Assembly: GCA_019694755.1 (NCBI GenBank)
Contig: JAIBBI010000007.1
Coordinates: forward strand, 1-64,000
Length of the DNA stretch: 64,000 nucleotides
Reading direction: 5' to 3'
DNA from: Gemmataceae bacterium
GTDB taxonomy: Bacteria > Planctomycetota > Planctomycetia > Gemmatales > Gemmataceae
The notes beneath the pieces were generated by a model that made no database searches, had not been told where the DNA came from, and saw only the letters and a program-made list of their open reading frames with translations. The translations under genes were made by a program, and so were the position numbers. Position 1 is the stretch's first letter, and each line of letters begins with the position of its first letter. Below, in pieces: positions 1 to 64,000 of the stretch.

Positions 1-807
1 GAATCCGCGTGGGCGAATGGCGCCGACGGACCCGACACGACAGTCGGCTGGGCCGGTCAGTCGCGGAATTCCCGACAGAGCCTGTTTCCTCGATCGTACG
101 ATTACCTGCCCAAAGCAGCGGGGCTTCACAGCGTGCCCGTCCAAGTCTGGTCGACCAAAGGCTTCCAGTCGGAATGGGTCGGAGCCTTCGACCCCAAACT
201 TCCCCTGGCCGGTAGCACGCTCCAGGTAACGCCCGGCGGACGCGGCCTGACGGGCGAGATCAAACTCAATTTGCCCGGCCCGCTCGAAAACGCTTACTTG
301 ATCTACGGGGGCGGCCTCCGCGAACCGACCGTACGGTCGCTCGGGACGATCCGGTCCGGCGAGCCGAAAACGGTCAATGCCGGCAGCGAGCGACCATTTA
401 AGAACTGGATTGTCGACCCGTACGCACGGGAGCGCGACCTGACGGCCGAGAATGCCGAGACCGTCCGCACACCGCCACCAGAGTGGCTACCGCTCAATCT
501 GTTCTTTTTCGAGCTGAGCCACGCCGCAAGCGATCGGCCGACCAACGCGTCGCTCCGGTCACTCGATCAGTCGTGGCGGGTCGGGCCGGACAACGCGAAT
601 GAAGCCATCCTGATCGGCACGTTGGCCAAAAGCGAAGGCCCCGCGGAGGCAATCAACGGCCAGGCAACCAACCCCACACGACTCTGGCTCGGGCAGTTCC
701 CCGGTGGCAACGCGCCGCGCCCTTCCCTTCCCGGCTCCCTTCGTCAGGAAACCTGCGTTAGAATCTTCCTCCCCGTCCGCCCTGCCATCGACGCGCCCCG
801 GAACTGA
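1..807 (+). CDS. C-terminal part of an unknown protein (5' end outside window)
   Basis: The frame is open from base 1 to the TGA at 805-807, so this is the tail of a longer gene; the internal GTG at 133 is not needed as a start. At least 268 residues are present. I recognise no catalytic motif. The readable part looks like an extracytoplasmic beta-rich region (YLIYGGGLREPTVRSLGTI) followed by a charged segment and a hydrophobic stretch near LNLFFFELSHAAS. It ends 3 bases before the ABC ATPase gene, so the two are probably co-transcribed and this may be an accessory or membrane part of that transporter. The function assignment is inference from position only. Confidence 0.6.
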   Translation, partial: ESAWANGADGPDTTVGWAGQSRNSRQSLFPRSYDYLPKAAGLHSVPVQVWSTKGFQSEWVGAFDPKLPLAGSTLQVTPGGRGLTGEIKLNLPGPLENAYLIYGGGLREPTVRSLGTIRSGEPKTVNAGSERPFKNWIVDPYARERDLTAENAETVRTPPPEWLPLNLFFFELSHAASDRPTNASLRSLDQSWRVGPDNANEAILIGTLAKSEGPAEAINGQATNPTRLWLGQFPGGNAPRPSLPGSLRQETCVRIFLPVRPAIDAPRN

Positions 808-810
808 TCC

Positions 811-1779
811 ATGATTGAAACCCGCGACCTTACCAAGACCTACGGCGAACTTTACGCCCTAAATCGCCTCAGTCTCAAGCTGGACAAGGGCGACGTGTAC
901 GGGTTCATCGGCCCGAACGGCGCGGGCAAGACCACGACGATGCGGATCCTCGCGACGCTGCTCAACCCTACATGGGGCGAAGCAACCGTTTGCGGCTACT
1001 CGATCTACAACAATGCCAAGGAAATCCGCCGAGTGATCGGATACATGCCCGACTTCTTCGGCGTCTACGACGACATGAAGGTGGTCGAGTATCTCGAATT
1101 TTTTGCGGCCGCCTACCGGATCAAGGGGCCGGAACGCAAGAAAAAATGCGATCAGGTCCTCGACCTCGTAGACCTCGGTTACAAGCGGGACGCTCTGGTG
1201 ACCAGCCTGAGCCGGGGTATGACCCAGCGGCTCGGCTTGGCCCGCGTGTTGCTGCACGAACCTCAGGTACTCCTGCTCGACGAACCGGCCAGCGGACTCG
1301 ACCCACGGGCTCGAATTGAAATGCGGGGACTCCTGAAAGAGCTGCGCAAAATGGGCAAAACCATCCTCGTGAGCAGCCACATCCTTCCGGAACTCGCCGA
1401 CATCTGCAACAAAATTGGAATCATCGAGCGGGGTAAACTTCTGTTCGACGGTGACGTCACCGATGCGATCCGCAAGGTACAGCAGAAGGTCAAGTTCGAT
1501 GTCCGGGTCCCCCCCGAGCAATTGACCCAGGCCGAGCAACTGATCGGCAAGCACGCATGCGTCGATTCCGTCGAACAGCGTGCCGCGGAGGAGTTTGAGG
1601 AACTCCGCAAAAACACGACGGACGGATGTCTGCGCGTGACGCTGAAAGACGGAAACACGGACGGGAGCTTCCTCGCGGAACTTCTTGTTCAATCGGGCAT
1701 CCGGGTGAAGATGCTCCGCGAGGAGGAAATCGATCTCGAAGACGTGTTCATGGGAATCACCAAAGGCATTACGAACTGA
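811..1779 (+). CDS. ABC transporter ATP-binding protein
   Basis: This 322-residue ATPase has Walker A GPNGAGKTT at about 34-42, the signature LSRGM at 133-137, Walker B VLLLDE at 153-158 and the switch histidine at 190. The order and the roughly 100-residue C-terminal extension fit ABC-2-type exporter ATPases (CcmA/NatA-like). It would energise transport at the cytoplasmic membrane. The substrate cannot be read from the sequence. The ATG lies 3 bases after the stop of the preceding gene. No permease lies downstream, so the membrane partner is probably encoded upstream of the window. Confidence 0.93.
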   Translation: MIETRDLTKTYGELYALNRLSLKLDKGDVYGFIGPNGAGKTTTMRILATLLNPTWGEATVCGYSIYNNAKEIRRVIGYMPDFFGVYDDMKVVEYLEFFAAAYRIKGPERKKKCDQVLDLVDLGYKRDALVTSLSRGMTQRLGLARVLLHEPQVLLLDEPASGLDPRARIEMRGLLKELRKMGKTILVSSHILPELADICNKIGIIERGKLLFDGDVTDAIRKVQQKVKFDVRVPPEQLTQAEQLIGKHACVDSVEQRAAEEFEELRKNTTDGCLRVTLKDGNTDGSFLAELLVQSGIRVKMLREEEIDLEDVFMGITKGITN

Positions 1780-1807
1780 CCGGTCGGCCCCGTGGAGTTT
1801 CTGGTTC

Positions 1808-2794
1808 ATGCGAATTCTTGTGGTCGGCGGCGCGGGATACATCGGGTCTCATACGACACGCCAGCTCGCAGAATCCGGGCACGATGTCTGGGTTTACGAC
1901 AATCTCTCGATGGGCCACCGGGCGGCCGTCCCCGCCGATCGTCTGATCGTAGCCGACCTTGCGGATGTGGGCACGCTCGATAACGCGTTCATCATGAACC
2001 GCATCGATGCCGTCGTCCATTTCGCGGCGTTGGCGTCGGTGGGTGAGTCGGTGCGCGACCCCGCCCGATATTGGCACAACAATGTCTGCCTCGGAATCCA
2101 ATTGCTCGAGACAGCCCGCCGCAATGGCGTGAAGCGGTTTGTCTTTTCCAGTACCGCCGCGACTTACGGCGAACCGGACGCGATTCCCATTACAGAGTCC
2201 GCGCCCCAACGCCCGGTGAATCCTTACGGCCACACCAAGTTGGCATTCGAGAAAGCGCTGGGCGACTACGCGGCCGCGTACGGCATGGGTTATGCAGCGC
2301 TCCGCTATTTCAACGCGGCCGGCGCGAGCCGTGACGGCACGATCGGCGAAGATCATTCGCCGGAAACGCACCTGATTCCGATCGTTCTCCAGGTGGCACT
2401 GGGCCAGCGACCCCATCTGGACGTGTTCGGCGACGACTATCCAACACCTGACGGAACCTGCATTCGTGACTATGTCCATGTCGAGGACCTGGCCCAAGCC
2501 CATGTCCTCGCTCTGGAAAAACTGACGGACGGGGCAGGCCTGCACTTCAATCTGGGTACCGGCGGCGGTTACAGCATCCGCGAAGTGATTAAGGCGGCGG
2601 AGTCGGTGACCGGACGGAAGATTGCAGTCCGGAACGCCCCGCGTAGACCCGGTGACCCCGCGGCTTTGGTCGCCAGTTCGGCAAAGATCCGCCAGGAATT
2701 GGGTTGGAAACCGCGCTACCCCGATCTGGAATCCATCCTCGAGACGGCCTGGAAATGGCACCGATCCCACCCAAACGGGTACGGCGACCGGTAA
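1808..2794 (+). CDS. galE: UDP-glucose 4-epimerase
   Basis: The 328-residue protein is a short-chain dehydrogenase/reductase of the extended type. It has the NAD-binding GGAGYIG at 7-13, the catalytic YxxxK as Y140/K144 and an upstream SST stretch around 115-117. It interconverts UDP-glucose and UDP-galactose in the cytosol to supply galactose for exopolysaccharide or lipid glycans. Length matches the family. It starts 28 bases after the ABC ATPase gene and ends 3 bases before the converging panB gene. A related UDP-sugar epimerase specificity is possible, but the GalE-type HFAALASVGESV and NPYGHTK segments favour GalE. Confidence 0.9.
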   Translation: MRILVVGGAGYIGSHTTRQLAESGHDVWVYDNLSMGHRAAVPADRLIVADLADVGTLDNAFIMNRIDAVVHFAALASVGESVRDPARYWHNNVCLGIQLLETARRNGVKRFVFSSTAATYGEPDAIPITESAPQRPVNPYGHTKLAFEKALGDYAAAYGMGYAALRYFNAAGASRDGTIGEDHSPETHLIPIVLQVALGQRPHLDVFGDDYPTPDGTCIRDYVHVEDLAQAHVLALEKLTDGAGLHFNLGTGGGYSIREVIKAAESVTGRKIAVRNAPRRPGDPAALVASSAKIRQELGWKPRYPDLESILETAWKWHRSHPNGYGDR

Positions 2795-2797
2795 CGA

Positions 2798-3604
2798 CTA
2801 TTTGAATTCGTGTTCCGGGCCGGGGAATTTCCCTTCCCGGACATCGCCGCAATAGTTCTCGACCGCCTCGGCCACCATCTTTCCGAGTTCGGCGTATCTC
2901 TTCACGAATCGCGGACGAACACCGTCGAACAGGCCCAGCAAGTCGTGCCCCACAAGCACTTGCCCGTCGCATCCGGCCCCCGCGCCGATGCCGATTGTGG
3001 GAATTGTCAGTTCTTTCGTCAATCGGGCGGCGAGGTCGGCCGGTACGCATTCCACCACCACCGCAAACGCGCCGGCCTTTTGCACAGCTAGTGCATCTGC
3101 GAGGATCTTGTCGGCATCGCGCTGGACCCGGAACCCGCCGATCCGCCGAACGCTCTGAGGCGTTAGGCCGACGTGGGCGAGGACGGGGATTTCCGCATCG
3201 ACGATGGCTCGAATCGCGGATGCCGTACGTTCGCCGCCTTCCAGTTTGACGGCATGCGCGCCCCCCTGCTGGACCAGCCGGCCGGCATTGCGGACCGCGT
3301 CTTCCGGGCTCACGAGGTAGGTCATAAATGGCATGTCGCCGATCAGCAACGAGCGCCGGGCGGCCCGGGCCACGCAGCGGGTATGGTAGATCGCATCCTC
3401 GAGCGTGACGCTGAGGCAATTTTCATTCCCCTGGACGACCATTCCGAGCGAATCCCCGATCAGCAGGGCATCCACACCGGCCTGATCGTAGATGCGGGCC
3501 AAAGCGAAGTCGTATGCGGTAATGACGGCGAGCTTTCGGCCCTGCGCTTTGGCGGTCGCAAAGTCGGGTACCGTGACGGGTCGGTCGGCAACAACGGCGG
3601 ACAT
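2798..3604 (-). CDS. panB: 3-methyl-2-oxobutanoate hydroxymethyltransferase
   Basis: PanB transfers a hydroxymethyl group from methylene-tetrahydrofolate to ketoisovalerate, the first step of pantothenate synthesis. Family motifs are intact: TAYD 29-32, GDSLG 50-54 (metal ligand D51), GDMPF 89-93 (D90) and KLEGG 120-124 (E122), followed by the IGIGAGAGCDGQVLV segment. The 268-residue length is normal. I chose the ATG at 3604 because GAGGGA sits about 6 bases upstream; an in-frame TTG four codons earlier has no such site. It diverges from the hydroxypyruvate-isomerase-like gene. coaD, which acts later toward CoA, lies about 8 kb away. Confidence 0.95.
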   Translation of the reverse strand: MSAVVADRPVTVPDFATAKAQGRKLAVITAYDFALARIYDQAGVDALLIGDSLGMVVQGNENCLSVTLEDAIYHTRCVARAARRSLLIGDMPFMTYLVSPEDAVRNAGRLVQQGGAHAVKLEGGERTASAIRAIVDAEIPVLAHVGLTPQSVRRIGGFRVQRDADKILADALAVQKAGAFAVVVECVPADLAARLTKELTIPTIGIGAGAGCDGQVLVGHDLLGLFDGVRPRFVKRYAELGKMVAEAVENYCGDVREGKFPGPEHEFK

Positions 3605-3648
3605 GCAATCCCTCAATCATTCTTCGCTTCCCATACACTATCACGGCC

Positions 3649-3671
3649 CCGGCCCCAAAGGGAGGGCCGGG
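3649..3671. repeat. 8-bp inverted repeat in the panB/hyi divergent spacer
   Basis: The arms 3649-3656 and 3664-3671 (core CCGGCCC / GGGCCGG) form a perfect GC-only stem with a 7-base loop. It lies 17 bases before the isomerase ATG at 3689 and within the 84-base divergent spacer. It could be an operator or an RNA hairpin in the leader of the rightward gene. A chance GC palindrome is not excluded. Confidence 0.35.
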
Positions 3672-3688
3672 CACCGGGGAATCTGACC

Positions 3689-4540
3689 ATGCACCCATCA
3701 CGACGCGACGCCTTCGCCGCTGCTGCGATAGTCGCTGCGGCCACCACTTCTGCTTCTCACGCCGAAAGTTCCAGTAATTCCGGCAAACTGAGCCAATCAG
3801 TGTGCCGGTGGTGCTACGGCAAAACAACGTTGGAGAAACTGGCCGAGCAGAGCAAGGCGATGGGCTACCGTTCCGTGGAATTGCTGAACCCGAAGGAAGC
3901 AGAGACGGTACACGGCCTGGGAATGACGTGCGCCGTGCTTCACATGGGCGGCCCCATCACCATCCCCAACGGGCTGAACCGCCCCGACAATCACGAGAAG
4001 ATCCTGAAGACTCTCAGCGAAGGGATCGATATCGCCGCACGAATGGGCATCCCCAACGTCATCTGTTTTTCCGGCAACCGCAAGGGACTCGACGACGCCC
4101 AGGGGCTGGCCAACTGCGCCCGTGGGCTCAAGCAGGTTACCGGTCAGGCCGAATCGAAACAAGTGACGATCATCATGGAACTCCTGAACAGCAAGGTCGA
4201 TCACAAGGACTACATGGCCGACCGGACCGCGTGGGGTGCGGATCTCGTCCAGGCCGTCGGGTCGCCACGATTCAAACTGCTCTACGACATTTACCACATG
4301 CAAATCATGGAGGGAGATGTCATCCGGACCCTGACGCAACACAAGGAATCGATCGGCCATTATCACACGGGCGGAGTCCCGGGCCGGGCGGAGATTGACT
4401 CTTCTCAAGAACTGAACTACCCGGCCATCTGCAGGGCGATCATGAAGACGGGGTTCAACGGGTATCTCGGGCAGGAGTTCATTCCACGAAAAGACCCGAT
4501 GACCTCATTGGCCGACGCCTTCAAAATCTGCGACGTGTGA
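3689..4540 (+). CDS. Tat-exported hydroxypyruvate isomerase-like TIM-barrel protein
   Basis: The 283-residue protein begins with a twin-arginine leader (SRRDAF followed by an alanine-rich hydrophobic run and a SASHAES cleavage region). It then carries a xylose-isomerase-like TIM barrel of the Hyi family, with segments MGYRSVELLNPKE, IIMELLNSKVDHKDY, LLYDIYHMQIMEGD, IGHYHTGGVPGRAEID and GYLGQEFIP. Hyi converts hydroxypyruvate to tartronate semialdehyde. Cytosolic Hyi lacks a leader, so the true substrate here may be another sugar or keto-acid in the periplasm. The longer upstream open frame is a shadow of panB; the ATG at 3689 gives the Tat signal at the N terminus. Confidence 0.85.
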   Translation: MHPSRRDAFAAAAIVAAATTSASHAESSSNSGKLSQSVCRWCYGKTTLEKLAEQSKAMGYRSVELLNPKEAETVHGLGMTCAVLHMGGPITIPNGLNRPDNHEKILKTLSEGIDIAARMGIPNVICFSGNRKGLDDAQGLANCARGLKQVTGQAESKQVTIIMELLNSKVDHKDYMADRTAWGADLVQAVGSPRFKLLYDIYHMQIMEGDVIRTLTQHKESIGHYHTGGVPGRAEIDSSQELNYPAICRAIMKTGFNGYLGQEFIPRKDPMTSLADAFKICDV

Positions 4541-4546
4541 GGTCGG

Positions 4547-5560
4547 CTATCGGCCGCGGGCACGATCGCGGTACTGTTTTGCCCGATCGTCCTGGCTCAT
4601 TTTGCGGAACAATTGCGCGACCGAGTCCTGAGCCTTCGAGGTTTCGTAGGGATCGCTGTTGTAGATCAGATCGACCCAAAGGTAGGCGAAGAGAGCATCC
4701 TTCTCTCGTTTCGGGTCGAGCCGGCAACAGTCACCGATCAGATTGTAGATCGTCGGCTTGGTCCCCGGATCGGCTTTGGCCAGCATTGCCTCGAGCGCTG
4801 CAATGGTCGCGCCGGGCTGTGCGGGATCGACGGAACACGCCACCTGATACGCCGCGGCCCGCGGGTCGGATGCTGACAGGGTGGAGAGAACCTTTCTGGC
4901 CTCATCGAGTCGTTTCTGTTGAAACAGGAGGTCGACCACGGCAAACATGCTGCCCGCCTTGACCTCGGGCGTAGCGCCTGCGGCGGCCGAAAGTTCTTCG
5001 TACGCGCGACGGGCCGCGTCGAAATTAGGAGGGTTCGTATCGAGGTACAACCTCGCCAGTGTCCGCGTGTGGGGGACCCGCTGCCAGGAGTCCGGGTAGT
5101 CCGCGATGAATTTGGTGATCCCTGCCACAGCAGATTGAAGCTCGGTGGGGCCGGCGTCCGCCTTGGCAGCCAGCAAGTAGGCCGCCCGTGCCTCCAGCCA
5201 TCGCTTCAAAGACTTGTTGCCTGCCGCGGTTGGCGATGCCGCCAGGGCACGATACCGCCGAATGGCGTCGTCGGTCTTTCGCGAATCCTCCGCCTGCCGG
5301 GCTTCTTTCACGTCGAGTCGGATCGCGCCGGGGAACTCTAGATCGACATCGACAATGTCGTCGGCCGGGATCAGCTTGCCGCCGATGCGAACCCCGGCCA
5401 ACGATTCGGACTCGATCCGGCCCCGAACCTCCTGCACGGCTCGCTCGCCCTGGCTTGTGCGGTCACGATATCGGACCGTGTCTTCCGCGTATGTAGGTCC
5501 AGTCCCGGCCAGAAGCACCAAAACGACGACCGACCAAGCATAGCGGGTACGAGGCGTCAT
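4547..5560 (-). CDS. secreted TPR-type protein (small partner)
   Basis: This 337-residue protein has an N-terminal signal peptide (SVVVLVLLAGTGPTYAE). A small beta-rich region around residues 30-75 (IRIGGKLIPADDIVDVDL-like) is followed by helical repeats of TPR character to the C terminus (RRYRALAAS, RLYLDTNPPNFDAARRAYEELSA, EARKVLSTLSASDP). No enzyme motif is seen. Its ATG overlaps the stop of the large TPR gene by four bases (ATGA), so the two are translationally coupled. They likely form a secreted or envelope complex; the role is unknown. Confidence 0.85.
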   Translation of the reverse strand: MTPRTRYAWSVVVLVLLAGTGPTYAEDTVRYRDRTSQGERAVQEVRGRIESESLAGVRIGGKLIPADDIVDVDLEFPGAIRLDVKEARQAEDSRKTDDAIRRYRALAASPTAAGNKSLKRWLEARAAYLLAAKADAGPTELQSAVAGITKFIADYPDSWQRVPHTRTLARLYLDTNPPNFDAARRAYEELSAAAGATPEVKAGSMFAVVDLLFQQKRLDEARKVLSTLSASDPRAAAYQVACSVDPAQPGATIAALEAMLAKADPGTKPTIYNLIGDCCRLDPKREKDALFAYLWVDLIYNSDPYETSKAQDSVAQLFRKMSQDDRAKQYRDRARGR

Positions 5561-8500
5561 GGCTGCTTTCCTTCCTCAATCAGCTTGCCCCCGGCGGCGG
5601 TAAACTTCGAGCGCAATTCCGGTTCGCTCAGGATTAGATCGCGAAATTGCGACTTGAGTGCGTCGCCACCCCAATCCGGCTGACCTCGTTCCAGTTTCGC
5701 GAGCCGAGTCGCCAGCCGGGCGTAGGTCTCCGCGGCTTTCGAGTCCCCGGACCTCTGGGCACCTCGGACCATTGCGCGTATTTCGAGCAGGTAATACTCG
5801 AAAAACCTCTCTCGCAAGGGTGCGAGACGCTGGAGATCGTTCTCTGCCAGGTCGGCCTGTTCGTTGAGTTTCGCGGCGGCGGCCGGATTTGATTTTGCCT
5901 CATCGCGATTCTTCCGCACAAGGTCCTTTTTGGCCGCGTATTCCTGGACAGCACGGTTCAGCTTGTTCTGCTCGTCAACTGCCATGCGTGCGGCACTGGC
6001 AAACTGGCCCTCATCCTGAAGAACGCTGATGGCCTCCACCCGTACCTCGAAGCTATCGAAACCCCAACCTTTCTGGCCGGGGGTACCGAGGATTTCGCGG
6101 AGGATGGCCTTAGCCTGGCCGAATTGCTTTGCCAACCGATAGGCGCGGGCCAGAGAGAGTCGGGCGAACCGGTAATTGCGGACGGCCGCCTCGTCGCCGT
6201 CTGCAGGTGGCGGAATTGCCGTGAGCAGTTCGATGGCCTTATCCGGTCGGCCAACGGCCATGTATCCCTGAGCGAGCGAGGTTCGCCCTTCCGGCGTCAG
6301 TTCCGTCGGCTTGGCCAGTTCACCAAGAAAGACCTGCAGACCTTCTTCGACTCGCTTTTGGGCGGGAAGGTCCCCGGCCTTCTTGAATCCTTCCAGATCC
6401 CGGTTCAAGTCCAGTACGAGTCGAAGCATTGTATCTTGCACTGCCGACCGCGAGTTTTCGACTGCAAGTCGACTCATGTTCCCGATATCGCTTTTGATCC
6501 CGTCAGACTTGCCGGACAGGATGTTGGCTCGAACCGAGAGAACCGCAATCTCGCGGTGCGTTTGCAGGAATGCGAGGAACCACGGTTCTGACTTGGCCGG
6601 CGACGCCTTCCACAATTCGGAGTTCTTGCTGACGTCGCTCGCCACCGGCGCCAGCAGCGCAATGGCCGAGTCGTATTTCCTTGCACGGACGAGCAAGTAG
6701 GCCTGTCCCGCAAGCCCCGTCAGGCGGATCCGCTCGGCCTCTGTCTCCAACTGCAGATAAGCCGGGTCGGACTTCTCCATGAGTTCAGGAAGTTGCCTTT
6801 TCATGCGCGTGCCGATTTTCTCGACGCGATCGTAATTGGCGATGTCTTCGCCGGACAGCAAGAGGAGATTGGCGAGTTGCAACTTCGCCTGGTAGCTCGC
6901 GAGAATCGTCTCGACGCTGAGGCCCGGAGTTGGATTCGGGAGCGACTCCAATGTGCTGACCGAGGACGACAATACGCTTTTTTTTTCCGCCGGGCTGCCC
7001 GGCTGCTCCCGTCCGACTGCCCGCTGCGTGGCCACGCCAAGCCAATAGCATGCAAGCGGGTAGGCAGAAAAGCTCGGTTTGATGTCTGCGAGCATGGCGA
7101 CGCTTTCTCGAAACTGATTCGACTCCAGGAACAGTGTTCCGAGCTGGAGTCGTGCCGCATCCGTTTCCGGTTCGTCCTTCCATGCAGCGTTGGTCAGTAC
7201 CCGCTCTGCAAAGGCTTGCAATCTTCGGGTATCGGCCGCAACCTCGTCGGCCGGGGCTCCACGGGACTTGCTTTCACTCAGGATGGTGGCGTACGCCTGA
7301 AGGGCGTACACGGCAGCCCGGACGCCTTTGGGGCTCCCGAGGTTAGCCACCGCGAGATGTTCGCCCAGGACGGCGGCAGAATACGGATCACCGATGAGCA
7401 GGAATACGTAGCTGAGAAGGATTCGGGCGGTGAACACGTCCTTGGGATCATCCGAACTCGTGACCAGGTTCTGACCCCGCTGTAATGCTGACAGTGACCG
7501 GAGTCGCAATTGCCGGCGTTTCGCATCGGCGTTTTCGCCGGCGACCTTGAAGCTTCGCGACAACTCCACCTGGGCGGCCAAGTAACATTCCTCGAACGAA
7601 TTCAGGCGCTCCACCCCTGCGGATAGGCGTTCGTCCATGAGCACGGCCAGTACGTCGGCTCGTAGAGAAGTCGCCTTGCGCGTGTAGTCGCCGTCCGCCT
7701 GAGCCAACTCCTTCAGATGTCGCTCTGCTTTGAGCAGTAACTGCCTGGCCCCGGGTTCGACAATGACTGGCCCGTTCGCGACGGGCTTAATACCCGACTG
7801 AGCCTGTTGAATCAGGTTGGTGGCTAGGAGGAACTGTACGCCCTGCCCCTCCGGCGTCCGGCCGAACAGCCGGTATCGCGCCAGCCATTCGTCGCAACCA
7901 CGGACGACATCAGCCGAACGGTTCTTAATGTTCGAATCCTTGTCGAGCATCTGCAGTTCGTAGAACCGGGCAATCCGACCGGATTCGAATGCCGACGGCA
8001 GCGGACTGCGGATGATGGCCTCGAAGATCTTTCTGGCCTCCGCGGCGTTATCGAGTTCCAGCCAGGTTCTTCCCGCCTCGACGTAAGCCCGCCAGGACAG
8101 AGCGTCATTCGGGTCGATGTCGGAAAGGGTGAGGAACAGTTTCTTGGCGGCCAGCAGGTCGGCACTGCGAAGCTGAAGTTGTCGGGCCGTCGATTCTCCG
8201 TGCGTCAGCGCCTTATTGACTAGCAGCAATCCGCGTTCGAATCTCAACTCGTTGATCCGGCGTTCCTGCGCCGATTGTGCCTGTCCTGTTGCCTGTCTTT
8301 TCTCTCCCCGCCAAGCCGACTCGACGCGGGTCAACTCCTCGGCGGCGTCGTCGAACGACGACCGGGCCCGGGCCAGAGCATCCTGTTTCTCGGACTTGCT
8401 CTCGAGACGTCGGGCCGCCATCACGCGGTATTTGCCCTGCCGGACAAGCGCTCGGGCGAGCTCGAATCGGGCATCAGCCGCAGCCACCGGATCCTTGGCA

Positions 8501-8784
8501 GTCGCCAGATATGTCTCAAAAGCGCGACGGGCCTGATTAAACTTTTCGTCCCGCTTCTTGTAATCCTCGGTCTCGTCGGCAAGCGCTACCAGCGTCTTGG
8601 CGCGTTCGAGTGGCAGGCGAGCGACCACGTCCGGACCGTGCTGCGGGCCCAGCCGTTGCAGATAGTCAGCCGCGAGGTCGGAGAGTCCGGACTGGCGGAG
8701 CCGCTCGACGAATTCGAGATGGGGCTCCTGAGCCGATGCGCTATCCGCAGCCGCGAGCAAAACAAGTGTAACGAACCAACGCAT
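5557..8784 (-). CDS. large secreted TPR-repeat protein
   Basis: About 1,075 residues. From the ATG at 8784 the protein opens with a signal peptide (MRWFVTLVLLAAADSASAQ); another in-frame ATG at 8814 would add ten residues before it and is less likely. The rest is a long array of degenerate helical hairpins of TPR type (AADARFELARALVRQGKYR, AARKIFEAIIRSPLP, ARLSLARAYRLAKQFGQAKAIL). A coiled-coil-like charged stretch near the C terminus reads NKLNRAVQEYAAKKDLVRKN. No catalytic motif is visible. It is the first gene of a two-gene operon. Such proteins usually act as scaffolds; envelope or compartment assembly is only a guess. An A9 tract is embedded in the coding strand at 6978-6986. Confidence 0.88.
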   Translation of the reverse strand: MRWFVTLVLLAAADSASAQEPHLEFVERLRQSGLSDLAADYLQRLGPQHGPDVVARLPLERAKTLVALADETEDYKKRDEKFNQARRAFETYLATAKDPVAAADARFELARALVRQGKYRVMAARRLESKSEKQDALARARSSFDDAAEELTRVESAWRGEKRQATGQAQSAQERRINELRFERGLLLVNKALTHGESTARQLQLRSADLLAAKKLFLTLSDIDPNDALSWRAYVEAGRTWLELDNAAEARKIFEAIIRSPLPSAFESGRIARFYELQMLDKDSNIKNRSADVVRGCDEWLARYRLFGRTPEGQGVQFLLATNLIQQAQSGIKPVANGPVIVEPGARQLLLKAERHLKELAQADGDYTRKATSLRADVLAVLMDERLSAGVERLNSFEECYLAAQVELSRSFKVAGENADAKRRQLRLRSLSALQRGQNLVTSSDDPKDVFTARILLSYVFLLIGDPYSAAVLGEHLAVANLGSPKGVRAAVYALQAYATILSESKSRGAPADEVAADTRRLQAFAERVLTNAAWKDEPETDAARLQLGTLFLESNQFRESVAMLADIKPSFSAYPLACYWLGVATQRAVGREQPGSPAEKKSVLSSSVSTLESLPNPTPGLSVETILASYQAKLQLANLLLLSGEDIANYDRVEKIGTRMKRQLPELMEKSDPAYLQLETEAERIRLTGLAGQAYLLVRARKYDSAIALLAPVASDVSKNSELWKASPAKSEPWFLAFLQTHREIAVLSVRANILSGKSDGIKSDIGNMSRLAVENSRSAVQDTMLRLVLDLNRDLEGFKKAGDLPAQKRVEEGLQVFLGELAKPTELTPEGRTSLAQGYMAVGRPDKAIELLTAIPPPADGDEAAVRNYRFARLSLARAYRLAKQFGQAKAILREILGTPGQKGWGFDSFEVRVEAISVLQDEGQFASAARMAVDEQNKLNRAVQEYAAKKDLVRKNRDEAKSNPAAAAKLNEQADLAENDLQRLAPLRERFFEYYLLEIRAMVRGAQRSGDSKAAETYARLATRLAKLERGQPDWGGDALKSQFRDLILSEPELRSKFTAAGGKLIEEGKQP

Positions 8785-8891
8785 GACGCCGAAGATTCCG
8801 TGCGGGGCAGGCATGTACCATTGATGGGACGGCCGGTTCGGTCTGTCAACCCCCCCGAGACCTTCACCGGCCCCAGCGGTATTCTGTCAGC

Positions 8892-9977
8892 ATGTCCGAA
8901 GTTCCGCCGTTTCCAGATGACCTGAAGACTCGCCCGTTTGTTCTGGGCGGCATTGAGATGCCCTCCCGGTTCTGCCTCGCCCCGTTGGCAGGCTATACCA
9001 ACTGGGCGCTCCGGCTCACCGTACGCGAACTGGGCGGATTGGGGCTTGCGACCAGCGACCTCGTCAATGCCCGGGCGTTGCTCGGTAAATCACCGAAAAC
9101 CCGCGAACTGATCCGCACCAGCCCGGACGACATTCCCCTCGCGATTCAGATCTACGGCTCGGAACTCCCCTGGGTGACCGACGCGGCCCAGTACCTGGTG
9201 GCACAGGGATACCGGCACCTCGATATCAACATGGGCTGCCCCGTGAACAAGGTCGTCAAGACCGGGGGCGGATCGGCCCTCATGTGCGACACTACGGGTA
9301 AAACAGTCGAACTCGTCCGAGCCATCGTCGAGTCGGTGCCCGTCCCGGTCACGGTCAAGATGCGGCTCGGCTGGGACGAAAAAAACCTCTCAGCGCCGTT
9401 TTTTGCACGCGAGTTTGAACAGGTCGGCGCGGCTGCCGTGATCATTCACGGCCGTACTCGGCAACAGGGATTTTCAGGTAGCGTCGATCGGGCCGGAATC
9501 CGTGCCGTCGTCGAGGCAGTCCAGAAAATCCCGGTCGTCGGCAATGGCGACATCATCACTCTGGCAGACGCGGAGCGCATGCTACGTGAAACTGGTTGCA
9601 CCGCCATCGCGATCGGTCGGGGCGCCCTGCTGAATCCGTGGATCTTCCGCCAACTACTCGCATGGGAAAATACCGGGCAGCCCGGCGACCCGCCGACCTA
9701 CTTCGAGAGAATCGACTTTCTGGAAACCCACGTCCGCCGCCTGATCGAACTCTGGGGCGAGTACCGCGGCTGCACCAACTTCCGGAAGGTCGGCAACTGG
9801 TATGCCAAAGTCCTCAAGCCGGGCCGGGAGATTCAGAAGAAGCTGGTGATGCTCGATTCGTGGGAATCGCTGGTGGGGATCGTGGACACACTTCGGGCAA
9901 AAGGTCCGCCTGCCGGCTGGCGGGCCGGCGACGCCCCTTCAATTGCCGTACCCAGCGGTCCGATCGACAAATGGTAA
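8892..9977 (+). CDS. tRNA-dihydrouridine synthase (DusB-like)
   Basis: This 361-residue flavoenzyme reduces uridines to dihydrouridine in tRNA with FMN and NADPH. The DusB-type core is clear: LAPLAGYTNWALR at the N-terminal FMN site, DINMGCPVNKVVK with catalytic C116, GGGSALM, VTVKMRLGWD, IIHGRTRQQGFSG, VVGNGDI and AIGRGALLNPWIF. The helical C-terminal tRNA-binding domain is present (CTNFRKVGNWYAK). The tail after about residue 340 is slightly longer than usual. It ends one base before the converging M50 protease gene. Confidence 0.93.
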   Translation: MSEVPPFPDDLKTRPFVLGGIEMPSRFCLAPLAGYTNWALRLTVRELGGLGLATSDLVNARALLGKSPKTRELIRTSPDDIPLAIQIYGSELPWVTDAAQYLVAQGYRHLDINMGCPVNKVVKTGGGSALMCDTTGKTVELVRAIVESVPVPVTVKMRLGWDEKNLSAPFFAREFEQVGAAAVIIHGRTRQQGFSGSVDRAGIRAVVEAVQKIPVVGNGDIITLADAERMLRETGCTAIAIGRGALLNPWIFRQLLAWENTGQPGDPPTYFERIDFLETHVRRLIELWGEYRGCTNFRKVGNWYAKVLKPGREIQKKLVMLDSWESLVGIVDTLRAKGPPAGWRAGDAPSIAVPSGPIDKW

Positions 9978-9978
9978 A

Positions 9979-10719
9979 TCAGCTATAGCCGCCGCGGTCC
10001 CACGGCCGACCCAATTGCCGAAGCAACTGGTAACTTTCAAATGCCAGAAGCCCGAAAAGGATGACTGTGTACATCCCATAGCCATGCAGGTAGGGGATGA
10101 TCGGACGGCCGTTCGAGGCAGCGACAGTGTTGATCGCAATAAATGCTGCCGTTGCAATGGAAATGCCGAGCGAGACGCGGGTGCCGGACCGCGGATTGGC
10201 GGCCTCGCATACCTCTCGGCACACCATGCCGCCGTCGAGCGGCCAAACCGGCAGCAGATTGAAGAGTGGCCAGAGGAGGTTTATGAACACCATGTTCAAC
10301 CAGACCTGCTGCACGAGTTCATTGGCTCCGACAAACCAAGCGGCAAACGCAGGCAGTTGCATGACCAACCACAATATGCCGAACAGTAGTAGTTGAATGC
10401 CGGGACCGGCCAAGGATACAAATACACGCTCCCATCGTCGGTCGAGCGCTTTGGAACCGATGGCCAAGCCGCCAAAGCTGTACAGGACGATATGCCCGTC
10501 GCTGCCGAAGAGCTTGCCTGCCCATACGTGTCCGAGTTCATGCAGGAGGATCGACGCAAAAACGCAGAGCACCCAGATCAGGACGAATGCCACGCCGCGT
10601 TCGATGTTGTTCCAACCAAGAATTGCCGAGAAGATCCAGAAGCCGACGTGAACTCGAACCGGCGTCCGACCCACGGAGAAATGCAGATCGTAGGGCGACT
10701 CGCTTGGGGCCAGCAGCAT
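9979..10719 (-). CDS. site-2-protease-type membrane metalloprotease (M50)
   Basis: From the ATG at 10719 the protein has 246 residues and about six hydrophobic segments. The zinc motif HELGH is at 60-64 and the third-ligand motif NLLPVWPLDGG ends at 164 with D162, both within membrane segments as expected for M50 intramembrane proteases. It is compact, with no PDZ or CBS domain. An in-frame ATG at 10770 would overlap the ATG of the divergent aminotransferase gene, so I prefer 10719, which has a GAGAA stretch upstream. Its substrate, often a membrane-bound anti-sigma factor or signal peptide remnant, is unknown. Confidence 0.88.
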   Translation of the reverse strand: MLLAPSESPYDLHFSVGRTPVRVHVGFWIFSAILGWNNIERGVAFVLIWVLCVFASILLHELGHVWAGKLFGSDGHIVLYSFGGLAIGSKALDRRWERVFVSLAGPGIQLLLFGILWLVMQLPAFAAWFVGANELVQQVWLNMVFINLLWPLFNLLPVWPLDGGMVCREVCEAANPRSGTRVSLGISIATAAFIAINTVAASNGRPIIPYLHGYGMYTVILFGLLAFESYQLLRQLGRPWDRGGYS

Positions 10720-10768
10720 GTTTTTTCTCGTGAGGACGGGATTGTTATAGGGCCCATATGATGGCGGC

Positions 10769-11887
10769 ATGGACCTGCGTCAGCACTTTCCCGTGACCCG
10801 TGAATGGTCATTCCTCGATCATGCGGGCGTTTCGGCCGCCTCCGGCCCTGCCGCGGCAATCCTTCACGAGTTTACCGACGACATCCTGCACCACGGCGTC
10901 ACCCGCGTCGGCCACTGGGTGGACCGTTGCGAAGACGTCCGCCGGCTGATCGGATCGATGATCCATGCCGACCCGTCGCAAATCGCTTTCGTCAAAAACA
11001 CAACGGAGGCGATCGACTTCGTGGCCGAGGGGTTCCCCTGGCAACCCGGAGACAACATCGTCCTGCCCGCAGACGAGTATCCTTCGAACCAGTACCCGTG
11101 GATGAACCTGAGGTCGCGAGGCGTCGAAGTCCGGCGTGTCCCGAATAATGGACTGACCGTCGACCTTGCTGAGCTGGATCGCGCGATTGATTCGCGAACA
11201 CGGATCCTGGCCATTAGTTGGGTCGGCTACGCGTCCGGCTTCTGTCTGAACCTGGCAGACGCCGCCGAACTGGTTCAGTCACGTGGAGTCGCACTGTGCG
11301 TCGATGTGATTCAAGGGTTCGGGGCCCTGCCACTGGACCTGCAACAGACGCCGATCGATTTTGTCTGCTGCGGATCGCACAAATGGGCTCTGGGGTATCA
11401 GGGGGCGGGATTCCTTTACGTTCGCCCCGAATTGATGGCCCGGTTGCGCCCTCAAGGAGTCGGCGCGCATAGTGTCATCAACCCGTTCGATTACGCCAAC
11501 ATCGACTTTTCTCTGCAAACCGACGCTCGGCGATTCGAGGGCGGCACGCTGAGTTTTGGCATCATTACTGCTTGGGGAGGCAGCCTGAAACTGCTTCACG
11601 GCCTCACAGCGTCGGGCATCGAGACCCGGATCCGGGAGTTGACCAGGTATCTCTGCGAATCGGCGAAATCCCACGGGATTCAGATTCATTCTGATCCGAA
11701 CTCGGCATCGGGCATCGTCTCGCTGACGGTTCCGGGGCGCGATTCCGGTGAGGTCATGAAGCAGGCTCGGGCCGCGGGCGTGGTCGTGAATCACCGTGGC
11801 GGCCGGGTTCGCGTCGCCCCCCACTGCTACAACAATCGCGAAGACCTCGATCGGCTCCTCGAAGTACTAACCCGTCAGGAGCGTTGA
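10769..11887 (+). CDS. class V PLP-dependent aminotransferase / cysteine desulfurase-like
   Basis: This 372-residue fold-type I enzyme has the Schiff-base lysine K205 in CCGSHKWALG and the cofactor aspartate D179 in ALCVDVIQGFGA. The N-terminal FLDHAGVS and the KNTTEAIDF region are typical of the group that includes isopenicillin-N-epimerase-like and SufS-like enzymes. The mobile-loop cysteine of SufS is not obvious, so substrate and reaction stay open. coaD begins on the base after its stop, which indicates an operon with coaD and the hydrolase. Confidence 0.85.
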   Translation: MDLRQHFPVTREWSFLDHAGVSAASGPAAAILHEFTDDILHHGVTRVGHWVDRCEDVRRLIGSMIHADPSQIAFVKNTTEAIDFVAEGFPWQPGDNIVLPADEYPSNQYPWMNLRSRGVEVRRVPNNGLTVDLAELDRAIDSRTRILAISWVGYASGFCLNLADAAELVQSRGVALCVDVIQGFGALPLDLQQTPIDFVCCGSHKWALGYQGAGFLYVRPELMARLRPQGVGAHSVINPFDYANIDFSLQTDARRFEGGTLSFGIITAWGGSLKLLHGLTASGIETRIRELTRYLCESAKSHGIQIHSDPNSASGIVSLTVPGRDSGEVMKQARAAGVVVNHRGGRVRVAPHCYNNREDLDRLLEVLTRQER

Positions 11888-12409
11888 ATGGCCCTGAATC
11901 CTCGCGTGGCCGTGTACACCGGCATGTTTGACCCCGTCCATCACGGGCACGTCGACATCATTCGACGCGGGGCGGCCCTGTACGACCGGCTCATCGTCGG
12001 AGTCGGCATCAATCCGGAAAAACACGCATTCTTCGAGCCGGCCGAGCGGGTCGAGTTGCTGCTAGCCGTGTGCAAACGGTTCAAAAACGTCGAGGTCCTT
12101 CCGTTCAGCGGACTGGCGGTAACTTTCGTCCGATCGCTGAATGCGGGCATCATGCTCCGCGGCCTTAGAACTTTGAGCGACATGGAATACGAGTTCAATA
12201 TGTCACTCACCAACCAGAATCTGGATGACGAGATCGAGACTGTTTTTCTGATGGCTCAGGTAGAACACTCGCACTTCTCGAGCACGCTCATTCGGCAGAT
12301 CGGTACGTTCGGTGGCGATCTGCATCCGTTCGTCCCGCCCGAGGTGGAAACCGCTGTCGTCGCCCGGGCGGCCGAACGCCGCAACCTGAACTACCGGGAC
12401 GAGCGATGA
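11888..12409 (+). CDS. coaD: phosphopantetheine adenylyltransferase
   Basis: CoaD transfers AMP from ATP to 4'-phosphopantetheine, the penultimate step of coenzyme A synthesis. The 173-residue protein has the nucleotidyltransferase motif YTGMFDPVHHGH (HxGH at 18-21) and the C-terminal SSTLIR motif. GLRTLSDMEYEFNMSLTN is the usual pantetheine-binding region. Its start abuts the preceding stop and its end overlaps the next ATG (ATGA), so it sits in a tight three-gene operon. Confidence 0.95.
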   Translation: MALNPRVAVYTGMFDPVHHGHVDIIRRGAALYDRLIVGVGINPEKHAFFEPAERVELLLAVCKRFKNVEVLPFSGLAVTFVRSLNAGIMLRGLRTLSDMEYEFNMSLTNQNLDDEIETVFLMAQVEHSHFSSTLIRQIGTFGGDLHPFVPPEVETAVVARAAERRNLNYRDER

Positions 12410-14421
12410 GCGTCAAAGCCTACGAGGAGTTCGTACGTCGCGAAGCCGCTCAACTTCGCTCCGCGGACAAATCGCCCACCTCAATGGCGGAATGGGTTGC
12501 CCGGGCGAAGCAACTCCGCCCGCGGATCCTCGAAGCGGTCGGCGGGACGTTCGAGAATTGCCCGCTGGAGCCGCGAATTCTCGGCGAAGTCAAGAGGCCG
12601 GGCTATGTCATCGAGCGGCTCATCCTGCAGACACAACCCGACGTGTGGATGACGGCCAACCTTTTTCGGCCCGATCCCGCGCCGAAGCGGGGCCCTGCGG
12701 TTCTGGTCGTCCACGGGCACTGGTCGCTGGCCCGAGTGGAACCGGTGGTCCAATCGCGGTGTATTGGTCTTGTCAGGCTGGGCTTCACCGTTCTCTGCGT
12801 CGATGCCTTCGGATCGGGCGAGCGGTATTCCGCGCCGGCGCCGGGGACTTACCACGGAGGCCGATACGGCGGCACGCTCTGGCCCGTGGGATTATCCTTG
12901 CTCTCCCTGCAACTGCACGACAACCGTCGGGCGTTGGACTACCTCTCCAGCCGACAGGAAGTCGACCCGATGCGGATCGGGGTCACGGGAGAATCGGGCG
13001 GGGGCAACCAGACGATGTACGCCGCCGCGTTTGACGACCGGTTCGCAGCCGCGGTGCCCGTGTGTTCCGTCGGCAATTACCAATCGTACCTGTTCGTGCA
13101 ATGCTGCGTTTGCGAGGTCATCCCCGGTGTCATGTCCATGACCGAGGAAGGGGATGTACTCGGCCTGATCGCGCCGCGACCGCTCATGGTGATCAGCGCA
13201 GGTCGTGACAGCATTCAGTTCAGCCCGGCCGAAGCCGCGAAAAGCGTTGCACGCGCCCGTGACATCTACCGCCTCTCCAACAATGCCGACCGCGTCGAGC
13301 ATGCCGTGTTCGATGCCGGGCACGGCTACGACAAGCCGATGCGTGAGGCGATGTATGGCTGGATGACAAAGTGGCTGAAAAACGAGGGGGCCGGCACCCC
13401 CATCAGCGAACCCGCGATCACGCTGGAAGATCCCAACGTCCTCCGCTGCTATCCCGACCCGGCGTTGCGTCCCCAGGGCTGGCAATACCCGCCCACTTAC
13501 GCAAAACGGCACGGCCTCAGGCGACTGGCCGCTCAGTTTCCCGCGCCGCCGCATCATCCCGAAGAGTGGGACTCGACCGCAACATTTGTCCACGGCGAAC
13601 TCGAGAAAGTCCTCGGCCGGATGCCGAATTCCGTGGCATCGCCCGGGACGATCGGTGAACCGGCGACTGCGGGCGAGGTCACGACCACACCCATCACGCT
13701 CGTGCCCGAACCCGGAATGCCGATGTCATGCCTGCGGGCAAGAAATCGTCAACAGGCAGAATCCAAAGCTGCACTCTTGTTTGTCAACCTGGACGGGGCT
13801 GCCGCCGCTCAATCGCACCCGATGTCTCGCGGGTTTCTCAAAACAGGGTACGACATCGTTGCTGCCGATCACCGCGTCGGCGGCCAGGTCCTTCCTGCAA
13901 AACCGGGCCGCGTCCCCGATTACAAACAGGCCGAGCACGGGGTCTGGATCGGACGGCCGTTACTCGGCCAATGGGTATTTGAAGTTCAGTGCCTGCTTGA
14001 CTGGATCGTTCTGCAGGGGTTTGACAAGAACCGCACGATAATTGCCGGAGTCGGATCGGGAGCGCTCGTAGCACTTGCGGCGGCCGCGTTGTTTCCGAAA
14101 AAAATCGCGGGGGCTGTGCTCGCGGACCTGCCCGTGACCATGCTCACCGACTCCGCCTACGGAGACATCTTTCGGATGGGGGCATTGGTGCCCCATCTGT
14201 TTCGGGCCGGCGACGTACCTCAGCTAGCCGCACTCGTTGCACCGCGGCCGCTCGTCATTGCTGGTGGGGTCGATCCGCAAGGGCGCATGTTGGGACAGCG
14301 CGAGCTGCGCGAATCGCTCGGATTCCCGGCCAGTGTGTATTCCTTGTTAAAATCCAAGAGCTTCTACTTCGAGCCGGGCCCGGATTGGGATGCGATCCCT
14401 GGCCGATTCAAGTCGCCGTGA
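12406..14421 (+). CDS. alpha/beta hydrolase, acetylxylan-esterase-like, with extra C-terminal domain
   Basis: A 671-residue protein overlapping the coaD stop by four bases. The first 330 residues form an alpha/beta hydrolase with VVHGHW near 102-107, nucleophile S197 in GESGG, and probable D268 (ISAGRDS) and H306 (DAGHGYD), giving a complete triad. This resembles the acetylxylan esterase / dienelactone hydrolase group. The C-terminal half looks like a second hydrolase-like fold: GVGSG at the nucleophile-elbow position is followed by APRPLVIAGGVD. It is probably a degraded duplicate. No signal peptide is apparent, so it appears cytosolic. Confidence 0.82.
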   Translation: MSVKAYEEFVRREAAQLRSADKSPTSMAEWVARAKQLRPRILEAVGGTFENCPLEPRILGEVKRPGYVIERLILQTQPDVWMTANLFRPDPAPKRGPAVLVVHGHWSLARVEPVVQSRCIGLVRLGFTVLCVDAFGSGERYSAPAPGTYHGGRYGGTLWPVGLSLLSLQLHDNRRALDYLSSRQEVDPMRIGVTGESGGGNQTMYAAAFDDRFAAAVPVCSVGNYQSYLFVQCCVCEVIPGVMSMTEEGDVLGLIAPRPLMVISAGRDSIQFSPAEAAKSVARARDIYRLSNNADRVEHAVFDAGHGYDKPMREAMYGWMTKWLKNEGAGTPISEPAITLEDPNVLRCYPDPALRPQGWQYPPTYAKRHGLRRLAAQFPAPPHHPEEWDSTATFVHGELEKVLGRMPNSVASPGTIGEPATAGEVTTTPITLVPEPGMPMSCLRARNRQQAESKAALLFVNLDGAAAAQSHPMSRGFLKTGYDIVAADHRVGGQVLPAKPGRVPDYKQAEHGVWIGRPLLGQWVFEVQCLLDWIVLQGFDKNRTIIAGVGSGALVALAAAALFPKKIAGAVLADLPVTMLTDSAYGDIFRMGALVPHLFRAGDVPQLAALVAPRPLVIAGGVDPQGRMLGQRELRESLGFPASVYSLLKSKSFYFEPGPDWDAIPGRFKSP

Positions 14422-14506
14422 GTTACAGAAGCGTTACGCATTCGGCCGTGCGAATCGGCTAGAATCCCCACGAGACAACTGCGTTCGTCCGTCGCGGGGA
14501 TTTACA

Positions 14507-16276
14507 ATGCGTGCCGTGCTTGCGTCCTGGCTCCTGATGACCATTCCGGCCCTGGCGGCCGAAGATCTCCCGAAGGGGACTCCGGTCAAGAACCGGATCG
14601 TCGCCGTGACGGTGTATCAAGGCAATGCTCTCGTTGCTCGCGAAGTAAGCGTCCCCGAGGGCACCGGCACTCAGGAACTGCTCGTGAGTCCTTTGCCACC
14701 CCGCACACTCGCCGGAAGCCCGTATGCCGAAGGCACTGACGGCATACGAATCCTCAACACGCGTTTCCGCTCGATCGCCATTAAGGAAGACACGCGAGAA
14801 GAAGTGCGCAAACTCGAAAGTCAGATCAGGCAGCTCAATCTTGACAGCCAGCGAGTTCAGGCCGACATCAAGGTCGCGGGCGAACAGACGCAGTTTCTGA
14901 CCAAACTGGAGGGATTCTCGGCTTCTTCGCTCCAACACCTCACCGACAAAGGCCAGTTGAATAGCGACTCCGTCATCGCACTTTCCAAATTCCTGTTGCA
15001 AACACGGGCCGAACGGGCCAAGGAGGCCGTCGCGTTGCTCCAGAAAGCCCAGGAATTGACCGAACAGACCGAGTTCCTCAAACGGCAACTGGCCGAGAAG
15101 ACGGCTGGCATCAGTCGGACCGAGCGAGTCGCAGTCATCACGATCGACAAGGCAAATGCGGCGGCCGGGACGATCAAGCTATTTTACCTGGTCGACGCGG
15201 TCGCCTGGCGCCCCCAGTACCGCTTACGGGCCGGCAAACCGCAGGAACCCGTCAACGTGGAATACCTGGCCGCGGTCCAGCAACAGACGGGCGAGGATTG
15301 GACGAACGTGGCCATCGCCCTGTCGACCGCCCAGCCGCTCTTGAATGCCGCTCCGCCCGACCTGAAGATGCTCGAAGTCTCTGCCGCGCCGCTGAACGCC
15401 CCGCGCCAGGCGGCGGCCCTCCCACCCGGAGCGAACCCTTACAACGAATTGAAGAAACGGGCCGACGCCGGACGAGCGCAGGGCCAGTCGCTTCAAAACT
15501 CCGTCCGGTTTGTCGACGCCGAAAAGGCCATCAATGACGCCGCCGCCTGCGAGCAATTCGGCGAATTGCTGGCCAGCCGCGATGATATCCTGGCGGTCAA
15601 TCGGGAATACACCTCGACTCCGAGTGAAGGACCGGCCGTGACTTACCGCCTGCGCGGCTCTCTGAGCATGCCGTCGCGAAATGACGAGCAGATTCTCGAA
15701 GTCACCCGGCTCCAATTGACGCCGGAGTATTACTTCAAGGCCGTGCCCGTGCTGACGCCGCACGTGTATCGGATGGCCGACCTCGTCAACAAGAGCGAGT
15801 TCGTACTGTTCCCGGGCGAAGCAACCATGTATCAAGGGCAGGACTTCGTGGGCCGGATGTCATTGCCACTCGTCGCCGTCGGTAAGCCGTTCAGCGTGAG
15901 TTTCGGGGCCGATCCGCAGATTTCGGTCCAGCGGACCCTGTCGAATAAGAACCGTATCACCTCAGGAGGCAATCAGGTCCATACGTTCGACTACCGCCTG
16001 CTTGTGAATAGCTACAAAGCGGAACCGGTCAAAGTGCAGGTTTGGGACCGCCTGCCGAAAGGCGACGCCCAGGCGATCGCCGTCAGCCTCGTCAGCCAGA
16101 AACCCGATCTCAGCGGCGACGCGTTGTATCTGCGTGAAGAGCGGCCGAAAAACCTGCTCCGCTGGGACGTGACAGTCCTGCCGACCCAGAACGGCGAAAA
16201 AGCACTTGCCATCGATTACACTTACAAGCTGGAACTGGACAAGCAGATGGGGATTGGCACCGTAATCGCCAAATAG
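14507..16276 (+). CDS. MuiA-like DUF4140/DUF4139 protein, secreted
   Basis: From the ATG at 14507 the product has 589 residues with a signal peptide (MRAVLASWLLMTIPALAAE). An N-terminal DUF4140 region (AVTVYQGNALVAREVSV) follows, then a coiled coil around residues 90-200 and a DUF4139 region (WRPQYRLRA, ATMYQGQDFVGRM, DYTYKLELD). The family includes MuiA, the mucoidy inhibitor, whose biochemical role is unsettled. Codons before 14507 give a non-signal extension and are probably untranslated. A TAGAAT hexamer at 14460-14465 could be a promoter element. The two-component operon downstream may be regulated separately. Confidence 0.85.
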   Translation: MRAVLASWLLMTIPALAAEDLPKGTPVKNRIVAVTVYQGNALVAREVSVPEGTGTQELLVSPLPPRTLAGSPYAEGTDGIRILNTRFRSIAIKEDTREEVRKLESQIRQLNLDSQRVQADIKVAGEQTQFLTKLEGFSASSLQHLTDKGQLNSDSVIALSKFLLQTRAERAKEAVALLQKAQELTEQTEFLKRQLAEKTAGISRTERVAVITIDKANAAAGTIKLFYLVDAVAWRPQYRLRAGKPQEPVNVEYLAAVQQQTGEDWTNVAIALSTAQPLLNAAPPDLKMLEVSAAPLNAPRQAAALPPGANPYNELKKRADAGRAQGQSLQNSVRFVDAEKAINDAAACEQFGELLASRDDILAVNREYTSTPSEGPAVTYRLRGSLSMPSRNDEQILEVTRLQLTPEYYFKAVPVLTPHVYRMADLVNKSEFVLFPGEATMYQGQDFVGRMSLPLVAVGKPFSVSFGADPQISVQRTLSNKNRITSGGNQVHTFDYRLLVNSYKAEPVKVQVWDRLPKGDAQAIAVSLVSQKPDLSGDALYLREERPKNLLRWDVTVLPTQNGEKALAIDYTYKLELDKQMGIGTVIAK

Positions 16277-16291
16277 GCCGGTCGAAAATGG

Positions 16292-16333
16292 CGATGTCCG
16301 GAAGTTGGCCCAACTTTCGCAACCCGGACATCG
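16292..16333 (+). promoter_or_regulatory. nested inverted repeats in the leader of the two-component operon
   Basis: Outer arms CGATGTCCGG (16292-16301) and CCGGACATCG (16324-16333) are perfectly complementary over 10 bp. Inside them, AAGTTGG (16302-16308) and CCAACTT (16310-16316) form a second 7-bp inverted repeat. The element lies 15 bases after the DUF4139 stop and 29 bases before the response-regulator ATG. There is no U-tract, so a standard intrinsic terminator is unlikely. A TATAAG hexamer follows at 16338-16343. It may be an operator or an RNA hairpin. Confidence 0.55.
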
Positions 16334-16362
16334 TCTGTATAAGGACACACGGGAGACCGCCG

Positions 16363-17085
16363 ATGACCGCGCGAATCGTTGTCGTGGAAGACGAACCCGC
16401 CATCCGTCGCGGCGTCGTCGATGTCCTCCGGGTGTCTGGCTACCAGGTCGACGAGGCGGCCGACGGGAAAACGGGTCTCGATCTGTCGACGTCCAGCCCC
16501 GTCGACCTTGTTCTGCTGGATCTGCTGTTGCCGCAGATGGATGGGCTCGAAGTCCTCCGCGGCATCAGGAAAAAGCAGCCAACCCTTCCCGTCATCATCC
16601 TCACAGCGCGTGGCAGCGAGGACGACCGTGTCCGTGGCCTTCGACTCGGCGCCGACGATTACGTAGTCAAACCGTTCTCGGCCAAGGAACTGCTTGCCCG
16701 CGTCGAGGCGGTCCTCCGCCGCTCGCCTCACCGGGCGACGGAAGTGCTCCAAGCCAGACTGGGGCACGCCAAGCTCGATTTGAAGCGAGGGGAAGTCCGG
16801 TGGGGCAAGGAATCCAGCGCGGAGTTAAGCGATACGGAAGCGTCGTTGCTCCGCTACCTGATCCAGCACCGTGAGCGAATCGTCACCCGTGACGAATTGC
16901 TTCTCTGGGTCTGGGGCGTTTCTCCTGACTACCTGGAAACTCGGACCATCGACATGCACGTAGCCAGGCTGCGGGCAAAACTCCGCGATCCGTCTGGCAA
17001 GACCGTTCCCGATGCGGTCGTGACTGTCCGCGGCCGAGGATACATGGCGTCTCCGGACCTTCAGCCTGCCGAGGCCCCTCGATGA
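16363..17085 (+). CDS. OmpR/PhoB-family response regulator
   Basis: This 240-residue regulator has a receiver domain with acidic pair E9-D10, phosphoacceptor D53, T81 and K103, and a C-terminal winged helix. The latter contains the RIVTRDELLLWVWG and TRTIDMHVARLRAKLRD segments and ends in the wing VRGRGYMA. It would bind DNA when phosphorylated by the kinase encoded next, whose ATG overlaps its stop (ATGA). The ATG at 16363 has GGGAGA upstream; an open-frame extension upstream lacks receiver sequence. Targets are unknown. Confidence 0.93.
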   Translation: MTARIVVVEDEPAIRRGVVDVLRVSGYQVDEAADGKTGLDLSTSSPVDLVLLDLLLPQMDGLEVLRGIRKKQPTLPVIILTARGSEDDRVRGLRLGADDYVVKPFSAKELLARVEAVLRRSPHRATEVLQARLGHAKLDLKRGEVRWGKESSAELSDTEASLLRYLIQHRERIVTRDELLLWVWGVSPDYLETRTIDMHVARLRAKLRDPSGKTVPDAVVTVRGRGYMASPDLQPAEAPR

Positions 17086-18908
17086 ATCGGTCTCGTGTTT
17101 TGCCGGGAATCGCGTTTGCCGCCGTCGCGGTCCTTTTGATTGCCGGGCTGGCGTGGGCGACGCGTGTCGCCCTTCAACTCGAGCATGCCGACACCGTGCG
17201 TCTGGCCCTTTGGCGATTGGATAGTCGGATCTTCCCCATACTGGCACGTGAAGACAGCCGCCCCGTCTCGCACTATGAACCGCTCTACCCGCCCACGCCA
17301 GCGTTAACCCGTACCGGCACCTCGATCAATTTGGGAAACGTTCTGCTGCCTTCGCCGCTTCTCAGCGTTGATCTGCCCGATTGGGTCTCGTTACACTTTG
17401 TAATTGACGCCAAGTTGGGCTGGCGTTCACCACAGGTCCCGAACGAGACTCTGGCAAAGCGACTGCGTGATTCGTCGGCCGGGATAGCCATGACCAACGC
17501 CACGCCGGAGCGTGCCGCCCGGCTTCAGCACCTGGCTCTGCAGTTTCCCGTTCGGAAATGGTTCGATGTCGACGAGACCATTCCACAGGTTGAGGCTAGC
17601 GCACAGCAGAACGTGGCCAATGATTCCCCGACACAAGTTTCGCAGGGACGATTTCCCAATTCGCAGCAAGCGGGCCAGTGGCTGGAAAACGAGGCACGCG
17701 TGCGATCCCAGACCCAAACCGCAATCCGAGGCGATAACAGAAGCCCGGACCGAGGAAACACCGCCGTCATAAATTACGCCCCTCTGCCTGATCTGGTTGC
17801 GGCGAAAGACATGTCACTCGGCCAGTCCTATGTGTGCAGCAAGGCCACGATCGACGACCTGAAACCGGTTTGGCGAAACTCCGCCGACGGCACAGAGCAC
17901 CTGCTGCTTCTCCGCCGAGTCGATGGAGGCGAACTGGTGCTGATGCAGGGAGTTCTCCTCGATTGGCCTCGATTGCGGGAAGTCCTGACGGACGGCGTTC
18001 GAGATCTTCTACCCGATGCGCAACTCGTCCGCGACGAGGGGCAGCATCCAGACCGGATGTCGGCGCTGCCCGTGCGGCTTGACGCCGGCGACGCCCCGAT
18101 GACGCTCTTTCCGTTGAACACTCCGCTAAGGTGGGGCCTGACGTTCGCCTGGTCGGCGTCGGCCATTGCCTTGGTGCTGGCGGCATTGGGCGGCTGGTCG
18201 CTCCTCGATCTCTCGGAACGGCGGTTCCGGTTTGTCTCTGCCGTGACACACGAATTGCGGACGCCGCTGACAACCCTTCGGCTTTACCTCGACATGCTTA
18301 CATCGGGATTGGTCCGCGACGAAGCGAAAAAAACCGAGTACCTGAACACGCTGCACGGCGAGGCAGACAGGCTTCACCGACTCATTGCCAACGTCCTCGA
18401 ATTCGCCCGACTCGAGCGGCAGATGCCGGTCGTCAACTCCCAGCCGGTCGTCGTTCGGGACTTCATGGAATCGATGAAGAAGGAGTGGGGCACCACGTGC
18501 CATGCGGCCGGTAAGTCGCTCGACGTCTCCATCGAAGATGGGGTACCCGATATCATCGAGACCGACTCCGAAATCCTCCGCCAGCTTCTCGGAAACCTCA
18601 TCGACAATAGTTGCAAGTATTCACGGGAGGCCGAGGACCCCACCGTCAGGCTCAGTGTCGGCCGGACCGGCGACGATTTCGTGTTTGCGGTCGAGGATCG
18701 CGGCCCGGGGATCGCCACGAGGGACATCCGCGCCGTATTTCGCCCGTTCCGGCGCGGGACGAACACGCCAGCGGCAAGCGGTGGCGTCGGCCTGGGTCTG
18801 ACGCTGGCCAACCGATGGTCCAAGTTGCTCGGTGGCGATTTGCGGCTCAAGGATGTCACCACAGGCGCCCGTTTCGAATTCGCGTTACCGAATGCTCCGT
18901 GTCCGTAG
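17082..18908 (+). CDS. membrane sensor histidine kinase
   Basis: The 608-residue kinase has one membrane helix near 8-29, a large extracytoplasmic sensor region of about 320 residues without a recognised domain, and a second helix at about 351-374. Then come the H-box with H390 (VTHELRTPL), the N-box near 501-513 (LLGNLIDNSCKYS), DRGPG 539-543 and GVGLGL 568-573. It autophosphorylates and passes phosphate to the overlapping regulator gene product. The sensor domain contains a low-complexity Q/N/S-rich stretch around 170-210. The signal is unknown. Confidence 0.92.
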   Translation: MNRSRVLPGIAFAAVAVLLIAGLAWATRVALQLEHADTVRLALWRLDSRIFPILAREDSRPVSHYEPLYPPTPALTRTGTSINLGNVLLPSPLLSVDLPDWVSLHFVIDAKLGWRSPQVPNETLAKRLRDSSAGIAMTNATPERAARLQHLALQFPVRKWFDVDETIPQVEASAQQNVANDSPTQVSQGRFPNSQQAGQWLENEARVRSQTQTAIRGDNRSPDRGNTAVINYAPLPDLVAAKDMSLGQSYVCSKATIDDLKPVWRNSADGTEHLLLLRRVDGGELVLMQGVLLDWPRLREVLTDGVRDLLPDAQLVRDEGQHPDRMSALPVRLDAGDAPMTLFPLNTPLRWGLTFAWSASAIALVLAALGGWSLLDLSERRFRFVSAVTHELRTPLTTLRLYLDMLTSGLVRDEAKKTEYLNTLHGEADRLHRLIANVLEFARLERQMPVVNSQPVVVRDFMESMKKEWGTTCHAAGKSLDVSIEDGVPDIIETDSEILRQLLGNLIDNSCKYSREAEDPTVRLSVGRTGDDFVFAVEDRGPGIATRDIRAVFRPFRRGTNTPAASGGVGLGLTLANRWSKLLGGDLRLKDVTTGARFEFALPNAPCP

Positions 18909-18917
18909 ATTAGTCGC

Positions 18918-20192
18918 ATGAAGTGCGAGATCATTTCTGTCGGTACTGAACTGACCACCGGCCAGAACCTGGATACGAACAGCCAGTGGCTCAGCCGGGC
19001 GCTCGCCTCGATTGGAATGCGCGTCGCCTTCCATACGACAGTTTCCGACGACCTCGAAGACAATGTTGACGTAGTGCGGCGGGCGGCCGCGCGGGCCGGC
19101 TTGGTCATTATGACCGGAGGCCTGGGGCCGACACTGGACGATCTGACCCGGGACGTGTTGGCCAAGGTCGCCAACGTCGAATTGGTTTTCGACGAAGCCT
19201 CATTTGACATGATAAAGACGATGTTCGCTCGCCGGAATCGCCCCATGCCCGAGCGGAACCGAGTCCAGGCAATGTTCCCGGCCTCGGCCAAGCCGATTCC
19301 CAACGCGCTTGGCACGGCTCCCGGCATTTGGATGGAGGTGGGAAACGCCCACGTGGCGGCCCTGCCGGGCGTACCCCGGGAAATGACTGCCATGTTCGAG
19401 GAGTTTGTCGTGCCCCGCCTCGCGAGCTTGGGCGTGGGCGGCGGCGTGATCGTTGAGCGGCGCATCAACACCTTCGGCACCGGCGAATCGCATGTGGAAG
19501 AAATGCTGAAGGACCTGACCGCTCGCGGACGTGATCCGGAAGTCGGCATCACCGCCAGTAACAGCGTTATCAGCCTGCGCATCGTTGCACACGCTCCCGA
19601 TGGTGAAACGGCTCAAGGGAAAATCGAACCGGTGGAACAGGAAATTCGCTCCCGGCTGGGTGAATTGGTGTTCGGCACCGGCGACGAGGGACTTCACGAG
19701 GTCGTATGCCGACTGCTGGCCGAGAGACGCATGACCGTGGCGACGGCGGAAAGCATAACGGCCGGCCAGGTGGCCGAGCGGCTTGCCCGTGTTCCCGGGA
19801 TCAGTGAGTGGCTTCGGGGCGGTGTTGTCGCGTACACCAACGAGGTCAAATCAGAATTGCTCGGAGTCTCCCGATCGATGCTGGCTGAGTTCGGCGCGGT
19901 CAGCGGCCCGGTAGCCGAAGCGATGGCGATGGGGGCACGCGACCGAATTGGGAGCGACATTGCCGTCAGCACAACCGGCCTCGCCGGCCCCGGGGACGGC
20001 GGCGAAGGAAAGCCCGTTGGTACTGCTTTCATCGGCATTGCCTGGGCGGGCGGCGTGACAAGCCATCAAGTCCAGTGGTTCGGCACGCGTACTGGGATCC
20101 AGGCACGCGTCACGCTGAGTGCATTGAATGAGCTTCGATTGTTTCTGAAAAGTCAGTTACGATCTGATCGGCAGATTGGTGTCGAAAAGTGA
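18918..20192 (+). CDS. cinA: CinA: competence/damage-inducible protein with nicotinamide-nucleotide amidase domain
   Basis: This 424-residue protein has the N-terminal molybdopterin-binding-like domain (IISVGTELTTGQNLDTNS, TGGLGPTLDDLTRD, LPGVPREM) that acts as an ADP-ribose/NAD pyrophosphatase in CinA enzymes. The C-terminal PncC domain (AESITAGQVAERL, GGVVAYTNEVKSELLGV, GLAGPGDGGEGKPVGT) deamidates nicotinamide mononucleotide. Both act in NAD recycling. It begins 9 bases after the kinase stop and may be read from the same transcript. A structured spacer follows. Confidence 0.93.
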   Translation: MKCEIISVGTELTTGQNLDTNSQWLSRALASIGMRVAFHTTVSDDLEDNVDVVRRAAARAGLVIMTGGLGPTLDDLTRDVLAKVANVELVFDEASFDMIKTMFARRNRPMPERNRVQAMFPASAKPIPNALGTAPGIWMEVGNAHVAALPGVPREMTAMFEEFVVPRLASLGVGGGVIVERRINTFGTGESHVEEMLKDLTARGRDPEVGITASNSVISLRIVAHAPDGETAQGKIEPVEQEIRSRLGELVFGTGDEGLHEVVCRLLAERRMTVATAESITAGQVAERLARVPGISEWLRGGVVAYTNEVKSELLGVSRSMLAEFGAVSGPVAEAMAMGARDRIGSDIAVSTTGLAGPGDGGEGKPVGTAFIGIAWAGGVTSHQVQWFGTRTGIQARVTLSALNELRLFLKSQLRSDRQIGVEK

Positions 20193-20237
20193 TCCCCGCG
20201 CCTTGATTTGGAGAGGTCGACCGCCTAATATTCTGTT

Positions 20238-20309
20238 GAGCCCGAGAATATCTGTGAGGCGCGAAACTGATTGGGCGACGGTTTCGTGTCCAGGTTCTCG
20301 GGCTCTTTT
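20238..20309 (+). promoter_or_regulatory. long stem with internal hairpin between cinA and truD (attenuator/terminator or structured leader)
   Basis: The arms GAGCCCGAGAA (20238-20248) and TTCTCGGGCTC (20295-20305) pair perfectly over 11 bp and are followed by TTTT. Within the 46-base interior, CGCGAAAC (20260-20267) pairs with GTTTCGTG (20281-20288), eight pairs with one G-U, around a 13-base loop. The unpaired sides are 11 and 6 bases. The element starts 45 bases after the cinA stop and ends 22 bases before the truD ATG. It can act as a cinA terminator, but its nested shape and closeness to truD also allow a cis-regulatory RNA. Confidence 0.6.
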
Positions 20310-20330
20310 CATGCGCTGAGCTGACTCCCC

Positions 20331-21500
20331 ATGAAGCTCAAGCAAACTCCCGACGATTTTCAAGTGACCGAACTTACGGCCGTTAGTCCGTCAGCCGGCC
20401 CATTTGCCCTTTATGAGCTTGAAAAGCGCGGATGGACCACGCCGGACGCGCTGGCTTCCGTTCGATCCCGTTGGAAAATCGACTTCCGCCGTTTGAGCTA
20501 CGGCGGGCTCAAAGACCGCCACGCGTTTACCCGCCAGCATTTCACGATCTTTCGCGGCCCGCAAAAAGGGCTGGTCCACCACGACGTTTCGGTTAGATAC
20601 CTTGGCCAGATCAATCGGCCATTCACATCAGCTGATATCGAGGCCAATCAGTTTCAGATTACGCTCCGCAAACTGTCCGAGACGGCGGCCGCCGCCGCGA
20701 CGGCACGGGCGAGCGAAGTCGCCCGGTTCGGCGTCCCGAATTACTTTGACGATCAGCGGTTTGGATCGACCGACGGGGAGGAATTTGCCGCACGTCTGAT
20801 GGTCCTGGGCCGCTACGAGGATGCGCTCAGGCTCGCATTGGCAGGTGATTACGTACACGACAAGTCTGCCGTGAAACGGGAGAAAGCAACGTTGCTCAAA
20901 CACTGGAGCAATTGGGCCGAGTGCAAATCTGCTTTGGAACGAGGGCATGCACGGAGCATTGTCGACTACCTTGTTCACCACCCGACGGATTTCAAAGGTG
21001 CTGTCGCCCGACTTCGGCCCGAATTGCAGGGGCTTTACTTGTCGGCCTACCAGTCGTTCCTTTGGAACCGAATGCTTGCCGCCTTCGTTTCGGCCGTAGT
21101 CCCGGCCGACCGGACCATGATGCTCAAGCTGAAATTGGCCAGAGTCCCGGCAGCATCCTTCCTCTCGGAGACGGAACTGGGCCAACTGTCATGTGAATTG
21201 CCGCTCCCCTCGGCCCGACTAAAGCTCGAACCCGATTCGCCTTGGCACCCCATCATCGAGGCTGCCCTGGCGGATCAGGGATTTTCGCTTTCCGCCATGA
21301 AGCTGCCGGGGCTCCGCGAGCCGTTCTTTTCTAAAGGGAGCCGTCCGGCATGGGTCATGCCGGCTCGTTTTTCCGCCGAACCGGGCGCGGACGAACTTCA
21401 CGCAGGGTACTCCCGGCTTCGTCTAGGATTCGAGCTTCCGCGCGGTTCCTACGCGACAATCGTCGTTAAACGCCTGACCCAGAGCGTGCCCGACTCGTAA
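20331..21500 (+). CDS. truD: tRNA pseudouridine(13) synthase
   Basis: TruD isomerises U13 of certain tRNAs. The 389-residue protein has the conserved GGLKDRHAFTRQ segment with catalytic D62, the NYFDDQRFGS segment and the family insertion (AYQSFLWNRML) within the TruD domain. The length is slightly above the E. coli enzyme. It begins 22 bases after the structured spacer. The PH-domain gene follows 28 bases downstream and could be co-transcribed. Confidence 0.93.
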   Translation: MKLKQTPDDFQVTELTAVSPSAGPFALYELEKRGWTTPDALASVRSRWKIDFRRLSYGGLKDRHAFTRQHFTIFRGPQKGLVHHDVSVRYLGQINRPFTSADIEANQFQITLRKLSETAAAAATARASEVARFGVPNYFDDQRFGSTDGEEFAARLMVLGRYEDALRLALAGDYVHDKSAVKREKATLLKHWSNWAECKSALERGHARSIVDYLVHHPTDFKGAVARLRPELQGLYLSAYQSFLWNRMLAAFVSAVVPADRTMMLKLKLARVPAASFLSETELGQLSCELPLPSARLKLEPDSPWHPIIEAALADQGFSLSAMKLPGLREPFFSKGSRPAWVMPARFSAEPGADELHAGYSRLRLGFELPRGSYATIVVKRLTQSVPDS

Positions 21501-21528
21501 CATAGTCGGCAAGGCCGGGAGAATAAGC

Positions 21529-22026
21529 ATGGCAATCATGGCGGAACTCGACACGCACGCGATTACGGGAGTCGTTTCACCCGGAAGCCGGGAAGGATTC
21601 ATTCGCGACGCCTGGCCGTCGGTCGCTTCAATGCCTGCCAAAGCAGCGCTGGCCCGGCGGTGCATCCAGTCTGTTATCTTCGCGCCAATCGGATGGGCGA
21701 TTCTCGCCCCGTTTCTGCTCACCCGATTGATGGGGGTTCTGCCCGGTTTCGGTGGGCTGGTGACGAGGTATCGCTTGACCAACCGCCGGCTGATGGTGTG
21801 CAAGGGTTTCGACGCCCGGCCGGTTCAGGAAGTGCCGCTCGATCAGATCAAGGACGTCCGGTATACGCACGACGACGTCAGCGACTATTTCTTTGCCGGC
21901 TCGCTCGACATTATCGGGCCCGGTGGGAAACTAATGCTCACGTTGCCGGGCGTCCGCGAAGCCGAGAGCTTCGGCAAATCGATCATGCAGGCGGCGACCG
22001 CCTGGGGGCCCCTGCGGAATAGCTAA
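21529..22026 (+). CDS. PH-domain (bPH2-type) membrane protein
   Basis: A 165-residue protein with hydrophobic segments around 45-75 (SVIFAPIGWAILAPFLLTRLMG) followed by a bacterial PH-like domain. The diagnostic stretch is RYRLTNRRLMVCKGF, then EVPLDQIKDVRY and GSLDIIGPGGKLMLTLPGV. These domains occur in YdbT/YdbS-type membrane proteins of unclear function. GGGAG sits seven bases before the ATG. It converges with the lipoprotein gene, 12 bases away. Confidence 0.85.
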   Translation: MAIMAELDTHAITGVVSPGSREGFIRDAWPSVASMPAKAALARRCIQSVIFAPIGWAILAPFLLTRLMGVLPGFGGLVTRYRLTNRRLMVCKGFDARPVQEVPLDQIKDVRYTHDDVSDYFFAGSLDIIGPGGKLMLTLPGVREAESFGKSIMQAATAWGPLRNS

Positions 22027-22038
22027 CACGGATCTCGG

Positions 22039-22605
22039 CTACCATCGCCGACCGTGGTAGAAGCCGACCCCCACCACCGGGGGCGGCGGCCCGACGAAGA
22101 CTGGCTCCTCAACGACGTAGACCGGTCTTTGTCTTGCATAAACCACCGGCGCGGGTCTGCTGGCCGTTTGCTGCATTTCCATAACAACAGCATCGCTGAC
22201 GCCGTTGTCTTTGAGCCACTGGATATCCGTTGTCGACAGGTTATACCGGCTTCCGGTCGTGCGAATCTGACCGATAATCACCGGGTCCGACACTTTCCCT
22301 TGAGCCATCTGAACGACGTCTGTAAGCCCCAATTGCCGAGCTGCCTGCTGCTGCTGCTGAAAGGTCGCACGAGCCACGGCCTTGTTCTCGGCTTGCTCCA
22401 CGGCATTGCCGGTCACGCCACCGGCAACTGCCCCGACCCCCGCTCCAATCGCGGCCCCGGCACCGGTATTGCCAAGTGATTTCCCGATCAGTGCGCCTGT
22501 GACGCCCCCAAGGGCACCACCACCCAGCACGCCGTTTTCGGTCGGCGTGAGCGACGAGCAACCGGTAATCCCTGAACCAATTGCCAGCAGAATGATCCAG
22601 CGCAT
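22039..22605 (-). CDS. glycine-zipper lipoprotein
   Basis: The 188-residue product has a lipoprotein signal with lipobox GITGC (cysteine near 16) and two glycine-zipper segments (GGGALGGVTGALIG, AAIGAGVGAVAGGVTG) that would insert into or pack against a membrane. A Gln-rich helix follows, then a compact domain (GLTDVVQMAQGKVSDPVIIGQI ending in DAVVMEMQ) and a proline-rich tail. It resembles outer-membrane SmpA/SlyB-like glycine-zipper lipoproteins in layout only. A role in envelope integrity is inference. Confidence 0.85.
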   Translation of the reverse strand: MRWIILLAIGSGITGCSSLTPTENGVLGGGALGGVTGALIGKSLGNTGAGAAIGAGVGAVAGGVTGNAVEQAENKAVARATFQQQQQAARQLGLTDVVQMAQGKVSDPVIIGQIRTTGSRYNLSTTDIQWLKDNGVSDAVVMEMQQTASRPAPVVYARQRPVYVVEEPVFVGPPPPVVGVGFYHGRRW

Positions 22606-22715
22606 GACATGACCTCCGCAGCCGCGGGGAATAGCCGAAAAGACTCCCGCTGGTCAAGTCGGGTTCAACACCTAAATATGCGGTATCTCCCAAACAAGTT
22701 CCTGGGAAAGCCTCC

Positions 22716-25439
22716 ATGCGCCGTTTGCTCGCTGCCATCGCGTACGTCTTGATTGTGGGCCAAGCGTTCGCTCAGCCGAATGTGGTTCCGCAGAAAGTCA
22801 CATCCGTCGAAGGGATCACCGAGTACTCGCTTCCGAATGGCCTTCGAATCCTCCTGTTCCCGGACGCCTCCCGGCCGACAGTCACCGTGAATCTGACGGT
22901 ACTCGTGGGTTCGCGTCACGAGGGTTACGGCGAGACGGGAATGGCCCACCTGCTCGAACACATGGTTTTCAAGGGTACGCCGACTTTTCAGGACGTGCCC
23001 AAGGCCTTACGGGATCACGGCGCGAACTTCAACGGAACGACCTCTTACGACAGGACCAATTACTTCGAGACGATGCCCGCCACGGAGGAAAACCTCGAAT
23101 TCGGAATCCACCTCGAGGCGGATCGCCTGATCAACAGTTTCATCCGCCGCGACGATCTGCTCTCGGAAATGACCGTCGTCCGGAACGAATTCGAGCGAGG
23201 CGAGAACGACCCGGAGCAGATTCTCGGTCAGCGAATTCTCGCGACGGCATTCGAGTGGCACAATTACGGTAAGTCCACGATCGGCAACCGGTCCGATATT
23301 GAGCGGGTGCCGATCGACAATCTCCAGTCCTTTTACAAGCGGTTCTATCAGCCCGACAACTGCGTGCTCGTCGTTGCCGGGAAGTTCGACGAACCGACTG
23401 CTTTAAAGCTCATTGCCAGGTACTTTGGACCAATTCCCAGGCCGACACGCGTGCTGGACAAGACATACACCGAAGAGCCGGCACAGGACGGCGAGCGCGT
23501 CGTCAACCTCCGGCGCGTGGGCAATGTCGCAGCCGTGGGCGCAGCTTACCACATCGTCGCTGGGGCCCACCCGGATTACGCCGCCGTAGAAGTTCTCGAT
23601 GAGGTCCTCGCGGGGGAACCTTCCGGACGTCTATACAAGGCACTCGTGGCCACGAAGTTGGCTACCAATGTCCGTGGTTACTCTTACGGGGGCCACGATC
23701 CCGGCTTCATCGCTTTGGGCGCAGCCTGCGAACCTGAGAAGGTCCAAGCTGTCAAAGAGGCGTTTCTCAAGACCGTTGAGGGGATCGGTGATACGCCGAT
23801 CACGCCGGAAGAAGTCGAACGGTCGAAGACCCGACTCCTCAAGCAGCGCGAACTTCTGATGAACAATTCGGGCGTCCTCGCGGTGGTCCTCAGCGAGTGG
23901 GCCGCAAAAGGCGATTGGCGACTCTTCTTTCTACATCGCGACCGCCTCGAAAAAGTACACGCGAACGACGTGAACCGCGTGGCGACGCACTACCTTCGAC
24001 GGAACAACCGCACGTTCGGCGAGTTCATTCCGACGAAGCAAGCGGAGCGAATCGCAGTTTCAGCTACGCCTGCTGTTTCGGACATGATCAAGGACTACAA
24101 GGGGCGCCAATCAATCGCTCAGGGCGAAGCTTTTGACCCGACGCCCGCCAACATCGATGCGCGGACGAAGCGTGTCGAAATCGGTGGCGTGAAAGGTGCC
24201 ATCCTAACACGGAAGACCCGTGGCGAAGCTGTTTCCATGACCCTGATCCTGCGGTACGGCAACGAGGATTCACTCCGCGGAATGAACACCGTAGCGCAAT
24301 TGATGGGTCCCATGTTGATGAGGGGAACTCGGAACAAGTCGAGGGCAGAGTTTCAGGACGCGCTCGACAAACTGGGTGTGCGGATGTCGATCAGCACGGG
24401 TAATCTCGGTGTCCTCGTCGTCGATATCACCGCGAAACGGTCGACGCTTCCTGCGGCCATCGAACTGCTGACCGAGGCGCTGCGTCAGCCCGCATTCCCG
24501 GCCGCCGAGTTCGACGTTCTCCGGCGAGAGGCCCGCGAAGGTCTCGAAAAGGGGCGGGCCGAGCCCAATTCCCTGGCTATGCGGGCGTTACAGCGAAAGC
24601 TGAATCCGTACCCGGCCGAAGACGTCCGGTACATCCCGACATTGGACGAAGACCTCGAACGACTCAATGCCGTCACCGTGGACAAGATTCGCGGCCTGTA
24701 CGAATCGCAGGTATCGGCCGGGACGGGAGAGTTCGGCATCGTCGGTGATTTTGACTCGGACGCGATCATCGGCCAACTCAAGCAACTCCTGAGCGGCTGG
24801 GAATCGACCGTGAAGTACCAGCGTATTGCGAGGCCGGCCGCCGAGGGGATCGCAGGGGAAAAGATCACGATAAACACGCCGGACAAGGCCAACGCACTAT
24901 ACCTATCCGGCCTGGTGTTCCGCCTGGGCGACAACGACCCGGACTTTGCCGCGCTCGACCTGGGCAACTTCCTGCTCGGTGGTGGCACGCTGTCGAGCCG
25001 ACTGGGAAACCGGGTCCGACAAAAAGACGGCCTCAGCTACGGCGTCAATTCGAGCTTTCAGGCCAGCCCTCGCGACCCGGCCTCCAACTTCATCGTCTTC
25101 GCAATTTGCAACCCGACCAATATGACGAAGGTAGACAAAGCGATCGACGAAGAGGTCTCGAAGTTCATCAAGGAGGGTGTCAGTCTTTCGGAGTTGGACG
25201 ACGGCAAGCGTGCGTTCCTGGAGCAGATGAAGCTCCGCTGGACGCAGGACAGGGCCATCGCAACTACATTAGCCAACAATCTGTCAATGGGCCGCGATTT
25301 CAGCTACTATTCGGCCCTCGAAAAGAAAATCAACGAACTGACCGCCTCCGACATCCAAAAGGCGTTTCAGAAGTACATCGTGCCCTCGAAACAGATCATC
25401 GTGGAGGCGGGCGACTTCAACAAGCAGCCGAACCAGTAA
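22716..25439 (+). CDS. secreted M16-family zinc peptidase
   Basis: A 907-residue protein with a signal peptide (MRRLLAAIAYVLIVGQAFAQ). It has a full two-half M16 architecture: an N-terminal catalytic half with inverted zinc motif HLLEH at 78-82 and a downstream glutamate in VVRNEFE. The C-terminal half lacks a zinc motif but retains the R/Y pair segment (RLGNRVRQKDGLSYGV). It degrades peptides or unfolded proteins in the periplasm or outside. GGGAAAG lies upstream of the ATG. It is the first gene of a rightward run toward the MBL hydrolase. Confidence 0.93.
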   Translation: MRRLLAAIAYVLIVGQAFAQPNVVPQKVTSVEGITEYSLPNGLRILLFPDASRPTVTVNLTVLVGSRHEGYGETGMAHLLEHMVFKGTPTFQDVPKALRDHGANFNGTTSYDRTNYFETMPATEENLEFGIHLEADRLINSFIRRDDLLSEMTVVRNEFERGENDPEQILGQRILATAFEWHNYGKSTIGNRSDIERVPIDNLQSFYKRFYQPDNCVLVVAGKFDEPTALKLIARYFGPIPRPTRVLDKTYTEEPAQDGERVVNLRRVGNVAAVGAAYHIVAGAHPDYAAVEVLDEVLAGEPSGRLYKALVATKLATNVRGYSYGGHDPGFIALGAACEPEKVQAVKEAFLKTVEGIGDTPITPEEVERSKTRLLKQRELLMNNSGVLAVVLSEWAAKGDWRLFFLHRDRLEKVHANDVNRVATHYLRRNNRTFGEFIPTKQAERIAVSATPAVSDMIKDYKGRQSIAQGEAFDPTPANIDARTKRVEIGGVKGAILTRKTRGEAVSMTLILRYGNEDSLRGMNTVAQLMGPMLMRGTRNKSRAEFQDALDKLGVRMSISTGNLGVLVVDITAKRSTLPAAIELLTEALRQPAFPAAEFDVLRREAREGLEKGRAEPNSLAMRALQRKLNPYPAEDVRYIPTLDEDLERLNAVTVDKIRGLYESQVSAGTGEFGIVGDFDSDAIIGQLKQLLSGWESTVKYQRIARPAAEGIAGEKITINTPDKANALYLSGLVFRLGDNDPDFAALDLGNFLLGGGTLSSRLGNRVRQKDGLSYGVNSSFQASPRDPASNFIVFAICNPTNMTKVDKAIDEEVSKFIKEGVSLSELDDGKRAFLEQMKLRWTQDRAIATTLANNLSMGRDFSYYSALEKKINELTASDIQKAFQKYIVPSKQIIVEAGDFNKQPNQ

Positions 25440-25449
25440 AGGTTGGCCG

Positions 25450-25492
25450 GGTCTTTGTTCAAGAAGGCCTTTTGGCCGGAAAAACAAAGGCC
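25450..25492 (+). terminator. hairpin just after the M16 peptidase gene
   Basis: The arms 25450-25459 and 25483-25492 pair over ten positions with one G-U. A GGCC-TTTT-GGCC mini-hairpin (25466-25477) lies inside. The element begins 10 bases after the stop codon. No U-tract follows, so it may be a 3'-end stabilising hairpin rather than a strong terminator. Confidence 0.35.
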
Positions 25493-25534
25493 GCAACTCG
25501 GGCGGCATGAGGAATCACATTGAACGAAGGGTCC

Positions 25535-26401
25535 ATGAAGCCGCGGATCGGACCGGACGGTCGCCCCGTCGACAATGCACCGTTGTTGTCGTATCACCAC
25601 GCCGGGCTGACCGTCGAGGGCTGGTCGCGGGCAGCGGTACAGAGTTACTGGCGAATTCCCGAATTGAAATTGGGCTTCGACCTTGGAGCCCAACCCTGGT
25701 CGTTCATGGGGACCCCGACCTGGTTTCTTTCGCACACGCACCTCGACCACATCGCCGCGCTGCCCGTCTACGTGGCCCGGCGGCGAATGATGAAAATGTC
25801 GCCGCCGACCATATACCTCCCGGCCGCTGGAATCGATGATACGCGCAGGCTCCTTCAGATCATGCAGCGACTCGATCGAGGTCGCATGGTCTGCGACCTT
25901 GTCGGACTGGAGTCTGGCCAGGAGATTGCGCTTTCCCGCGAACATGTGGTGACTGCATTCGCGACTACGCATACCATCCCGTCACTCGGATTCCTGGTTT
26001 GGGACCGAAAGCAGAAGCTCAAGCCGGAATACGTAGGGCTTCCCGGAGATCAGATACGCGACCTGAAGTTTGCAGGAACGGCCATTACCCAGGAAGTCCG
26101 GACGCCCCTGCTCTGTTACTCGGGCGATACCAGCCCCGCCGGGCTCGATGCCTACCCGCCGGCATTTCAGGCCAAGATTCTGATTGTCGAGTTGAGCTTC
26201 GTGCGACCGAACCACCGCCGAGAAAAGATCCACAAGTTCGGTCATATGCACATCGACGACTTCATCGAGCGCGCGGATCAGTTTCAGAACGAGCTGATTA
26301 TCGCCATGCACTTCAGCACCCGGTATCACGTCAACGAAGTGAAAGCGATTCATCAGCGGTTCCCCGCGCATCTCCGCGACCGCGTTCGACTCTGGGTTTG
26401 A
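25535..26401 (+). CDS. MBL-fold hydrolase, ribonuclease Z-like
   Basis: This 288-residue metallo-beta-lactamase-fold protein has the HTHLDH metal motif and later ligand positions in AFATTHTIPSLGF, CYSGDTSPAGL and GHMHIDDF / AMHFSTRY. The layout recalls RNase Z (tRNA 3' processing) and related hydrolases, but the sequence is divergent. The ATG at 25535 has GAAGGG upstream; a TTG five codons earlier is weaker. The next gene starts within a few bases, which indicates co-transcription. Confidence 0.82.
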   Translation: MKPRIGPDGRPVDNAPLLSYHHAGLTVEGWSRAAVQSYWRIPELKLGFDLGAQPWSFMGTPTWFLSHTHLDHIAALPVYVARRRMMKMSPPTIYLPAAGIDDTRRLLQIMQRLDRGRMVCDLVGLESGQEIALSREHVVTAFATTHTIPSLGFLVWDRKQKLKPEYVGLPGDQIRDLKFAGTAITQEVRTPLLCYSGDTSPAGLDAYPPAFQAKILIVELSFVRPNHRREKIHKFGHMHIDDFIERADQFQNELIIAMHFSTRYHVNEVKAIHQRFPAHLRDRVRLWV

Positions 26402-26408
26402 GGTGGAA

Positions 26409-27314
26409 ATGGACATCGTCACAGCAACCCCGGGATCGACCCGCATCGGGTTCATCGGCACCGGCGTCATGGGGCAATCCATGGCCGGTCACCTGCTTCG
26501 GCACGGCTACCCGCTCACCGTGTTTTCGAGGACCCGCTCGAAGGCCGAATCCCTGATTGCTGCCGGCGCCAAGTGGGCTAATTCACCGGCGGAGGTTGCA
26601 AAGGCCTCCGATGTCGTGATCGGGATGGTCAGCCTCCCGGCTGACGTGCGTGAGGTGTTTCTCGGCGAACGGGGCGTGCTCACCTCACTTCGACCCGGCG
26701 GCACAATCATCGACATGGCCACGAGTGAGCCGGCACTCGCGCAGGCAATTGCCGCGGCCGCAGCCGGCCGGGGAATTGCCGCCCTCGATGCTCCTGTCAG
26801 TGGAGGAGACGTTGGCGCAAAAAACGCCACGCTCAGCATCATGGTCGGTGGCGATCCGCAGGCATTTGCGGCCATGAGGCCGATTTTCGAGTGCCTGGGG
26901 AAGACGATCGTATTGCAAGGGCCGGCCGGGGCCGGCCAGCACACGAAAATGGTCAACCAGATCCTGATCGCCGGGGCTTTGAGCGGCGTTTGCGAAGCAA
27001 TGCTCTACGCCCGACGGTCCGGGCTCGACCCCGCCACGGTGCTGCAATCCGTCGGTGGCGGCGCGGCGGCAAGCTGGCAACTCGCCAACCTCGCGCCGCG
27101 GATCATCGACGGCAATTTCGAGCCGGGATTCTTCGCCGAACACTTTGTGAAGGATCTCGGGATCATTCTCGAGGAGGCCCGGGCCATGAATTTCGCGCTG
27201 CCCGTGACCGGCGTGGTAGCCCAACTCTTCAACGCGGTTTTAGGACAGGGCCTCGGTCAAAAGGGAACCCATGCTTTGATGCTCGCCTTGGAGCGGGTCA
27301 ACTCCCGCGGTTGA
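26409..27314 (+). CDS. beta-hydroxyacid dehydrogenase (3-hydroxyisobutyrate dehydrogenase-like)
   Basis: The product of about 301 residues has an N-terminal Rossmann motif GFIGTGVMGQSMAGH, the substrate motif DAPVSGGDVGAKNATLSIMVGG and the catalytic lysine in HTKMVNQIL. It oxidises a beta-hydroxyacid with NAD(P), possibly 3-hydroxyisobutyrate or tartronate semialdehyde. The latter would fit the hydroxypyruvate-isomerase-like gene elsewhere in the window, but that link is weak. The start is uncertain: ATG 26409 or GTG 26403, with GAGGTGG only a few bases upstream. Its end overlaps the converging cytochrome gene by 17 bases. Confidence 0.87.
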   Translation: MDIVTATPGSTRIGFIGTGVMGQSMAGHLLRHGYPLTVFSRTRSKAESLIAAGAKWANSPAEVAKASDVVIGMVSLPADVREVFLGERGVLTSLRPGGTIIDMATSEPALAQAIAAAAAGRGIAALDAPVSGGDVGAKNATLSIMVGGDPQAFAAMRPIFECLGKTIVLQGPAGAGQHTKMVNQILIAGALSGVCEAMLYARRSGLDPATVLQSVGGGAAASWQLANLAPRIIDGNFEPGFFAEHFVKDLGIILEEARAMNFALPVTGVVAQLFNAVLGQGLGQKGTHALMLALERVNSRG

Positions 27315-27786
27315 ACCCGGCCGGGTCGTGCGGATCATCACTTTTCCCGCTCGCAGGCGACGGCTGGTCTTTCGTTTTGCCGTCCGACGGCGGAGCTTTT
27401 CCCTCGGCCGCGACCATCCTGGCCCACTCGTGAAGGTTGCGGTACGCGGGGGCCGTCGTGTCCTTGAGGCTCGGGCGCGTCTGGCCCCCGTGAGCTGTCA
27501 GAGACTTCACAAGCAATGGGCTCTTTTCCGGCGCGGCCCGGTCAATCTGCCGCAGGGAAGCGGCCAGGTTTGTCTGGCCGGTTTCGGGGGGCAACGACCG
27601 GCCCGGAGCCCCACGGCGCAGGCTGAAGTTGCCTGGCTTTTCGCCGGCATGACAGGCGACGCAGGCATTGAACAGGAACGGCTGGACTTTGGTCCCGAAT
27701 AATCGCATGGCATCCGGGCCGCAATCGACCGGAGCCGGGTCGGCGGCCAGAATCAGCGGCAGCAGAAGTAAGACGGAGAAACGCAT
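27298..27786 (-). CDS. small secreted c-type cytochrome, PSCyt1-like
   Basis: This 162-residue protein has a signal peptide (MRFSVLLLLPLILAA). A single heme motif CVACH is at 42-46, in a context (LFGTKVQPFLFNACVACH, then GNFSLRR) typical of the planctomycete cytochrome C domain PSCyt1. Full-length relatives carry PSD/PSCyt2 domains; here only the heme segment and a low-complexity polar tail (PPSDGKTKDQPSPASGKS) exist. The partner enzyme is not nearby. The ATG at 27786 is chosen because the signal peptide starts there. Confidence 0.85.
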   Translation of the reverse strand: MRFSVLLLLPLILAADPAPVDCGPDAMRLFGTKVQPFLFNACVACHAGEKPGNFSLRRGAPGRSLPPETGQTNLAASLRQIDRAAPEKSPLLVKSLTAHGGQTRPSLKDTTAPAYRNLHEWARMVAAEGKAPPSDGKTKDQPSPASGKSDDPHDPAGFNRGS

Positions 27787-27906
27787 TGCCGGCTCATATC
27801 CGCCCTCAATCCCACTTGTCAAGTTAGGGTTCGCACGGGACCGGACTGGCTGCAAATCGCACGCCTCTTATACCAATAGTCTCCGGATACTTCACGAGAC
27901 CTGTGC

Positions 27907-30867
27907 ATGGAGACCGACCGCGACGACCTTGTTCGCCGGTATGGCCGGGAGATCTTCGCCCGGCTGGATCGTCGCGGGCCCATGGTCTTTTCCCCGGCGT
28001 GGCTCGACGACCTGCTGATGCAGGTGTCGATGAGCGACGAAAACGTCAAGATTCAGCTATTCCGATTCATCGACGCCCTGCCCAACCTGCGCGACGCCGA
28101 CGAAGTCAGCGGGCACCTCAAGGAATACCTCTCGGCCGCCAAAGACCACCTGCCGTGGTGGGGCAGGCTGGGAGTTCGCATGCTTCCCTCCGGCGGGCTG
28201 GGCGGCAGACTGCTTGCCCGGTCAGCCGACAGCAACGCCCGCCGTATGGCACGGAAGTTCATCGCGGGCACGAACGTACCGGAAGCGATCGCCTCGATCA
28301 CGAAACTCCGCAAACGCTCGCTGGCGTTTACCGTCGATCTTCTCGGCGAAGCGACCATTACCGAGGAAGAAGCGGTTCAGTATCAGCAGCAGTATTTCGA
28401 TTTGCTCGACGGGCTATGTCGGGCCGCCCCGACATGGCCGACGGTGGATCGGATCGATGCCGACCCATTCGGCCCGATTCCACGTGTCAATGTTTCGGTG
28501 AAATTGTCTTCGCTCTACAGCCAGTTCGACGCCATCGCTCCGGAGGCCACGAGCGCGGCCGTCCGCGACCGCCTCCGCCCGATTCTGAAGATGGCCCGGC
28601 GATTCGGCGCGTTCGTCAACTTTGACATGGAGCAGTACAGCTTCAAGGCAGTTACCCTGCGAATCTTCCGGGAAATCCTTAGCGAGCCCGAATTTCAGGA
28701 TTGGCCCGACGTCGGGATCGCCATTCAGGCCTATCTGAAAGACACGCCCGGCGACCTTCGCGACTTGTGCGAGTGGGCAAAAAAACGCGGCACTCCCGTC
28801 TGGATCCGGCTCGTGAAAGGAGCTTACTGGGATTTCGAGACCATTACCGCGAAAATGTACGGCTGGCCGATCCCGGTCTACGAACAGAAGCCCGAGACTG
28901 ATGTTTGTTACGAGCAGATGACGCAGTTCCTGCTTGAAAACTACAAAGTCCTGCGCCCTGCGTTCGCCAGCCACAATGTCCGCAGCGTCGCCAACGCCCT
29001 TGCCACCGCCGACAGGCTCGGAATTCCCCAGCGAGGTTTTGAGTTCCAGGCCCTGTACGGCATGGCCGACCCGATCGCGGACGCGCTCGTGGCCATGGGG
29101 CAACGCGTCCGCATGTACACGCCATACGGCCAACTTCTCCCGGGAATGGCGTACCTCGTCCGACGGTTGCTCGAAAATACGTCGAATGAGTCGTTCCTGC
29201 GCATGAGTTTCACAGACAACACCCCTGAGGATGTACTCTTAATGAACCCCTCAGCCAAAGTGTCCGACCGGAAGCCTCGCAAACCAGTGCAGGCGGATTT
29301 CGTCAACGAGCCGCTCACCGACTTTGCAGAAGAGAGCAAGCGGGCCGCCATGCTGGCCGGGCTGAAAGCCGTGGAGGCCCAACTGGGGCGAAAGTACCCG
29401 CTGGTGATCGGTGGCAAGCGCGTCGAAACGACAAACTGGCTGACATCGGTGAATCCGTCGCGGACGTCGCAGGTCGTCGGCCTGGCAGCTCGGGCATCGG
29501 CCGAGCAGGCGAAGCAGGCTGTCGAGGCGGCCAGGAAGGCGTTCGACACCTGGCGTGACGTGCCCGCCCGGGAACGGGCAGATTACCTGTTCAAGATGGC
29601 CAACCTTGTCCGGGCGCGGACGTTTGAATGGGCGGCCTGGATTGTCTATGAGAGCGGAAAGAACTGGCGCGAAGCGGATATGGAGGTCGGCGAGTGCATC
29701 GATTTCCTCGAATATTACGGCAAGGAAATGCTCCGGCTCAGCGACTGGGACCGCCGGGAGATTCCGGGCGAGGACAACACTTACGTCTACGAGCCGCGCG
29801 GAGTCACGGTCGTCATTGCGCCTTGGAACTTCCCGCTCGCGATCATTACGGGCATGGCGTCGGCCGCAATCGTGACCGGTAACACCGTCATCCTTAAGCC
29901 GGCCGAGCAGTCGCCCTGTATCGGAGCGAAGATTCAGGAACTGTGCGAAGCGGTCAACCTTCCGCCGGGCGTGTGCAACTATCTGCCCGGCGACGGGGAA
30001 GAAATCGGGCCGACTCTCGTCGAACATCCCGATGTCGCTGTCATTGCATTTACCGGTTCGCAGACGGTTGGCACTTTGATCAACGCCCAGGCAGCGCGGA
30101 CGCCCGTAGGCCAGGATCACGTGAAGAAGGTCATTGCCGAGATGGGCGGCAAGAATGCCACTATCATCGACAGCGATGCAGACCTCGATGAGGCTGTAAA
30201 GGGCGTGGTCGACGGGGCGTTCGGGTATACCGGCCAGAAATGCTCGGCTTGCTCTCGGGCGATCGTTCACGAAAAGGTGTACGACGCATTCGTCCATCGG
30301 GTTGTCGAAGCCACAAAGAGCCTGAAAATCGCACCGTCAGACGATCCGACTTGCAACGTCGGCCCGCTGATCGACGAAGACTCCCGTAAACGGGTCCTGA
30401 GTTACGTCGAAAAGGGCAAAGCCGAGGCCAAACTGATTTACGCGGGTGATCCCGGGCCACTGAAAGACCAGGGAACGTTTGTCGGGCCACACGTATTCTC
30501 CGACGTGAGCCCGAGTGCCATCATTGCACAAGAGGAGATCTTCGGCCCGGTGGTGGCCGTCATCAAAGCCAAAGACTTCGACGACGCGCTGGCCATTGCC
30601 AACAACGTTAACTACGCTCTGACCGGGGCAGTTTATTCGCGGTCTCCGGCGAACATCGAGCGGGCGAAGCGTCGGTTTCGGGTCGGCAACCTCTACATCA
30701 ACCGGAAATGCACCGGGGCCTACGTTTGCCGGCAGCCGTTCGGCGGGTTCAAGATGTCCGGCATCGGCTCCAAGGCCGGGGGGCCGGAGTACCTCCAGCA
30801 ATTCATGGTCCCGCGGACCATCACAGAAAACACGATGCGCCGCGGCTTCGCCCCCACGACCGGCTGA
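27907..30867 (+). CDS. putA: bifunctional proline dehydrogenase / L-glutamate gamma-semialdehyde dehydrogenase
   Basis: A 986-residue PutA without the N-terminal DNA-binding domain of enterobacterial PutA. Residues to about 430 form the FAD-dependent proline dehydrogenase barrel (FTVDLLGEATITEEEA, NVSVKLSSLYSQFD, LVKGAYWD, YTPYGQLLPGMAYLVRRLLENTSN). Residues from about 460 are the NAD-dependent aldehyde dehydrogenase with E745 (AEMGGKN) and catalytic C779 (GQKCSACSR). It oxidises proline to glutamate in two steps with channelled intermediate. It lies divergent from the small cytochrome and 14 bases before folP. Confidence 0.95.
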   Translation: METDRDDLVRRYGREIFARLDRRGPMVFSPAWLDDLLMQVSMSDENVKIQLFRFIDALPNLRDADEVSGHLKEYLSAAKDHLPWWGRLGVRMLPSGGLGGRLLARSADSNARRMARKFIAGTNVPEAIASITKLRKRSLAFTVDLLGEATITEEEAVQYQQQYFDLLDGLCRAAPTWPTVDRIDADPFGPIPRVNVSVKLSSLYSQFDAIAPEATSAAVRDRLRPILKMARRFGAFVNFDMEQYSFKAVTLRIFREILSEPEFQDWPDVGIAIQAYLKDTPGDLRDLCEWAKKRGTPVWIRLVKGAYWDFETITAKMYGWPIPVYEQKPETDVCYEQMTQFLLENYKVLRPAFASHNVRSVANALATADRLGIPQRGFEFQALYGMADPIADALVAMGQRVRMYTPYGQLLPGMAYLVRRLLENTSNESFLRMSFTDNTPEDVLLMNPSAKVSDRKPRKPVQADFVNEPLTDFAEESKRAAMLAGLKAVEAQLGRKYPLVIGGKRVETTNWLTSVNPSRTSQVVGLAARASAEQAKQAVEAARKAFDTWRDVPARERADYLFKMANLVRARTFEWAAWIVYESGKNWREADMEVGECIDFLEYYGKEMLRLSDWDRREIPGEDNTYVYEPRGVTVVIAPWNFPLAIITGMASAAIVTGNTVILKPAEQSPCIGAKIQELCEAVNLPPGVCNYLPGDGEEIGPTLVEHPDVAVIAFTGSQTVGTLINAQAARTPVGQDHVKKVIAEMGGKNATIIDSDADLDEAVKGVVDGAFGYTGQKCSACSRAIVHEKVYDAFVHRVVEATKSLKIAPSDDPTCNVGPLIDEDSRKRVLSYVEKGKAEAKLIYAGDPGPLKDQGTFVGPHVFSDVSPSAIIAQEEIFGPVVAVIKAKDFDDALAIANNVNYALTGAVYSRSPANIERAKRRFRVGNLYINRKCTGAYVCRQPFGGFKMSGIGSKAGGPEYLQQFMVPRTITENTMRRGFAPTTG

Positions 30868-30881
30868 CGGCAAAGGTCCGC

Positions 30882-31703
30882 ATGGAATGGCGAAGTCACG
30901 TCCGTAAGTTTGACCTGACCCGTCCATTGGTCATGGGGATCGTCAACGTCACGCCCGATAGTTTTTCCGACGGCGGGCGAGACACGGAAGCGGCCGTCGG
31001 GCACGCCCTGAAGTTGATCGACGACGGGGCGGACATTCTCGATATTGGCGGCGAATCGACTCGCCCCGGTGCTCAGCCGGTCCCGCCCGACGTGGAACTC
31101 CGGCGAGTCATCCCCGTAATTGAACGACTTGTTGCCAGAATTCAGATTCCAATTTCTGTCGATACTTCCAAGCCGCTCGTGGCTCGGGCGGCCGTCGCAG
31201 CCGGGGCCGAGATCATTAACGACGTGGCTGGTCTGCGCGATACCGGCATGGTCGAGGTAGTCCGATCTACCGGCGCTGCCTGCATCGTCATGCACATGCA
31301 AGGCACGCCGGTCACGATGCAGGACGATCCGAAGTACGATGATGTCGTTGCCGAAGTTCGGTCGTACTTCCTTGATAGATTTCAGTCGCTATCTCGCGAC
31401 GGTGTCGCGCCCGAGCGGATCATGTTCGATCCCGGTATTGGATTCGGGAAGAGATCGCATCACAACTGGCAATTGATCGCCGGCCTGAGCCAACTTTCCG
31501 GTTGCGGTCGACCGCTCTGCCTCGGAGTTTCCCGCAAGGGGTTCCTTGGTAAGGATAGGGCGCCCAAAGGCCGGATGGTGGCAGGCATCGCAGTCGCCCT
31601 TCACGGTATCGCCCGGAACAGCGTCCAAGTGATACGGACTCATGACGTCCGCGAGACTCGCGACGCAGTCGACGCCTGGTATCAAATCGAGGCCAACCAA
31701 TGA
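30882..31703 (+). CDS. folP: dihydropteroate synthase
   Basis: This 273-residue enzyme joins p-aminobenzoate to hydroxymethyl-dihydropterin pyrophosphate in folate synthesis. The family motifs MGIVNVTPDSFSDGG, DIGGESTRPGA, ISVDTSKPLVARAAV, INDVAGL, CIVMHMQGTP, DPGIGFGKR and LGVSRKGFLG are all present. The ATG at 30882 lies 14 bases after putA; the longer upstream frame is a shadow of putA. Its TGA overlaps the ATG of proA (ATGA). A DHPS-like paralog of a different family lies at 44.8-46.1 kb. Confidence 0.95.
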   Translation: MEWRSHVRKFDLTRPLVMGIVNVTPDSFSDGGRDTEAAVGHALKLIDDGADILDIGGESTRPGAQPVPPDVELRRVIPVIERLVARIQIPISVDTSKPLVARAAVAAGAEIINDVAGLRDTGMVEVVRSTGAACIVMHMQGTPVTMQDDPKYDDVVAEVRSYFLDRFQSLSRDGVAPERIMFDPGIGFGKRSHHNWQLIAGLSQLSGCGRPLCLGVSRKGFLGKDRAPKGRMVAGIAVALHGIARNSVQVIRTHDVRETRDAVDAWYQIEANQ

Positions 31704-32956
31704 CGCTCGATCGCTATTGCGAAGAATTGGCATTTCGGGCGCGAAAGGCAGGTCGGTTTCTGGCTAATTCCCCGCCCGGGGCCAAGAACGCATTTCTCGC
31801 GAGACTTGCCGACGGATTGAACTCCACGCAATCGCGGATCATGGAGGCCAATGGTCAAGATGTGGCCGCGGCCGACGAGAATGGACTCTCGTCGGCCCAG
31901 ATTGATCGATTGCGTCTGACACCGGACCGGATCCGAACAATGGCGGACGGCGTACGGCAAGTCATGGGCCTCCCCGAACCCATTGGACGTGTCCTGTCGT
32001 CCACGGTCCAACCGAGCGGCCTGCGTATCGACAAGATCAGCGTTCCGCTGGGCGTGATTCTGTTCATTTACGAGTCACGGCCCAACGTCACGGTCGACGC
32101 AGCGGCCCTTGCCGTGAAATCGGGAAATGCCATCATTCTGCGTGGCGGCAAGGAAGCAGTTCATTCGAATCAAGCTCTGGCTCGCATCGTATCCGAGTCG
32201 CTGGCGGCCGCCGGGATCGACCCCGATGCCGTCCAACTCGTCGATACTCCGGATCGCGCCGCCGTGGACCATCTCTTGCATCAGGAGAAATACATCGATC
32301 TGGCAATCCCCCGCGGGGGCTACGAACTGATCACCCGGGTTGTCCGCGAGGCCCGCATGCCGGTTATGAAGCACTTTCAGGGCATCTGTCACGTGTACGT
32401 CGAGGCGTCGGCCGACCAAGGCATCGCCCGTGATATAGTCGTCAACGCCAAATGCAGCCGCCCCGGGGTGTGCAACGCGGCCGAGTGCATGCTCGTCGAT
32501 GAGGCAATTGCCGACGAGTTTCTCCCGAAAGTCGCCGGGGCGTTGACTGATCGCGGCGTGGAACTTTGCGGGTGCCCTCAAACGTGCAAGATCGTGCCCT
32601 CGGCGAAGCCCGCCAGCGACGAAGATTTCGCCACGGAGTACCTGGCCCTCGTGATGAATGTCCGGGTGGTCTCATCGATCGAAGAGGCCATCGGCCACAT
32701 CGCACGTTACGGCACCGGCCACTCGGAAGCGATCATCACGAAGTCGCTCGCCGCTGCACGGCGTTTCACCAGCGTTGTCGACGCGGCTGCGGTTTTCGTA
32801 AACGCCAGCACGAGGTTCCACGACGGCTTCGAGTTCGGATTGGGTGCGGAAATCGGCATCAGTACCGATAAGTTCCACGCCCGGGGCCCGTGCGGGCTGA
32901 ATGAGTTGACGAGTTACAAGTACGTAGTGTATGGCGACGGCCAGACGCGCGGCTGA
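31700..32956 (+). CDS. proA: gamma-glutamyl phosphate reductase
   Basis: ProA reduces gamma-glutamyl phosphate to glutamate semialdehyde for proline synthesis. The 418-residue aldehyde-dehydrogenase-fold protein has the catalytic cysteine C258 in RPGVCNAAECMLVDE, the VILFIYESRPNVTVDAA segment, and a normal C terminus (GLNELTSYKYVVYGDGQ). It overlaps folP by four bases. No proB is nearby. It lies close to putA, which runs proline metabolism in the other direction. Confidence 0.95.
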   Translation: MTLDRYCEELAFRARKAGRFLANSPPGAKNAFLARLADGLNSTQSRIMEANGQDVAAADENGLSSAQIDRLRLTPDRIRTMADGVRQVMGLPEPIGRVLSSTVQPSGLRIDKISVPLGVILFIYESRPNVTVDAAALAVKSGNAIILRGGKEAVHSNQALARIVSESLAAAGIDPDAVQLVDTPDRAAVDHLLHQEKYIDLAIPRGGYELITRVVREARMPVMKHFQGICHVYVEASADQGIARDIVVNAKCSRPGVCNAAECMLVDEAIADEFLPKVAGALTDRGVELCGCPQTCKIVPSAKPASDEDFATEYLALVMNVRVVSSIEEAIGHIARYGTGHSEAIITKSLAAARRFTSVVDAAAVFVNASTRFHDGFEFGLGAEIGISTDKFHARGPCGLNELTSYKYVVYGDGQTRG

Positions 32957-33030
32957 AGTCGGGCGGGGGCCCTGACCGATACGAAGCGAATCAGGGAAGG
33001 CTCAGTCGTGGAAGTCTGGGGGATCTGAAA

Positions 33031-33726
33031 ATGCCAGGATGGCACAAAATCGCGTGGGCCGCCGTCCTTTTGGCCGGCTGCCAATCGACGAAGAAAGTCC
33101 CCTACTCCGACAATCCGCTGTTGCTGAGCCGCGAACCGTTGTCGCAACCGGCCGCACCGATCAAGCCGCCGGACGTCGCCAAATCCAAGACCGCGTCGCC
33201 GGCGAGCAGCGCTCGCCAATCATTCTCAGACTCTGCCAAGCAAGGGCCTGTGCTCCCGACTGTCACACCAGCCCCGGTCGCGCCTGTTCGGCCCGCTGTC
33301 CAACAGGTATCCGCCGTCACGCCGCCGCCGGCCCCTGCGCCGGCAACGCCTCCGCTCCCCGTCTTCGTACCCGCGCCCGCGCCGGCATTGCCGCCCGTGC
33401 CCGTCGTGAAACCAGCGAGCGAGAGCGTCATCAATTCAGGCACGTACGGCCACGACTCCAACTACTCATGGGTGCAGGGCGAGATCGACTTGCACTATCG
33501 TGGCCACAAGGAACTTCGGTTCTGCCCGGTCAGTGAGGACGATCCGATCGGCGGAAAGGTCCGCCTGGTCGACGACCCGCGGCTGGCCGATTTGAAGATG
33601 GGCGACATCGTCCGCATCGAAGGGGAACTGGTCCGCGACGACCCGACTGCCGTTGGCGGCCAGGCCTGCCGATTCCATGTCAAGGACATCAGGATCATAC
33701 AGAAAGCCGGCTCACGGACTCCCTGA
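33031..33726 (+). CDS. lipoprotein with proline-rich spacer and small beta-rich domain
   Basis: A 231-residue protein with lipobox LLAGC (cysteine near 17) and a Pro/Ala/Val-rich spacer over about residues 45-128. The C-terminal domain (SYSWVQGEIDLHYRGHKELRFC, then KMGDIVRIEGELV and FHVKDIRII) looks like a small beta-barrel. The lipid anchor and spacer suggest the C-terminal domain is displayed away from the membrane. No function is recognisable. It converges on glyA, nine bases away. Confidence 0.8.
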   Translation: MPGWHKIAWAAVLLAGCQSTKKVPYSDNPLLLSREPLSQPAAPIKPPDVAKSKTASPASSARQSFSDSAKQGPVLPTVTPAPVAPVRPAVQQVSAVTPPPAPAPATPPLPVFVPAPAPALPPVPVVKPASESVINSGTYGHDSNYSWVQGEIDLHYRGHKELRFCPVSEDDPIGGKVRLVDDPRLADLKMGDIVRIEGELVRDDPTAVGGQACRFHVKDIRIIQKAGSRTP

Positions 33727-33735
33727 TGTTTGCGG

Positions 33736-34977
33736 TCAGGCTTCCGTCGGAGCTGGAAAAGACTTGCCCAGCTCGGCGGCTGCCGCACGGATTTTCGACT
33801 GCAACCCGACGTCATCGGGCGTCGAAAGGATCTCCGCGATCCAGCCGGCGACCTGCCTCATTTCCGGCTCTTTCATACCGCGAGTGGTCAGCGCGGGCGT
33901 GCCGATCCGAATTCCCGACGGGTCCAACGGTGGCCGGGGGTCGAACGGGATCATGTTCTTGTTGACGGTAATCCCGGCCGCATCGAGAGCCTTCTCGGCC
34001 ACTTTTCCCGTGACGCCACGGGAGTTCACGTCGACCAGTAACAGGTGGTTGTCGGTACCGCCGCTGACGATTCGGAATCCCGCCTTCTGAAGCTCCTCGG
34101 CCACGACCTTGGCGTTGGTCAATGTCTGTTCCATGTACTCCCGGAACTCGGGCCGCAGGGCCTCACCAAATGCGACCGCCTTGGCGGCGACGACGTGCAT
34201 CAGCGGGCCACCTTGAATCCCCGGAAACACCGCCGAATTGACCTTCTGCCCCCAGGCCTCCTTACACAGGACGAATCCGCTACGGGGCCCGCGAAGGGTC
34301 TTATGGGTCGTCGACGTGACGAAGTCGGCATGCGGGACGGGATCCGGATGGAGCTTCGCCGCGACCAGGCCGGAGATGTGTGCCATGTCTACCATCAGAA
34401 GCGCGCCGACTTCCCGGCTGATCTCGGCGAACTTTGCGAAATCAATGAACCGCGGGTACGCGCTCGCGCCGGCAATGATCATCTTCGGTTTGTGTTCGCG
34501 GGCCTGAGCGGCTACGACATCAAAGTCAATCCGTTCGTCGGATTGCGATACCTGATAGTGGACCACCTTGAAGTACTTGCCCGAGAAGTTGAGCCGCATG
34601 CCGTGCGTCAGGTGGCCACCGTGGGCGAGGTCCATACCGAGGATCGTGTCCCCGGGGTTCAGCGCGGCGAGGTACACCGACATGTTGGCCTGTGCACCCG
34701 AGTGCGGCTGCACGTTGGCGCGTTCGGCGCCATAAAGTGCAAGGACACGCTGGATCGCGAGCTTCTCGATCTCGTCGACGAACTCGCAACCGCCGTAATA
34801 CCGCTTGCCGGGATAACCTTCGGCATATTTGTTTGTGAGCGCCGACCCCTGGCATGCCATGACGGCCGCACTCGTGTAATTCTCCGAGGCGATCATCTCA
34901 AGGCCGGTCTGCTGCCGGCGACGCTCGCCCTGAATGGCTTCGAAGACGGCCGGGTCCTGGCGTTCGAGTATGTTCAT
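33736..34977 (-). CDS. glyA: serine hydroxymethyltransferase
   Basis: GlyA interconverts serine and glycine while charging tetrahydrofolate with a one-carbon unit. The 413-residue fold-type I PLP enzyme has [11 protein letters not shown], the PLP aspartate in [14 protein letters not shown], and K226 in [14 protein letters not shown]. The C-terminal [28 protein letters not shown] segment is standard. Its ATG overlaps the stop of the upstream HAD gene (ATGA on the minus strand), so the two form an operon. Confidence 0.96.
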
Positions 34978-35582
34978 GCGAGGTTTACCCCCAGGCGATT
35001 GAGTTCCAACATTAGGTTAGTACCCGGGCGGTACACGATGCCGCGGATTCCGGCCGATTCCGCGCCGGCCACGTTTGCGGGCAAATCGTCGACGAATACT
35101 GCCTCGTCCGGCGAGCATTCGGCGAGGCCAAGGCAGTATTCGAAAAACGGCGCATCCGGCTTTCGCACTCCCGCCTTCCAGCTCATACCGAGGGCATGAA
35201 AATGCCGGAGATGCTCGTCGAAAGTCCGACAGAAATGCTCGGCATGCAATTCGTTGGTATTGCTTGCCAGAACGAGGCGATATCGGCGTGCCAGTGATGG
35301 AAGCAACTCGAGGATCGGTGTGTTCGGCGTAAAGATATCGACGAACTCACTCTGCAAATCGTCAAGGGGCCCGGAATAGCCGATCAGTTCTCGCACCTGG
35401 CTCAAGAACTCCATGCCGGTGATTCGCCCGCTCTCGAAATCACGTTCCAGTGATCCGTCGTAAATCGCCCGGAGCATATCTCCATCGGACATGGCCGCCC
35501 GTGCTGCAAACCGGCGGGTCGCCCGGCGATGATCGAAATAACCGAGGACGTTCCCGAAATCGAACAACAGGGCGCGGATCAT
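34974..35582 (-). CDS. HAD-family hydrolase (YihX-like)
   Basis: The 202-residue protein is a HAD-IA-type phosphatase. Motif I is FDFGNVLG, so the nucleophile Asp is kept but the usual second Asp is replaced by Gly, as in YihX-type enzymes. Motif II is in [10 protein letters not shown], and the lysine and acidic motifs are K191-type [13 protein letters not shown] and [15 protein letters not shown]. The substrate is not predictable; sugar phosphates are typical. It is the first gene of the HAD-glyA pair. Confidence 0.85.
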
Positions 35583-35625
35583 GCCGCACCCCTTGTGTCG
35601 GGGCCAATCGGTCGACAGGTCGACA

Positions 35626-36999
35626 TTACTTGGCTTTCGGCTCCAGCCGGAAAAACACGACGAACACCAGCATGGAGGCCAGCACGCCGACGCTCGGGAT
35701 GAGCCAGAATGTCTGCCAGTCCATCACTCCGTTATTTTTTTTTGTTAACCAGTCAGCAAGTTGCCCGGAGATCATGTTGCCAAGCCACATGCCCAAGCCG
35801 TAGGTCAGGAACGTGAAGAGCGCCTGCGCACTGCCGCGGATGTCGGCCGGCGACTCGTTGTCGACGTGAATGAACGCGGCGGCAAAGAAGAAATCGTAGC
35901 AGATCCCGTGCAGGGCCAGCGGCAGTACGACGCTCCAATCGATCTGATTGCCGAGGTCGAATGGCAGTGTGAACGGCAATGTCGAGGGGTTGGGGTGGGT
36001 AAACGCAAACCACGCGTAGCGCGTGCCCCAGGCCAGCATTCCGAAGACGAGCACGCCCTTCATGCCCATCCACCGGAGGAAAAGCGGCAGGAACGGGAGC
36101 AGGAGCATCTCTGACCATTGGCCGATCGTCATCGTCGAAGCCACGTCCTTCACGCCCATTTCCTTTTCCAGCCAGATTCCGGTGAAGCCGTAATAGAAGG
36201 CGAGCACGATGGTGATGACGAACGAGACTCCAAAGAACACCGCAAAAGACGGAGTCTTCAGGAGCGAGACAGCTTTGAGGAACGGGATCGCGTCACCGGC
36301 CTGCCCCTTCGGCGGCGTGTGAGGCAACGCGAGGCTCAGAATACCCAGAATGGCCGAGAAGGCCGCCGCGAGCAGAATCGGCAGGTTGGTCAGCTTCGGA
36401 TCGCGAGCCAGATCGAGGGGCACGTTGAACGCCTTGGCCAACGGTTCGGCGAACTGCGGGAGAATCTTGCCGACGATCATCCCCGCGGCGATCCAGCCGA
36501 TCGTCCCGAAGACGCGGATACCGGGGAAGTCACGCTGCCCGTCCGGAATGTGCGTAAAAGCGATCGAGTTGGAGAGCGCGAGCGTCGGCGAGTAGACGAG
36601 AGCGTAAATGAGTGCAGCCAGATAAAAGCCGCGGGCGGCCGTTTCGGTCACTTCCGGGGTCACGCTTCCTGCCCCGGCCAGGTGTGCGGGAGATATCTGA
36701 GCCATCCAGTACAGGATGCCCGCTCCAGCGAGATGGAGGATCGCCATGAGCCATTGGCTTGGGAAGAAGCGGTCCGCAATCTGCCCGACGATCAGCGGCG
36801 CGAAGATCGTGCCAAGTGCCATGGTCCCGTAGATGCTCCCGATCCAGCCCTTGCTGAAGCCGATCTGCCCCAGATAGTTGCCAAGGACCGTGAACCATGC
36901 CCCCCAGATCGCAAACTGGAGGAACATCATCACGGACAGGTTGAGCCGGAGGCCAAAGCCGAGCGGCAGTGCGGCAGACGGGGACGCATTACTGGACAC
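35626..36999 (-). CDS. MFS transporter, nucleoside/H+ symporter-like
   Basis: A 457-residue membrane protein with about twelve hydrophobic helices. The order and sequence style (MMFLQFAIWGAWFTVLGNYL, GFSKGWIGSIYGTMALGTIFAPLIVGQIADRFF) match the nucleoside:H+ symporter branch of the major facilitator superfamily. It would import nucleosides or a related solute. The start is GTG at 36999 with GAGGAA upstream. An A9 tract in the coding strand (35735-35743) encodes part of a KKN run in the last cytoplasmic loop. Confidence 0.87.
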   Translation of the reverse strand: MSSNASPSAALPLGFGLRLNLSVMMFLQFAIWGAWFTVLGNYLGQIGFSKGWIGSIYGTMALGTIFAPLIVGQIADRFFPSQWLMAILHLAGAGILYWMAQISPAHLAGAGSVTPEVTETAARGFYLAALIYALVYSPTLALSNSIAFTHIPDGQRDFPGIRVFGTIGWIAAGMIVGKILPQFAEPLAKAFNVPLDLARDPKLTNLPILLAAAFSAILGILSLALPHTPPKGQAGDAIPFLKAVSLLKTPSFAVFFGVSFVITIVLAFYYGFTGIWLEKEMGVKDVASTMTIGQWSEMLLLPFLPLFLRWMGMKGVLVFGMLAWGTRYAWFAFTHPNPSTLPFTLPFDLGNQIDWSVVLPLALHGICYDFFFAAAFIHVDNESPADIRGSAQALFTFLTYGLGMWLGNMISGQLADWLTKKNNGVMDWQTFWLIPSVGVLASMLVFVVFFRLEPKAK

Positions 37000-37171
37000 G
37001 GGAATTCCTCGCCCGGGGTTGCGAACAGGGTTCGAGAGATTGTAAGTGCCGTGATTCCTCCTGCAAGGCGGGCCGGACCGAAGGAAATGCTCCGCGCGCA
37101 GGAATTGACCTGGTCCCCACCTTCAGGCCGGCCGGCGAAGCCTGTAGAATGTCCATAACAGGGAGGAAGCC

Positions 37172-37621
37172 ATGTTTCGCACTGCTACGCTCATCTGGCT
37201 CGCGCTCGTGTTCTCCGCTGGCGCACAGCCGAAGACCACGGAGACGGTCGTCAAGGTGTCGGCCAAAGCGGAGAAACCTTCCGCCGACGGCACCCAAACC
37301 GTCGTCTTCACCGTCAGGATCGACAACGCTTATCACCTTTACGCCAACCCGGTCAAAAACCCCGACCTGGACGCCGCCCAGACCAAACTAACAGTTACCG
37401 GTGCGGAACTGGTCAAGGTCGAGTACCCGCCGGGGAAACTGATCGTCGACAAGATCGTCGGCGACTACGCCGTCTACGAGGGCGAGATCAAGATCACGGC
37501 CCGTGTGCGAAAAAAGGTCGGCGCGACCGGCCCCGTCGAATCTACCATCAAGTGCCAGGCCTGTTCGGAAAAGGCGTGCCTTCCCATTGGAAACATCAAG
37601 ACTCGAATCGAGCTCCCCTGA
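37172..37621 (+). CDS. secreted DsbD N-terminal-domain-like thiol protein
   Basis: This 149-residue protein has a short signal peptide (FRTATLIWLALVFSAGAQ) and one domain resembling the N-terminal periplasmic domain of DsbD. The YHLYANPV segment is followed by KCQACSEKACLPI, with C128, C131 and C136. In DsbD the cysteines equivalent to 131 and 136 carry reducing power to periplasmic partners. The membrane and thioredoxin domains of DsbD are absent. GGGAGGAA precedes the ATG. It lies 13 bases upstream of the selenoprotein gene and may share its transcript. Confidence 0.82.
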   Translation: MFRTATLIWLALVFSAGAQPKTTETVVKVSAKAEKPSADGTQTVVFTVRIDNAYHLYANPVKNPDLDAAQTKLTVTGAELVKVEYPPGKLIVDKIVGDYAVYEGEIKITARVRKKVGATGPVESTIKCQACSEKACLPIGNIKTRIELP

Positions 37622-37634
37622 TACAGGAACAACC

Positions 37635-37871
37635 ATGGAATTGACTCTGACATACTGCTCCCTCTGAAACTATGAACCGCAAGCCGTCAGTTTGACGGCC
37701 AAGCTGCTGACCACGCTCAAGCAGAAAATCACCTCAATGCGCCTGATCCCGTCCGCGGGTGGCTGCTTCGAGGTAACGGCCAATGGCGAATTGATCTACT
37801 CGAAGCTTGCAACCCACAAGTTTCCGGACGAGGACGTGATTCTCGCGGAAATCCGTCGTCGACTCCGCTGA
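37635..37871 (+). CDS. SelW-like (Rdx family) selenoprotein with in-frame UGA for selenocysteine
   Basis: Reading from the ATG at 37635 (AGGA six bases upstream) through the TGA at 37665-37667 gives a 78-residue protein that ends at TGA 37869-37871. With the internal TGA read as selenocysteine, residues 8-11 are C-S-L-U, the CxxU redox motif of the SelW/Rdx family, in the context LTYCSLUNYEP. The rest also matches the family: a helix after the motif, then SAGGCFEV, GELIYSK and HKFPDEDVILAEI. A hairpin starts 15 bases after the UGA. selD follows 16 bases downstream. The protein is probably a cytosolic thioredoxin-fold redox protein. The UGA makes the gene look like two fragments; the downstream match to the family argues against a pseudogene. 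Confidence 0.9.
37683..37699 (+). promoter_or_regulatory. bacterial SECIS-type hairpin inside the SelW-like gene
   Basis: GCCGTCA (37683-37689) and TGACGGC (37693-37699) form a perfect 7-bp stem with the loop GTT. The loop begins 22 bases after the UGA, and its first base is G. Bacterial SECIS elements lie in the coding region just after the UGA and present a G in the apical loop to SelB. SelB itself is not encoded in this window. Confidence 0.78.
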
Positions 37872-37887
37872 CTGACCGAGGACTCCG

Positions 37888-38901
37888 GTGAACGAGAAGA
37901 AACGACTGACGGACTTCGCGTCGTGTGCCGGCTGCGCCGCCAAGGTTGCGGCCGGTGGCATCTCCGCCATCCTCAAGCACCTCCCTGTCAGCGACGATCC
38001 GAACCTGCTCGTCGGCACTGCGACCCACGACGACGCGGGCATCTACATGATCTCGCCCGACCTCGCAATGGTGCAGACGGTCGACTTTTTCCCCCCGACG
38101 GTCGACGACCCGTTCGTGTACGGGCAGGTCGCGGCGGCCAACGCGCTGTCCGACGTGTACGCTATGGGCGGCACACCCAAGACCGCCCTTAACCTGTTCG
38201 CATTTCCCGAAAAGGAAGCGGATCCGGATTGGCTTGGGGCCATCCTGGACGGCGGGGCCGATCGCATGCGGGCGGCCCGGTGCATCGTCTTGGGCGGCCA
38301 CAGTGTCCGCGACGCGGAAATCAAGTTCGGGTATGCCGTCACCGGGTTCGTCCATCCCGAGCGGTTCCTCACCAACGCGGGGGCCAAGCCCGGCGACTTG
38401 CTGGTACTGACCAAACCGCTGGGCACCGGATTCGTAACCACTGCTGCCAAGAAGTTGCAATGCCCCGCTGAGACGCTTGCAGCTGCCTGCGCCTCTATGG
38501 TCGCCCTCAATGAGGAGACGAGCCGGCAGGCTCTCGAAGCCGGCGCCCATGCCATGACCGACGTGACTGGATTCGGTTTGGCAGGTCACGGCCTCGAAAT
38601 GGCCGACGGTTCGGGCGTGACGTTGCGACTCCGACTGGCATCCCTGCCGGCTTTCCCGGGGGTCGAAGACCTCATCCGCAACAAGTTTCAAACCCGGGCC
38701 AGCACATCGAACCGCGCATATGTGAACGACAGTCTGCGATTCGAATCGGACCCGGATCCCATAAGGGCTGAACTGCTTTTCGACGCCCAGACGTCCGGTG
38801 GATTGCTGATCGCCGTCCCGGCCGGGCGCGAGCGACAGATCGACGGCGTGGTCATAGGCGATGTGCTTCCGAAAGGCGATGTGAGCCTTCTCATCACTTG
38901 A
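37888..38901 (+). CDS. selD: selenide, water dikinase
   Basis: SelD makes selenophosphate from selenide and ATP, the selenium donor for selenocysteine. The 337-residue protein has an N-terminal SCAGCAAK segment. C16 aligns with the catalytic Cys/Sec of SelD and K19 with the essential lysine, while the second cysteine of the usual CGC is Ala. The later segments VQTVDFFPPTVDDPF, ANALSDVYAMGG, VLGGHSVRD and MTDVTGFGLAGHG are typical. The start is GTG at 37888 with GAGGA upstream. It directly follows the SelW-like selenoprotein gene, which supports active selenium use. Confidence 0.95.
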   Translation: MNEKKRLTDFASCAGCAAKVAAGGISAILKHLPVSDDPNLLVGTATHDDAGIYMISPDLAMVQTVDFFPPTVDDPFVYGQVAAANALSDVYAMGGTPKTALNLFAFPEKEADPDWLGAILDGGADRMRAARCIVLGGHSVRDAEIKFGYAVTGFVHPERFLTNAGAKPGDLLVLTKPLGTGFVTTAAKKLQCPAETLAAACASMVALNEETSRQALEAGAHAMTDVTGFGLAGHGLEMADGSGVTLRLRLASLPAFPGVEDLIRNKFQTRASTSNRAYVNDSLRFESDPDPIRAELLFDAQTSGGLLIAVPAGRERQIDGVVIGDVLPKGDVSLLIT

Positions 38902-38994
38902 CGGCTGGGCCGAGGGCGTTAGTCTGGTTGAGTCTGCCGGCACCGGGCCGGAGTGCGGGTTTTGCACGCGAATTGTCGCCTCAGGGATTCTTCG

Positions 38995-40296
38995 ATGGGT
39001 GCCACGTGCGTCGTCGGTCTGCAGTGGGGCGACGAAGCCAAGGGCAAGATCGTGGATTGCCTGGCCGACCGGTTCGATGTCGTGGTCCGGTACAACGGCG
39101 GCGCGAATGCCGGTCACACGGTCGTCTGGGGGGACAGAACTTTCAAGCTCTCGCTGCTGCCGACGGGAGTGCTCAAGCCGCATCTGAAATCCGTCATTGC
39201 CAACGGCGTCGTCGTTTATCCACCAAAGTTCCTGCAGGAGATTCAGCAGATCCGCGACGCGGGCATTGCCATTGGCCCCAACCTGCTGGTCAGCGATCAC
39301 GCCCACGTCATCTTCCCCTATCACATGGAGGAAGAGAGGCTTAGCGAACAGGGAGATACGTCGCCGATCGGCACGACGGGGCGTGGAATCGGCCCTTGTT
39401 ATCAGGACAAGGTCGGTCGGGTTTGTGCTGTCCGCGTGGGCGACCTATTGAAGCCTGAAAAGCTGGCCGAGCGCCTTCGGTACATCGTCCCTCGAAAGAA
39501 CCGGATTTTGGCCGCCCTGCACCATGGCAATGGCGAACCGGCCAAACAGTTCGACGCCGATTTACTTGCTCACGAGTACATTGCGTTCGGCGAACAACTT
39601 CGACCATTCGTGACGGATACGGTCCACTTCCTGCACCAATCGCTTTCCGGCGGAAAGAACATCCTGTTTGAAGCCGCGCAGGGTTCGCTGCTCGATGTGG
39701 ATCATGGGACATACCCCTACGTCACCAGTAGCAATAGTTCCCCAGCGGGCATTTGGACGGGGTCCGGGATGCCGGCCCGTCGATTGGATCGCGTCATCGG
39801 AGTTATTAAGGCTTACACGACTCGTGTCGGCCGCGGCCCTTTCCCGACGGAACTCGATGACGGTCCGGAGGGAATCGGCGAGCGAATCCGCCAGATCGGC
39901 CGCGAGTTCGGCACGGTGACCGGCCGGCCCCGCCGCGTCGGCTGGTTTGACGCCGTTGCCGCACGTCACTCACGGACCCTCGCTGGTGCGGACGAACTGG
40001 CCCTCATGCTGCTCGATGTACTGAGCGGGCAGAAAGAACTGAAGATCGCGACCGGCTACCGCGGGCCGGACGGAAAAGTCTGGGAGCACTTTCCGAGCGA
40101 CCCCGACCTGCTGGCAAAGTGCGACCCCATCTACGAATCCCTCCCGGGCTGGCGCGACGACATCACCGGCGCGCGGAGCCGGTCGGAGTTGCCCACAGCC
40201 GCGCAAGACTATGTAACGCGAATCGAACAACTTCTGGGGACGCCGGTCAAAACCATCTCCGTGGGTCCCGACCGCGCACAGACAATGATGGCATGA
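38995..40296 (+). CDS. purA: adenylosuccinate synthetase
   Basis: PurA joins IMP and aspartate with GTP in AMP synthesis. From the ATG at 38995 (AGGGA upstream) the enzyme has 433 residues, with the P-loop WGDEAKGK at 11-18, NGGANAGHT, the ISRGIGP-equivalent TTGRGIGPCYQDK, and GPFPTEL near the C-terminal half. The P-loop Gly that reads GDEGKGK in well-studied enzymes is Ala here. Upstream in-frame codons to 38953 lack family sequence. Its stop overlaps the start of uppS. Confidence 0.95.
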   Translation: MGATCVVGLQWGDEAKGKIVDCLADRFDVVVRYNGGANAGHTVVWGDRTFKLSLLPTGVLKPHLKSVIANGVVVYPPKFLQEIQQIRDAGIAIGPNLLVSDHAHVIFPYHMEEERLSEQGDTSPIGTTGRGIGPCYQDKVGRVCAVRVGDLLKPEKLAERLRYIVPRKNRILAALHHGNGEPAKQFDADLLAHEYIAFGEQLRPFVTDTVHFLHQSLSGGKNILFEAAQGSLLDVDHGTYPYVTSSNSSPAGIWTGSGMPARRLDRVIGVIKAYTTRVGRGPFPTELDDGPEGIGERIRQIGREFGTVTGRPRRVGWFDAVAARHSRTLAGADELALMLLDVLSGQKELKIATGYRGPDGKVWEHFPSDPDLLAKCDPIYESLPGWRDDITGARSRSELPTAAQDYVTRIEQLLGTPVKTISVGPDRAQTMMA

Positions 40297-41072
40297 CGAC
40301 GACACTGGAGCGAACACTTGATGCGGCTACCCTGGGCCGGCTGGCCGACGCGGGGCTGGAAGCATCGCGTCTACCCCGACACGTCGCCGTGATCATGGAC
40401 GGCAACGGCCGGTGGGCCAACGAACGCGGGCTGCCCCGACACGAAGGCCATCTCCGCGGCGTTCAGAGCGTCCGAACGACGGTCGAAGAATGCTGCCGGC
40501 TCGGCATAGAACAACTCACTTTGTACTGTCTGAGCTCCGAGAACTGGAAGCGCCCTCAGGCAGAACTCGACTTCCTCATGGCCCTGCTCCACCGGTATCT
40601 CCTCGACGAGCGGACGGAGATCCTCGAGCAGAACATCCGCTTTACGACGATAGGCCGGCGGACTGGTCTGCCTCCGGAGGTCTTGCACGAGATCGACGAG
40701 AATGCTCGCCTCAGCGCGGACAACACGGGCCTGACCCTCTGCCTGGCCATCAACTACGGAGCCCGCGGCGAAATCGTGGATGCCGTCCGGGCGATCGCCG
40801 AGCGCGTCCGCGAGGGCAGCCTCCAGCCCGAGGACATCGACGAACACATTATTGACGAGTCGTTGTACACGGCCGGGATGCCCGACCCCGACTTGCTGGT
40901 CCGCACGGCCGGGGAACTCCGCGTCAGCAACTATCTGCTCTGGCAGATCAGTTACGCAGAAATCTGGGTCACCGAACGCTGCTGGCCGGACTTCGACAAG
41001 GCCACCCTCCATCAAGCCCTGAAAGACTACGGCCGACGGGTCCGACGGTTCGGCGCGCTACCGGAAACCTGA
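40293..41072 (+). CDS. uppS: isoprenyl (undecaprenyl) diphosphate synthase
   Basis: This cis-prenyltransferase extends farnesyl diphosphate to the long polyprenyl carrier used for envelope glycans. The 259-residue protein has VAVIMDGNGRWA with catalytic D36, GHLRGVQSVR, YCLSSENWKRP, NYGARGEIVDA and the C-terminal DLLVRTAGELRVSNYLLWQISYAE. The ATG at 40293 overlaps the purA stop. cdsA follows five bases later, the usual uppS-cdsA pairing. Confidence 0.95.
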   Translation: MTTTLERTLDAATLGRLADAGLEASRLPRHVAVIMDGNGRWANERGLPRHEGHLRGVQSVRTTVEECCRLGIEQLTLYCLSSENWKRPQAELDFLMALLHRYLLDERTEILEQNIRFTTIGRRTGLPPEVLHEIDENARLSADNTGLTLCLAINYGARGEIVDAVRAIAERVREGSLQPEDIDEHIIDESLYTAGMPDPDLLVRTAGELRVSNYLLWQISYAEIWVTERCWPDFDKATLHQALKDYGRRVRRFGALPET

Positions 41073-41077
41073 CGCCC

Positions 41078-41935
41078 ATGGGCACACGTATTTTCTTCGG
41101 CGCGCTTCTGACTCTCATTACTGCGGGCGTGCTTTACGGCGACTCCGTCGTCGGGCCACCTTTCCCCTTCCTTCTCGCACTTGCCCTTTTGCTCTCGACG
41201 TTGGGCTCCCTCGAATTCCGGCGGATGACTCCCGAAGCCGCTCGGCCTCGCACGCCCGTCCTCGTCGCGGGGGTAGTTGCATTGCTACTGACGCAGTGGA
41301 CGGTCCGTCACTTCGGCGGAGACGTTGTCCGTGTGCTCGCGATGACACTTCTCGCGTTGATTACCGTTTGCGTAGTGGGCATCCTCGTCGAGATGTACCA
41401 TTTCTCGCCCGGAGGGGCCGCGACTGTGCGGGTGGCGTTTACTGCCCTCGGCATGATCTATCTCGGGGGACTTGCCTCGTTCTTCGTGAACTTTCGGGTA
41501 TTTCAGTCAGATATGACCACCGGTACCTGGTCGCTTGTCTTAGCCGTATTCGTGCCGAAGGGCTGCGACATCGGCGCATACTTCACGGGCAAAGCGATTG
41601 GAAGACACAAAATGAGCCCGGTCCTCAGCCCGAACAAGACCTGGGAAGGCTGCGTCGGCGGATTGACGACGGCTATGCTCGTGGCATTGACCGTGCACTG
41701 GTATCACCCGATCATTCCCGGCGACTGGCCCGGGGCTGGCCTGTTCGGCATTGTCATCGGGGGCATCGGCCTCTTGGGCGACCTGGCAGAATCGATGTTC
41801 AAGCGGGATGCCGGGGCCAAGGACGCGGCATCGCTGGTACCCAGTTTCGGCGGCGTCCTCGATATCGTCGACGCGATCCTCTTCGCGGCCCCGTTTGCGT
41901 TCGTCTGGCTTCATTTCGACCGCATTCGGCTATAA
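41078..41935 (+). CDS. cdsA: phosphatidate cytidylyltransferase
   Basis: CdsA makes CDP-diacylglycerol from phosphatidate and CTP at the membrane. The 285-residue protein has about seven hydrophobic segments and the signature GRHKMSPVLSPNKTWEG followed later by GDLAESMFKRDAGAKD and FGGVLDIVDAILFAAP. It follows uppS by five bases and precedes phoH by 29, so purA-uppS-cdsA-phoH may be one transcript. Confidence 0.95.
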   Translation: MGTRIFFGALLTLITAGVLYGDSVVGPPFPFLLALALLLSTLGSLEFRRMTPEAARPRTPVLVAGVVALLLTQWTVRHFGGDVVRVLAMTLLALITVCVVGILVEMYHFSPGGAATVRVAFTALGMIYLGGLASFFVNFRVFQSDMTTGTWSLVLAVFVPKGCDIGAYFTGKAIGRHKMSPVLSPNKTWEGCVGGLTTAMLVALTVHWYHPIIPGDWPGAGLFGIVIGGIGLLGDLAESMFKRDAGAKDAASLVPSFGGVLDIVDAILFAAPFAFVWLHFDRIRL

Positions 41936-41964
41936 TTCGTCAGAGTCTCCAGAGAAACCAGCCG

Positions 41965-42903
41965 TTGACGCACGACACCCGAACTATCCAACTCGACAGC
42001 AAAGACGAGGCACTCCTCCTCTATGGCCAGCGCGATGTCAACCTGCGAATGCTCCGCGACGCGTTCGGGGTCCGCGTCATCGCCCGCGGCGACACGCTGA
42101 CGGTCGAGGGGCCTGCCGAATCGGTAGACCTCACCGAGCGGGTCGTCACCCAACTCCGGAGCATATTGCGGTCGGCCGGCCAACTTCAGCCTGAGGAAGT
42201 CCGTTCTACTCTCGCAGTGATACAGGCGAACGGCTCTCAGCCGCCAACCCCGGTCGGGTCACGCGATCATTCTCGCGGATTTCGGCCGCGGACCGACGGT
42301 CAGGCTCGCTACGTCCGGGCCCTCCACGACAACGATATCACGCTGTGCATCGGCCCGGCCGGTACCGGAAAGACCTATCTGGCTACGGCGTTCGCCGTGA
42401 CGCAGTTGCGAGCGGGTAACGCCCGACGATTGGTACTCGTCCGGCCGGCCGTGGAGGCCGGCGAAAAGCTCGGCTACCTCCCCGGCGACCTTCAGGCCAA
42501 GATCAATCCATATCTTCGACCGCTTTTCGACGCCTTGAACGACCTGATGGAACCGGAACAGGTCAAGAAATACCTCGAAACCGACGTCATCGAGATCGCG
42601 CCACTCGCCTACATGCGCGGCCGGACGCTCAATCACGCCGTTGTCATCCTGGACGAGGGCCAGAACACGACAATCCCGCAGATGAAGATGTTTCTCACCC
42701 GATTGGGCCAGAACTCCAAAATGGTCGTGACGGGGGACGTGACGCAGAACGACCTGCCTGACAAGATGAAGTCAGGCCTCAACGACGCTATTCACCGGCT
42801 GAAGAACATCGAAAGAGTCGGATGCGTTTTCCTCGACGAGACGGACATCGTCCGCCACCCGCTCGTTCAGAAAATCGTCCGGGCATACGAGCCTAAGAAA
42901 TGA
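41965..42903 (+). CDS. phoH: PhoH-like ATPase
   Basis: The product has 312 residues if translation starts at the TTG at 41965, which gives the usual family length and N-terminal KH-like region (about 15-70). The PhoH ATPase domain follows, with Walker A GPAGTGKT at 130-137 and Walker B VVILDEGQN. The segments AYMRGRTLNHAV, FLTRLGQNSKMVVTGD and RHPLVQKIVRAYE are also typical. It belongs to the YbeZ-type group linked to RNA metabolism, although no ybeY is adjacent. The long upstream open frame over cdsA is a shadow. Confidence 0.9.
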   Translation: MTHDTRTIQLDSKDEALLLYGQRDVNLRMLRDAFGVRVIARGDTLTVEGPAESVDLTERVVTQLRSILRSAGQLQPEEVRSTLAVIQANGSQPPTPVGSRDHSRGFRPRTDGQARYVRALHDNDITLCIGPAGTGKTYLATAFAVTQLRAGNARRLVLVRPAVEAGEKLGYLPGDLQAKINPYLRPLFDALNDLMEPEQVKKYLETDVIEIAPLAYMRGRTLNHAVVILDEGQNTTIPQMKMFLTRLGQNSKMVVTGDVTQNDLPDKMKSGLNDAIHRLKNIERVGCVFLDETDIVRHPLVQKIVRAYEPKK

Positions 42904-42945
42904 GGTCGGCCCGGCATTCCGCCGGGCCGACGTTGGCAATCTCCA

Positions 42946-43425
42946 TCACTCCGGCACGATGACGGTGTCGATGACGTGAATGACGCCGTTCTTGCACGTG
43001 ACGTCGGCTTTCACAACTTTCGACTTGGAAACGTACACGCTGCCGTCCTTGACCTTGATGCCGAGTTTGACGCCGGACAGGGCAGCCGCTTCCTTGCCGT
43101 CGAGTTTGATGGCGTCCGCCGCCATCACCTTACCCTTGACCACGTGCGAGGTCAGGATTTTCTTCAGAAGTTCCTTGTCCTTGCCGACCTTTTCGAGCGT
43201 GGCCTTCGGCAGTTTGGCGAACGCATCGTCGGTGGGAGCGAACACGGTGAAGGGCCCCTCCCCCTTGAGCGCGTCGACCAGCCCGGCGTCGCCGAGCAGT
43301 TTAGCCAGGGTCTTGAAGCTGCCGTTCGCGACGGCGGTATCGACGATGTCCTTGTCTTTCTCGCCGGCCGCGACGGTCCAAGCGAGGCCCATTAGTGCCA
43401 CGAGGGCGATTCCCGCGATCCGCAT
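42946..43425 (-). CDS. secreted fasciclin-domain protein
   Basis: This 159-residue product has a signal peptide ([21 protein letters not shown]) and one FAS1 domain: [58 protein letters not shown] and [17 protein letters not shown]1 domains mediate adhesion or bind other surface components. The ATG at 43425 has AAGGAG eight bases upstream; an earlier in-frame start would put a polar extension before the signal. It diverges from the UvrC-like gene across 153 bases. Confidence 0.93.
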
Positions 43426-43578
43426 ACTCACGACTCCTTGAATCGGTGTAGATTTTTTAGGCGATGCTGCATCTGTAGACGGGCCTGATTGGGATTCCAC
43501 TTTTTTTCACTTTCCCGCCGAAAGGAGACGGGATAAGGTAGCGGGACCCCGCGACTCGCTTCGGATGGAACCGCCGCG

Positions 43579-44736
43579 ATGCTGTTCAAAGAATTTCCCG
43601 GGTTCGGCCCCAACCGATTCGACCCCTGTCGAACTCAGCCCGTCCTCGATCAAGCCGTAGGAAAACGAGCCCAGGACCTTCGAGCCGCCGTTCGGGCTGC
43701 TGTGCCGAAGGTTCCCGGAGTGTACGGAATGATCGACCCGCGCGGTCGGCTGCACTACGTCGGCAAGGCCAAGAACCTTCGTTCCCGACTTCTCAGTTAT
43801 TTCCGGGTCAATAGCCGGGACGACAAGGCCGGACGAATCGTCAATCAGGCGCGAGCCGTGGTCTGGGAGGAAGCCCCCAACGAGTTTGCCGCCCTTCTGC
43901 GGGAGTTGGAGCTTATCCGGGCATTCTGCCCGCCCTATAACGTCGTGGGCCAGCCGGGTCGCCGGCGGTTCACTTACTTGCACCTTGGCCGGAAGCCCGC
44001 GCCGTACTTTTTTCGCAGCGCGGAACTCAATCCCAAAGCGCTGGCCACCTACGGCCCGCTTCCCGGAGGCCGACGACTGGGTGACGCCGTCCGGCGGCTC
44101 AACGACCTATTCCGGCTCCGGGACTGTCCGCAAACCGTCCCGCTTCGGTTCGCCGACCAGCAGGAACTGTTCCCGATATCGGAGCCGGCCGCCTGCCTGC
44201 GGTACGACATTAACCGGTGCCACGGTCCGTGTGTCGCCGCGGTCACCCGACGCACCTATTCTCGGAGCGTAAAGGCTGCAATGTCGTTTCTGAACGGCGA
44301 AGACATGGAGACGCTGATGCGCCTCCGACAATCCATGTCCGACGCGGCTTCGGTGCAGGAGTTCGAGCGTGCCGCGATGCTCCGCGACACCGTCGACGAA
44401 CTATTCTGGCTCCAGGAACGGCTCGCCTGGCTGCAGAACGCCCGGCGCGAGTATTCATTCGTCTATCCGGTGGCGGGCGTCTGGTATCTCATCCGCGGCG
44501 GTCGCGTACTGGCCTCCGTCGTCGAGCCGACCAACGTGAAGACGCGGCGGATCGCCCGGCGGGCAATCGATGCCGTGTTTCCCCCGGGGGGTGGCCCTTC
44601 AATCATCCCGAACGACCTGTACGACCACGTGATGCTGGTCTCGGGCTGGTTCCGCCGACTGCCGCTCGAACAGGCCAAGGCATTGACGCCGGACGATGCC
44701 AGGCTGCGTTGCGACGGGGTGGCCGCTGTCGCCTGA
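43579..44736 (+). CDS. GIY-YIG nuclease, shortened UvrC-like
   Basis: A 385-residue protein matching the N-terminal half of UvrC. It has a GIY-YIG domain with GVY 47-49 and HYVGKAKNLRSRL 59-71 and NEFAALLRELELI for the acidic site. It also keeps the UvrC four-cysteine cluster region (C183, C206, C214, C218, the last three in CLRYDINRCHGPC) and a UVR-like helix (DAASVQEFERAAMLRD). The RNase-H-like endonuclease and helix-hairpin-helix domains of full UvrC are missing. It may make only the 3' incision, like Cho, or serve another repair path. Confidence 0.88.
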   Translation: MLFKEFPGFGPNRFDPCRTQPVLDQAVGKRAQDLRAAVRAAVPKVPGVYGMIDPRGRLHYVGKAKNLRSRLLSYFRVNSRDDKAGRIVNQARAVVWEEAPNEFAALLRELELIRAFCPPYNVVGQPGRRRFTYLHLGRKPAPYFFRSAELNPKALATYGPLPGGRRLGDAVRRLNDLFRLRDCPQTVPLRFADQQELFPISEPAACLRYDINRCHGPCVAAVTRRTYSRSVKAAMSFLNGEDMETLMRLRQSMSDAASVQEFERAAMLRDTVDELFWLQERLAWLQNARREYSFVYPVAGVWYLIRGGRVLASVVEPTNVKTRRIARRAIDAVFPPGGGPSIIPNDLYDHVMLVSGWFRRLPLEQAKALTPDDARLRCDGVAAVA

Positions 44737-44750
44737 TCCGCTCCCACGTG

Positions 44751-46127
44751 TCACGGATGCCGCGAGTAGTCGGGGCCTTTCAGGAAGCCCCACGTCAATG
44801 CTTCGTCCTGCGTGTATTGCTTCCCTAGGGTCAACGCGATGACGGCGTTGGCCAATTCATAGCCCAGGTAGAAAGCATGACTGGCTTCCAGATCCGGATG
44901 CTGCTTCAGCAATCGCGTGAACAACTGGTACGGGTTGGTATCCGAATCGTGCAGGCCGGCCCGGATCGCGTGCAGACGGCCATCCTCGGCAAACAGTCGA
45001 TAATTTCCGTCCTTTACCGATTTCGTCAACTCATCGAGCCAGGGTAAACCGTGCGACCGGACGGTCGGGTCCCGAAGCATGACGAGGTCACCGGAAATAC
45101 GCTTGGGAGGCACCTGCTCCCGAACCGCGAACGCGGACAGGCGTCGTGCAAAATCCAGTTCGCGAATGCTCGAACGGGCCCAATTGATCACCTGCGTCGT
45201 GAGGACGCTGAATATCCCGGCCTCCTGACAGAATCCGGCTAGTAGCATGTTGACGCCTGCCGAATCGACGTCTGTCAGTTCCGTCAGATTGCCAATACCC
45301 ATCATCATGGCTGCGTCGGGATAACGACGACGCACGTCCAGGTACCGACCGAGTGATTCGGCGAACCCGCAACCGATCGGCTCCAGAATCGGATCGATCC
45401 GAAATCGAACGCCTTGGCGGACCAACTTGTCGATGGTCGCGTCCAGTCCTTCCAATGAATGCGGGTCGTCGGGGATTGCGACCACCTCGCTACCCCAGTC
45501 GGCGGCGGCATCGACGTTGGATGAGTTGACGCTCAGGACCAATTCGGCACCGGCGGCTGTCGCGGCAGCTATCTCCGTCGTGCTGAAACTGTCGACGGAT
45601 ACGCGATGCCCCGACTGACGGAGTTCAACTACCGCGTTGCCGACACCCGGCCAAGTGGTACCCGGGTCGCAACCGAGGTCGATGACGTCCGCTCCGTCGC
45701 GTCGCATTTGGTCCGCGGTCGCAACCAATTCCCCGATCTTCAGTTGCGGCGCGTGATTGATCTCGGCAATGATCTCGATGTCGAAACGTGTGAGATCCGG
45801 ACAGACTCGGCGTTGGCCGAAATAGTCGGGAAGGTCGCGGACATCCTTTGGGCCCCGCTCCGCAATGACACCCAGCTTTTCGGAAACAGATGTCAAATCA
45901 CCCCGGCAATAGCCGGGGAGGATGACCCGTTCGAGGCCCGGAATCGGCTCAAGATGGCGGGCCGCCCACTCCGTTGTCAGCAATGCGGCCACAGTGATGG
46001 GGAGCACTTGAACGATCGGCTCAATCCCGCCGATCCCAGTCGTTACAGAACGCACCGACGATTCAGCCAATCTACCAGTGACAAAGAGGACTTTCGACAG
46101 GGACACGGGGTTAGCCCCCGATGGCAT
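44751..46127 (-). CDS. DUF6513 / dihydropteroate-synthase-like protein (H4MPT-type C1 pathway)
   Basis: This 458-residue protein has an N-terminal region of about 140 residues (LFVTGRLAESSVRSV, ERVILPGYCRGDLTSV) followed by a DHPS-like barrel (IIAEINHAPQL, ADVIDLGCDPG, VSVDSFSTTEIAAATAAGAELVLSVN, IDPILEPIGCGFAESLG). The pABA-type substrate motifs of FolP are not conserved. Relatives are found in archaea and in bacteria that use tetrahydromethanopterin-linked one-carbon metabolism, including planctomycetes. Its ATG overlaps the moaA end by 17 bases; a GTG at about 46106 is an alternative start. The exact reaction is unknown. Confidence 0.8.
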   Translation of the reverse strand: MPSGANPVSLSKVLFVTGRLAESSVRSVTTGIGGIEPIVQVLPITVAALLTTEWAARHLEPIPGLERVILPGYCRGDLTSVSEKLGVIAERGPKDVRDLPDYFGQRRVCPDLTRFDIEIIAEINHAPQLKIGELVATADQMRRDGADVIDLGCDPGTTWPGVGNAVVELRQSGHRVSVDSFSTTEIAAATAAGAELVLSVNSSNVDAAADWGSEVVAIPDDPHSLEGLDATIDKLVRQGVRFRIDPILEPIGCGFAESLGRYLDVRRRYPDAAMMMGIGNLTELTDVDSAGVNMLLAGFCQEAGIFSVLTTQVINWARSSIRELDFARRLSAFAVREQVPPKRISGDLVMLRDPTVRSHGLPWLDELTKSVKDGNYRLFAEDGRLHAIRAGLHDSDTNPYQLFTRLLKQHPDLEASHAFYLGYELANAVIALTLGKQYTQDEALTWGFLKGPDYSRHP

Positions 46128-47163
46128 GCATGGTACGGGTCGGCTTGACGAATTTCGCCGAGTTAATTTCGTGCCCTTCCCACTTGGACCAGACGACTCG
46201 CCGAATCAGGCGTTCCAATTCCCGGTCCGTCCCGAATCGAATCACAGACTTGGCGTCGGACTCGAACAAAGCGAACAGGCAGTGCCGCAGCATCCCTTCG
46301 GCCGTCAGGCGGATGCGGTTGCATTGGGAACAGAATGGCCGGGACACTGATGCGATCACCCCGATTCGGTGTCCGTCGTTGGTGCAATAGGTCATGGCCG
46401 GGGCGTGGGGATCACCCTCCACGAGGTCCATCGGACCGAATTCGCGGGCGACGGTTTCGATCAACTCTTCTGCGAGTACAGCGGATTTGCGGTCCCACGA
46501 GTCGGCCCCGATCGGCATCGACTCGATGTATCGCAACTCGCACCCAGTTTCCCTCGCGAATCCAGCGAGCGGAATAATGTCCGCATCATTGATCCCGCGA
46601 AGAATCACTGCATTAAGTTTGACGACGAATCCGAGTTCCCGGGCGGCACGAATGCCCGCCAGGACATCGGCAAGCGCGTCGCGCCGGGCCACACGTCGAA
46701 ACGTCTCCGGATCGAGCGTGTCGAGGCTGACAGTGATCCGGCGAAGGCCCGCCGACCAGAGGGCACCGGCCATTCCGCTAAGGGTGGTTCCATTTGTCGT
46801 CAGTGCGACTTCGTTCAATCCGGGAATGTCATGGAGCATTGCGACAAGTCGGTCGATCCCCCTGCGGAGGAGCGGTTCCCCGCCGGTGAGTCGGACTTTG
46901 GTGACTCCCAGGGTCGCGGCCACAGTCGTGAACCGACGGATCTCATCGAATGAGAGGATTTCACTGCGGTCGAGAAACGTCACGTCCTCGGGCATGCAAT
47001 ACCGGCAACGGAGATTGCAACGATCCGTGACACTAATTCGCAGATTCGTATGCACCCGGCCGAAGGTGTCCCGCAGCGGACCGTCTGCCGGGGTGTCCTG
47101 CTGCTCTTCACGACAAAAAATCGGAAGCGGAATGGTCATGGCGGCAACCGGGTTCCCCGGCAA
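46111..47163 (-). CDS. moaA: GTP 3',8-cyclase
   Basis: MoaA is the radical-SAM enzyme that starts molybdopterin synthesis. The 350-residue protein has the SAM cluster cysteines C49, C53, C56 (VTDRCNLRCRYC), the C-terminal cluster region (SVSRPFCSQCNRIRLTAEG plus RHC), and the functional C-terminal Gly-Gly (HAIGG). The start is TTG at 47163, chosen for the GAGGAG just upstream; an ATG at 47139 lacks a good site. It sits nine bases after moaE in the leftward moaD-moaE-moaA order. Confidence 0.95.
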   Translation of the reverse strand: MPGNPVAAMTIPLPIFCREEQQDTPADGPLRDTFGRVHTNLRISVTDRCNLRCRYCMPEDVTFLDRSEILSFDEIRRFTTVAATLGVTKVRLTGGEPLLRRGIDRLVAMLHDIPGLNEVALTTNGTTLSGMAGALWSAGLRRITVSLDTLDPETFRRVARRDALADVLAGIRAARELGFVVKLNAVILRGINDADIIPLAGFARETGCELRYIESMPIGADSWDRKSAVLAEELIETVAREFGPMDLVEGDPHAPAMTYCTNDGHRIGVIASVSRPFCSQCNRIRLTAEGMLRHCLFALFESDAKSVIRFGTDRELERLIRRVVWSKWEGHEINSAKFVKPTRTMHAIGG

Positions 47164-47172
47164 TTACTCTCC

Positions 47173-47613
47173 TCAAACCGTGGGGACTCCGACCGCTTGC
47201 GGATTCTCTACCCAAGTGCCCGGTCCGTCCGGTGTGTGATCCTTTTTCCAGATGGCAGCCCGCCGCTTCAGCTCATCGACCACAAATTGTACCGCGGCAA
47301 ACGCCTCGGCGCGATGGGGGCAACTCCCGACCACTCCGACTGCGATTTCGCCGACCGGAATCAATCCAAGACGGTGAATCACCGCCAGCCCCCCCATCGG
47401 CCACCGGGACTTCGCCTCGTCGGCGATGGCCGTCAACTCTCGCTGCGCCATGCCGGCGTGAGATTCATATTCCAGAGCGATTGTACGGTCGGTTCCCGTC
47501 AGATCGCGAACCGTACCGAGAAACAAAACCACGCCGCCACACCCCGGCCGACGCACTTCATTCAGAAGCCGTGCCACATCGATCGGGTCGTGCGTGAGGC
47601 CAACCACCGTCAT
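47173..47613 (-). CDS. moaE: molybdopterin synthase catalytic subunit
   Basis: MoaE takes sulfur from thiocarboxylated MoaD to build the dithiolene of molybdopterin. The 146-residue protein has GVVLFLGTVRD, LEYESHAGMA, IHRLGLIPVGE and the active lysines K116 and K123 in ELKRRAAIWKKD. Its ATG overlaps the moaD stop, so the two subunits are coupled in translation. Confidence 0.95.
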   Translation of the reverse strand: MTVVGLTHDPIDVARLLNEVRRPGCGGVVLFLGTVRDLTGTDRTIALEYESHAGMAQRELTAIADEAKSRWPMGGLAVIHRLGLIPVGEIAVGVVGSCPHRAEAFAAVQFVVDELKRRAAIWKKDHTPDGPGTWVENPQAVGVPTV

Positions 47614-47849
47614 CCGCCTCCAACCGGTGGAAGGACCGCTACCCGTGCGCCTTCATGGAGGGCCCGCGAATCTTCAACAGTCAATTCATCCAGTGCGAGG
47701 GCACATCGGTTGAAAACGGGCGAATCCCACATTCGGTGAAGGACCCGCCGAACGTCACCCACAGTGCTACCGTCGGGAAGATCGAATTGACACGCTGGAA
47801 CGCGAGCAACTTCACGAGCCATCGCATAGAATTCGACATTGACCTGCAT
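47610..47849 (-). CDS. moaD: molybdopterin synthase sulfur carrier subunit
   Basis: A 79-residue ubiquitin-fold protein ending in Gly-Gly (VLPPVGGG), the site of thiocarboxylation. The family features are NVEFYAMAREVAR at the N terminus, DGSTVGDVRRVL, and the LDELTVEDSRALHEGARVAVLPP end. The ATG at 47849 has GAAAGG eight bases upstream; the longer open frame continues into the neighbouring gene and is spurious. It leads the moaD-moaE-moaA set. Confidence 0.92.
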   Translation of the reverse strand: MQVNVEFYAMAREVARVPACQFDLPDGSTVGDVRRVLHRMWDSPVFNRCALALDELTVEDSRALHEGARVAVLPPVGGG

Positions 47850-47853
47850 GGCA

Positions 47854-48327
47854 TCAGCCTTTCGCCGATTCAGCTCGGAGCTTTTCCCTGCGGAGTCGTT
47901 CCTGTCGGTACTTTTCCGCCGTCGCAAGTGAGTGCGGATCGAAAGTCCGGCTCGGTATTCCCCGGTGCTCGCACCCGCAGCGGTAGCAGACGACGACATC
48001 ACCGACAATGTAGTAAATGATCCCGTCGATCGCGGCCGATCCGAGCAGAATCGACCAGGCGATAGCGTACCGGTATTGAATGGCAAACAGGTAGAAAAGC
48101 AGGCACGCTAATGCCAACAGGCCCATTCCCAGCCACTGAGGGAAGTCCTTTTTCCGGTATAGTTCGATGTTGCCGCACGCGGAACAGCAATCCAGACTGG
48201 CCGACTTTCCTTGAAGTTGAATTTCATGCCCGCAATGAACGCACCGAAACTCCGTCGCCGAGGTGCCTTCCCCGACGTTCGTCTTGTCGCATTCCGGACA
48301 CGCGAATCGGATTCTCATGTTCATCAT
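47854..48327 (-). CDS. zinc-ribbon membrane protein of unknown function
   Basis: The 157-residue protein starts with cysteine pairs CPEC and CVHC, then CCSAC, consistent with zinc ribbons. Two hydrophobic helices follow (LGMGLLALACLLFYLFAI, AIAWSILLGSAAIDGIIYYI), then CYRCGC and a charged C-terminal tail. Starts at 48327, 48324 or 48318 are equally plausible. It lies four bases before moaD, suggesting co-transcription, but nothing in the sequence ties it to molybdopterin. No function is recognised. Confidence 0.8.
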   Translation of the reverse strand: MMNMRIRFACPECDKTNVGEGTSATEFRCVHCGHEIQLQGKSASLDCCSACGNIELYRKKDFPQWLGMGLLALACLLFYLFAIQYRYAIAWSILLGSAAIDGIIYYIVGDVVVCYRCGCEHRGIPSRTFDPHSLATAEKYRQERLRREKLRAESAKG

Positions 48328-48331
48328 GATA

Positions 48332-49048
48332 TCAGGAGGCGGCCGCGGTGGTCCGGTGGATCAGCATGCCGAGCAGCTCGCCCAAGAATGCACAGATCAC
48401 GACGACATAGAGAATCCCTGTCGCAGATTGTGTGGATTGAATTCGGGCGGTTCGCCACGTGAGGAACCCGAACAGGGCCGGTCCGCCAATGCCGATAAGC
48501 CAGCGGGGAATCAGCCAGAGCACGACATCAAGTGAAGAGTCGGCAGGCACCTCGCTGGCCTCCCATCCGAGAAAAACCACCCGCGCCAACAGCGTCAACG
48601 CAATGGCTGCCAGCATGGTCATCATCGGACGAATGTTCAGGCCTGGCGAGATGAGGTAGGAATGCCCGACGAGCATGGCAGTCAACGTTCCCCCGAGCAG
48701 AAGTCCGGAGGTCGCAACGTCGGCCGCCGCAAACGGTTGGCCACGGGCCAGGAAAAACGCGTTCCCGAAAAACACCGCCGTGGAGACAGGCGCCCACCAC
48801 GCACCGAGCGGCGGCGGTTCCAGGGTCCAGGCAAGAGCTGCGGCCATTGCGAATGCGACCGCCAACCCGAGGTAGGCTCGCACAGTCCAATCCGAATCGA
48901 GCCAGGCGGACACCAATGCGACGACGCTCAATCCGAGCGAGGTCAGGAATTGGGTCCGGAAGAATCTCGGGTGCATACGGTCGGCTGGGAGGAGTGGCAG
49001 GAATGCCACCATTCCGATCGCCAGACGCAGGCAGAACTCCGCGAGCAT
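48332..49048 (-). CDS. polytopic membrane protein of unknown function
   Basis: A 238-residue protein with roughly seven hydrophobic segments (for example LGLSVVALVSAWL, ATSGLLLGGTLTAMLVGHSYLI, GILYVVVICAFLGELLGMLI) and a HxxxI stretch in GHSYLISPG. No conserved family signature is recognised. It lies three bases after folE and five before the zinc-ribbon gene, all leftward, so folE, this gene, the zinc-ribbon gene and the moa genes may be one long transcript. Confidence 0.78.
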   Translation of the reverse strand: MLAEFCLRLAIGMVAFLPLLPADRMHPRFFRTQFLTSLGLSVVALVSAWLDSDWTVRAYLGLAVAFAMAAALAWTLEPPPLGAWWAPVSTAVFFGNAFFLARGQPFAAADVATSGLLLGGTLTAMLVGHSYLISPGLNIRPMMTMLAAIALTLLARVVFLGWEASEVPADSSLDVVLWLIPRWLIGIGGPALFGFLTWRTARIQSTQSATGILYVVVICAFLGELLGMLIHRTTAAAS

Positions 49049-49051
49049 CGT

Positions 49052-49660
49052 CTATTTCGGTGAGTTGATCAGGGCCAGTAGTTCTGCTCGCGTAGTTGGA
49101 TTGTCGCGGAACGCGCCGCGCATCGCGCTCGTCGTTGTCAGACTGCCGGTCTTTCGGATGCCTCGGATCGACATGCATGTATGTGTCGCCTCGAGAACCA
49201 CGGCTACGCCCCGGGCCCCAAGTTCACTCATCAGGAGGTCGGCAAGTTGCTCCGTCATCTGTTCTTGAATCTGGGGACGTTTTGCCAGTGCCTCGACTGT
49301 CCGGGGGATCTTGCTCAGTCCTACGACTTTCCCGTTAGGCACGTAAGCAACGTGAGCCTTCCCCATGAACGGCAACAAATGGTGCTCGCACATCGAATCG
49401 AACGAGATATCCTTCACGAGGACCATTTCGTCGTACTTTTGCGTAAAGGTTCGCTTCAAGTACTTTTTGGGGTCCGTGCGCAACCCCGAGAACATCTCGG
49501 CATACATCCGGGCGACGCGGGCGGGTGTCTCGCGGAGTCCCTCGCGGTCCGGATCTTCCCCGACGGCTGCCAGGATTTCGCGGACTGCGGATTCAATGCG
49601 CGGCAAATCCACAGGCAGTTCGGTGTCGCGGATGACGGCAGGTCGTTGGGGATCGCTCAC
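49052..49660 (-). CDS. folE: GTP cyclohydrolase I
   Basis: FolE opens GTP to dihydroneopterin triphosphate, the first step toward folate and related pterins. Zinc and active-site segments are intact: [26 protein letters not shown], and [11 protein letters not shown]. The start is most likely the GTG at 49660 (202 residues); a TTG at 49681 would add seven residues. The pairing with moa genes downstream groups two GTP-consuming pterin routes. Confidence 0.94.
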
Positions 49661-49738
49661 GAATTCGTCCCGGCGGTGCAACGGTATTGTACGACGGATT
49701 AATAGTTTGGCGGTCGACAGACTTCCATCGGCCGCAAT

Positions 49739-50518
49739 TCAGTAACCGAGATCATGCAACCGTTGAACGAGTTGTCCGAAATGCCAGCGTTGGTCCTGCC
49801 ACTGAAATGAGACGATCCTTTGGATCGTCGGCCAGTTGACAAGACTGAGATGATCGCCTTCCCAGATGTCGAACGTCTCGCCGTATTTCGCACTTTCGAC
49901 CGATACAAGACCGTCATTGTCGCCCTCGGCTTGCTGGATCAAATTCGCTGAGAACATCCAGGGCGGCTGCCACCACCGGCCCGGAAACCTCGCGGCTACG
50001 GAGAAGTACCGTACCGTCGGCGAGTCCAGTATCGTTTCGTTGAATCGCTTGCAGGCCTGTGTCGACAGGTCGAGAAGTGCGGGCACCGGCCGGACGAACG
50101 GGAGGTTCGGCGGCTGAAACAGCAAGCCCCACCGCTCCAATCCCCAGTCCGCAAAAACTGTACCCCGATGAGGAGTGCCGAGCGTTGTCAGAGTCAGAAC
50201 CCTATCTTCGCCACCGAGCCGGTTGATCATGTACCGTGCGTCGAGGCCGCCCATGCTGTGCGCAAAGAGGTGGACCGGCTCGTTTGGCGCGACACGATCC
50301 AGGTAGCGGCGCAATTGAATTGCCCGACGTTTCACCCTGCCTGTGGGACTTAGCTTGGCTGTGTAGACCCGATTACCCGGCTTGCTCAGGTAGCCGCGGA
50401 CTCCGCGAAAATAGGGGACAAGTTCGAGATCGATGACCCGCATGGCATCGAATCCGAACAGCCCGTGGACGAGCACGATCGGGGATCGAAGTCGTGGAAC
50501 TGCTGACTTTGCGGTCAT
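49739..50518 (-). CDS. triacylglycerol-lipase-like alpha/beta hydrolase
   Basis: This 259-residue protein has the oxyanion motif HGLFG at 18-22, nucleophile S88 in AHSMGG, GTPHRG, an Asp in GDNDGLV and a His in GDHLSLVNW, a full lipase triad resembling bacterial family I lipases. No signal peptide is visible, so the protein may be cytosolic or exported by a leaderless route. The ATG at 50518 is preferred over an upstream TTG at 50563. Confidence 0.87.
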   Translation of the reverse strand: MTAKSAVPRLRSPIVLVHGLFGFDAMRVIDLELVPYFRGVRGYLSKPGNRVYTAKLSPTGRVKRRAIQLRRYLDRVAPNEPVHLFAHSMGGLDARYMINRLGGEDRVLTLTTLGTPHRGTVFADWGLERWGLLFQPPNLPFVRPVPALLDLSTQACKRFNETILDSPTVRYFSVAARFPGRWWQPPWMFSANLIQQAEGDNDGLVSVESAKYGETFDIWEGDHLSLVNWPTIQRIVSFQWQDQRWHFGQLVQRLHDLGY

Positions 50519-50633
50519 GATCCGGGTTAGAATACGCCAGCCGACGTGGATCACCCAACGCAACGCAGGGGACCCGGAGCCGGGTCACATAAGGCCCGGC
50601 CCCGAGTCCCGAAAAGGACCTTGATGATATGCG

Positions 50634-51101
50634 TTAACGGGCGAGATCGACCTCGAGCCCGGCGATGTCAAACCGCCTGCGGTCGTCAAAGCCGTCGCCC
50701 TCACTGAGATTCTCCCAGCTGCCAGTGGCGGCGTTGAATTCCCAATCGCCGTTGGTCTCGACCTCGCGCTGGCAGTTAACGCACAGCGTGCTGTACGGTA
50801 GTGCGTCCAGGCGGGCGACGGGGATCTTACACTGGCACAGTTCACACGAGCCGTATGTGCCACGCTTCATCTTTTGTAACGCTCGCTCAATCTGGCGCAA
50901 TTCGCGGGCTTCCAGTTCGGCAAGACGGGAGCTCAGCTCTTCGCTGCCCGCCGAAAACGCCGCGTCGGCCGCATCGCCCGAGTTCGAGCCTCCGCGGGAT
51001 TTTCCGAGATCCTGCAGCTCCAGCCCGAGCCGTTTATAAAGTTCGGAGCGCCGGGCCTGGAGATTCTGGTGCAGTCGAATCAACGCGTCGTTGCGTGCCA
51101 T
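50634..51101 (-). CDS. DksA/TraR-family RNA-polymerase-binding protein
   Basis: A 155-residue protein with a charged coiled coil (about 5-80). The tip motif DAADAA at 43-48 fits the DxxDxA of DksA that enters the RNA polymerase secondary channel. A C4 zinc finger follows with C86, C89, C107 and C110. The C-terminal acidic tail (DGFDDRRRFDIAGLEVD) is unusual. It would modulate initiation, with or without ppGpp. The ATG at 51101 has GGGGTGG upstream; the open frame continues upstream but is probably not translated. Confidence 0.88.
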   Translation of the reverse strand: MARNDALIRLHQNLQARRSELYKRLGLELQDLGKSRGGSNSGDAADAAFSAGSEELSSRLAELEARELRQIERALQKMKRGTYGSCELCQCKIPVARLDALPYSTLCVNCQREVETNGDWEFNAATGSWENLSEGDGFDDRRRFDIAGLEVDLAR

Positions 51102-51112
51102 TTCAAACCACC

Positions 51113-51160
51113 CCGCGGCGTCTCCGCGGATGCAAATCGTAGCCTGCGTTCCCCCGCAGG
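51113..51160 (-). promoter_or_regulatory. two small hairpins in the leader of the DksA-like gene
   Basis: CCGCGG at 51113-51118 and 51124-51129 pair around a 5-base loop, and CCTGCG (51143-51148) pairs with CGCAGG (51155-51160) around a 6-base loop. Both lie within 60 bases upstream of the ATG, and the nearer one touches the ribosome-binding stretch. This is compatible with a structured leader; GC-rich chance pairing is not excluded. Confidence 0.35.
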
Positions 51161-51335
51161 ACCACGACTTGAAAACTGCCCAATTATACCCGCCGATCAA
51201 GCCCGTCACTGTCAGGGGGCGGAACAAGCCGTTTTTTCCGTGCAAGGACTCTGACGGTCGTGCCGTCTGCCGAGGCCATCCCCCCTCCCCGACTGCTACA
51301 ACGACTCAAGTTCACGAAAGCAAGGCAGGCCGGAA

Positions 51336-52394
51336 ATGAAATCGATCGTGCGGATTGGAGTGATCGGGGCGGGTGCGAATACCCGTTCGAAGCACATCCC
51401 AGGGTTTCAGGCGATCTCCGGAGTCGAAGTTGTCGCCGTGTGCAACCGGAGACCTGAATCCTCGGCCGCGGTGGCCAAAGAGTTCAACATCCCGCGGGCC
51501 ATGGACCGTTGGGAGGACCTGATTGCCGACCCGAGCATTGACGCGGTTATGGTCGGCACGTGGCCCTATCTGCACTGCCCCATCGTTCTGGCGGCCCTGT
51601 CGGCCGGGAAACACGTCCTCACGGAAGCCCGGCTGGCGATGAACGCCAACGAGGCACACCAGATGCTCACTGCTCTCGAACGGAACCCCACGCTCGTCGG
51701 CCAGGTTGTGCCCAGCCCGTTCGGCTTGCGGGGTGATCGATTCGTAAGGAAGCTGCTTGGCGATGGTTACATCGGTCAGGTCCGCGAAGTGACGGTTCTG
51801 GCCATGAACAACGCGTTCGGCGGCCATGAAGTGCCTCTGCACTGGCGGCAGGATGCGACGCTCTCCGGACTGAACATGCTCCAACTGGGGATCGTACACG
51901 AGACTCTTTCTCGTTGGCTTTCGCCCACTAGTACGGTGCTGGCGCAGGCGCACGCATTCGTCGGAGATCGCCTCGACCCCTCCAGTGGCATTCGTCGCAC
52001 GGTCGGTACGCCTGACAGTGTCGGCGTCCTCGCAAAGCATGCCAACGGTGTTCAGGCCGTCTATCAGCTCAGCGGCGTCACGCCCGTGGGCAATTGCCTG
52101 TCGATTTCGCTCCGCGGATCGGCCGGAATGCTGCACTACGACTTGCTGACTGATCGACTTAGCGGGTTGACAGTGACAGACATGAAGGCGGGGCGAACTC
52201 AACCCGAAGATTTGCCGATTCCAGCGGAGTTCGCCGGCGGCTGGCGAGTCGAGGCCGACTTCATCGACTCGATCCGCGAAGGTTCACCGGTGCAATACAC
52301 CTCGTTCTCGGCAGGTGTCGCGTACATGGAGTTCACCGAAGCGGTTGCGAAGTCGGCGCGGTCGGGCGTGGCGGTCGCTGTCGGCCCGGTGTGA
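51336..52394 (+). CDS. Gfo/Idh/MocA-family oxidoreductase
   Basis: The 352-residue protein has an N-terminal NAD-binding domain (RIGVIGAGANTRSKHIPGF) and the usual second-domain layout. The EKP motif common in the family is replaced by TEARLAMN, and a C-terminal region (GGHEVPLHWRQD, QLGIVHETLSRWL) probably forms the substrate pocket. It oxidises or reduces a sugar or inositol derivative; the substrate is unknown. The last 62 bases overlap the converging ABC permease gene on the other strand. Confidence 0.88.
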   Translation: MKSIVRIGVIGAGANTRSKHIPGFQAISGVEVVAVCNRRPESSAAVAKEFNIPRAMDRWEDLIADPSIDAVMVGTWPYLHCPIVLAALSAGKHVLTEARLAMNANEAHQMLTALERNPTLVGQVVPSPFGLRGDRFVRKLLGDGYIGQVREVTVLAMNNAFGGHEVPLHWRQDATLSGLNMLQLGIVHETLSRWLSPTSTVLAQAHAFVGDRLDPSSGIRRTVGTPDSVGVLAKHANGVQAVYQLSGVTPVGNCLSISLRGSAGMLHYDLLTDRLSGLTVTDMKAGRTQPEDLPIPAEFAGGWRVEADFIDSIREGSPVQYTSFSAGVAYMEFTEAVAKSARSGVAVAVGPV

Positions 52395-53943
52395 TCCTTG
52401 CCAACAGACACGCCGCGACCGCAACCGCGGCAAGTAACAGCAGACTAAGCCCGGCGAGGTCTGGCGTGATCCCGTAGTGCAACCGGGAAAAAATGTCGTG
52501 GGCGATCATCTGACCGCCCGGCGTAGCAGCCATGCGACTCCCGCTCACTTCTCCGAGACAAAACACGGCGACCAGCCCGACCGTCGCCCCCCCCGGCCCA
52601 CCGAGCGCGGGCCATACCTCGTGCCGCACGAATGCAGCGAAAGAACCAGTCTCCAATCGCGTCACGTCGCCGAACGATCTCGGCAGCCTCGCGACAGCGG
52701 GCCACCAGACCGCCAGGGCCAAAGGAAGACTCCGAGCCGCCCAGACCATGATGACCGGGATGGGGGATGGCCCCTCGTAATGCAAAGATTGCAGAAATTT
52801 GCCTCGCCAAAGATCCTCGGCTGCGAGCAAGACTTCGATGATTTGCCGTACGCCGATTCCGACCACCGGCCCGGGGACAGCCGCGAGAAAAGCAATGGAC
52901 GCGGCCAGACTTGCCCTGCCCTTCCAACAATCTAACCAACCCGCCGATCGAGCCACCAGCATGACCATGCCCGCGGTGGCCGACATCACGAAGCCAGTCA
53001 TCACGGCCGCACCAACGGAACTTGCAAGGAGCCAGCAGTTTTCGCGTGCGGCTCGGGCAATTACCTCTGAGACGGTGCCCGCCGATACCCGCGCGAGGAG
53101 AAGCGCCCATGGCACGCCAACCATGAAGACAGCCAGGGCGATTGCACCGACGCCATTATGGCCCGGCTCGGCGGGCACCGACTCCATTGGCAGGAGCCGC
53201 GTCAATCGCGGCGCGGAAATCCAACTTGTAAGTGAGGCGGCTACGGGCAACACCAATGCCCCCAAAATCGACCTCCCGAGTGCCTGCTCGGCCGACTCGG
53301 CGAGCCCGGCCGTCGGGGCCACCGCCTGCGTGTAGACTTCCTCGGCCAGCGTGCGGACCTGCAGCAGGTCGGTAATCACAATCTCCGTAGAAACCTGAAT
53401 GACCAGCCACATGCAGGACATCACCAGGTAAGGCCCCACCAAAGGTAGATCGACGCGAAAGGCCCGTTTGAGACGGGACGTATGCAGCAACGCGTCTTCC
53501 TGAACGCTCTGGTCGACCCGACGCAAGCCAGCCAAGACGATCAGCGTAACCCAAGGTAGGCCCGCAACACAGTGAATGACGGCGGCGGGCAACAAGCCCG
53601 AGTCCAGGGGCGTCCAGCGTCCCCAGCGCAGGGCGTGCCACGCGACGGCAATAACGGGCAACGGAGTGGCGAGACCCAACATCAGGATGAGCCGCACAAT
53701 CCCCAATGATCGCGATCCTGAGGCGATCAGCGCGAGGAGGCTTGCGACAGGAATAGTCAGCACCGCAACCATCGCGGCCAGTTCGGCAGTGGTCGCTCCG
53801 AGTGAAGCCAGCCTTGCGGAGTCGGCAAATACCCGCCAGTTGTCTGGTCGCAAGCCGGCAACGAAAAAGGGCGCGATCGCCGGAGCGATCACGCCCGCAA
53901 TGAACAGGACGAGACAGACACAGCCCAGACGACTGGTCCGCAT
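52333..53943 (-). CDS. iron(III)-type ABC transporter permease (two fused membrane units)
   Basis: This 536-residue protein has about twelve hydrophobic helices in two similar halves, each with an inner-membrane permease loop (LHTSRLKRAFRVDLPLVGPYLVMS, VTRLETGSFAAFVRHEVWPALGG). The architecture resembles FbpB/ThiP-like permeases. No ATPase or binding protein gene is adjacent. Its start lies six bases after the stop of the beta-propeller gene, so they are likely co-transcribed. The gene converges on and overlaps the Gfo/Idh gene by 62 bases. Confidence 0.82.
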   Translation of the reverse strand: MRTSRLGCVCLVLFIAGVIAPAIAPFFVAGLRPDNWRVFADSARLASLGATTAELAAMVAVLTIPVASLLALIASGSRSLGIVRLILMLGLATPLPVIAVAWHALRWGRWTPLDSGLLPAAVIHCVAGLPWVTLIVLAGLRRVDQSVQEDALLHTSRLKRAFRVDLPLVGPYLVMSCMWLVIQVSTEIVITDLLQVRTLAEEVYTQAVAPTAGLAESAEQALGRSILGALVLPVAASLTSWISAPRLTRLLPMESVPAEPGHNGVGAIALAVFMVGVPWALLLARVSAGTVSEVIARAARENCWLLASSVGAAVMTGFVMSATAGMVMLVARSAGWLDCWKGRASLAASIAFLAAVPGPVVGIGVRQIIEVLLAAEDLWRGKFLQSLHYEGPSPIPVIMVWAARSLPLALAVWWPAVARLPRSFGDVTRLETGSFAAFVRHEVWPALGGPGGATVGLVAVFCLGEVSGSRMAATPGGQMIAHDIFSRLHYGITPDLAGLSLLLLAAVAVAACLLARITPGRQRPPRPTAPTSQPLR

Positions 53944-53949
53944 GGTGGA

Positions 53950-55413
53950 CTACTTTTCCTCGGGCGTGACCGGTTTTTCGGCTGCCTTCTCCGCCGCCTT
54001 CGCTTCGGCCCGGGTCTTGTGCTGGGTAGTCGCAGGCGTGTGAGCAAGCGGCGTAGTTTGCGATTGATCGTGCAGGCACATCAGCGAACCATCGTTGGCC
54101 GCCAGAATGATGCGGTCATCCTTGGTGCTGACGAAAGGAACGTTGAAGCCGGACAGGTCGTGCCGGCTCAGCGGAGTGCCGGTGACCCGGTCGAGCACCA
54201 GAAGATTGCCGTACCGGTCCCGTGCGTAAACGAAAGAATCGTTGGCTGCGACGTAACTGCGTGCCTCGATCTGATTCCACAATACCGTCCCGCGCTCGCG
54301 GTCGATGCGGACGACGCCCAGTCGGTCGGTCACGGCGTACAGAGAACTATCGGTGGCCACGAGTTTCTGCAACGGCAAGGCAGCCAGCGCGACCTGCCAT
54401 TTGACGATACCGACGACCAGATCGACTGCCTGAACGGCCCCGTCGACGCCGGTGAAATAGACAACGTTGCCGAATTGTGTGGGGGCATGGGCTAATGGAG
54501 CGGTGGCCGTGAACTTGAAAGTCGGATTCTCCACGTCCTTTCGGAGCAGAAGTGTCTGCTGGTCGTTTCCCGAAATCAGAATGCCGACCGGACTGACGAG
54601 GACGGGGTGGTCGACCCGGAATCCCGGACTTCGCGACGAAAGGAACAGAGGGCGTGCAGACGCGGCCGCGATCTGATCGGGGGTCGGGTCCTTGGAAACG
54701 ATGTTACTGCGGCGAATGGCCATCTCCGTTGACTGGCCACGATTCTGAAAACTGGTCGGCGAGGACGTCCGGCCATATGAGTCGCCGCGGGCTGATCGTG
54801 GGTCGATTCCCGTGGGCGACACGCCGGCCACCGTATCCACGATCGCGCGGATCTTCTTGATTCGTTCCGTCGCTTGTTGCCGCCCCTTGGCGTCCCGCGA
54901 TAGAATGGCTTCGGTCGTCTCGGGAAGCGAGTAGGTCAGCACCCGGCCGTTGGAGAGCGGGACGTAAAGCAGCAGGTCACCGGCTTCCGGCGGCGCGACG
55001 GGCACTTCGGGGACGGTCAGCTCCCATTGCTGTGCCCCGCTCTTCTTGTCCAGGCCGATAATGCGATATGCGTCGAGCGCGAGGACGAGCGTCGGATGGT
55101 TGCCGAGCGGCCGAATAACCGGATAGGGATTCGTGACTCGCCGCGACCACTGGATCGTCCCCGTCTTTGCATCAAGGGCGTAGATCGTGCCGTTGCGGAG
55201 CTGGACGTAATACTGGTCACCGATCTGTTGAATCAAAGCGATACCGTCGTGTCGACTTTCGACCGGCATGCGCAACTTCCACGCCATGTCGAGATTCAGC
55301 CGATCCAGGGCCGGCAGACTCGGCGTCGGCGGAAAGGTCAGCACGCGAGACGGCGGCATGGCCCCGGCCGATCCGACCCCGAACAACAACACCACAGCGA
55401 ACAGCCGGCGCAT
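53950..55413 (-). CDS. secreted PQQ-like beta-propeller protein
   Basis: A 487-residue protein with a signal peptide (MRRLFAVVLLFGVGSAGA) and several beta-propeller blades of the PQQ/BamB type (YVQLRNGTIYALDAKTGTIQWSRRV, VVYFTGVDGAVQAVDLVVGIVKWQVAL, YARDRYGNLLVLDRVTGTPL). A charged Lys/Ala/Glu-rich C-terminal tail follows (KAAEKAAEKPVTPEEK). No enzyme motif is visible. It resembles BamB-like scaffold proteins that bind envelope partners. It precedes the ABC permease by six bases. Confidence 0.87.
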   Translation of the reverse strand: MRRLFAVVLLFGVGSAGAMPPSRVLTFPPTPSLPALDRLNLDMAWKLRMPVESRHDGIALIQQIGDQYYVQLRNGTIYALDAKTGTIQWSRRVTNPYPVIRPLGNHPTLVLALDAYRIIGLDKKSGAQQWELTVPEVPVAPPEAGDLLLYVPLSNGRVLTYSLPETTEAILSRDAKGRQQATERIKKIRAIVDTVAGVSPTGIDPRSARGDSYGRTSSPTSFQNRGQSTEMAIRRSNIVSKDPTPDQIAAASARPLFLSSRSPGFRVDHPVLVSPVGILISGNDQQTLLLRKDVENPTFKFTATAPLAHAPTQFGNVVYFTGVDGAVQAVDLVVGIVKWQVALAALPLQKLVATDSSLYAVTDRLGVVRIDRERGTVLWNQIEARSYVAANDSFVYARDRYGNLLVLDRVTGTPLSRHDLSGFNVPFVSTKDDRIILAANDGSLMCLHDQSQTTPLAHTPATTQHKTRAEAKAAEKAAEKPVTPEEK

Positions 55414-55532
55414 GAGTACACCCCGATGTTAGGCCCCGGCTGACACTCTATCAGGGCCTCCGTCACCGACCTAATGGAATGATGACAAAATCGGCAGAAT
55501 GGGCGATCCGGAGTGGCGGTTGCGCCATTCAG

Positions 55533-56039
55533 CTACTTTTTGCCGAGTCGGCGTTTTCCAGCGAAGAACTCACTCAGGACTAACCCGCACTCTTCGGCGA
55601 GCACCCCCGGCACGACGGCGGAACGGTGATTCAGCCGCGGGTCCGTCGTGATGCGGTAAAGTGTATCGCATGCGCCGGCTTTGGGGTCCGACGCCCCGTA
55701 TACCACCATCGGAATGCGGGCGTTGACAATCGCCCCGGCGCACATCGGGCACGGCTCAAGCGTTACGTACAGGATGCACCCTTCCAGCCGCCAACTCGCC
55801 AGTGACCCGGCGGCCTGCGTAATCGCGACAAGCTCCGCGTGGGCCGTAGGGTCTTTGAGTTGCTCGCGCTGATTGTGAGCGCGGGCAATCACACCCATAG
55901 TCTTCGACACGATGACCGCGCCGACCGGGACTTCGTCCTCCGTCGCGGCCAGTCGGGCCTCGTCGAGCGCCATTCCCATGTGCAGCACATGGAACGGGTG
56001 CCGGGGGTCGATCAGGGGCAGCTCTGTCGTCAGGTCCAA
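55533..56039 (-). CDS. tadA: tRNA adenosine(34) deaminase
   Basis: TadA converts the wobble A34 of tRNA-Arg(ACG) to inosine. The 168-residue zinc deaminase has HAE at 67-69 with catalytic E69 and PCPMC with C97 and C100, plus [18 protein letters not shown]. The start is TTG at 56039 with GAGGG nine bases upstream; no ATG lies earlier in frame. It follows the prolyl oligopeptidase gene by 20 bases. Confidence 0.93.
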
Positions 56040-56059
56040 TTCGTGCCGCCCTCACATAT

Positions 56060-58177
56060 CTAGTTCGAGTTCATTCCCAACTGGGCAAACAGGAACGAGA
56101 ACACATCGACGAGTTCGTCGAGTACTTTGGCTCGCGGCTTCCCAGCCCCGTGCCCGGCTTTCGATTCCAGCCGGACGAGTTGCGGGTGGGGGCCGGCGTT
56201 GGCCGCCTGAAGGCGAGCCGCCATCTTACGGGCGTGCAGCGGGTCCACCCGGCTGTCGCCGTCGGCTGTCGCGATCAAAGTGGCCGGGTACTTTGTGCCG
56301 TCCTTGACTCGATGGTACGGCGAGTAGGCATGGAGCCATTGAAAGTGGGCCGAGTCGTCCGGCGAGCCGTATTCGGGAATCCACAGCCGGGCGATCAGGA
56401 ATTTGTGATACCGGACCATATCGAGCAGCGGCACCTGGCAGATCACAGCCCGGAACAGGTCCGGCCGCTGGGTCATCGCCGCCCCCATCAGCAGGCCGCC
56501 GTTCGAGCCACCCTGGATCGCCAGGCGATTAGGGTTCGTGACTTTGTTGGCGATCAACCACTCGGCCGCAGCAATGAAGTCGTCGAACACGTTCTGCTTG
56601 TTGCCGAGCATTCCCGCCTGGTGCCATTCCTCGCCATACTCCCCGCCTCCGCGCAGATTGGCAATCGCGAGTACCCCGCCCTTCTCGAGGAAGGCGAATC
56701 GGGTCGCACTGAACGCCGGCGTCAGGCTGATATTGAAGCCGCCGTACCCGTATAGAAGCGTGGGGTTGTTTCCGTCTCGCGGCAGCCCCTTCTTTGAGGC
56801 TAGGAACATCGTGACCTTCGTGCCGTCTTTCGAAGGGTACTCGACCTGCGTCACTTCGTATTTGTCGAACGCGATATCCGCCTTCACGGACGCCCAGACA
56901 TCGGACTTGCCGTCGGCTAGCGATACGCGATACACGGAAGTCGGCGCGGTAAACGACTGGAACCCGTAGAAGAGTTCCGTCCCTTCCGGTTCCGCTCCCA
57001 ATCCGGTGATTGAACCGAGAGTCGGCAATTCGGCTTGCCGGATCAACTCGGCCGGACCGCTACCGAGCCGATAAAACCGGAGTGCCGACGCGGCCTTCTT
57101 CATCGACACGGTCACTAGCGTCTTCCCGATCACTTCGAACCGTTCGAGGACATCGGGACTCTCGGCCAGCACCAACTTCCAGTTGGCCCTTTCCGGGTGA
57201 TTAGGGTTCACCCGGTACAACTGATAGCGGGGCGCGTTGTGGTTCGTGCGGATGTAAATGGCATCGTTGCGGACGTGCGGCTGAAACACCGCGTCCACCT
57301 TTTCGACCAGCGTGATCGGCTTCTTGTCGGCCGACTTCGTGTCGATCAGGTACACTTCGGTCTTCGCCCAGCCTTGCTGCTGGGTAATTGCCAGCCAACG
57401 TCCGTCGGGCCCGAGGTCCACGTTCGGCCAGTCTTCTTTCGGGCGGCCGGACCCGAAAATCTCCGGGTCTTTCGCGGGGTCGTCACCCAGATTGTGGAAG
57501 TAGACGCGGCGATGGTAGTTCTCTTCGCCGGCGGGAATGGTCCCGGGTGCGGCGTAACGGGTGTAGTAGAATCCCGATGAATCCGGCAGCCAGGCCAGCG
57601 AACAGGCCCGCGTCCGCTCAATTCTCACGGGAAGATCTTTGCCCGTTGCTACGTCGCGAACCCGCAGCGTCGATTGCTCGTTGCCACCTGCCGATAGCCC
57701 GTACGCCAGGTACTTCCCGTCGTGTGATGGGTAGTACCAATCCATTGCAGTTGTGCCGTCCGCGGTCAGCGCGTTGATATCGATCAGGACCCGGTCGGTG
57801 CCGTTCACGCCGTCGCGAACATAAAGCACCGGCTGATTCTGGCTGGCTTCGCGTTTGGTGTAGAAATACTTGCCGTGCGCCGGGTGGGGCACGCCCAGCG
57901 CTGTAGTCAGCATCAACTGATCGAGCCGGGCCCGCAACTCGGCCCGGCCGGGCAGCGCGTCGAGGAAACTCCGGGTGTAGGCGTTCTGTTTCTCCGTCCA
58001 TTCCCTGACCGCCGGGTTGTCGCCCTCTTCCAGCCATCGATAAGGATCGGGTACGTTGACGCCGTGCAGGTTGTCAACAACGGGATCGATCTTGCTCGCC
58101 GGGTAGGCCGGTCGACTTTGCGCCATGCCGAGGGTTCCAGAAACGAGGACACATGCGAGGGAGACGAATCGGGTCAT
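56060..58177 (-). CDS. secreted prolyl oligopeptidase (S9A)
   Basis: A 705-residue serine peptidase with a signal peptide (RFVSLACVLVSGTLGMAQ) and a beta-propeller domain. The catalytic domain carries S558 in GGSNGG, the Asp in DGDSRVDPLHARKM and the His in KAGHGAGK. It cleaves after proline in short peptides, here in the periplasm. It diverges from a M24 metallopeptidase across 48 bases, and tadA lies downstream. Confidence 0.94.
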   Translation of the reverse strand: MTRFVSLACVLVSGTLGMAQSRPAYPASKIDPVVDNLHGVNVPDPYRWLEEGDNPAVREWTEKQNAYTRSFLDALPGRAELRARLDQLMLTTALGVPHPAHGKYFYTKREASQNQPVLYVRDGVNGTDRVLIDINALTADGTTAMDWYYPSHDGKYLAYGLSAGGNEQSTLRVRDVATGKDLPVRIERTRACSLAWLPDSSGFYYTRYAAPGTIPAGEENYHRRVYFHNLGDDPAKDPEIFGSGRPKEDWPNVDLGPDGRWLAITQQQGWAKTEVYLIDTKSADKKPITLVEKVDAVFQPHVRNDAIYIRTNHNAPRYQLYRVNPNHPERANWKLVLAESPDVLERFEVIGKTLVTVSMKKAASALRFYRLGSGPAELIRQAELPTLGSITGLGAEPEGTELFYGFQSFTAPTSVYRVSLADGKSDVWASVKADIAFDKYEVTQVEYPSKDGTKVTMFLASKKGLPRDGNNPTLLYGYGGFNISLTPAFSATRFAFLEKGGVLAIANLRGGGEYGEEWHQAGMLGNKQNVFDDFIAAAEWLIANKVTNPNRLAIQGGSNGGLLMGAAMTQRPDLFRAVICQVPLLDMVRYHKFLIARLWIPEYGSPDDSAHFQWLHAYSPYHRVKDGTKYPATLIATADGDSRVDPLHARKMAARLQAANAGPHPQLVRLESKAGHGAGKPRAKVLDELVDVFSFLFAQLGMNSN

Positions 58178-58225
58178 TTCGAGGGCCCTTTCCGTAGATT
58201 ATCGGCGACACGGGGAGGTGCGATC

Positions 58226-59410
58226 ATGGCCGATGTTGCCGCGATTCAAGAGGCCATCCGAAAACAAGGCCTCGACGGTTGGTTGTTGTACGACTTTCGC
58301 GGTCAGAATGCCCTCGCCAAGAGCGTCGCGGGAATCGACAGAGGGAAGTTCCTTTCCCGCCGATGGTTCTACTTCATCCCCGCGAACGGCGAGCCGAAAA
58401 AGCTCGTTCACCGGATCGAGCCGGCCGCCCTCGAACACCTCCCGGGATCAACGAGGCAGTACTCCCGATGGCAGGAACTCGAGGCGGGCGTCGGAGAACT
58501 GGTCCACGGTACGACACGGGTCGCGATGGAGTATGTCCCGCGTAACGCCAACCCGTACGTGAGTCGGGTCGATGCCGGAACGGTGGAACTCGTGCGATCA
58601 TTCGGTGTCGAAGTCTGCCCGTCCGGCGATCTGGTCCAGGCGTTCGAAGCCGTCTGGACCGACGAGCAATGGGCCATGCACCAGGAATCCGCGAAGCTCA
58701 CCCGAGCGGCCTTCGATGTCGCGTTCGGCTTCATCGCCGACCGGATCGCCCGCGACGGCTCGGTGCATGAACTCGAGGTTCAGGATCGCATCCTCCGGCA
58801 TTTCCAGGACAACGGACTGACGGCGAATCACGCGCCAATCGTAGGGGTCGGCCCGCATTCCGGCGACCCGCACTATGAGCCCCGACCGGGCGACGCGGGG
58901 ATCATCCGCCGAGACAATTTCGTCCTTGTCGACCTGTGGGCCAAGCTGGACAAGCCGCGGGCCGTATACAGCGATTACACCCGCGTCGCCTTCACCGGGA
59001 GCATCGTCCCGGAGAGGATGACGCAGGTATTCGACATCGTCGCTGCGGCCCGCGACGCCGGCATCCGCAAGGTGCAGGATAGCTTTGCATCCGGGAAGTC
59101 GCTTCAGGGCTGGGAAGTGGACCAAGCGACGCGCGACGTCATCGAAAAGGCCGGCTTTGGCGAGTATTTTACTCATCGGACCGGACATTCGATCGGCGAA
59201 GAAACCCACGGCAACGGCGCGAACATGGACGACTTCGAGACCCGCGAGGAGCGTCGGGTGTTGCCTCGCACCTGCTTCAGTATCGAGCCGGGGATCTACC
59301 TTCCCGAATTCGGCGTACGCAGCGAGGTCAATGTTTACATTGGCTCGGACAACTCCGTCCACGTGACCGGCGGGGCTCCTCAAACGGAGATCTTCCGGAT
59401 CGTCGTGTGA
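58226..59410 (+). CDS. M24-family Xaa-Pro peptidase
   Basis: From the ATG at 58226 (GGGGAGGTG upstream) the protein has 394 residues: an N-terminal creatinase-like domain and a pita-bread domain. The metal ligands are D236, D250, H321, E354 and E367 (in VLVDLWAK, YSDYTR, RTGHSIGEETHG, SIEPGIY, SEVNVY). It cleaves N-terminal Xaa-Pro bonds. No signal peptide is seen. It diverges from the prolyl oligopeptidase gene and may be read with the PilZ gene 58 bases downstream. Confidence 0.92.
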   Translation: MADVAAIQEAIRKQGLDGWLLYDFRGQNALAKSVAGIDRGKFLSRRWFYFIPANGEPKKLVHRIEPAALEHLPGSTRQYSRWQELEAGVGELVHGTTRVAMEYVPRNANPYVSRVDAGTVELVRSFGVEVCPSGDLVQAFEAVWTDEQWAMHQESAKLTRAAFDVAFGFIADRIARDGSVHELEVQDRILRHFQDNGLTANHAPIVGVGPHSGDPHYEPRPGDAGIIRRDNFVLVDLWAKLDKPRAVYSDYTRVAFTGSIVPERMTQVFDIVAAARDAGIRKVQDSFASGKSLQGWEVDQATRDVIEKAGFGEYFTHRTGHSIGEETHGNGANMDDFETREERRVLPRTCFSIEPGIYLPEFGVRSEVNVYIGSDNSVHVTGGAPQTEIFRIVV

Positions 59411-59468
59411 CGGAATCCGACGAATCGCAATTCCCAATCGGCAGCCGACCGACTACCATCACGGGAAG

Positions 59469-59981
59469 ATGACTCTGCCAATCGGCGATTTTCTGAGCCA
59501 ACTGGGACCGAGACCCGACCTGATCGCGGCGGCCGGTCTGGGCGTGGCTGGGCTTTCGGCCGCCCTCGGACTCACTCGGCACTGGGTCATGCGACACCGG
59601 GAGGAGCAGTGGTGGCTCAGTCGCCTCACCGTTCCGCCGCGATTGGCCCTGAATTCCGTGAGTCGTCCGCGCGGAGGCGCAGATCGCCGGCGTTCTCCTC
59701 GGCGTTTCGGAAATCCCGTCACCGTGAACCTGTATGACCAGAACGACCGGAAACTCGGTGAGGCTCGGGTCACGGACCGGTCGATCGGCGGCGTGTGTCT
59801 GGCCACGTTGACCCGACTGCCCGTCGGCTCCCGTCTTGGCGTCGCGCCGTTCGGCCTGCACGACGCATCGACCCGCCTGTCGCTGGAGATTCGCAACGCT
59901 CTGGTGGTCGCCGGCGAGTGGCGGCTGGGGTGCGCCTTTCTTCGCTGCCCAAGTTGGTCGACCCTGATGCACCTTCGCTAA
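59469..59981 (+). CDS. PilZ-domain protein with one membrane helix
   Basis: A 170-residue protein with a hydrophobic helix around 18-35 and a C-terminal PilZ domain. The arginine motif is around 74-79 (RRSPRR) and the D/NxSxxG motif is DRSIGG at 103-108, both required for cyclic-di-GMP binding. It lies 21 bases before the symporter gene, so it may regulate that locus. The target is unknown. Confidence 0.82.
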   Translation: MTLPIGDFLSQLGPRPDLIAAAGLGVAGLSAALGLTRHWVMRHREEQWWLSRLTVPPRLALNSVSRPRGGADRRRSPRRFGNPVTVNLYDQNDRKLGEARVTDRSIGGVCLATLTRLPVGSRLGVAPFGLHDASTRLSLEIRNALVVAGEWRLGCAFLRCPSWSTLMHLR

Positions 59982-60002
59982 CGCGGCCATACAAAGTTCG
60001 TC

Positions 60003-61544
60003 ATGCCGCTTGCATCCACCACGCTATCATCGCTCGACATGGGAATTGTCGTCGCCTACATCATTGGCACGACAATGCTCGGCGCCTGGTTCACGCGCCG
60101 GCAGAAAGACGTCAAAACCTACTTCGTCGGCGATCGTAACGTGAGCTGGTGGCTGGTTCTTATCAGCATCGTCGCTACCGAAACCAGCACCGTGACCTTT
60201 CTGAGCATCCCTGGCAAGGGCTTCGACCCGGGCAGTGGAATCCGCCCGGCTGGCGACCTCACTTTTCTGCAACTCACGTTCGGCTACGTCATCGGCCGGG
60301 CCATCGTCGCGTGGATCCTCCTCCCGCAGTACCTTCGCGGGGAGATCTTCTCTGCCTACCAGTTGCTCAAGGAACGCTTCGATGTCCGCGTGCAACGGAC
60401 CGCATCGGGGCTCTTCTTGATCACCCGCACTGTGGCCGACGGCCTGCGGCTGTGGCTGACCGGCCTCCTCCTTCAGCAATTCACCGGCTGGAACATCTCG
60501 ACTTCCATCCTCGTACTGGGCGGAGTGACCATCGTATACACGTACCTCGGCGGCATGGAAGCGGTGATCTGGACCGATCTCGTCCAATTCGTGATTTACA
60601 TCTGCGGGGCGATCATTGCTGCCGCATACATCATCCACCTGCTGCCCGGCGGCTGGGATGCATACGTGCAGACGACCTCCGGCGCGGGTCGATTTCGGCT
60701 GATCGACCTCGACACAAACGTCTTGAAAGCTCAGACGCTCTGGGCCGGTGTATTGGGTGGCGCATTCGTCACGATGGCGAGTCATGGGGCCGACCAGAAC
60801 ATGGTCCAGCGTTACCTGTGCGCCCGGTCGTTGGGTCAGGCCCGCACCGCGCTTGTACTGTCTGGCCTGGTTGTGGCGGTCCAGTTCACGCTGTTCCTGG
60901 GGATCGGCCTCGGGCTGAGCGCTCTGGTGGGTGCGGGTCAGATGGCGATTCCACAGGGCACGCACACGGACGCGGTGTTCGGGATATTCATCGTCCGGTA
61001 TCTGCCGACCGGCCTCATCGGCCTGGTCGTCGCAGCCGTACTGGCATCCGCGATGGCTTCCTTTTCATCCTCGCTCAACAGCGCGGCCAACGCCGTAGTG
61101 GCCGACTTTTACCGACCTCTCCGCCCCCACCACACCGAAGCGACTTACCTCCGGATCGCCAAGGCCATGACTAGCGTCGTCGGCTTTGCCAAGGTCGCCG
61201 TCGCACTGGCGTGTATTCCAATGATGATGTCGGGGGGCGATTATGCAGGCTATCGCAGTGTCGTCGATCAGGTTCTCGCCGTCGCTTCCGTCACGCTCGG
61301 GCTCATTCTCGGCCTGTTCGGGCTGGGGCTGCTACCCGGCCGCGTTTCTTCCGCGTCCGCACTTTGGGGCATGGTGTTTGGCTTCATCGCGGCCGGCGGA
61401 CTCTGGCTGTCATCGACTCTTGGTCGGCCCGTCGTCGCCTGGCCCTGGCTCGCCCCGATCGGGACGCTGACGACTGTTCTGATCGCCGCCTTCGCCAACA
61501 AGTACTTGGGATTAGCGAATGTCACTCGACCGACTCACGACTGA
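60003..61544 (+). CDS. sodium:solute symporter (SSS family), MurT-like candidate
   Basis: The 513-residue protein has about thirteen hydrophobic helices and typical SSS sequence (RRQKDVKTYFVGDRNVSWWLV, TETSTVTFLSIPGKGF, SHGADQNMVQRYLCARS, ASFSSSLNSAANAV). Its last 26 bases overlap the MurQ-kinase gene. Sodium/solute-type transporters serve MurNAc uptake in Tannerella next to murK/murQ, so MurNAc is a plausible substrate here; this is inference from neighbourhood. It follows the PilZ gene by 21 bases. Confidence 0.88.
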   Translation: MPLASTTLSSLDMGIVVAYIIGTTMLGAWFTRRQKDVKTYFVGDRNVSWWLVLISIVATETSTVTFLSIPGKGFDPGSGIRPAGDLTFLQLTFGYVIGRAIVAWILLPQYLRGEIFSAYQLLKERFDVRVQRTASGLFLITRTVADGLRLWLTGLLLQQFTGWNISTSILVLGGVTIVYTYLGGMEAVIWTDLVQFVIYICGAIIAAAYIIHLLPGGWDAYVQTTSGAGRFRLIDLDTNVLKAQTLWAGVLGGAFVTMASHGADQNMVQRYLCARSLGQARTALVLSGLVVAVQFTLFLGIGLGLSALVGAGQMAIPQGTHTDAVFGIFIVRYLPTGLIGLVVAAVLASAMASFSSSLNSAANAVVADFYRPLRPHHTEATYLRIAKAMTSVVGFAKVAVALACIPMMMSGGDYAGYRSVVDQVLAVASVTLGLILGLFGLGLLPGRVSSASALWGMVFGFIAAGGLWLSSTLGRPVVAWPWLAPIGTLTTVLIAAFANKYLGLANVTRPTHD

Positions 61545-63366
61545 GGCCCGCAATCCGGCGTCGGCCAACTTGGACGAGTTGACCGCTGTTGAAATCGCTC
61601 GCCTGATGAATTCCGAGGATCGGCGGGCCGTCGAATCGGTCGGGCTGGTTGCCGAAGCCGTTGCCCGCGCCATCGAAGTCATTGCCGAGCGGCTGGCGCG
61701 AGGCGGCCGGTTGATCTACGCGGGAGCCGGTACGTCCGGCCGCCTCGGCGTACTCGACGCGACGGAATGCCCGCCGACGTTTAACACGCCTCCGGAAATG
61801 GTCATCGGCCTGATCGCTGGCGGCCCCCCGGCCCTGACCCGCGCGGTTGAAGGAGCCGAGGACTCGCCGGAAACGGGCGCGAACGATCTGCGGGGAGTCA
61901 GACTGACGGCCGACGATGTATTCGTTGGCATTGCGACCAGCGGACGGACGCCGTACGTGCTCGGCGCGGCCGACTACGCCCGCCAGGTCGGGGCGAAAGT
62001 CATCGGCTTGGCCTGCAACGAAGGATCGGAACTGGAAAGCCGCGTGGACATCATGTTGTGTCCCATCGTCGGCCCGGAGGTGTTGAGCGGATCGACCCGG
62101 CTGAAAGCCGGCACGGCCACGAAGCTGATTCTGAACACGCTGACGACGGGCGCGATGGTCCGCATGGGTAAGACGCTCGGGAACTTGATGGTCGATCTCC
62201 GGGCGACCAACATAAAGTTGAAGGCTCGGACTAATCGAATCGTGCGCACGGTTTGCGGCGTCGATGAATCCGCCGCCGCCCGGCTTCTCGATCAGGCCGG
62301 CGGTGAACTGAAGACAGCGCTCGTCATGCATTCGACGGGCGCCTCGGCCGACGAATCGAGGAAGATGCTCGACACCGTGGACGGCCGAGTTCGCGACGCT
62401 CTCGCTGCGGCCGGCCGGCAGATGCCCTCCGCAAGCGACGCGCAACTGGTCCTCGGTCTTGATGGTGGCGGCACTCACACTGTTGCCATTCTCGCCGATG
62501 GGGAGCGAACTTTGGGTCGGGGAGTTGCCGGTCCCAGCAATCTTCAAGCGGTCGGGGTACCGCGTGCTCTGGCCGCGCTCGACTCGGCCATCGATCGCGC
62601 GTTTGCCGATGCGGATCGGCCCCGCGTCACCGTCGGTGCGATTTGCCTCGGCCTGGCCGGCGCGGACCGCCCTCAAGAGAAAGCATTGATCCGCGAATGG
62701 GTCAGCCGTCATCGGGTGGCCGAGTGGTGTGACGTGACCAACGACGGCGCGCTGTTGATCGGTGCCGGTACGCCGGACCTCTGGGGCGTCGCCGTTGTGG
62801 CGGGCACCGGGTCGATCGCCGTCGCCCGCAGCCCCGATGGCCGGATCGCCCGCAGTGGCGGCTGGGGTTTTCTTCTCGGCGATGAGGGCAGCGGCTACGC
62901 CCTCGCGATGGACGGACTCCGGGCCGCAGCCAAGGCGTCGGACGGCCGGGCCGGTTCAACTCTTCTTGTTGAACGGCTGCTTCAGGCGATGGACCTCAAG
63001 GTCCCCTCGGAGTTCATCCCGGCCGTCTACCGCGGCGGCTGGGACCGGGCCGCACTCGCTTCACTGGCCCCGGTCGTGATCGACGCGGCCATCGAACAGG
63101 ACGCGACTGCCGCCCACATTGTCCGCGACAACGCCCAATCACTGGCCCACACCGTAATCGCGGCGGCGAAGTCTCTCGGGCTGCGACTGGACCGCCTGCC
63201 GCTCGCAATGAGCGGCGGAGCCCTGCTCTGCAGCGACCACTACGCCGGCGAACTGATTTCGGCCCTTCTCGAACGCGGGACGAGTCCGGATCCTGTCACC
63301 CCGGTCGACGACCCCGCCGTCGGCGCGGTGCGCATCGCGCGGACACGCACGCCGCTGACTGTCTGA
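61519..63366 (+). CDS. MurNAc-6-phosphate etherase fused to a BadF-type amino-sugar kinase
   Basis: This 615-residue protein has two complete enzymes. Residues 1 to about 300 are MurQ: SIS-domain motif GAGTSGRLG at 69-77, with E83 and E114 matching the catalytic glutamates of E. coli MurQ. Residues from about 310 are a BadF/NagK-type kinase with phosphate motif LGLDGGGTHT at 312-321 and AGTGSIAVA. The kinase would phosphorylate MurNAc (or GlcNAc), and the etherase would split D-lactate from MurNAc-6-P to give GlcNAc-6-P. The reading frame is continuous, so this is a true fusion. The gene overlaps the symporter end by 26 bases. Confidence 0.92.
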   Translation: MSLDRLTTEARNPASANLDELTAVEIARLMNSEDRRAVESVGLVAEAVARAIEVIAERLARGGRLIYAGAGTSGRLGVLDATECPPTFNTPPEMVIGLIAGGPPALTRAVEGAEDSPETGANDLRGVRLTADDVFVGIATSGRTPYVLGAADYARQVGAKVIGLACNEGSELESRVDIMLCPIVGPEVLSGSTRLKAGTATKLILNTLTTGAMVRMGKTLGNLMVDLRATNIKLKARTNRIVRTVCGVDESAAARLLDQAGGELKTALVMHSTGASADESRKMLDTVDGRVRDALAAAGRQMPSASDAQLVLGLDGGGTHTVAILADGERTLGRGVAGPSNLQAVGVPRALAALDSAIDRAFADADRPRVTVGAICLGLAGADRPQEKALIREWVSRHRVAEWCDVTNDGALLIGAGTPDLWGVAVVAGTGSIAVARSPDGRIARSGGWGFLLGDEGSGYALAMDGLRAAAKASDGRAGSTLLVERLLQAMDLKVPSEFIPAVYRGGWDRAALASLAPVVIDAAIEQDATAAHIVRDNAQSLAHTVIAAAKSLGLRLDRLPLAMSGGALLCSDHYAGELISALLERGTSPDPVTPVDDPAVGAVRIARTRTPLTV

Positions 63367-63385
63367 TCTTCAAATCGAGGAATTA

Positions 63386-63414
63386 TTGACAATCTGTGGA
63401 TTCGGTGTTATCGC
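63386..63414 (+). promoter_or_regulatory. candidate sigma70-like promoter before the TPR gene
   Basis: TTGACA at 63386-63391 is followed after 17 bases by TATCGC at 63409-63414. The -35 box is perfect and the -10 box is weak. Its position in the 192-base gap before the TPR gene is suitable, giving a leader of about 140 bases. A small hairpin with arms CAAGGCG (63441-63447) and CGCCTTG (63470-63476) lies in that leader. Confidence 0.35.
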
Positions 63415-63558
63415 CGGTGCTCGGAGTGGTCGATAGATGTCAAGGCGACTTGAACTTTTTTCAAAGAGACGCCTTGCCAGCCGGGGAAGAATGTCGGTAA
63501 GTTGACTTCCCGCTCATGATGAGCGGATCAATCCCGACGCTGCACGGAGGCAGTCGCA

Positions 63559-64000
63559 ATGGGTATCACCCTCAATCTCACCGACAGTCTGCTGGCCATG
63601 GGGCGCGAGCTCCAGGAACAGGGCCGCACGCGCGACGCCCGCCTGCTCTTCACCCGCTTGGTGAAGTTCCGCGGCATGCCCGCCGCCACCGCCGAAGAGG
63701 CCCACGCCCGGCTGTCCGAACTGCTCATGGGTGAGAAGCTCTTCAAGCGGGCCCGGCGTCACCTCGCCATCCTCATGTGCATGAAGCCACATACCGGCAA
63801 ATACTTCCACATGTACGCCGTCGCCCTGCACCGCGACTCCAAGGGCGACCCGTACCGCGCGGCCAAGTACTACCAGCAGGCTCTCGACCTCGACCCGACC
63901 CGGGCCAAGTGGTGGTCGAACTACGGCAAACTGCTGACCTCCATCGGCCGCACGGCCGACGGCGTCGCCGCCCTGCGTCAGGCCCACGCGCTGGACGAAA
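63559..64000 (+). CDS. TPR-repeat protein (3' end outside window)
   Basis: At least 147 residues are present, beginning MGITLNLTDSLLAMG with GGAGG nine bases before the ATG. The sequence forms helical repeats of TPR type (ARLLFTRLVKF, YRAAKYYQQALDLDPTRAKWWSNYGKLL, GVAALRQAHALDE). There is no signal peptide, so it appears cytosolic. The rest lies beyond the window. Function is unknown. Confidence 0.85.
   Translation, partial: MGITLNLTDSLLAMGRELQEQGRTRDARLLFTRLVKFRGMPAATAEEAHARLSELLMGEKLFKRARRHLAILMCMKPHTGKYFHMYAVALHRDSKGDPYRAAKYYQQALDLDPTRAKWWSNYGKLLTSIGRTADGVAALRQAHALDE

Follow-up and report, generated by a model that had tools for sequence, protein, structure and literature searches.

A selW-like gene with a predicted selenocysteine codon, a conserved SECIS hairpin and an adjacent selD gene in a planctomycete

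In the window (the whole stretch of DNA analysed, 64,000 nucleotides), the following features were assigned, all on the plus strand; the kind of evidence is given at the end of each line.

37625-37628, plus strand: Shine-Dalgarno-like AGGA, 6 nt 5' of the ATG at 37635 (sequence)
37635-37871, plus strand: selW-like gene, 78 amino acids, predicted Sec at codon 11, stop TGA at 37869-37871 (matches to Rdx PF10262 and TIGR02174; homologues with the same TGA)
37665-37667, plus strand: in-frame UGA, the putative selenocysteine codon of the CxxU motif (sequence; homologues)
37683-37699, plus strand: putative bacterial SECIS hairpin GCCGUCA-GUU-UGACGGC, 7 bp, GUU loop 22 nt after the UGA (fold; conservation; compensatory changes)
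37888-38901, plus strand: selD, selenide water dikinase, GTG start, Cys form SCAGCAAK (TIGR00476, 363 bits; recurring selW neighbour in relatives)

The sequence-only reading had described an ATG with a ribosome site, a TGA as codon 11 and 67 more codons up to a true stop, and all of these were located at the above positions. The predicted read-through product is MELTLTYCSLUNYEPQAVSLTAKLLTTLKQKITSMRLIPSAGGCFEVTANGELIYSKLATHKFPDEDVILAEIRRRLR, in which the three segments previously pointed out as the Rdx/SelW pattern beyond the UGA (GGCFEV, GELIYSK and HKFPDEDV) are present. SelW genes are reported to have been overlooked by gene callers in Epsilonproteobacteria (PMC4607533); the present case corrects a gene that ordinary annotation would tend to truncate.

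The similarity of the UGA-as-Sec translation to Rdx proteins, which had been named as the point to check, was strong: the match to Pfam Rdx (PF10262) scored 72.2 bits (E 4e-20; profile positions 2-73 of 74), and that to NCBIfam TIGR02174 (CXXU_selWTH; "SelT/SelW/SelH family") scored 65 bits, above the family cut-off. The best solved Rdx protein found by sequence search was 2obk (E 1.5e-8). Across the 5.6-Mb genome (97% complete), Rdx matches were confined to the selW locus, which contains one TGA. The CxxU motif is CSLU (residues 8-11) and was aligned with CTMC of a Cys-type relative (L011) and with CTQC of 2obk; the UGA thus stands where the CxxC homologues have their second Cys, in agreement with its earlier placement at the second redox residue of the family. 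The AlphaFold2 model, calculated with 26 relatives as input, had a pLDDT of 93.6, and in a Foldseek search with this model the bacterial SelW-type structures 2obk, 2fa8, 3dex and 2p0g ranked first (TM about 0.9), with a TM of 0.69 for mouse SelW (2npb). The overlay of the model on solved bacterial SelW-type proteins gave a TM of about 0.92. In the predicted model, the CxxU follows the first strand and precedes the first long helix, in the manner of thioredoxin-like redox proteins, and the predicted fold of the protein is the thioredoxin-like Rdx fold.

An Rfam gathering scan of the window gave no family match; the hairpin was therefore tested by published constraints for bacterial SECIS elements and by covariation. 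It starts 15 bases past the UGA, and its 7-bp stem is perfect. The published model requires a loop of 3-9 nt with an early G, a stem of 4-16 bp, a spacing of 16-37 nt and an energy of -7.5 or lower (PMC13188914), and the hairpin lies within all four limits (GUU loop, 7 bp, 22 nt); the region folds at -12.1 kcal/mol and the isolated hairpin at -9.9 kcal/mol. The fold of the single sequence is weak by itself (z -1.6), because a loose hairpin model is satisfied near 62 of the 823 TGAs on the plus strand of the window, and it is the comparative data that carry weight; note that a GUN-triloop hairpin of at least 5 bp at 22 nt was found after the selW UGA only. Synonymous choice hardly varies for the loop codons in 78 distinct homologues that carry the UGA: Ser is encoded by AGT in 73 (8% in neighbouring genes) and Leu by TTG in 55 (12% in neighbouring genes). 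Across 59 sequences, 86.9% of the cells of the 7-bp helix are paired, compared with 20-45% in slid versions, and in four pairs both partners have changed (e.g. C-G to U-A); cells of this kind number 11, compared with 1.6 after shuffling, a control that is not a probability since the sequences are related. At the level of sequence comparison, the codon skew and the compensatory pairs show constraint on the RNA. The hairpin is kept in most relatives, its two outer pairs being often broken, which, like the number of TGAs with a loose hairpin nearby, counts against the selenoprotein reading; a few relatives (L056, L059, L076 and L092) are without a hairpin of the window type, and an alternative hairpin (UCAGGC-CGUGA-GCCUGA, loop at 17 nt) was found instead.

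The presence of selA, selB and tRNA-Sec in the rest of the genome, also proposed as a check, was confirmed: selA was found with 432 bits, selB above its own cut-off with its N- and C-terminal portions sharing a frame, and tRNA-Sec (selC) with 78.9 bits and the anticodon UCA. In addition, selD scored 363.5 bits against TIGR00476 (cut-off, 125). Sec machinery has been reported in Planctomycetes including G. obscuriglobus (PMC4807772); here a complete selenocysteine system is seen in a planctomycete together with a clear client, SelW. SelA was found in 87 of 95 genomes of the same taxonomic family, and the nearly complete genomes G049 and G094 have neither SelA nor SelW. Seven genomes (G014, G031, G032, G039, G069, G077 and G082) have a UGA-containing SelW with no full-length SelA detected; these are mostly incomplete, with the exceptions of G032 (92%) and G039 (95%), and they count against the selenoprotein reading.

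An Rdx match was present in 76 of the 95 family genomes. A chance origin of the TGA was dismissed because, of the 89 Rdx matches in the family, 82 have exactly one in-frame TGA and three have two (85/89 keep the TGA; four are without it). Searching the GTDB species genomes yielded 55 relatives, nearly all labelled Planctomycetota, with C/U-xx-U motifs. For the codons that follow the UGA, dN/dS was about 0.01-0.14 when five pairs of relatives were compared and 0.2 for the window against L042; this segment is therefore translated and important. Two relatives have a decayed-looking SelW, with the Sec codon changed to Gly (CSVG) in L099 (G005) and a frameshift past the Sec region in L100 (G087); these changes could be function loss or assembly errors.

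The gap between selW and selD, the next gene downstream, is 16 bases, and the encoded SelD has the catalytic Cys and the following Lys (SCAGC-AAK). A same-strand selD directly after selW was found in 26 of 86 loci (the window included; two genomes counted twice), including loci of Gemmataceae and Isosphaeraceae; many of these pairs are less than 20 nt apart and others 60-205 nt; in the remaining 60 loci, some of which are too short to judge, there was no adjacent same-strand selD match. SelD itself is a predicted Sec protein (SCAGU-AGK, CxxU) in 24 of the 26 pairs and has Cys in the window and in L052 (Aquisphaera insulae); the CxxC form is reported to be rare in single-domain SelD (PMC2398784). 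The recurring gene order supports, as far as genome comparison goes, a functional link with selenium supply and is not proof of one; it hints that the function of bacterial SelW may be close to selenium metabolism. The upstream DsbD_N-like gene, an MFS gene and the downstream purA are not conserved as neighbours of selW in relatives. The DsbD N-terminal-like gene (37172-37621; 46.9 bits; CQACSEKACLP) ends 13 nt upstream of selW; a DsbD-SelW partnership was dropped because this gene is not conserved beside selW.

We conclude that the gene is almost certainly a genuine selenoprotein gene, encoding a small thioredoxin-fold protein of the SelW/Rdx type with the UGA decoded as Sec; the Rdx match, selA/selB/selC/selD and the conserved SECIS support the original assignment of 37635-37871 as a SelW-like selenoprotein. 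A pseudogene or a sequencing or assembly error, namely, a former Cys-type SelW with a nonsense mutation, would fit the existence of Cys forms of Rdx (L011 and the PDB relatives) and the decayed appearance of single relatives (the G087 frameshift and the G005 CSVG), but is highly improbable given that the same UGA codon occurs in dozens of genomes across genera and orders, that purifying selection goes on past it, and that the genome has the complete Sec machinery and the gene a conserved SECIS. The in-frame UGA within a conserved protein could also reflect an altered code in the lineage, with UGA reassigned to Trp, or non-specific readthrough. However, UGA is an ordinary stop nearby (DsbD_N, 37619-37621; SelW, 37869), with no SECIS-like hairpin after either; the genome has a tRNA-Sec with UCA, and the UGA residue aligns with the second Cys of CxxC homologues and not with Trp, so that the chance of this explanation is close to nil.

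A further explanation takes the UGA as a selenium-dependent switch, in which read-through of selW versus termination tunes selD translation and selW is partly a leader cistron reporting selenium status. The 16-nt gap to selD, the spacing below 20 nt that many of the other adjacent pairs show and the adjacency in Gemmataceae and Isosphaeraceae loci speak for such a switch, whereas the strong selection on the SelW protein itself, the 60 of 86 loci without the adjacent selD (with the above reservation on short loci) and the gaps of 60-205 nt, which speak against tight coupling, make it quite unlikely. For the selenoprotein reading that we prefer, the following mechanism is proposed: the hairpin at 37683-37699 would recruit SelB carrying Sec-tRNA-Sec, and the ribosome would then decode the UGA at 37665 as selenocysteine; SelA would make the Sec-tRNA from selenophosphate supplied by SelD, whose gene, directly downstream, is probably in the same operon as selW. 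C8 and U11, located where the first helix begins, may form a selenenylsulfide/thiol redox centre, and its target would be some thiol or peroxide.

SELENOW-like CxxU proteins are a recognised family of bacterial selenoproteins (PMC13188914, PMC9312934), and the sequence-only reading had named SelW-like proteins as selenoproteins in some bacteria; SelW-like proteins were the most numerous selenoproteins in the Global Ocean Sampling (GOS) data (PMC2398784), and the functions of the bacterial group remain largely uncharacterised (PMC13188914). The protein encoded in the window thus belongs to an already well-known family. It shares with the bacterial SELENOW-like proteins (PF10262/TIGR02174; e.g. 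SelW of Campylobacter jejuni and Geobacter sulfurreducens, and the GOS SelW-like proteins) the Rdx domain, the length of about 80 amino acids, the one-Sec CxxU, the SECIS right after the UGA and the redox-like character (PMC13188914, PMC2398784, PMC1242214), but the planctomycete branch differs in that its motif is followed by NYEPQAVSLT, the SECIS triloop is almost always GUU or GUC, and the gene often lies beside selD. The Cys-type Rdx proteins (2obk, 2fa8, 2p0g, 3dex and 2oka) resemble it in fold and in the principal motifs, with a TM of about 0.9 and an identity of about 30%, but have Cys in place of Sec and neither UGA nor SECIS. Mouse SELENOW (2npb) and MIEN1/C17orf37 (2ljk) share the Rdx fold and a CxxU or CxxC motif; however, the identity is about 21-29%, and the eukaryotic SECIS sits in the 3'-UTR.

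Less expected than the family assignment are the recurring selW-selD adjacency and a double-Sec (UxxU) SelW in relatives. The latter was found in three genomes of two genera (L069/L096 and L080/L097 in genus g15; L098 in genus g28; L096 at about 960-1200 on the plus strand, L097 and L098 on the minus strand), with the motifs YUAMUGYEP and YUSMUGYEP, in which both redox residues are encoded by UGA; sister genomes in both genera have a CxxU SelW. A phylum-wide search of 392 genomes (that of the window and others outside its family), with a pattern that matches the five known loci, gave no UxxU SelW. One SECIS, with its loop 31 nt from the first UGA, could serve both codons. Reviews list the SELENOW-like family as CxxU with one Sec (PMC13188914, PMC9312934), and we found no description of UxxU SelW in recent reviews of the family, an absence that is not proof of novelty. 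As a speculation that we consider unlikely, selW and selD might be an old bicistron in Gemmataceae/Isosphaeraceae, in which Sec decoding would report selenium status and tune selenophosphate synthetase; SelW would serve selenium/selenophosphate chemistry and not general redox defence, and the active site in a side branch would now be a diselenide (UxxU).

Other selenoproteins of the genome were sampled through one redoxin profile; a formate dehydrogenase examined as a further Sec gene had no in-frame TGA. A second candidate in the same genome is L101 (G000:C80:102300-103800), TlpA/redoxin-like with WGIHUGPC (UxxC), in which the UGA is at about 680 and is followed after 29 nt by a hairpin with a GGUC loop. 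A third is L102 (G000:C233:13400-15000, minus strand), an AhpC-TSA_2 protein with HFGUTFC (UxxC), whose hairpin is less clear. These UGPC and UTFC candidates were counted as support for the selenoprotein reading of SelW. Some genomes of the family also have a second, divergent SelW paralogue with YCTSUGYRNF (L024, L027, L030 and L038), and in L024, L027 and L038 the GUU loop at 22 nt is kept, with a C-G pair in place of U-A.
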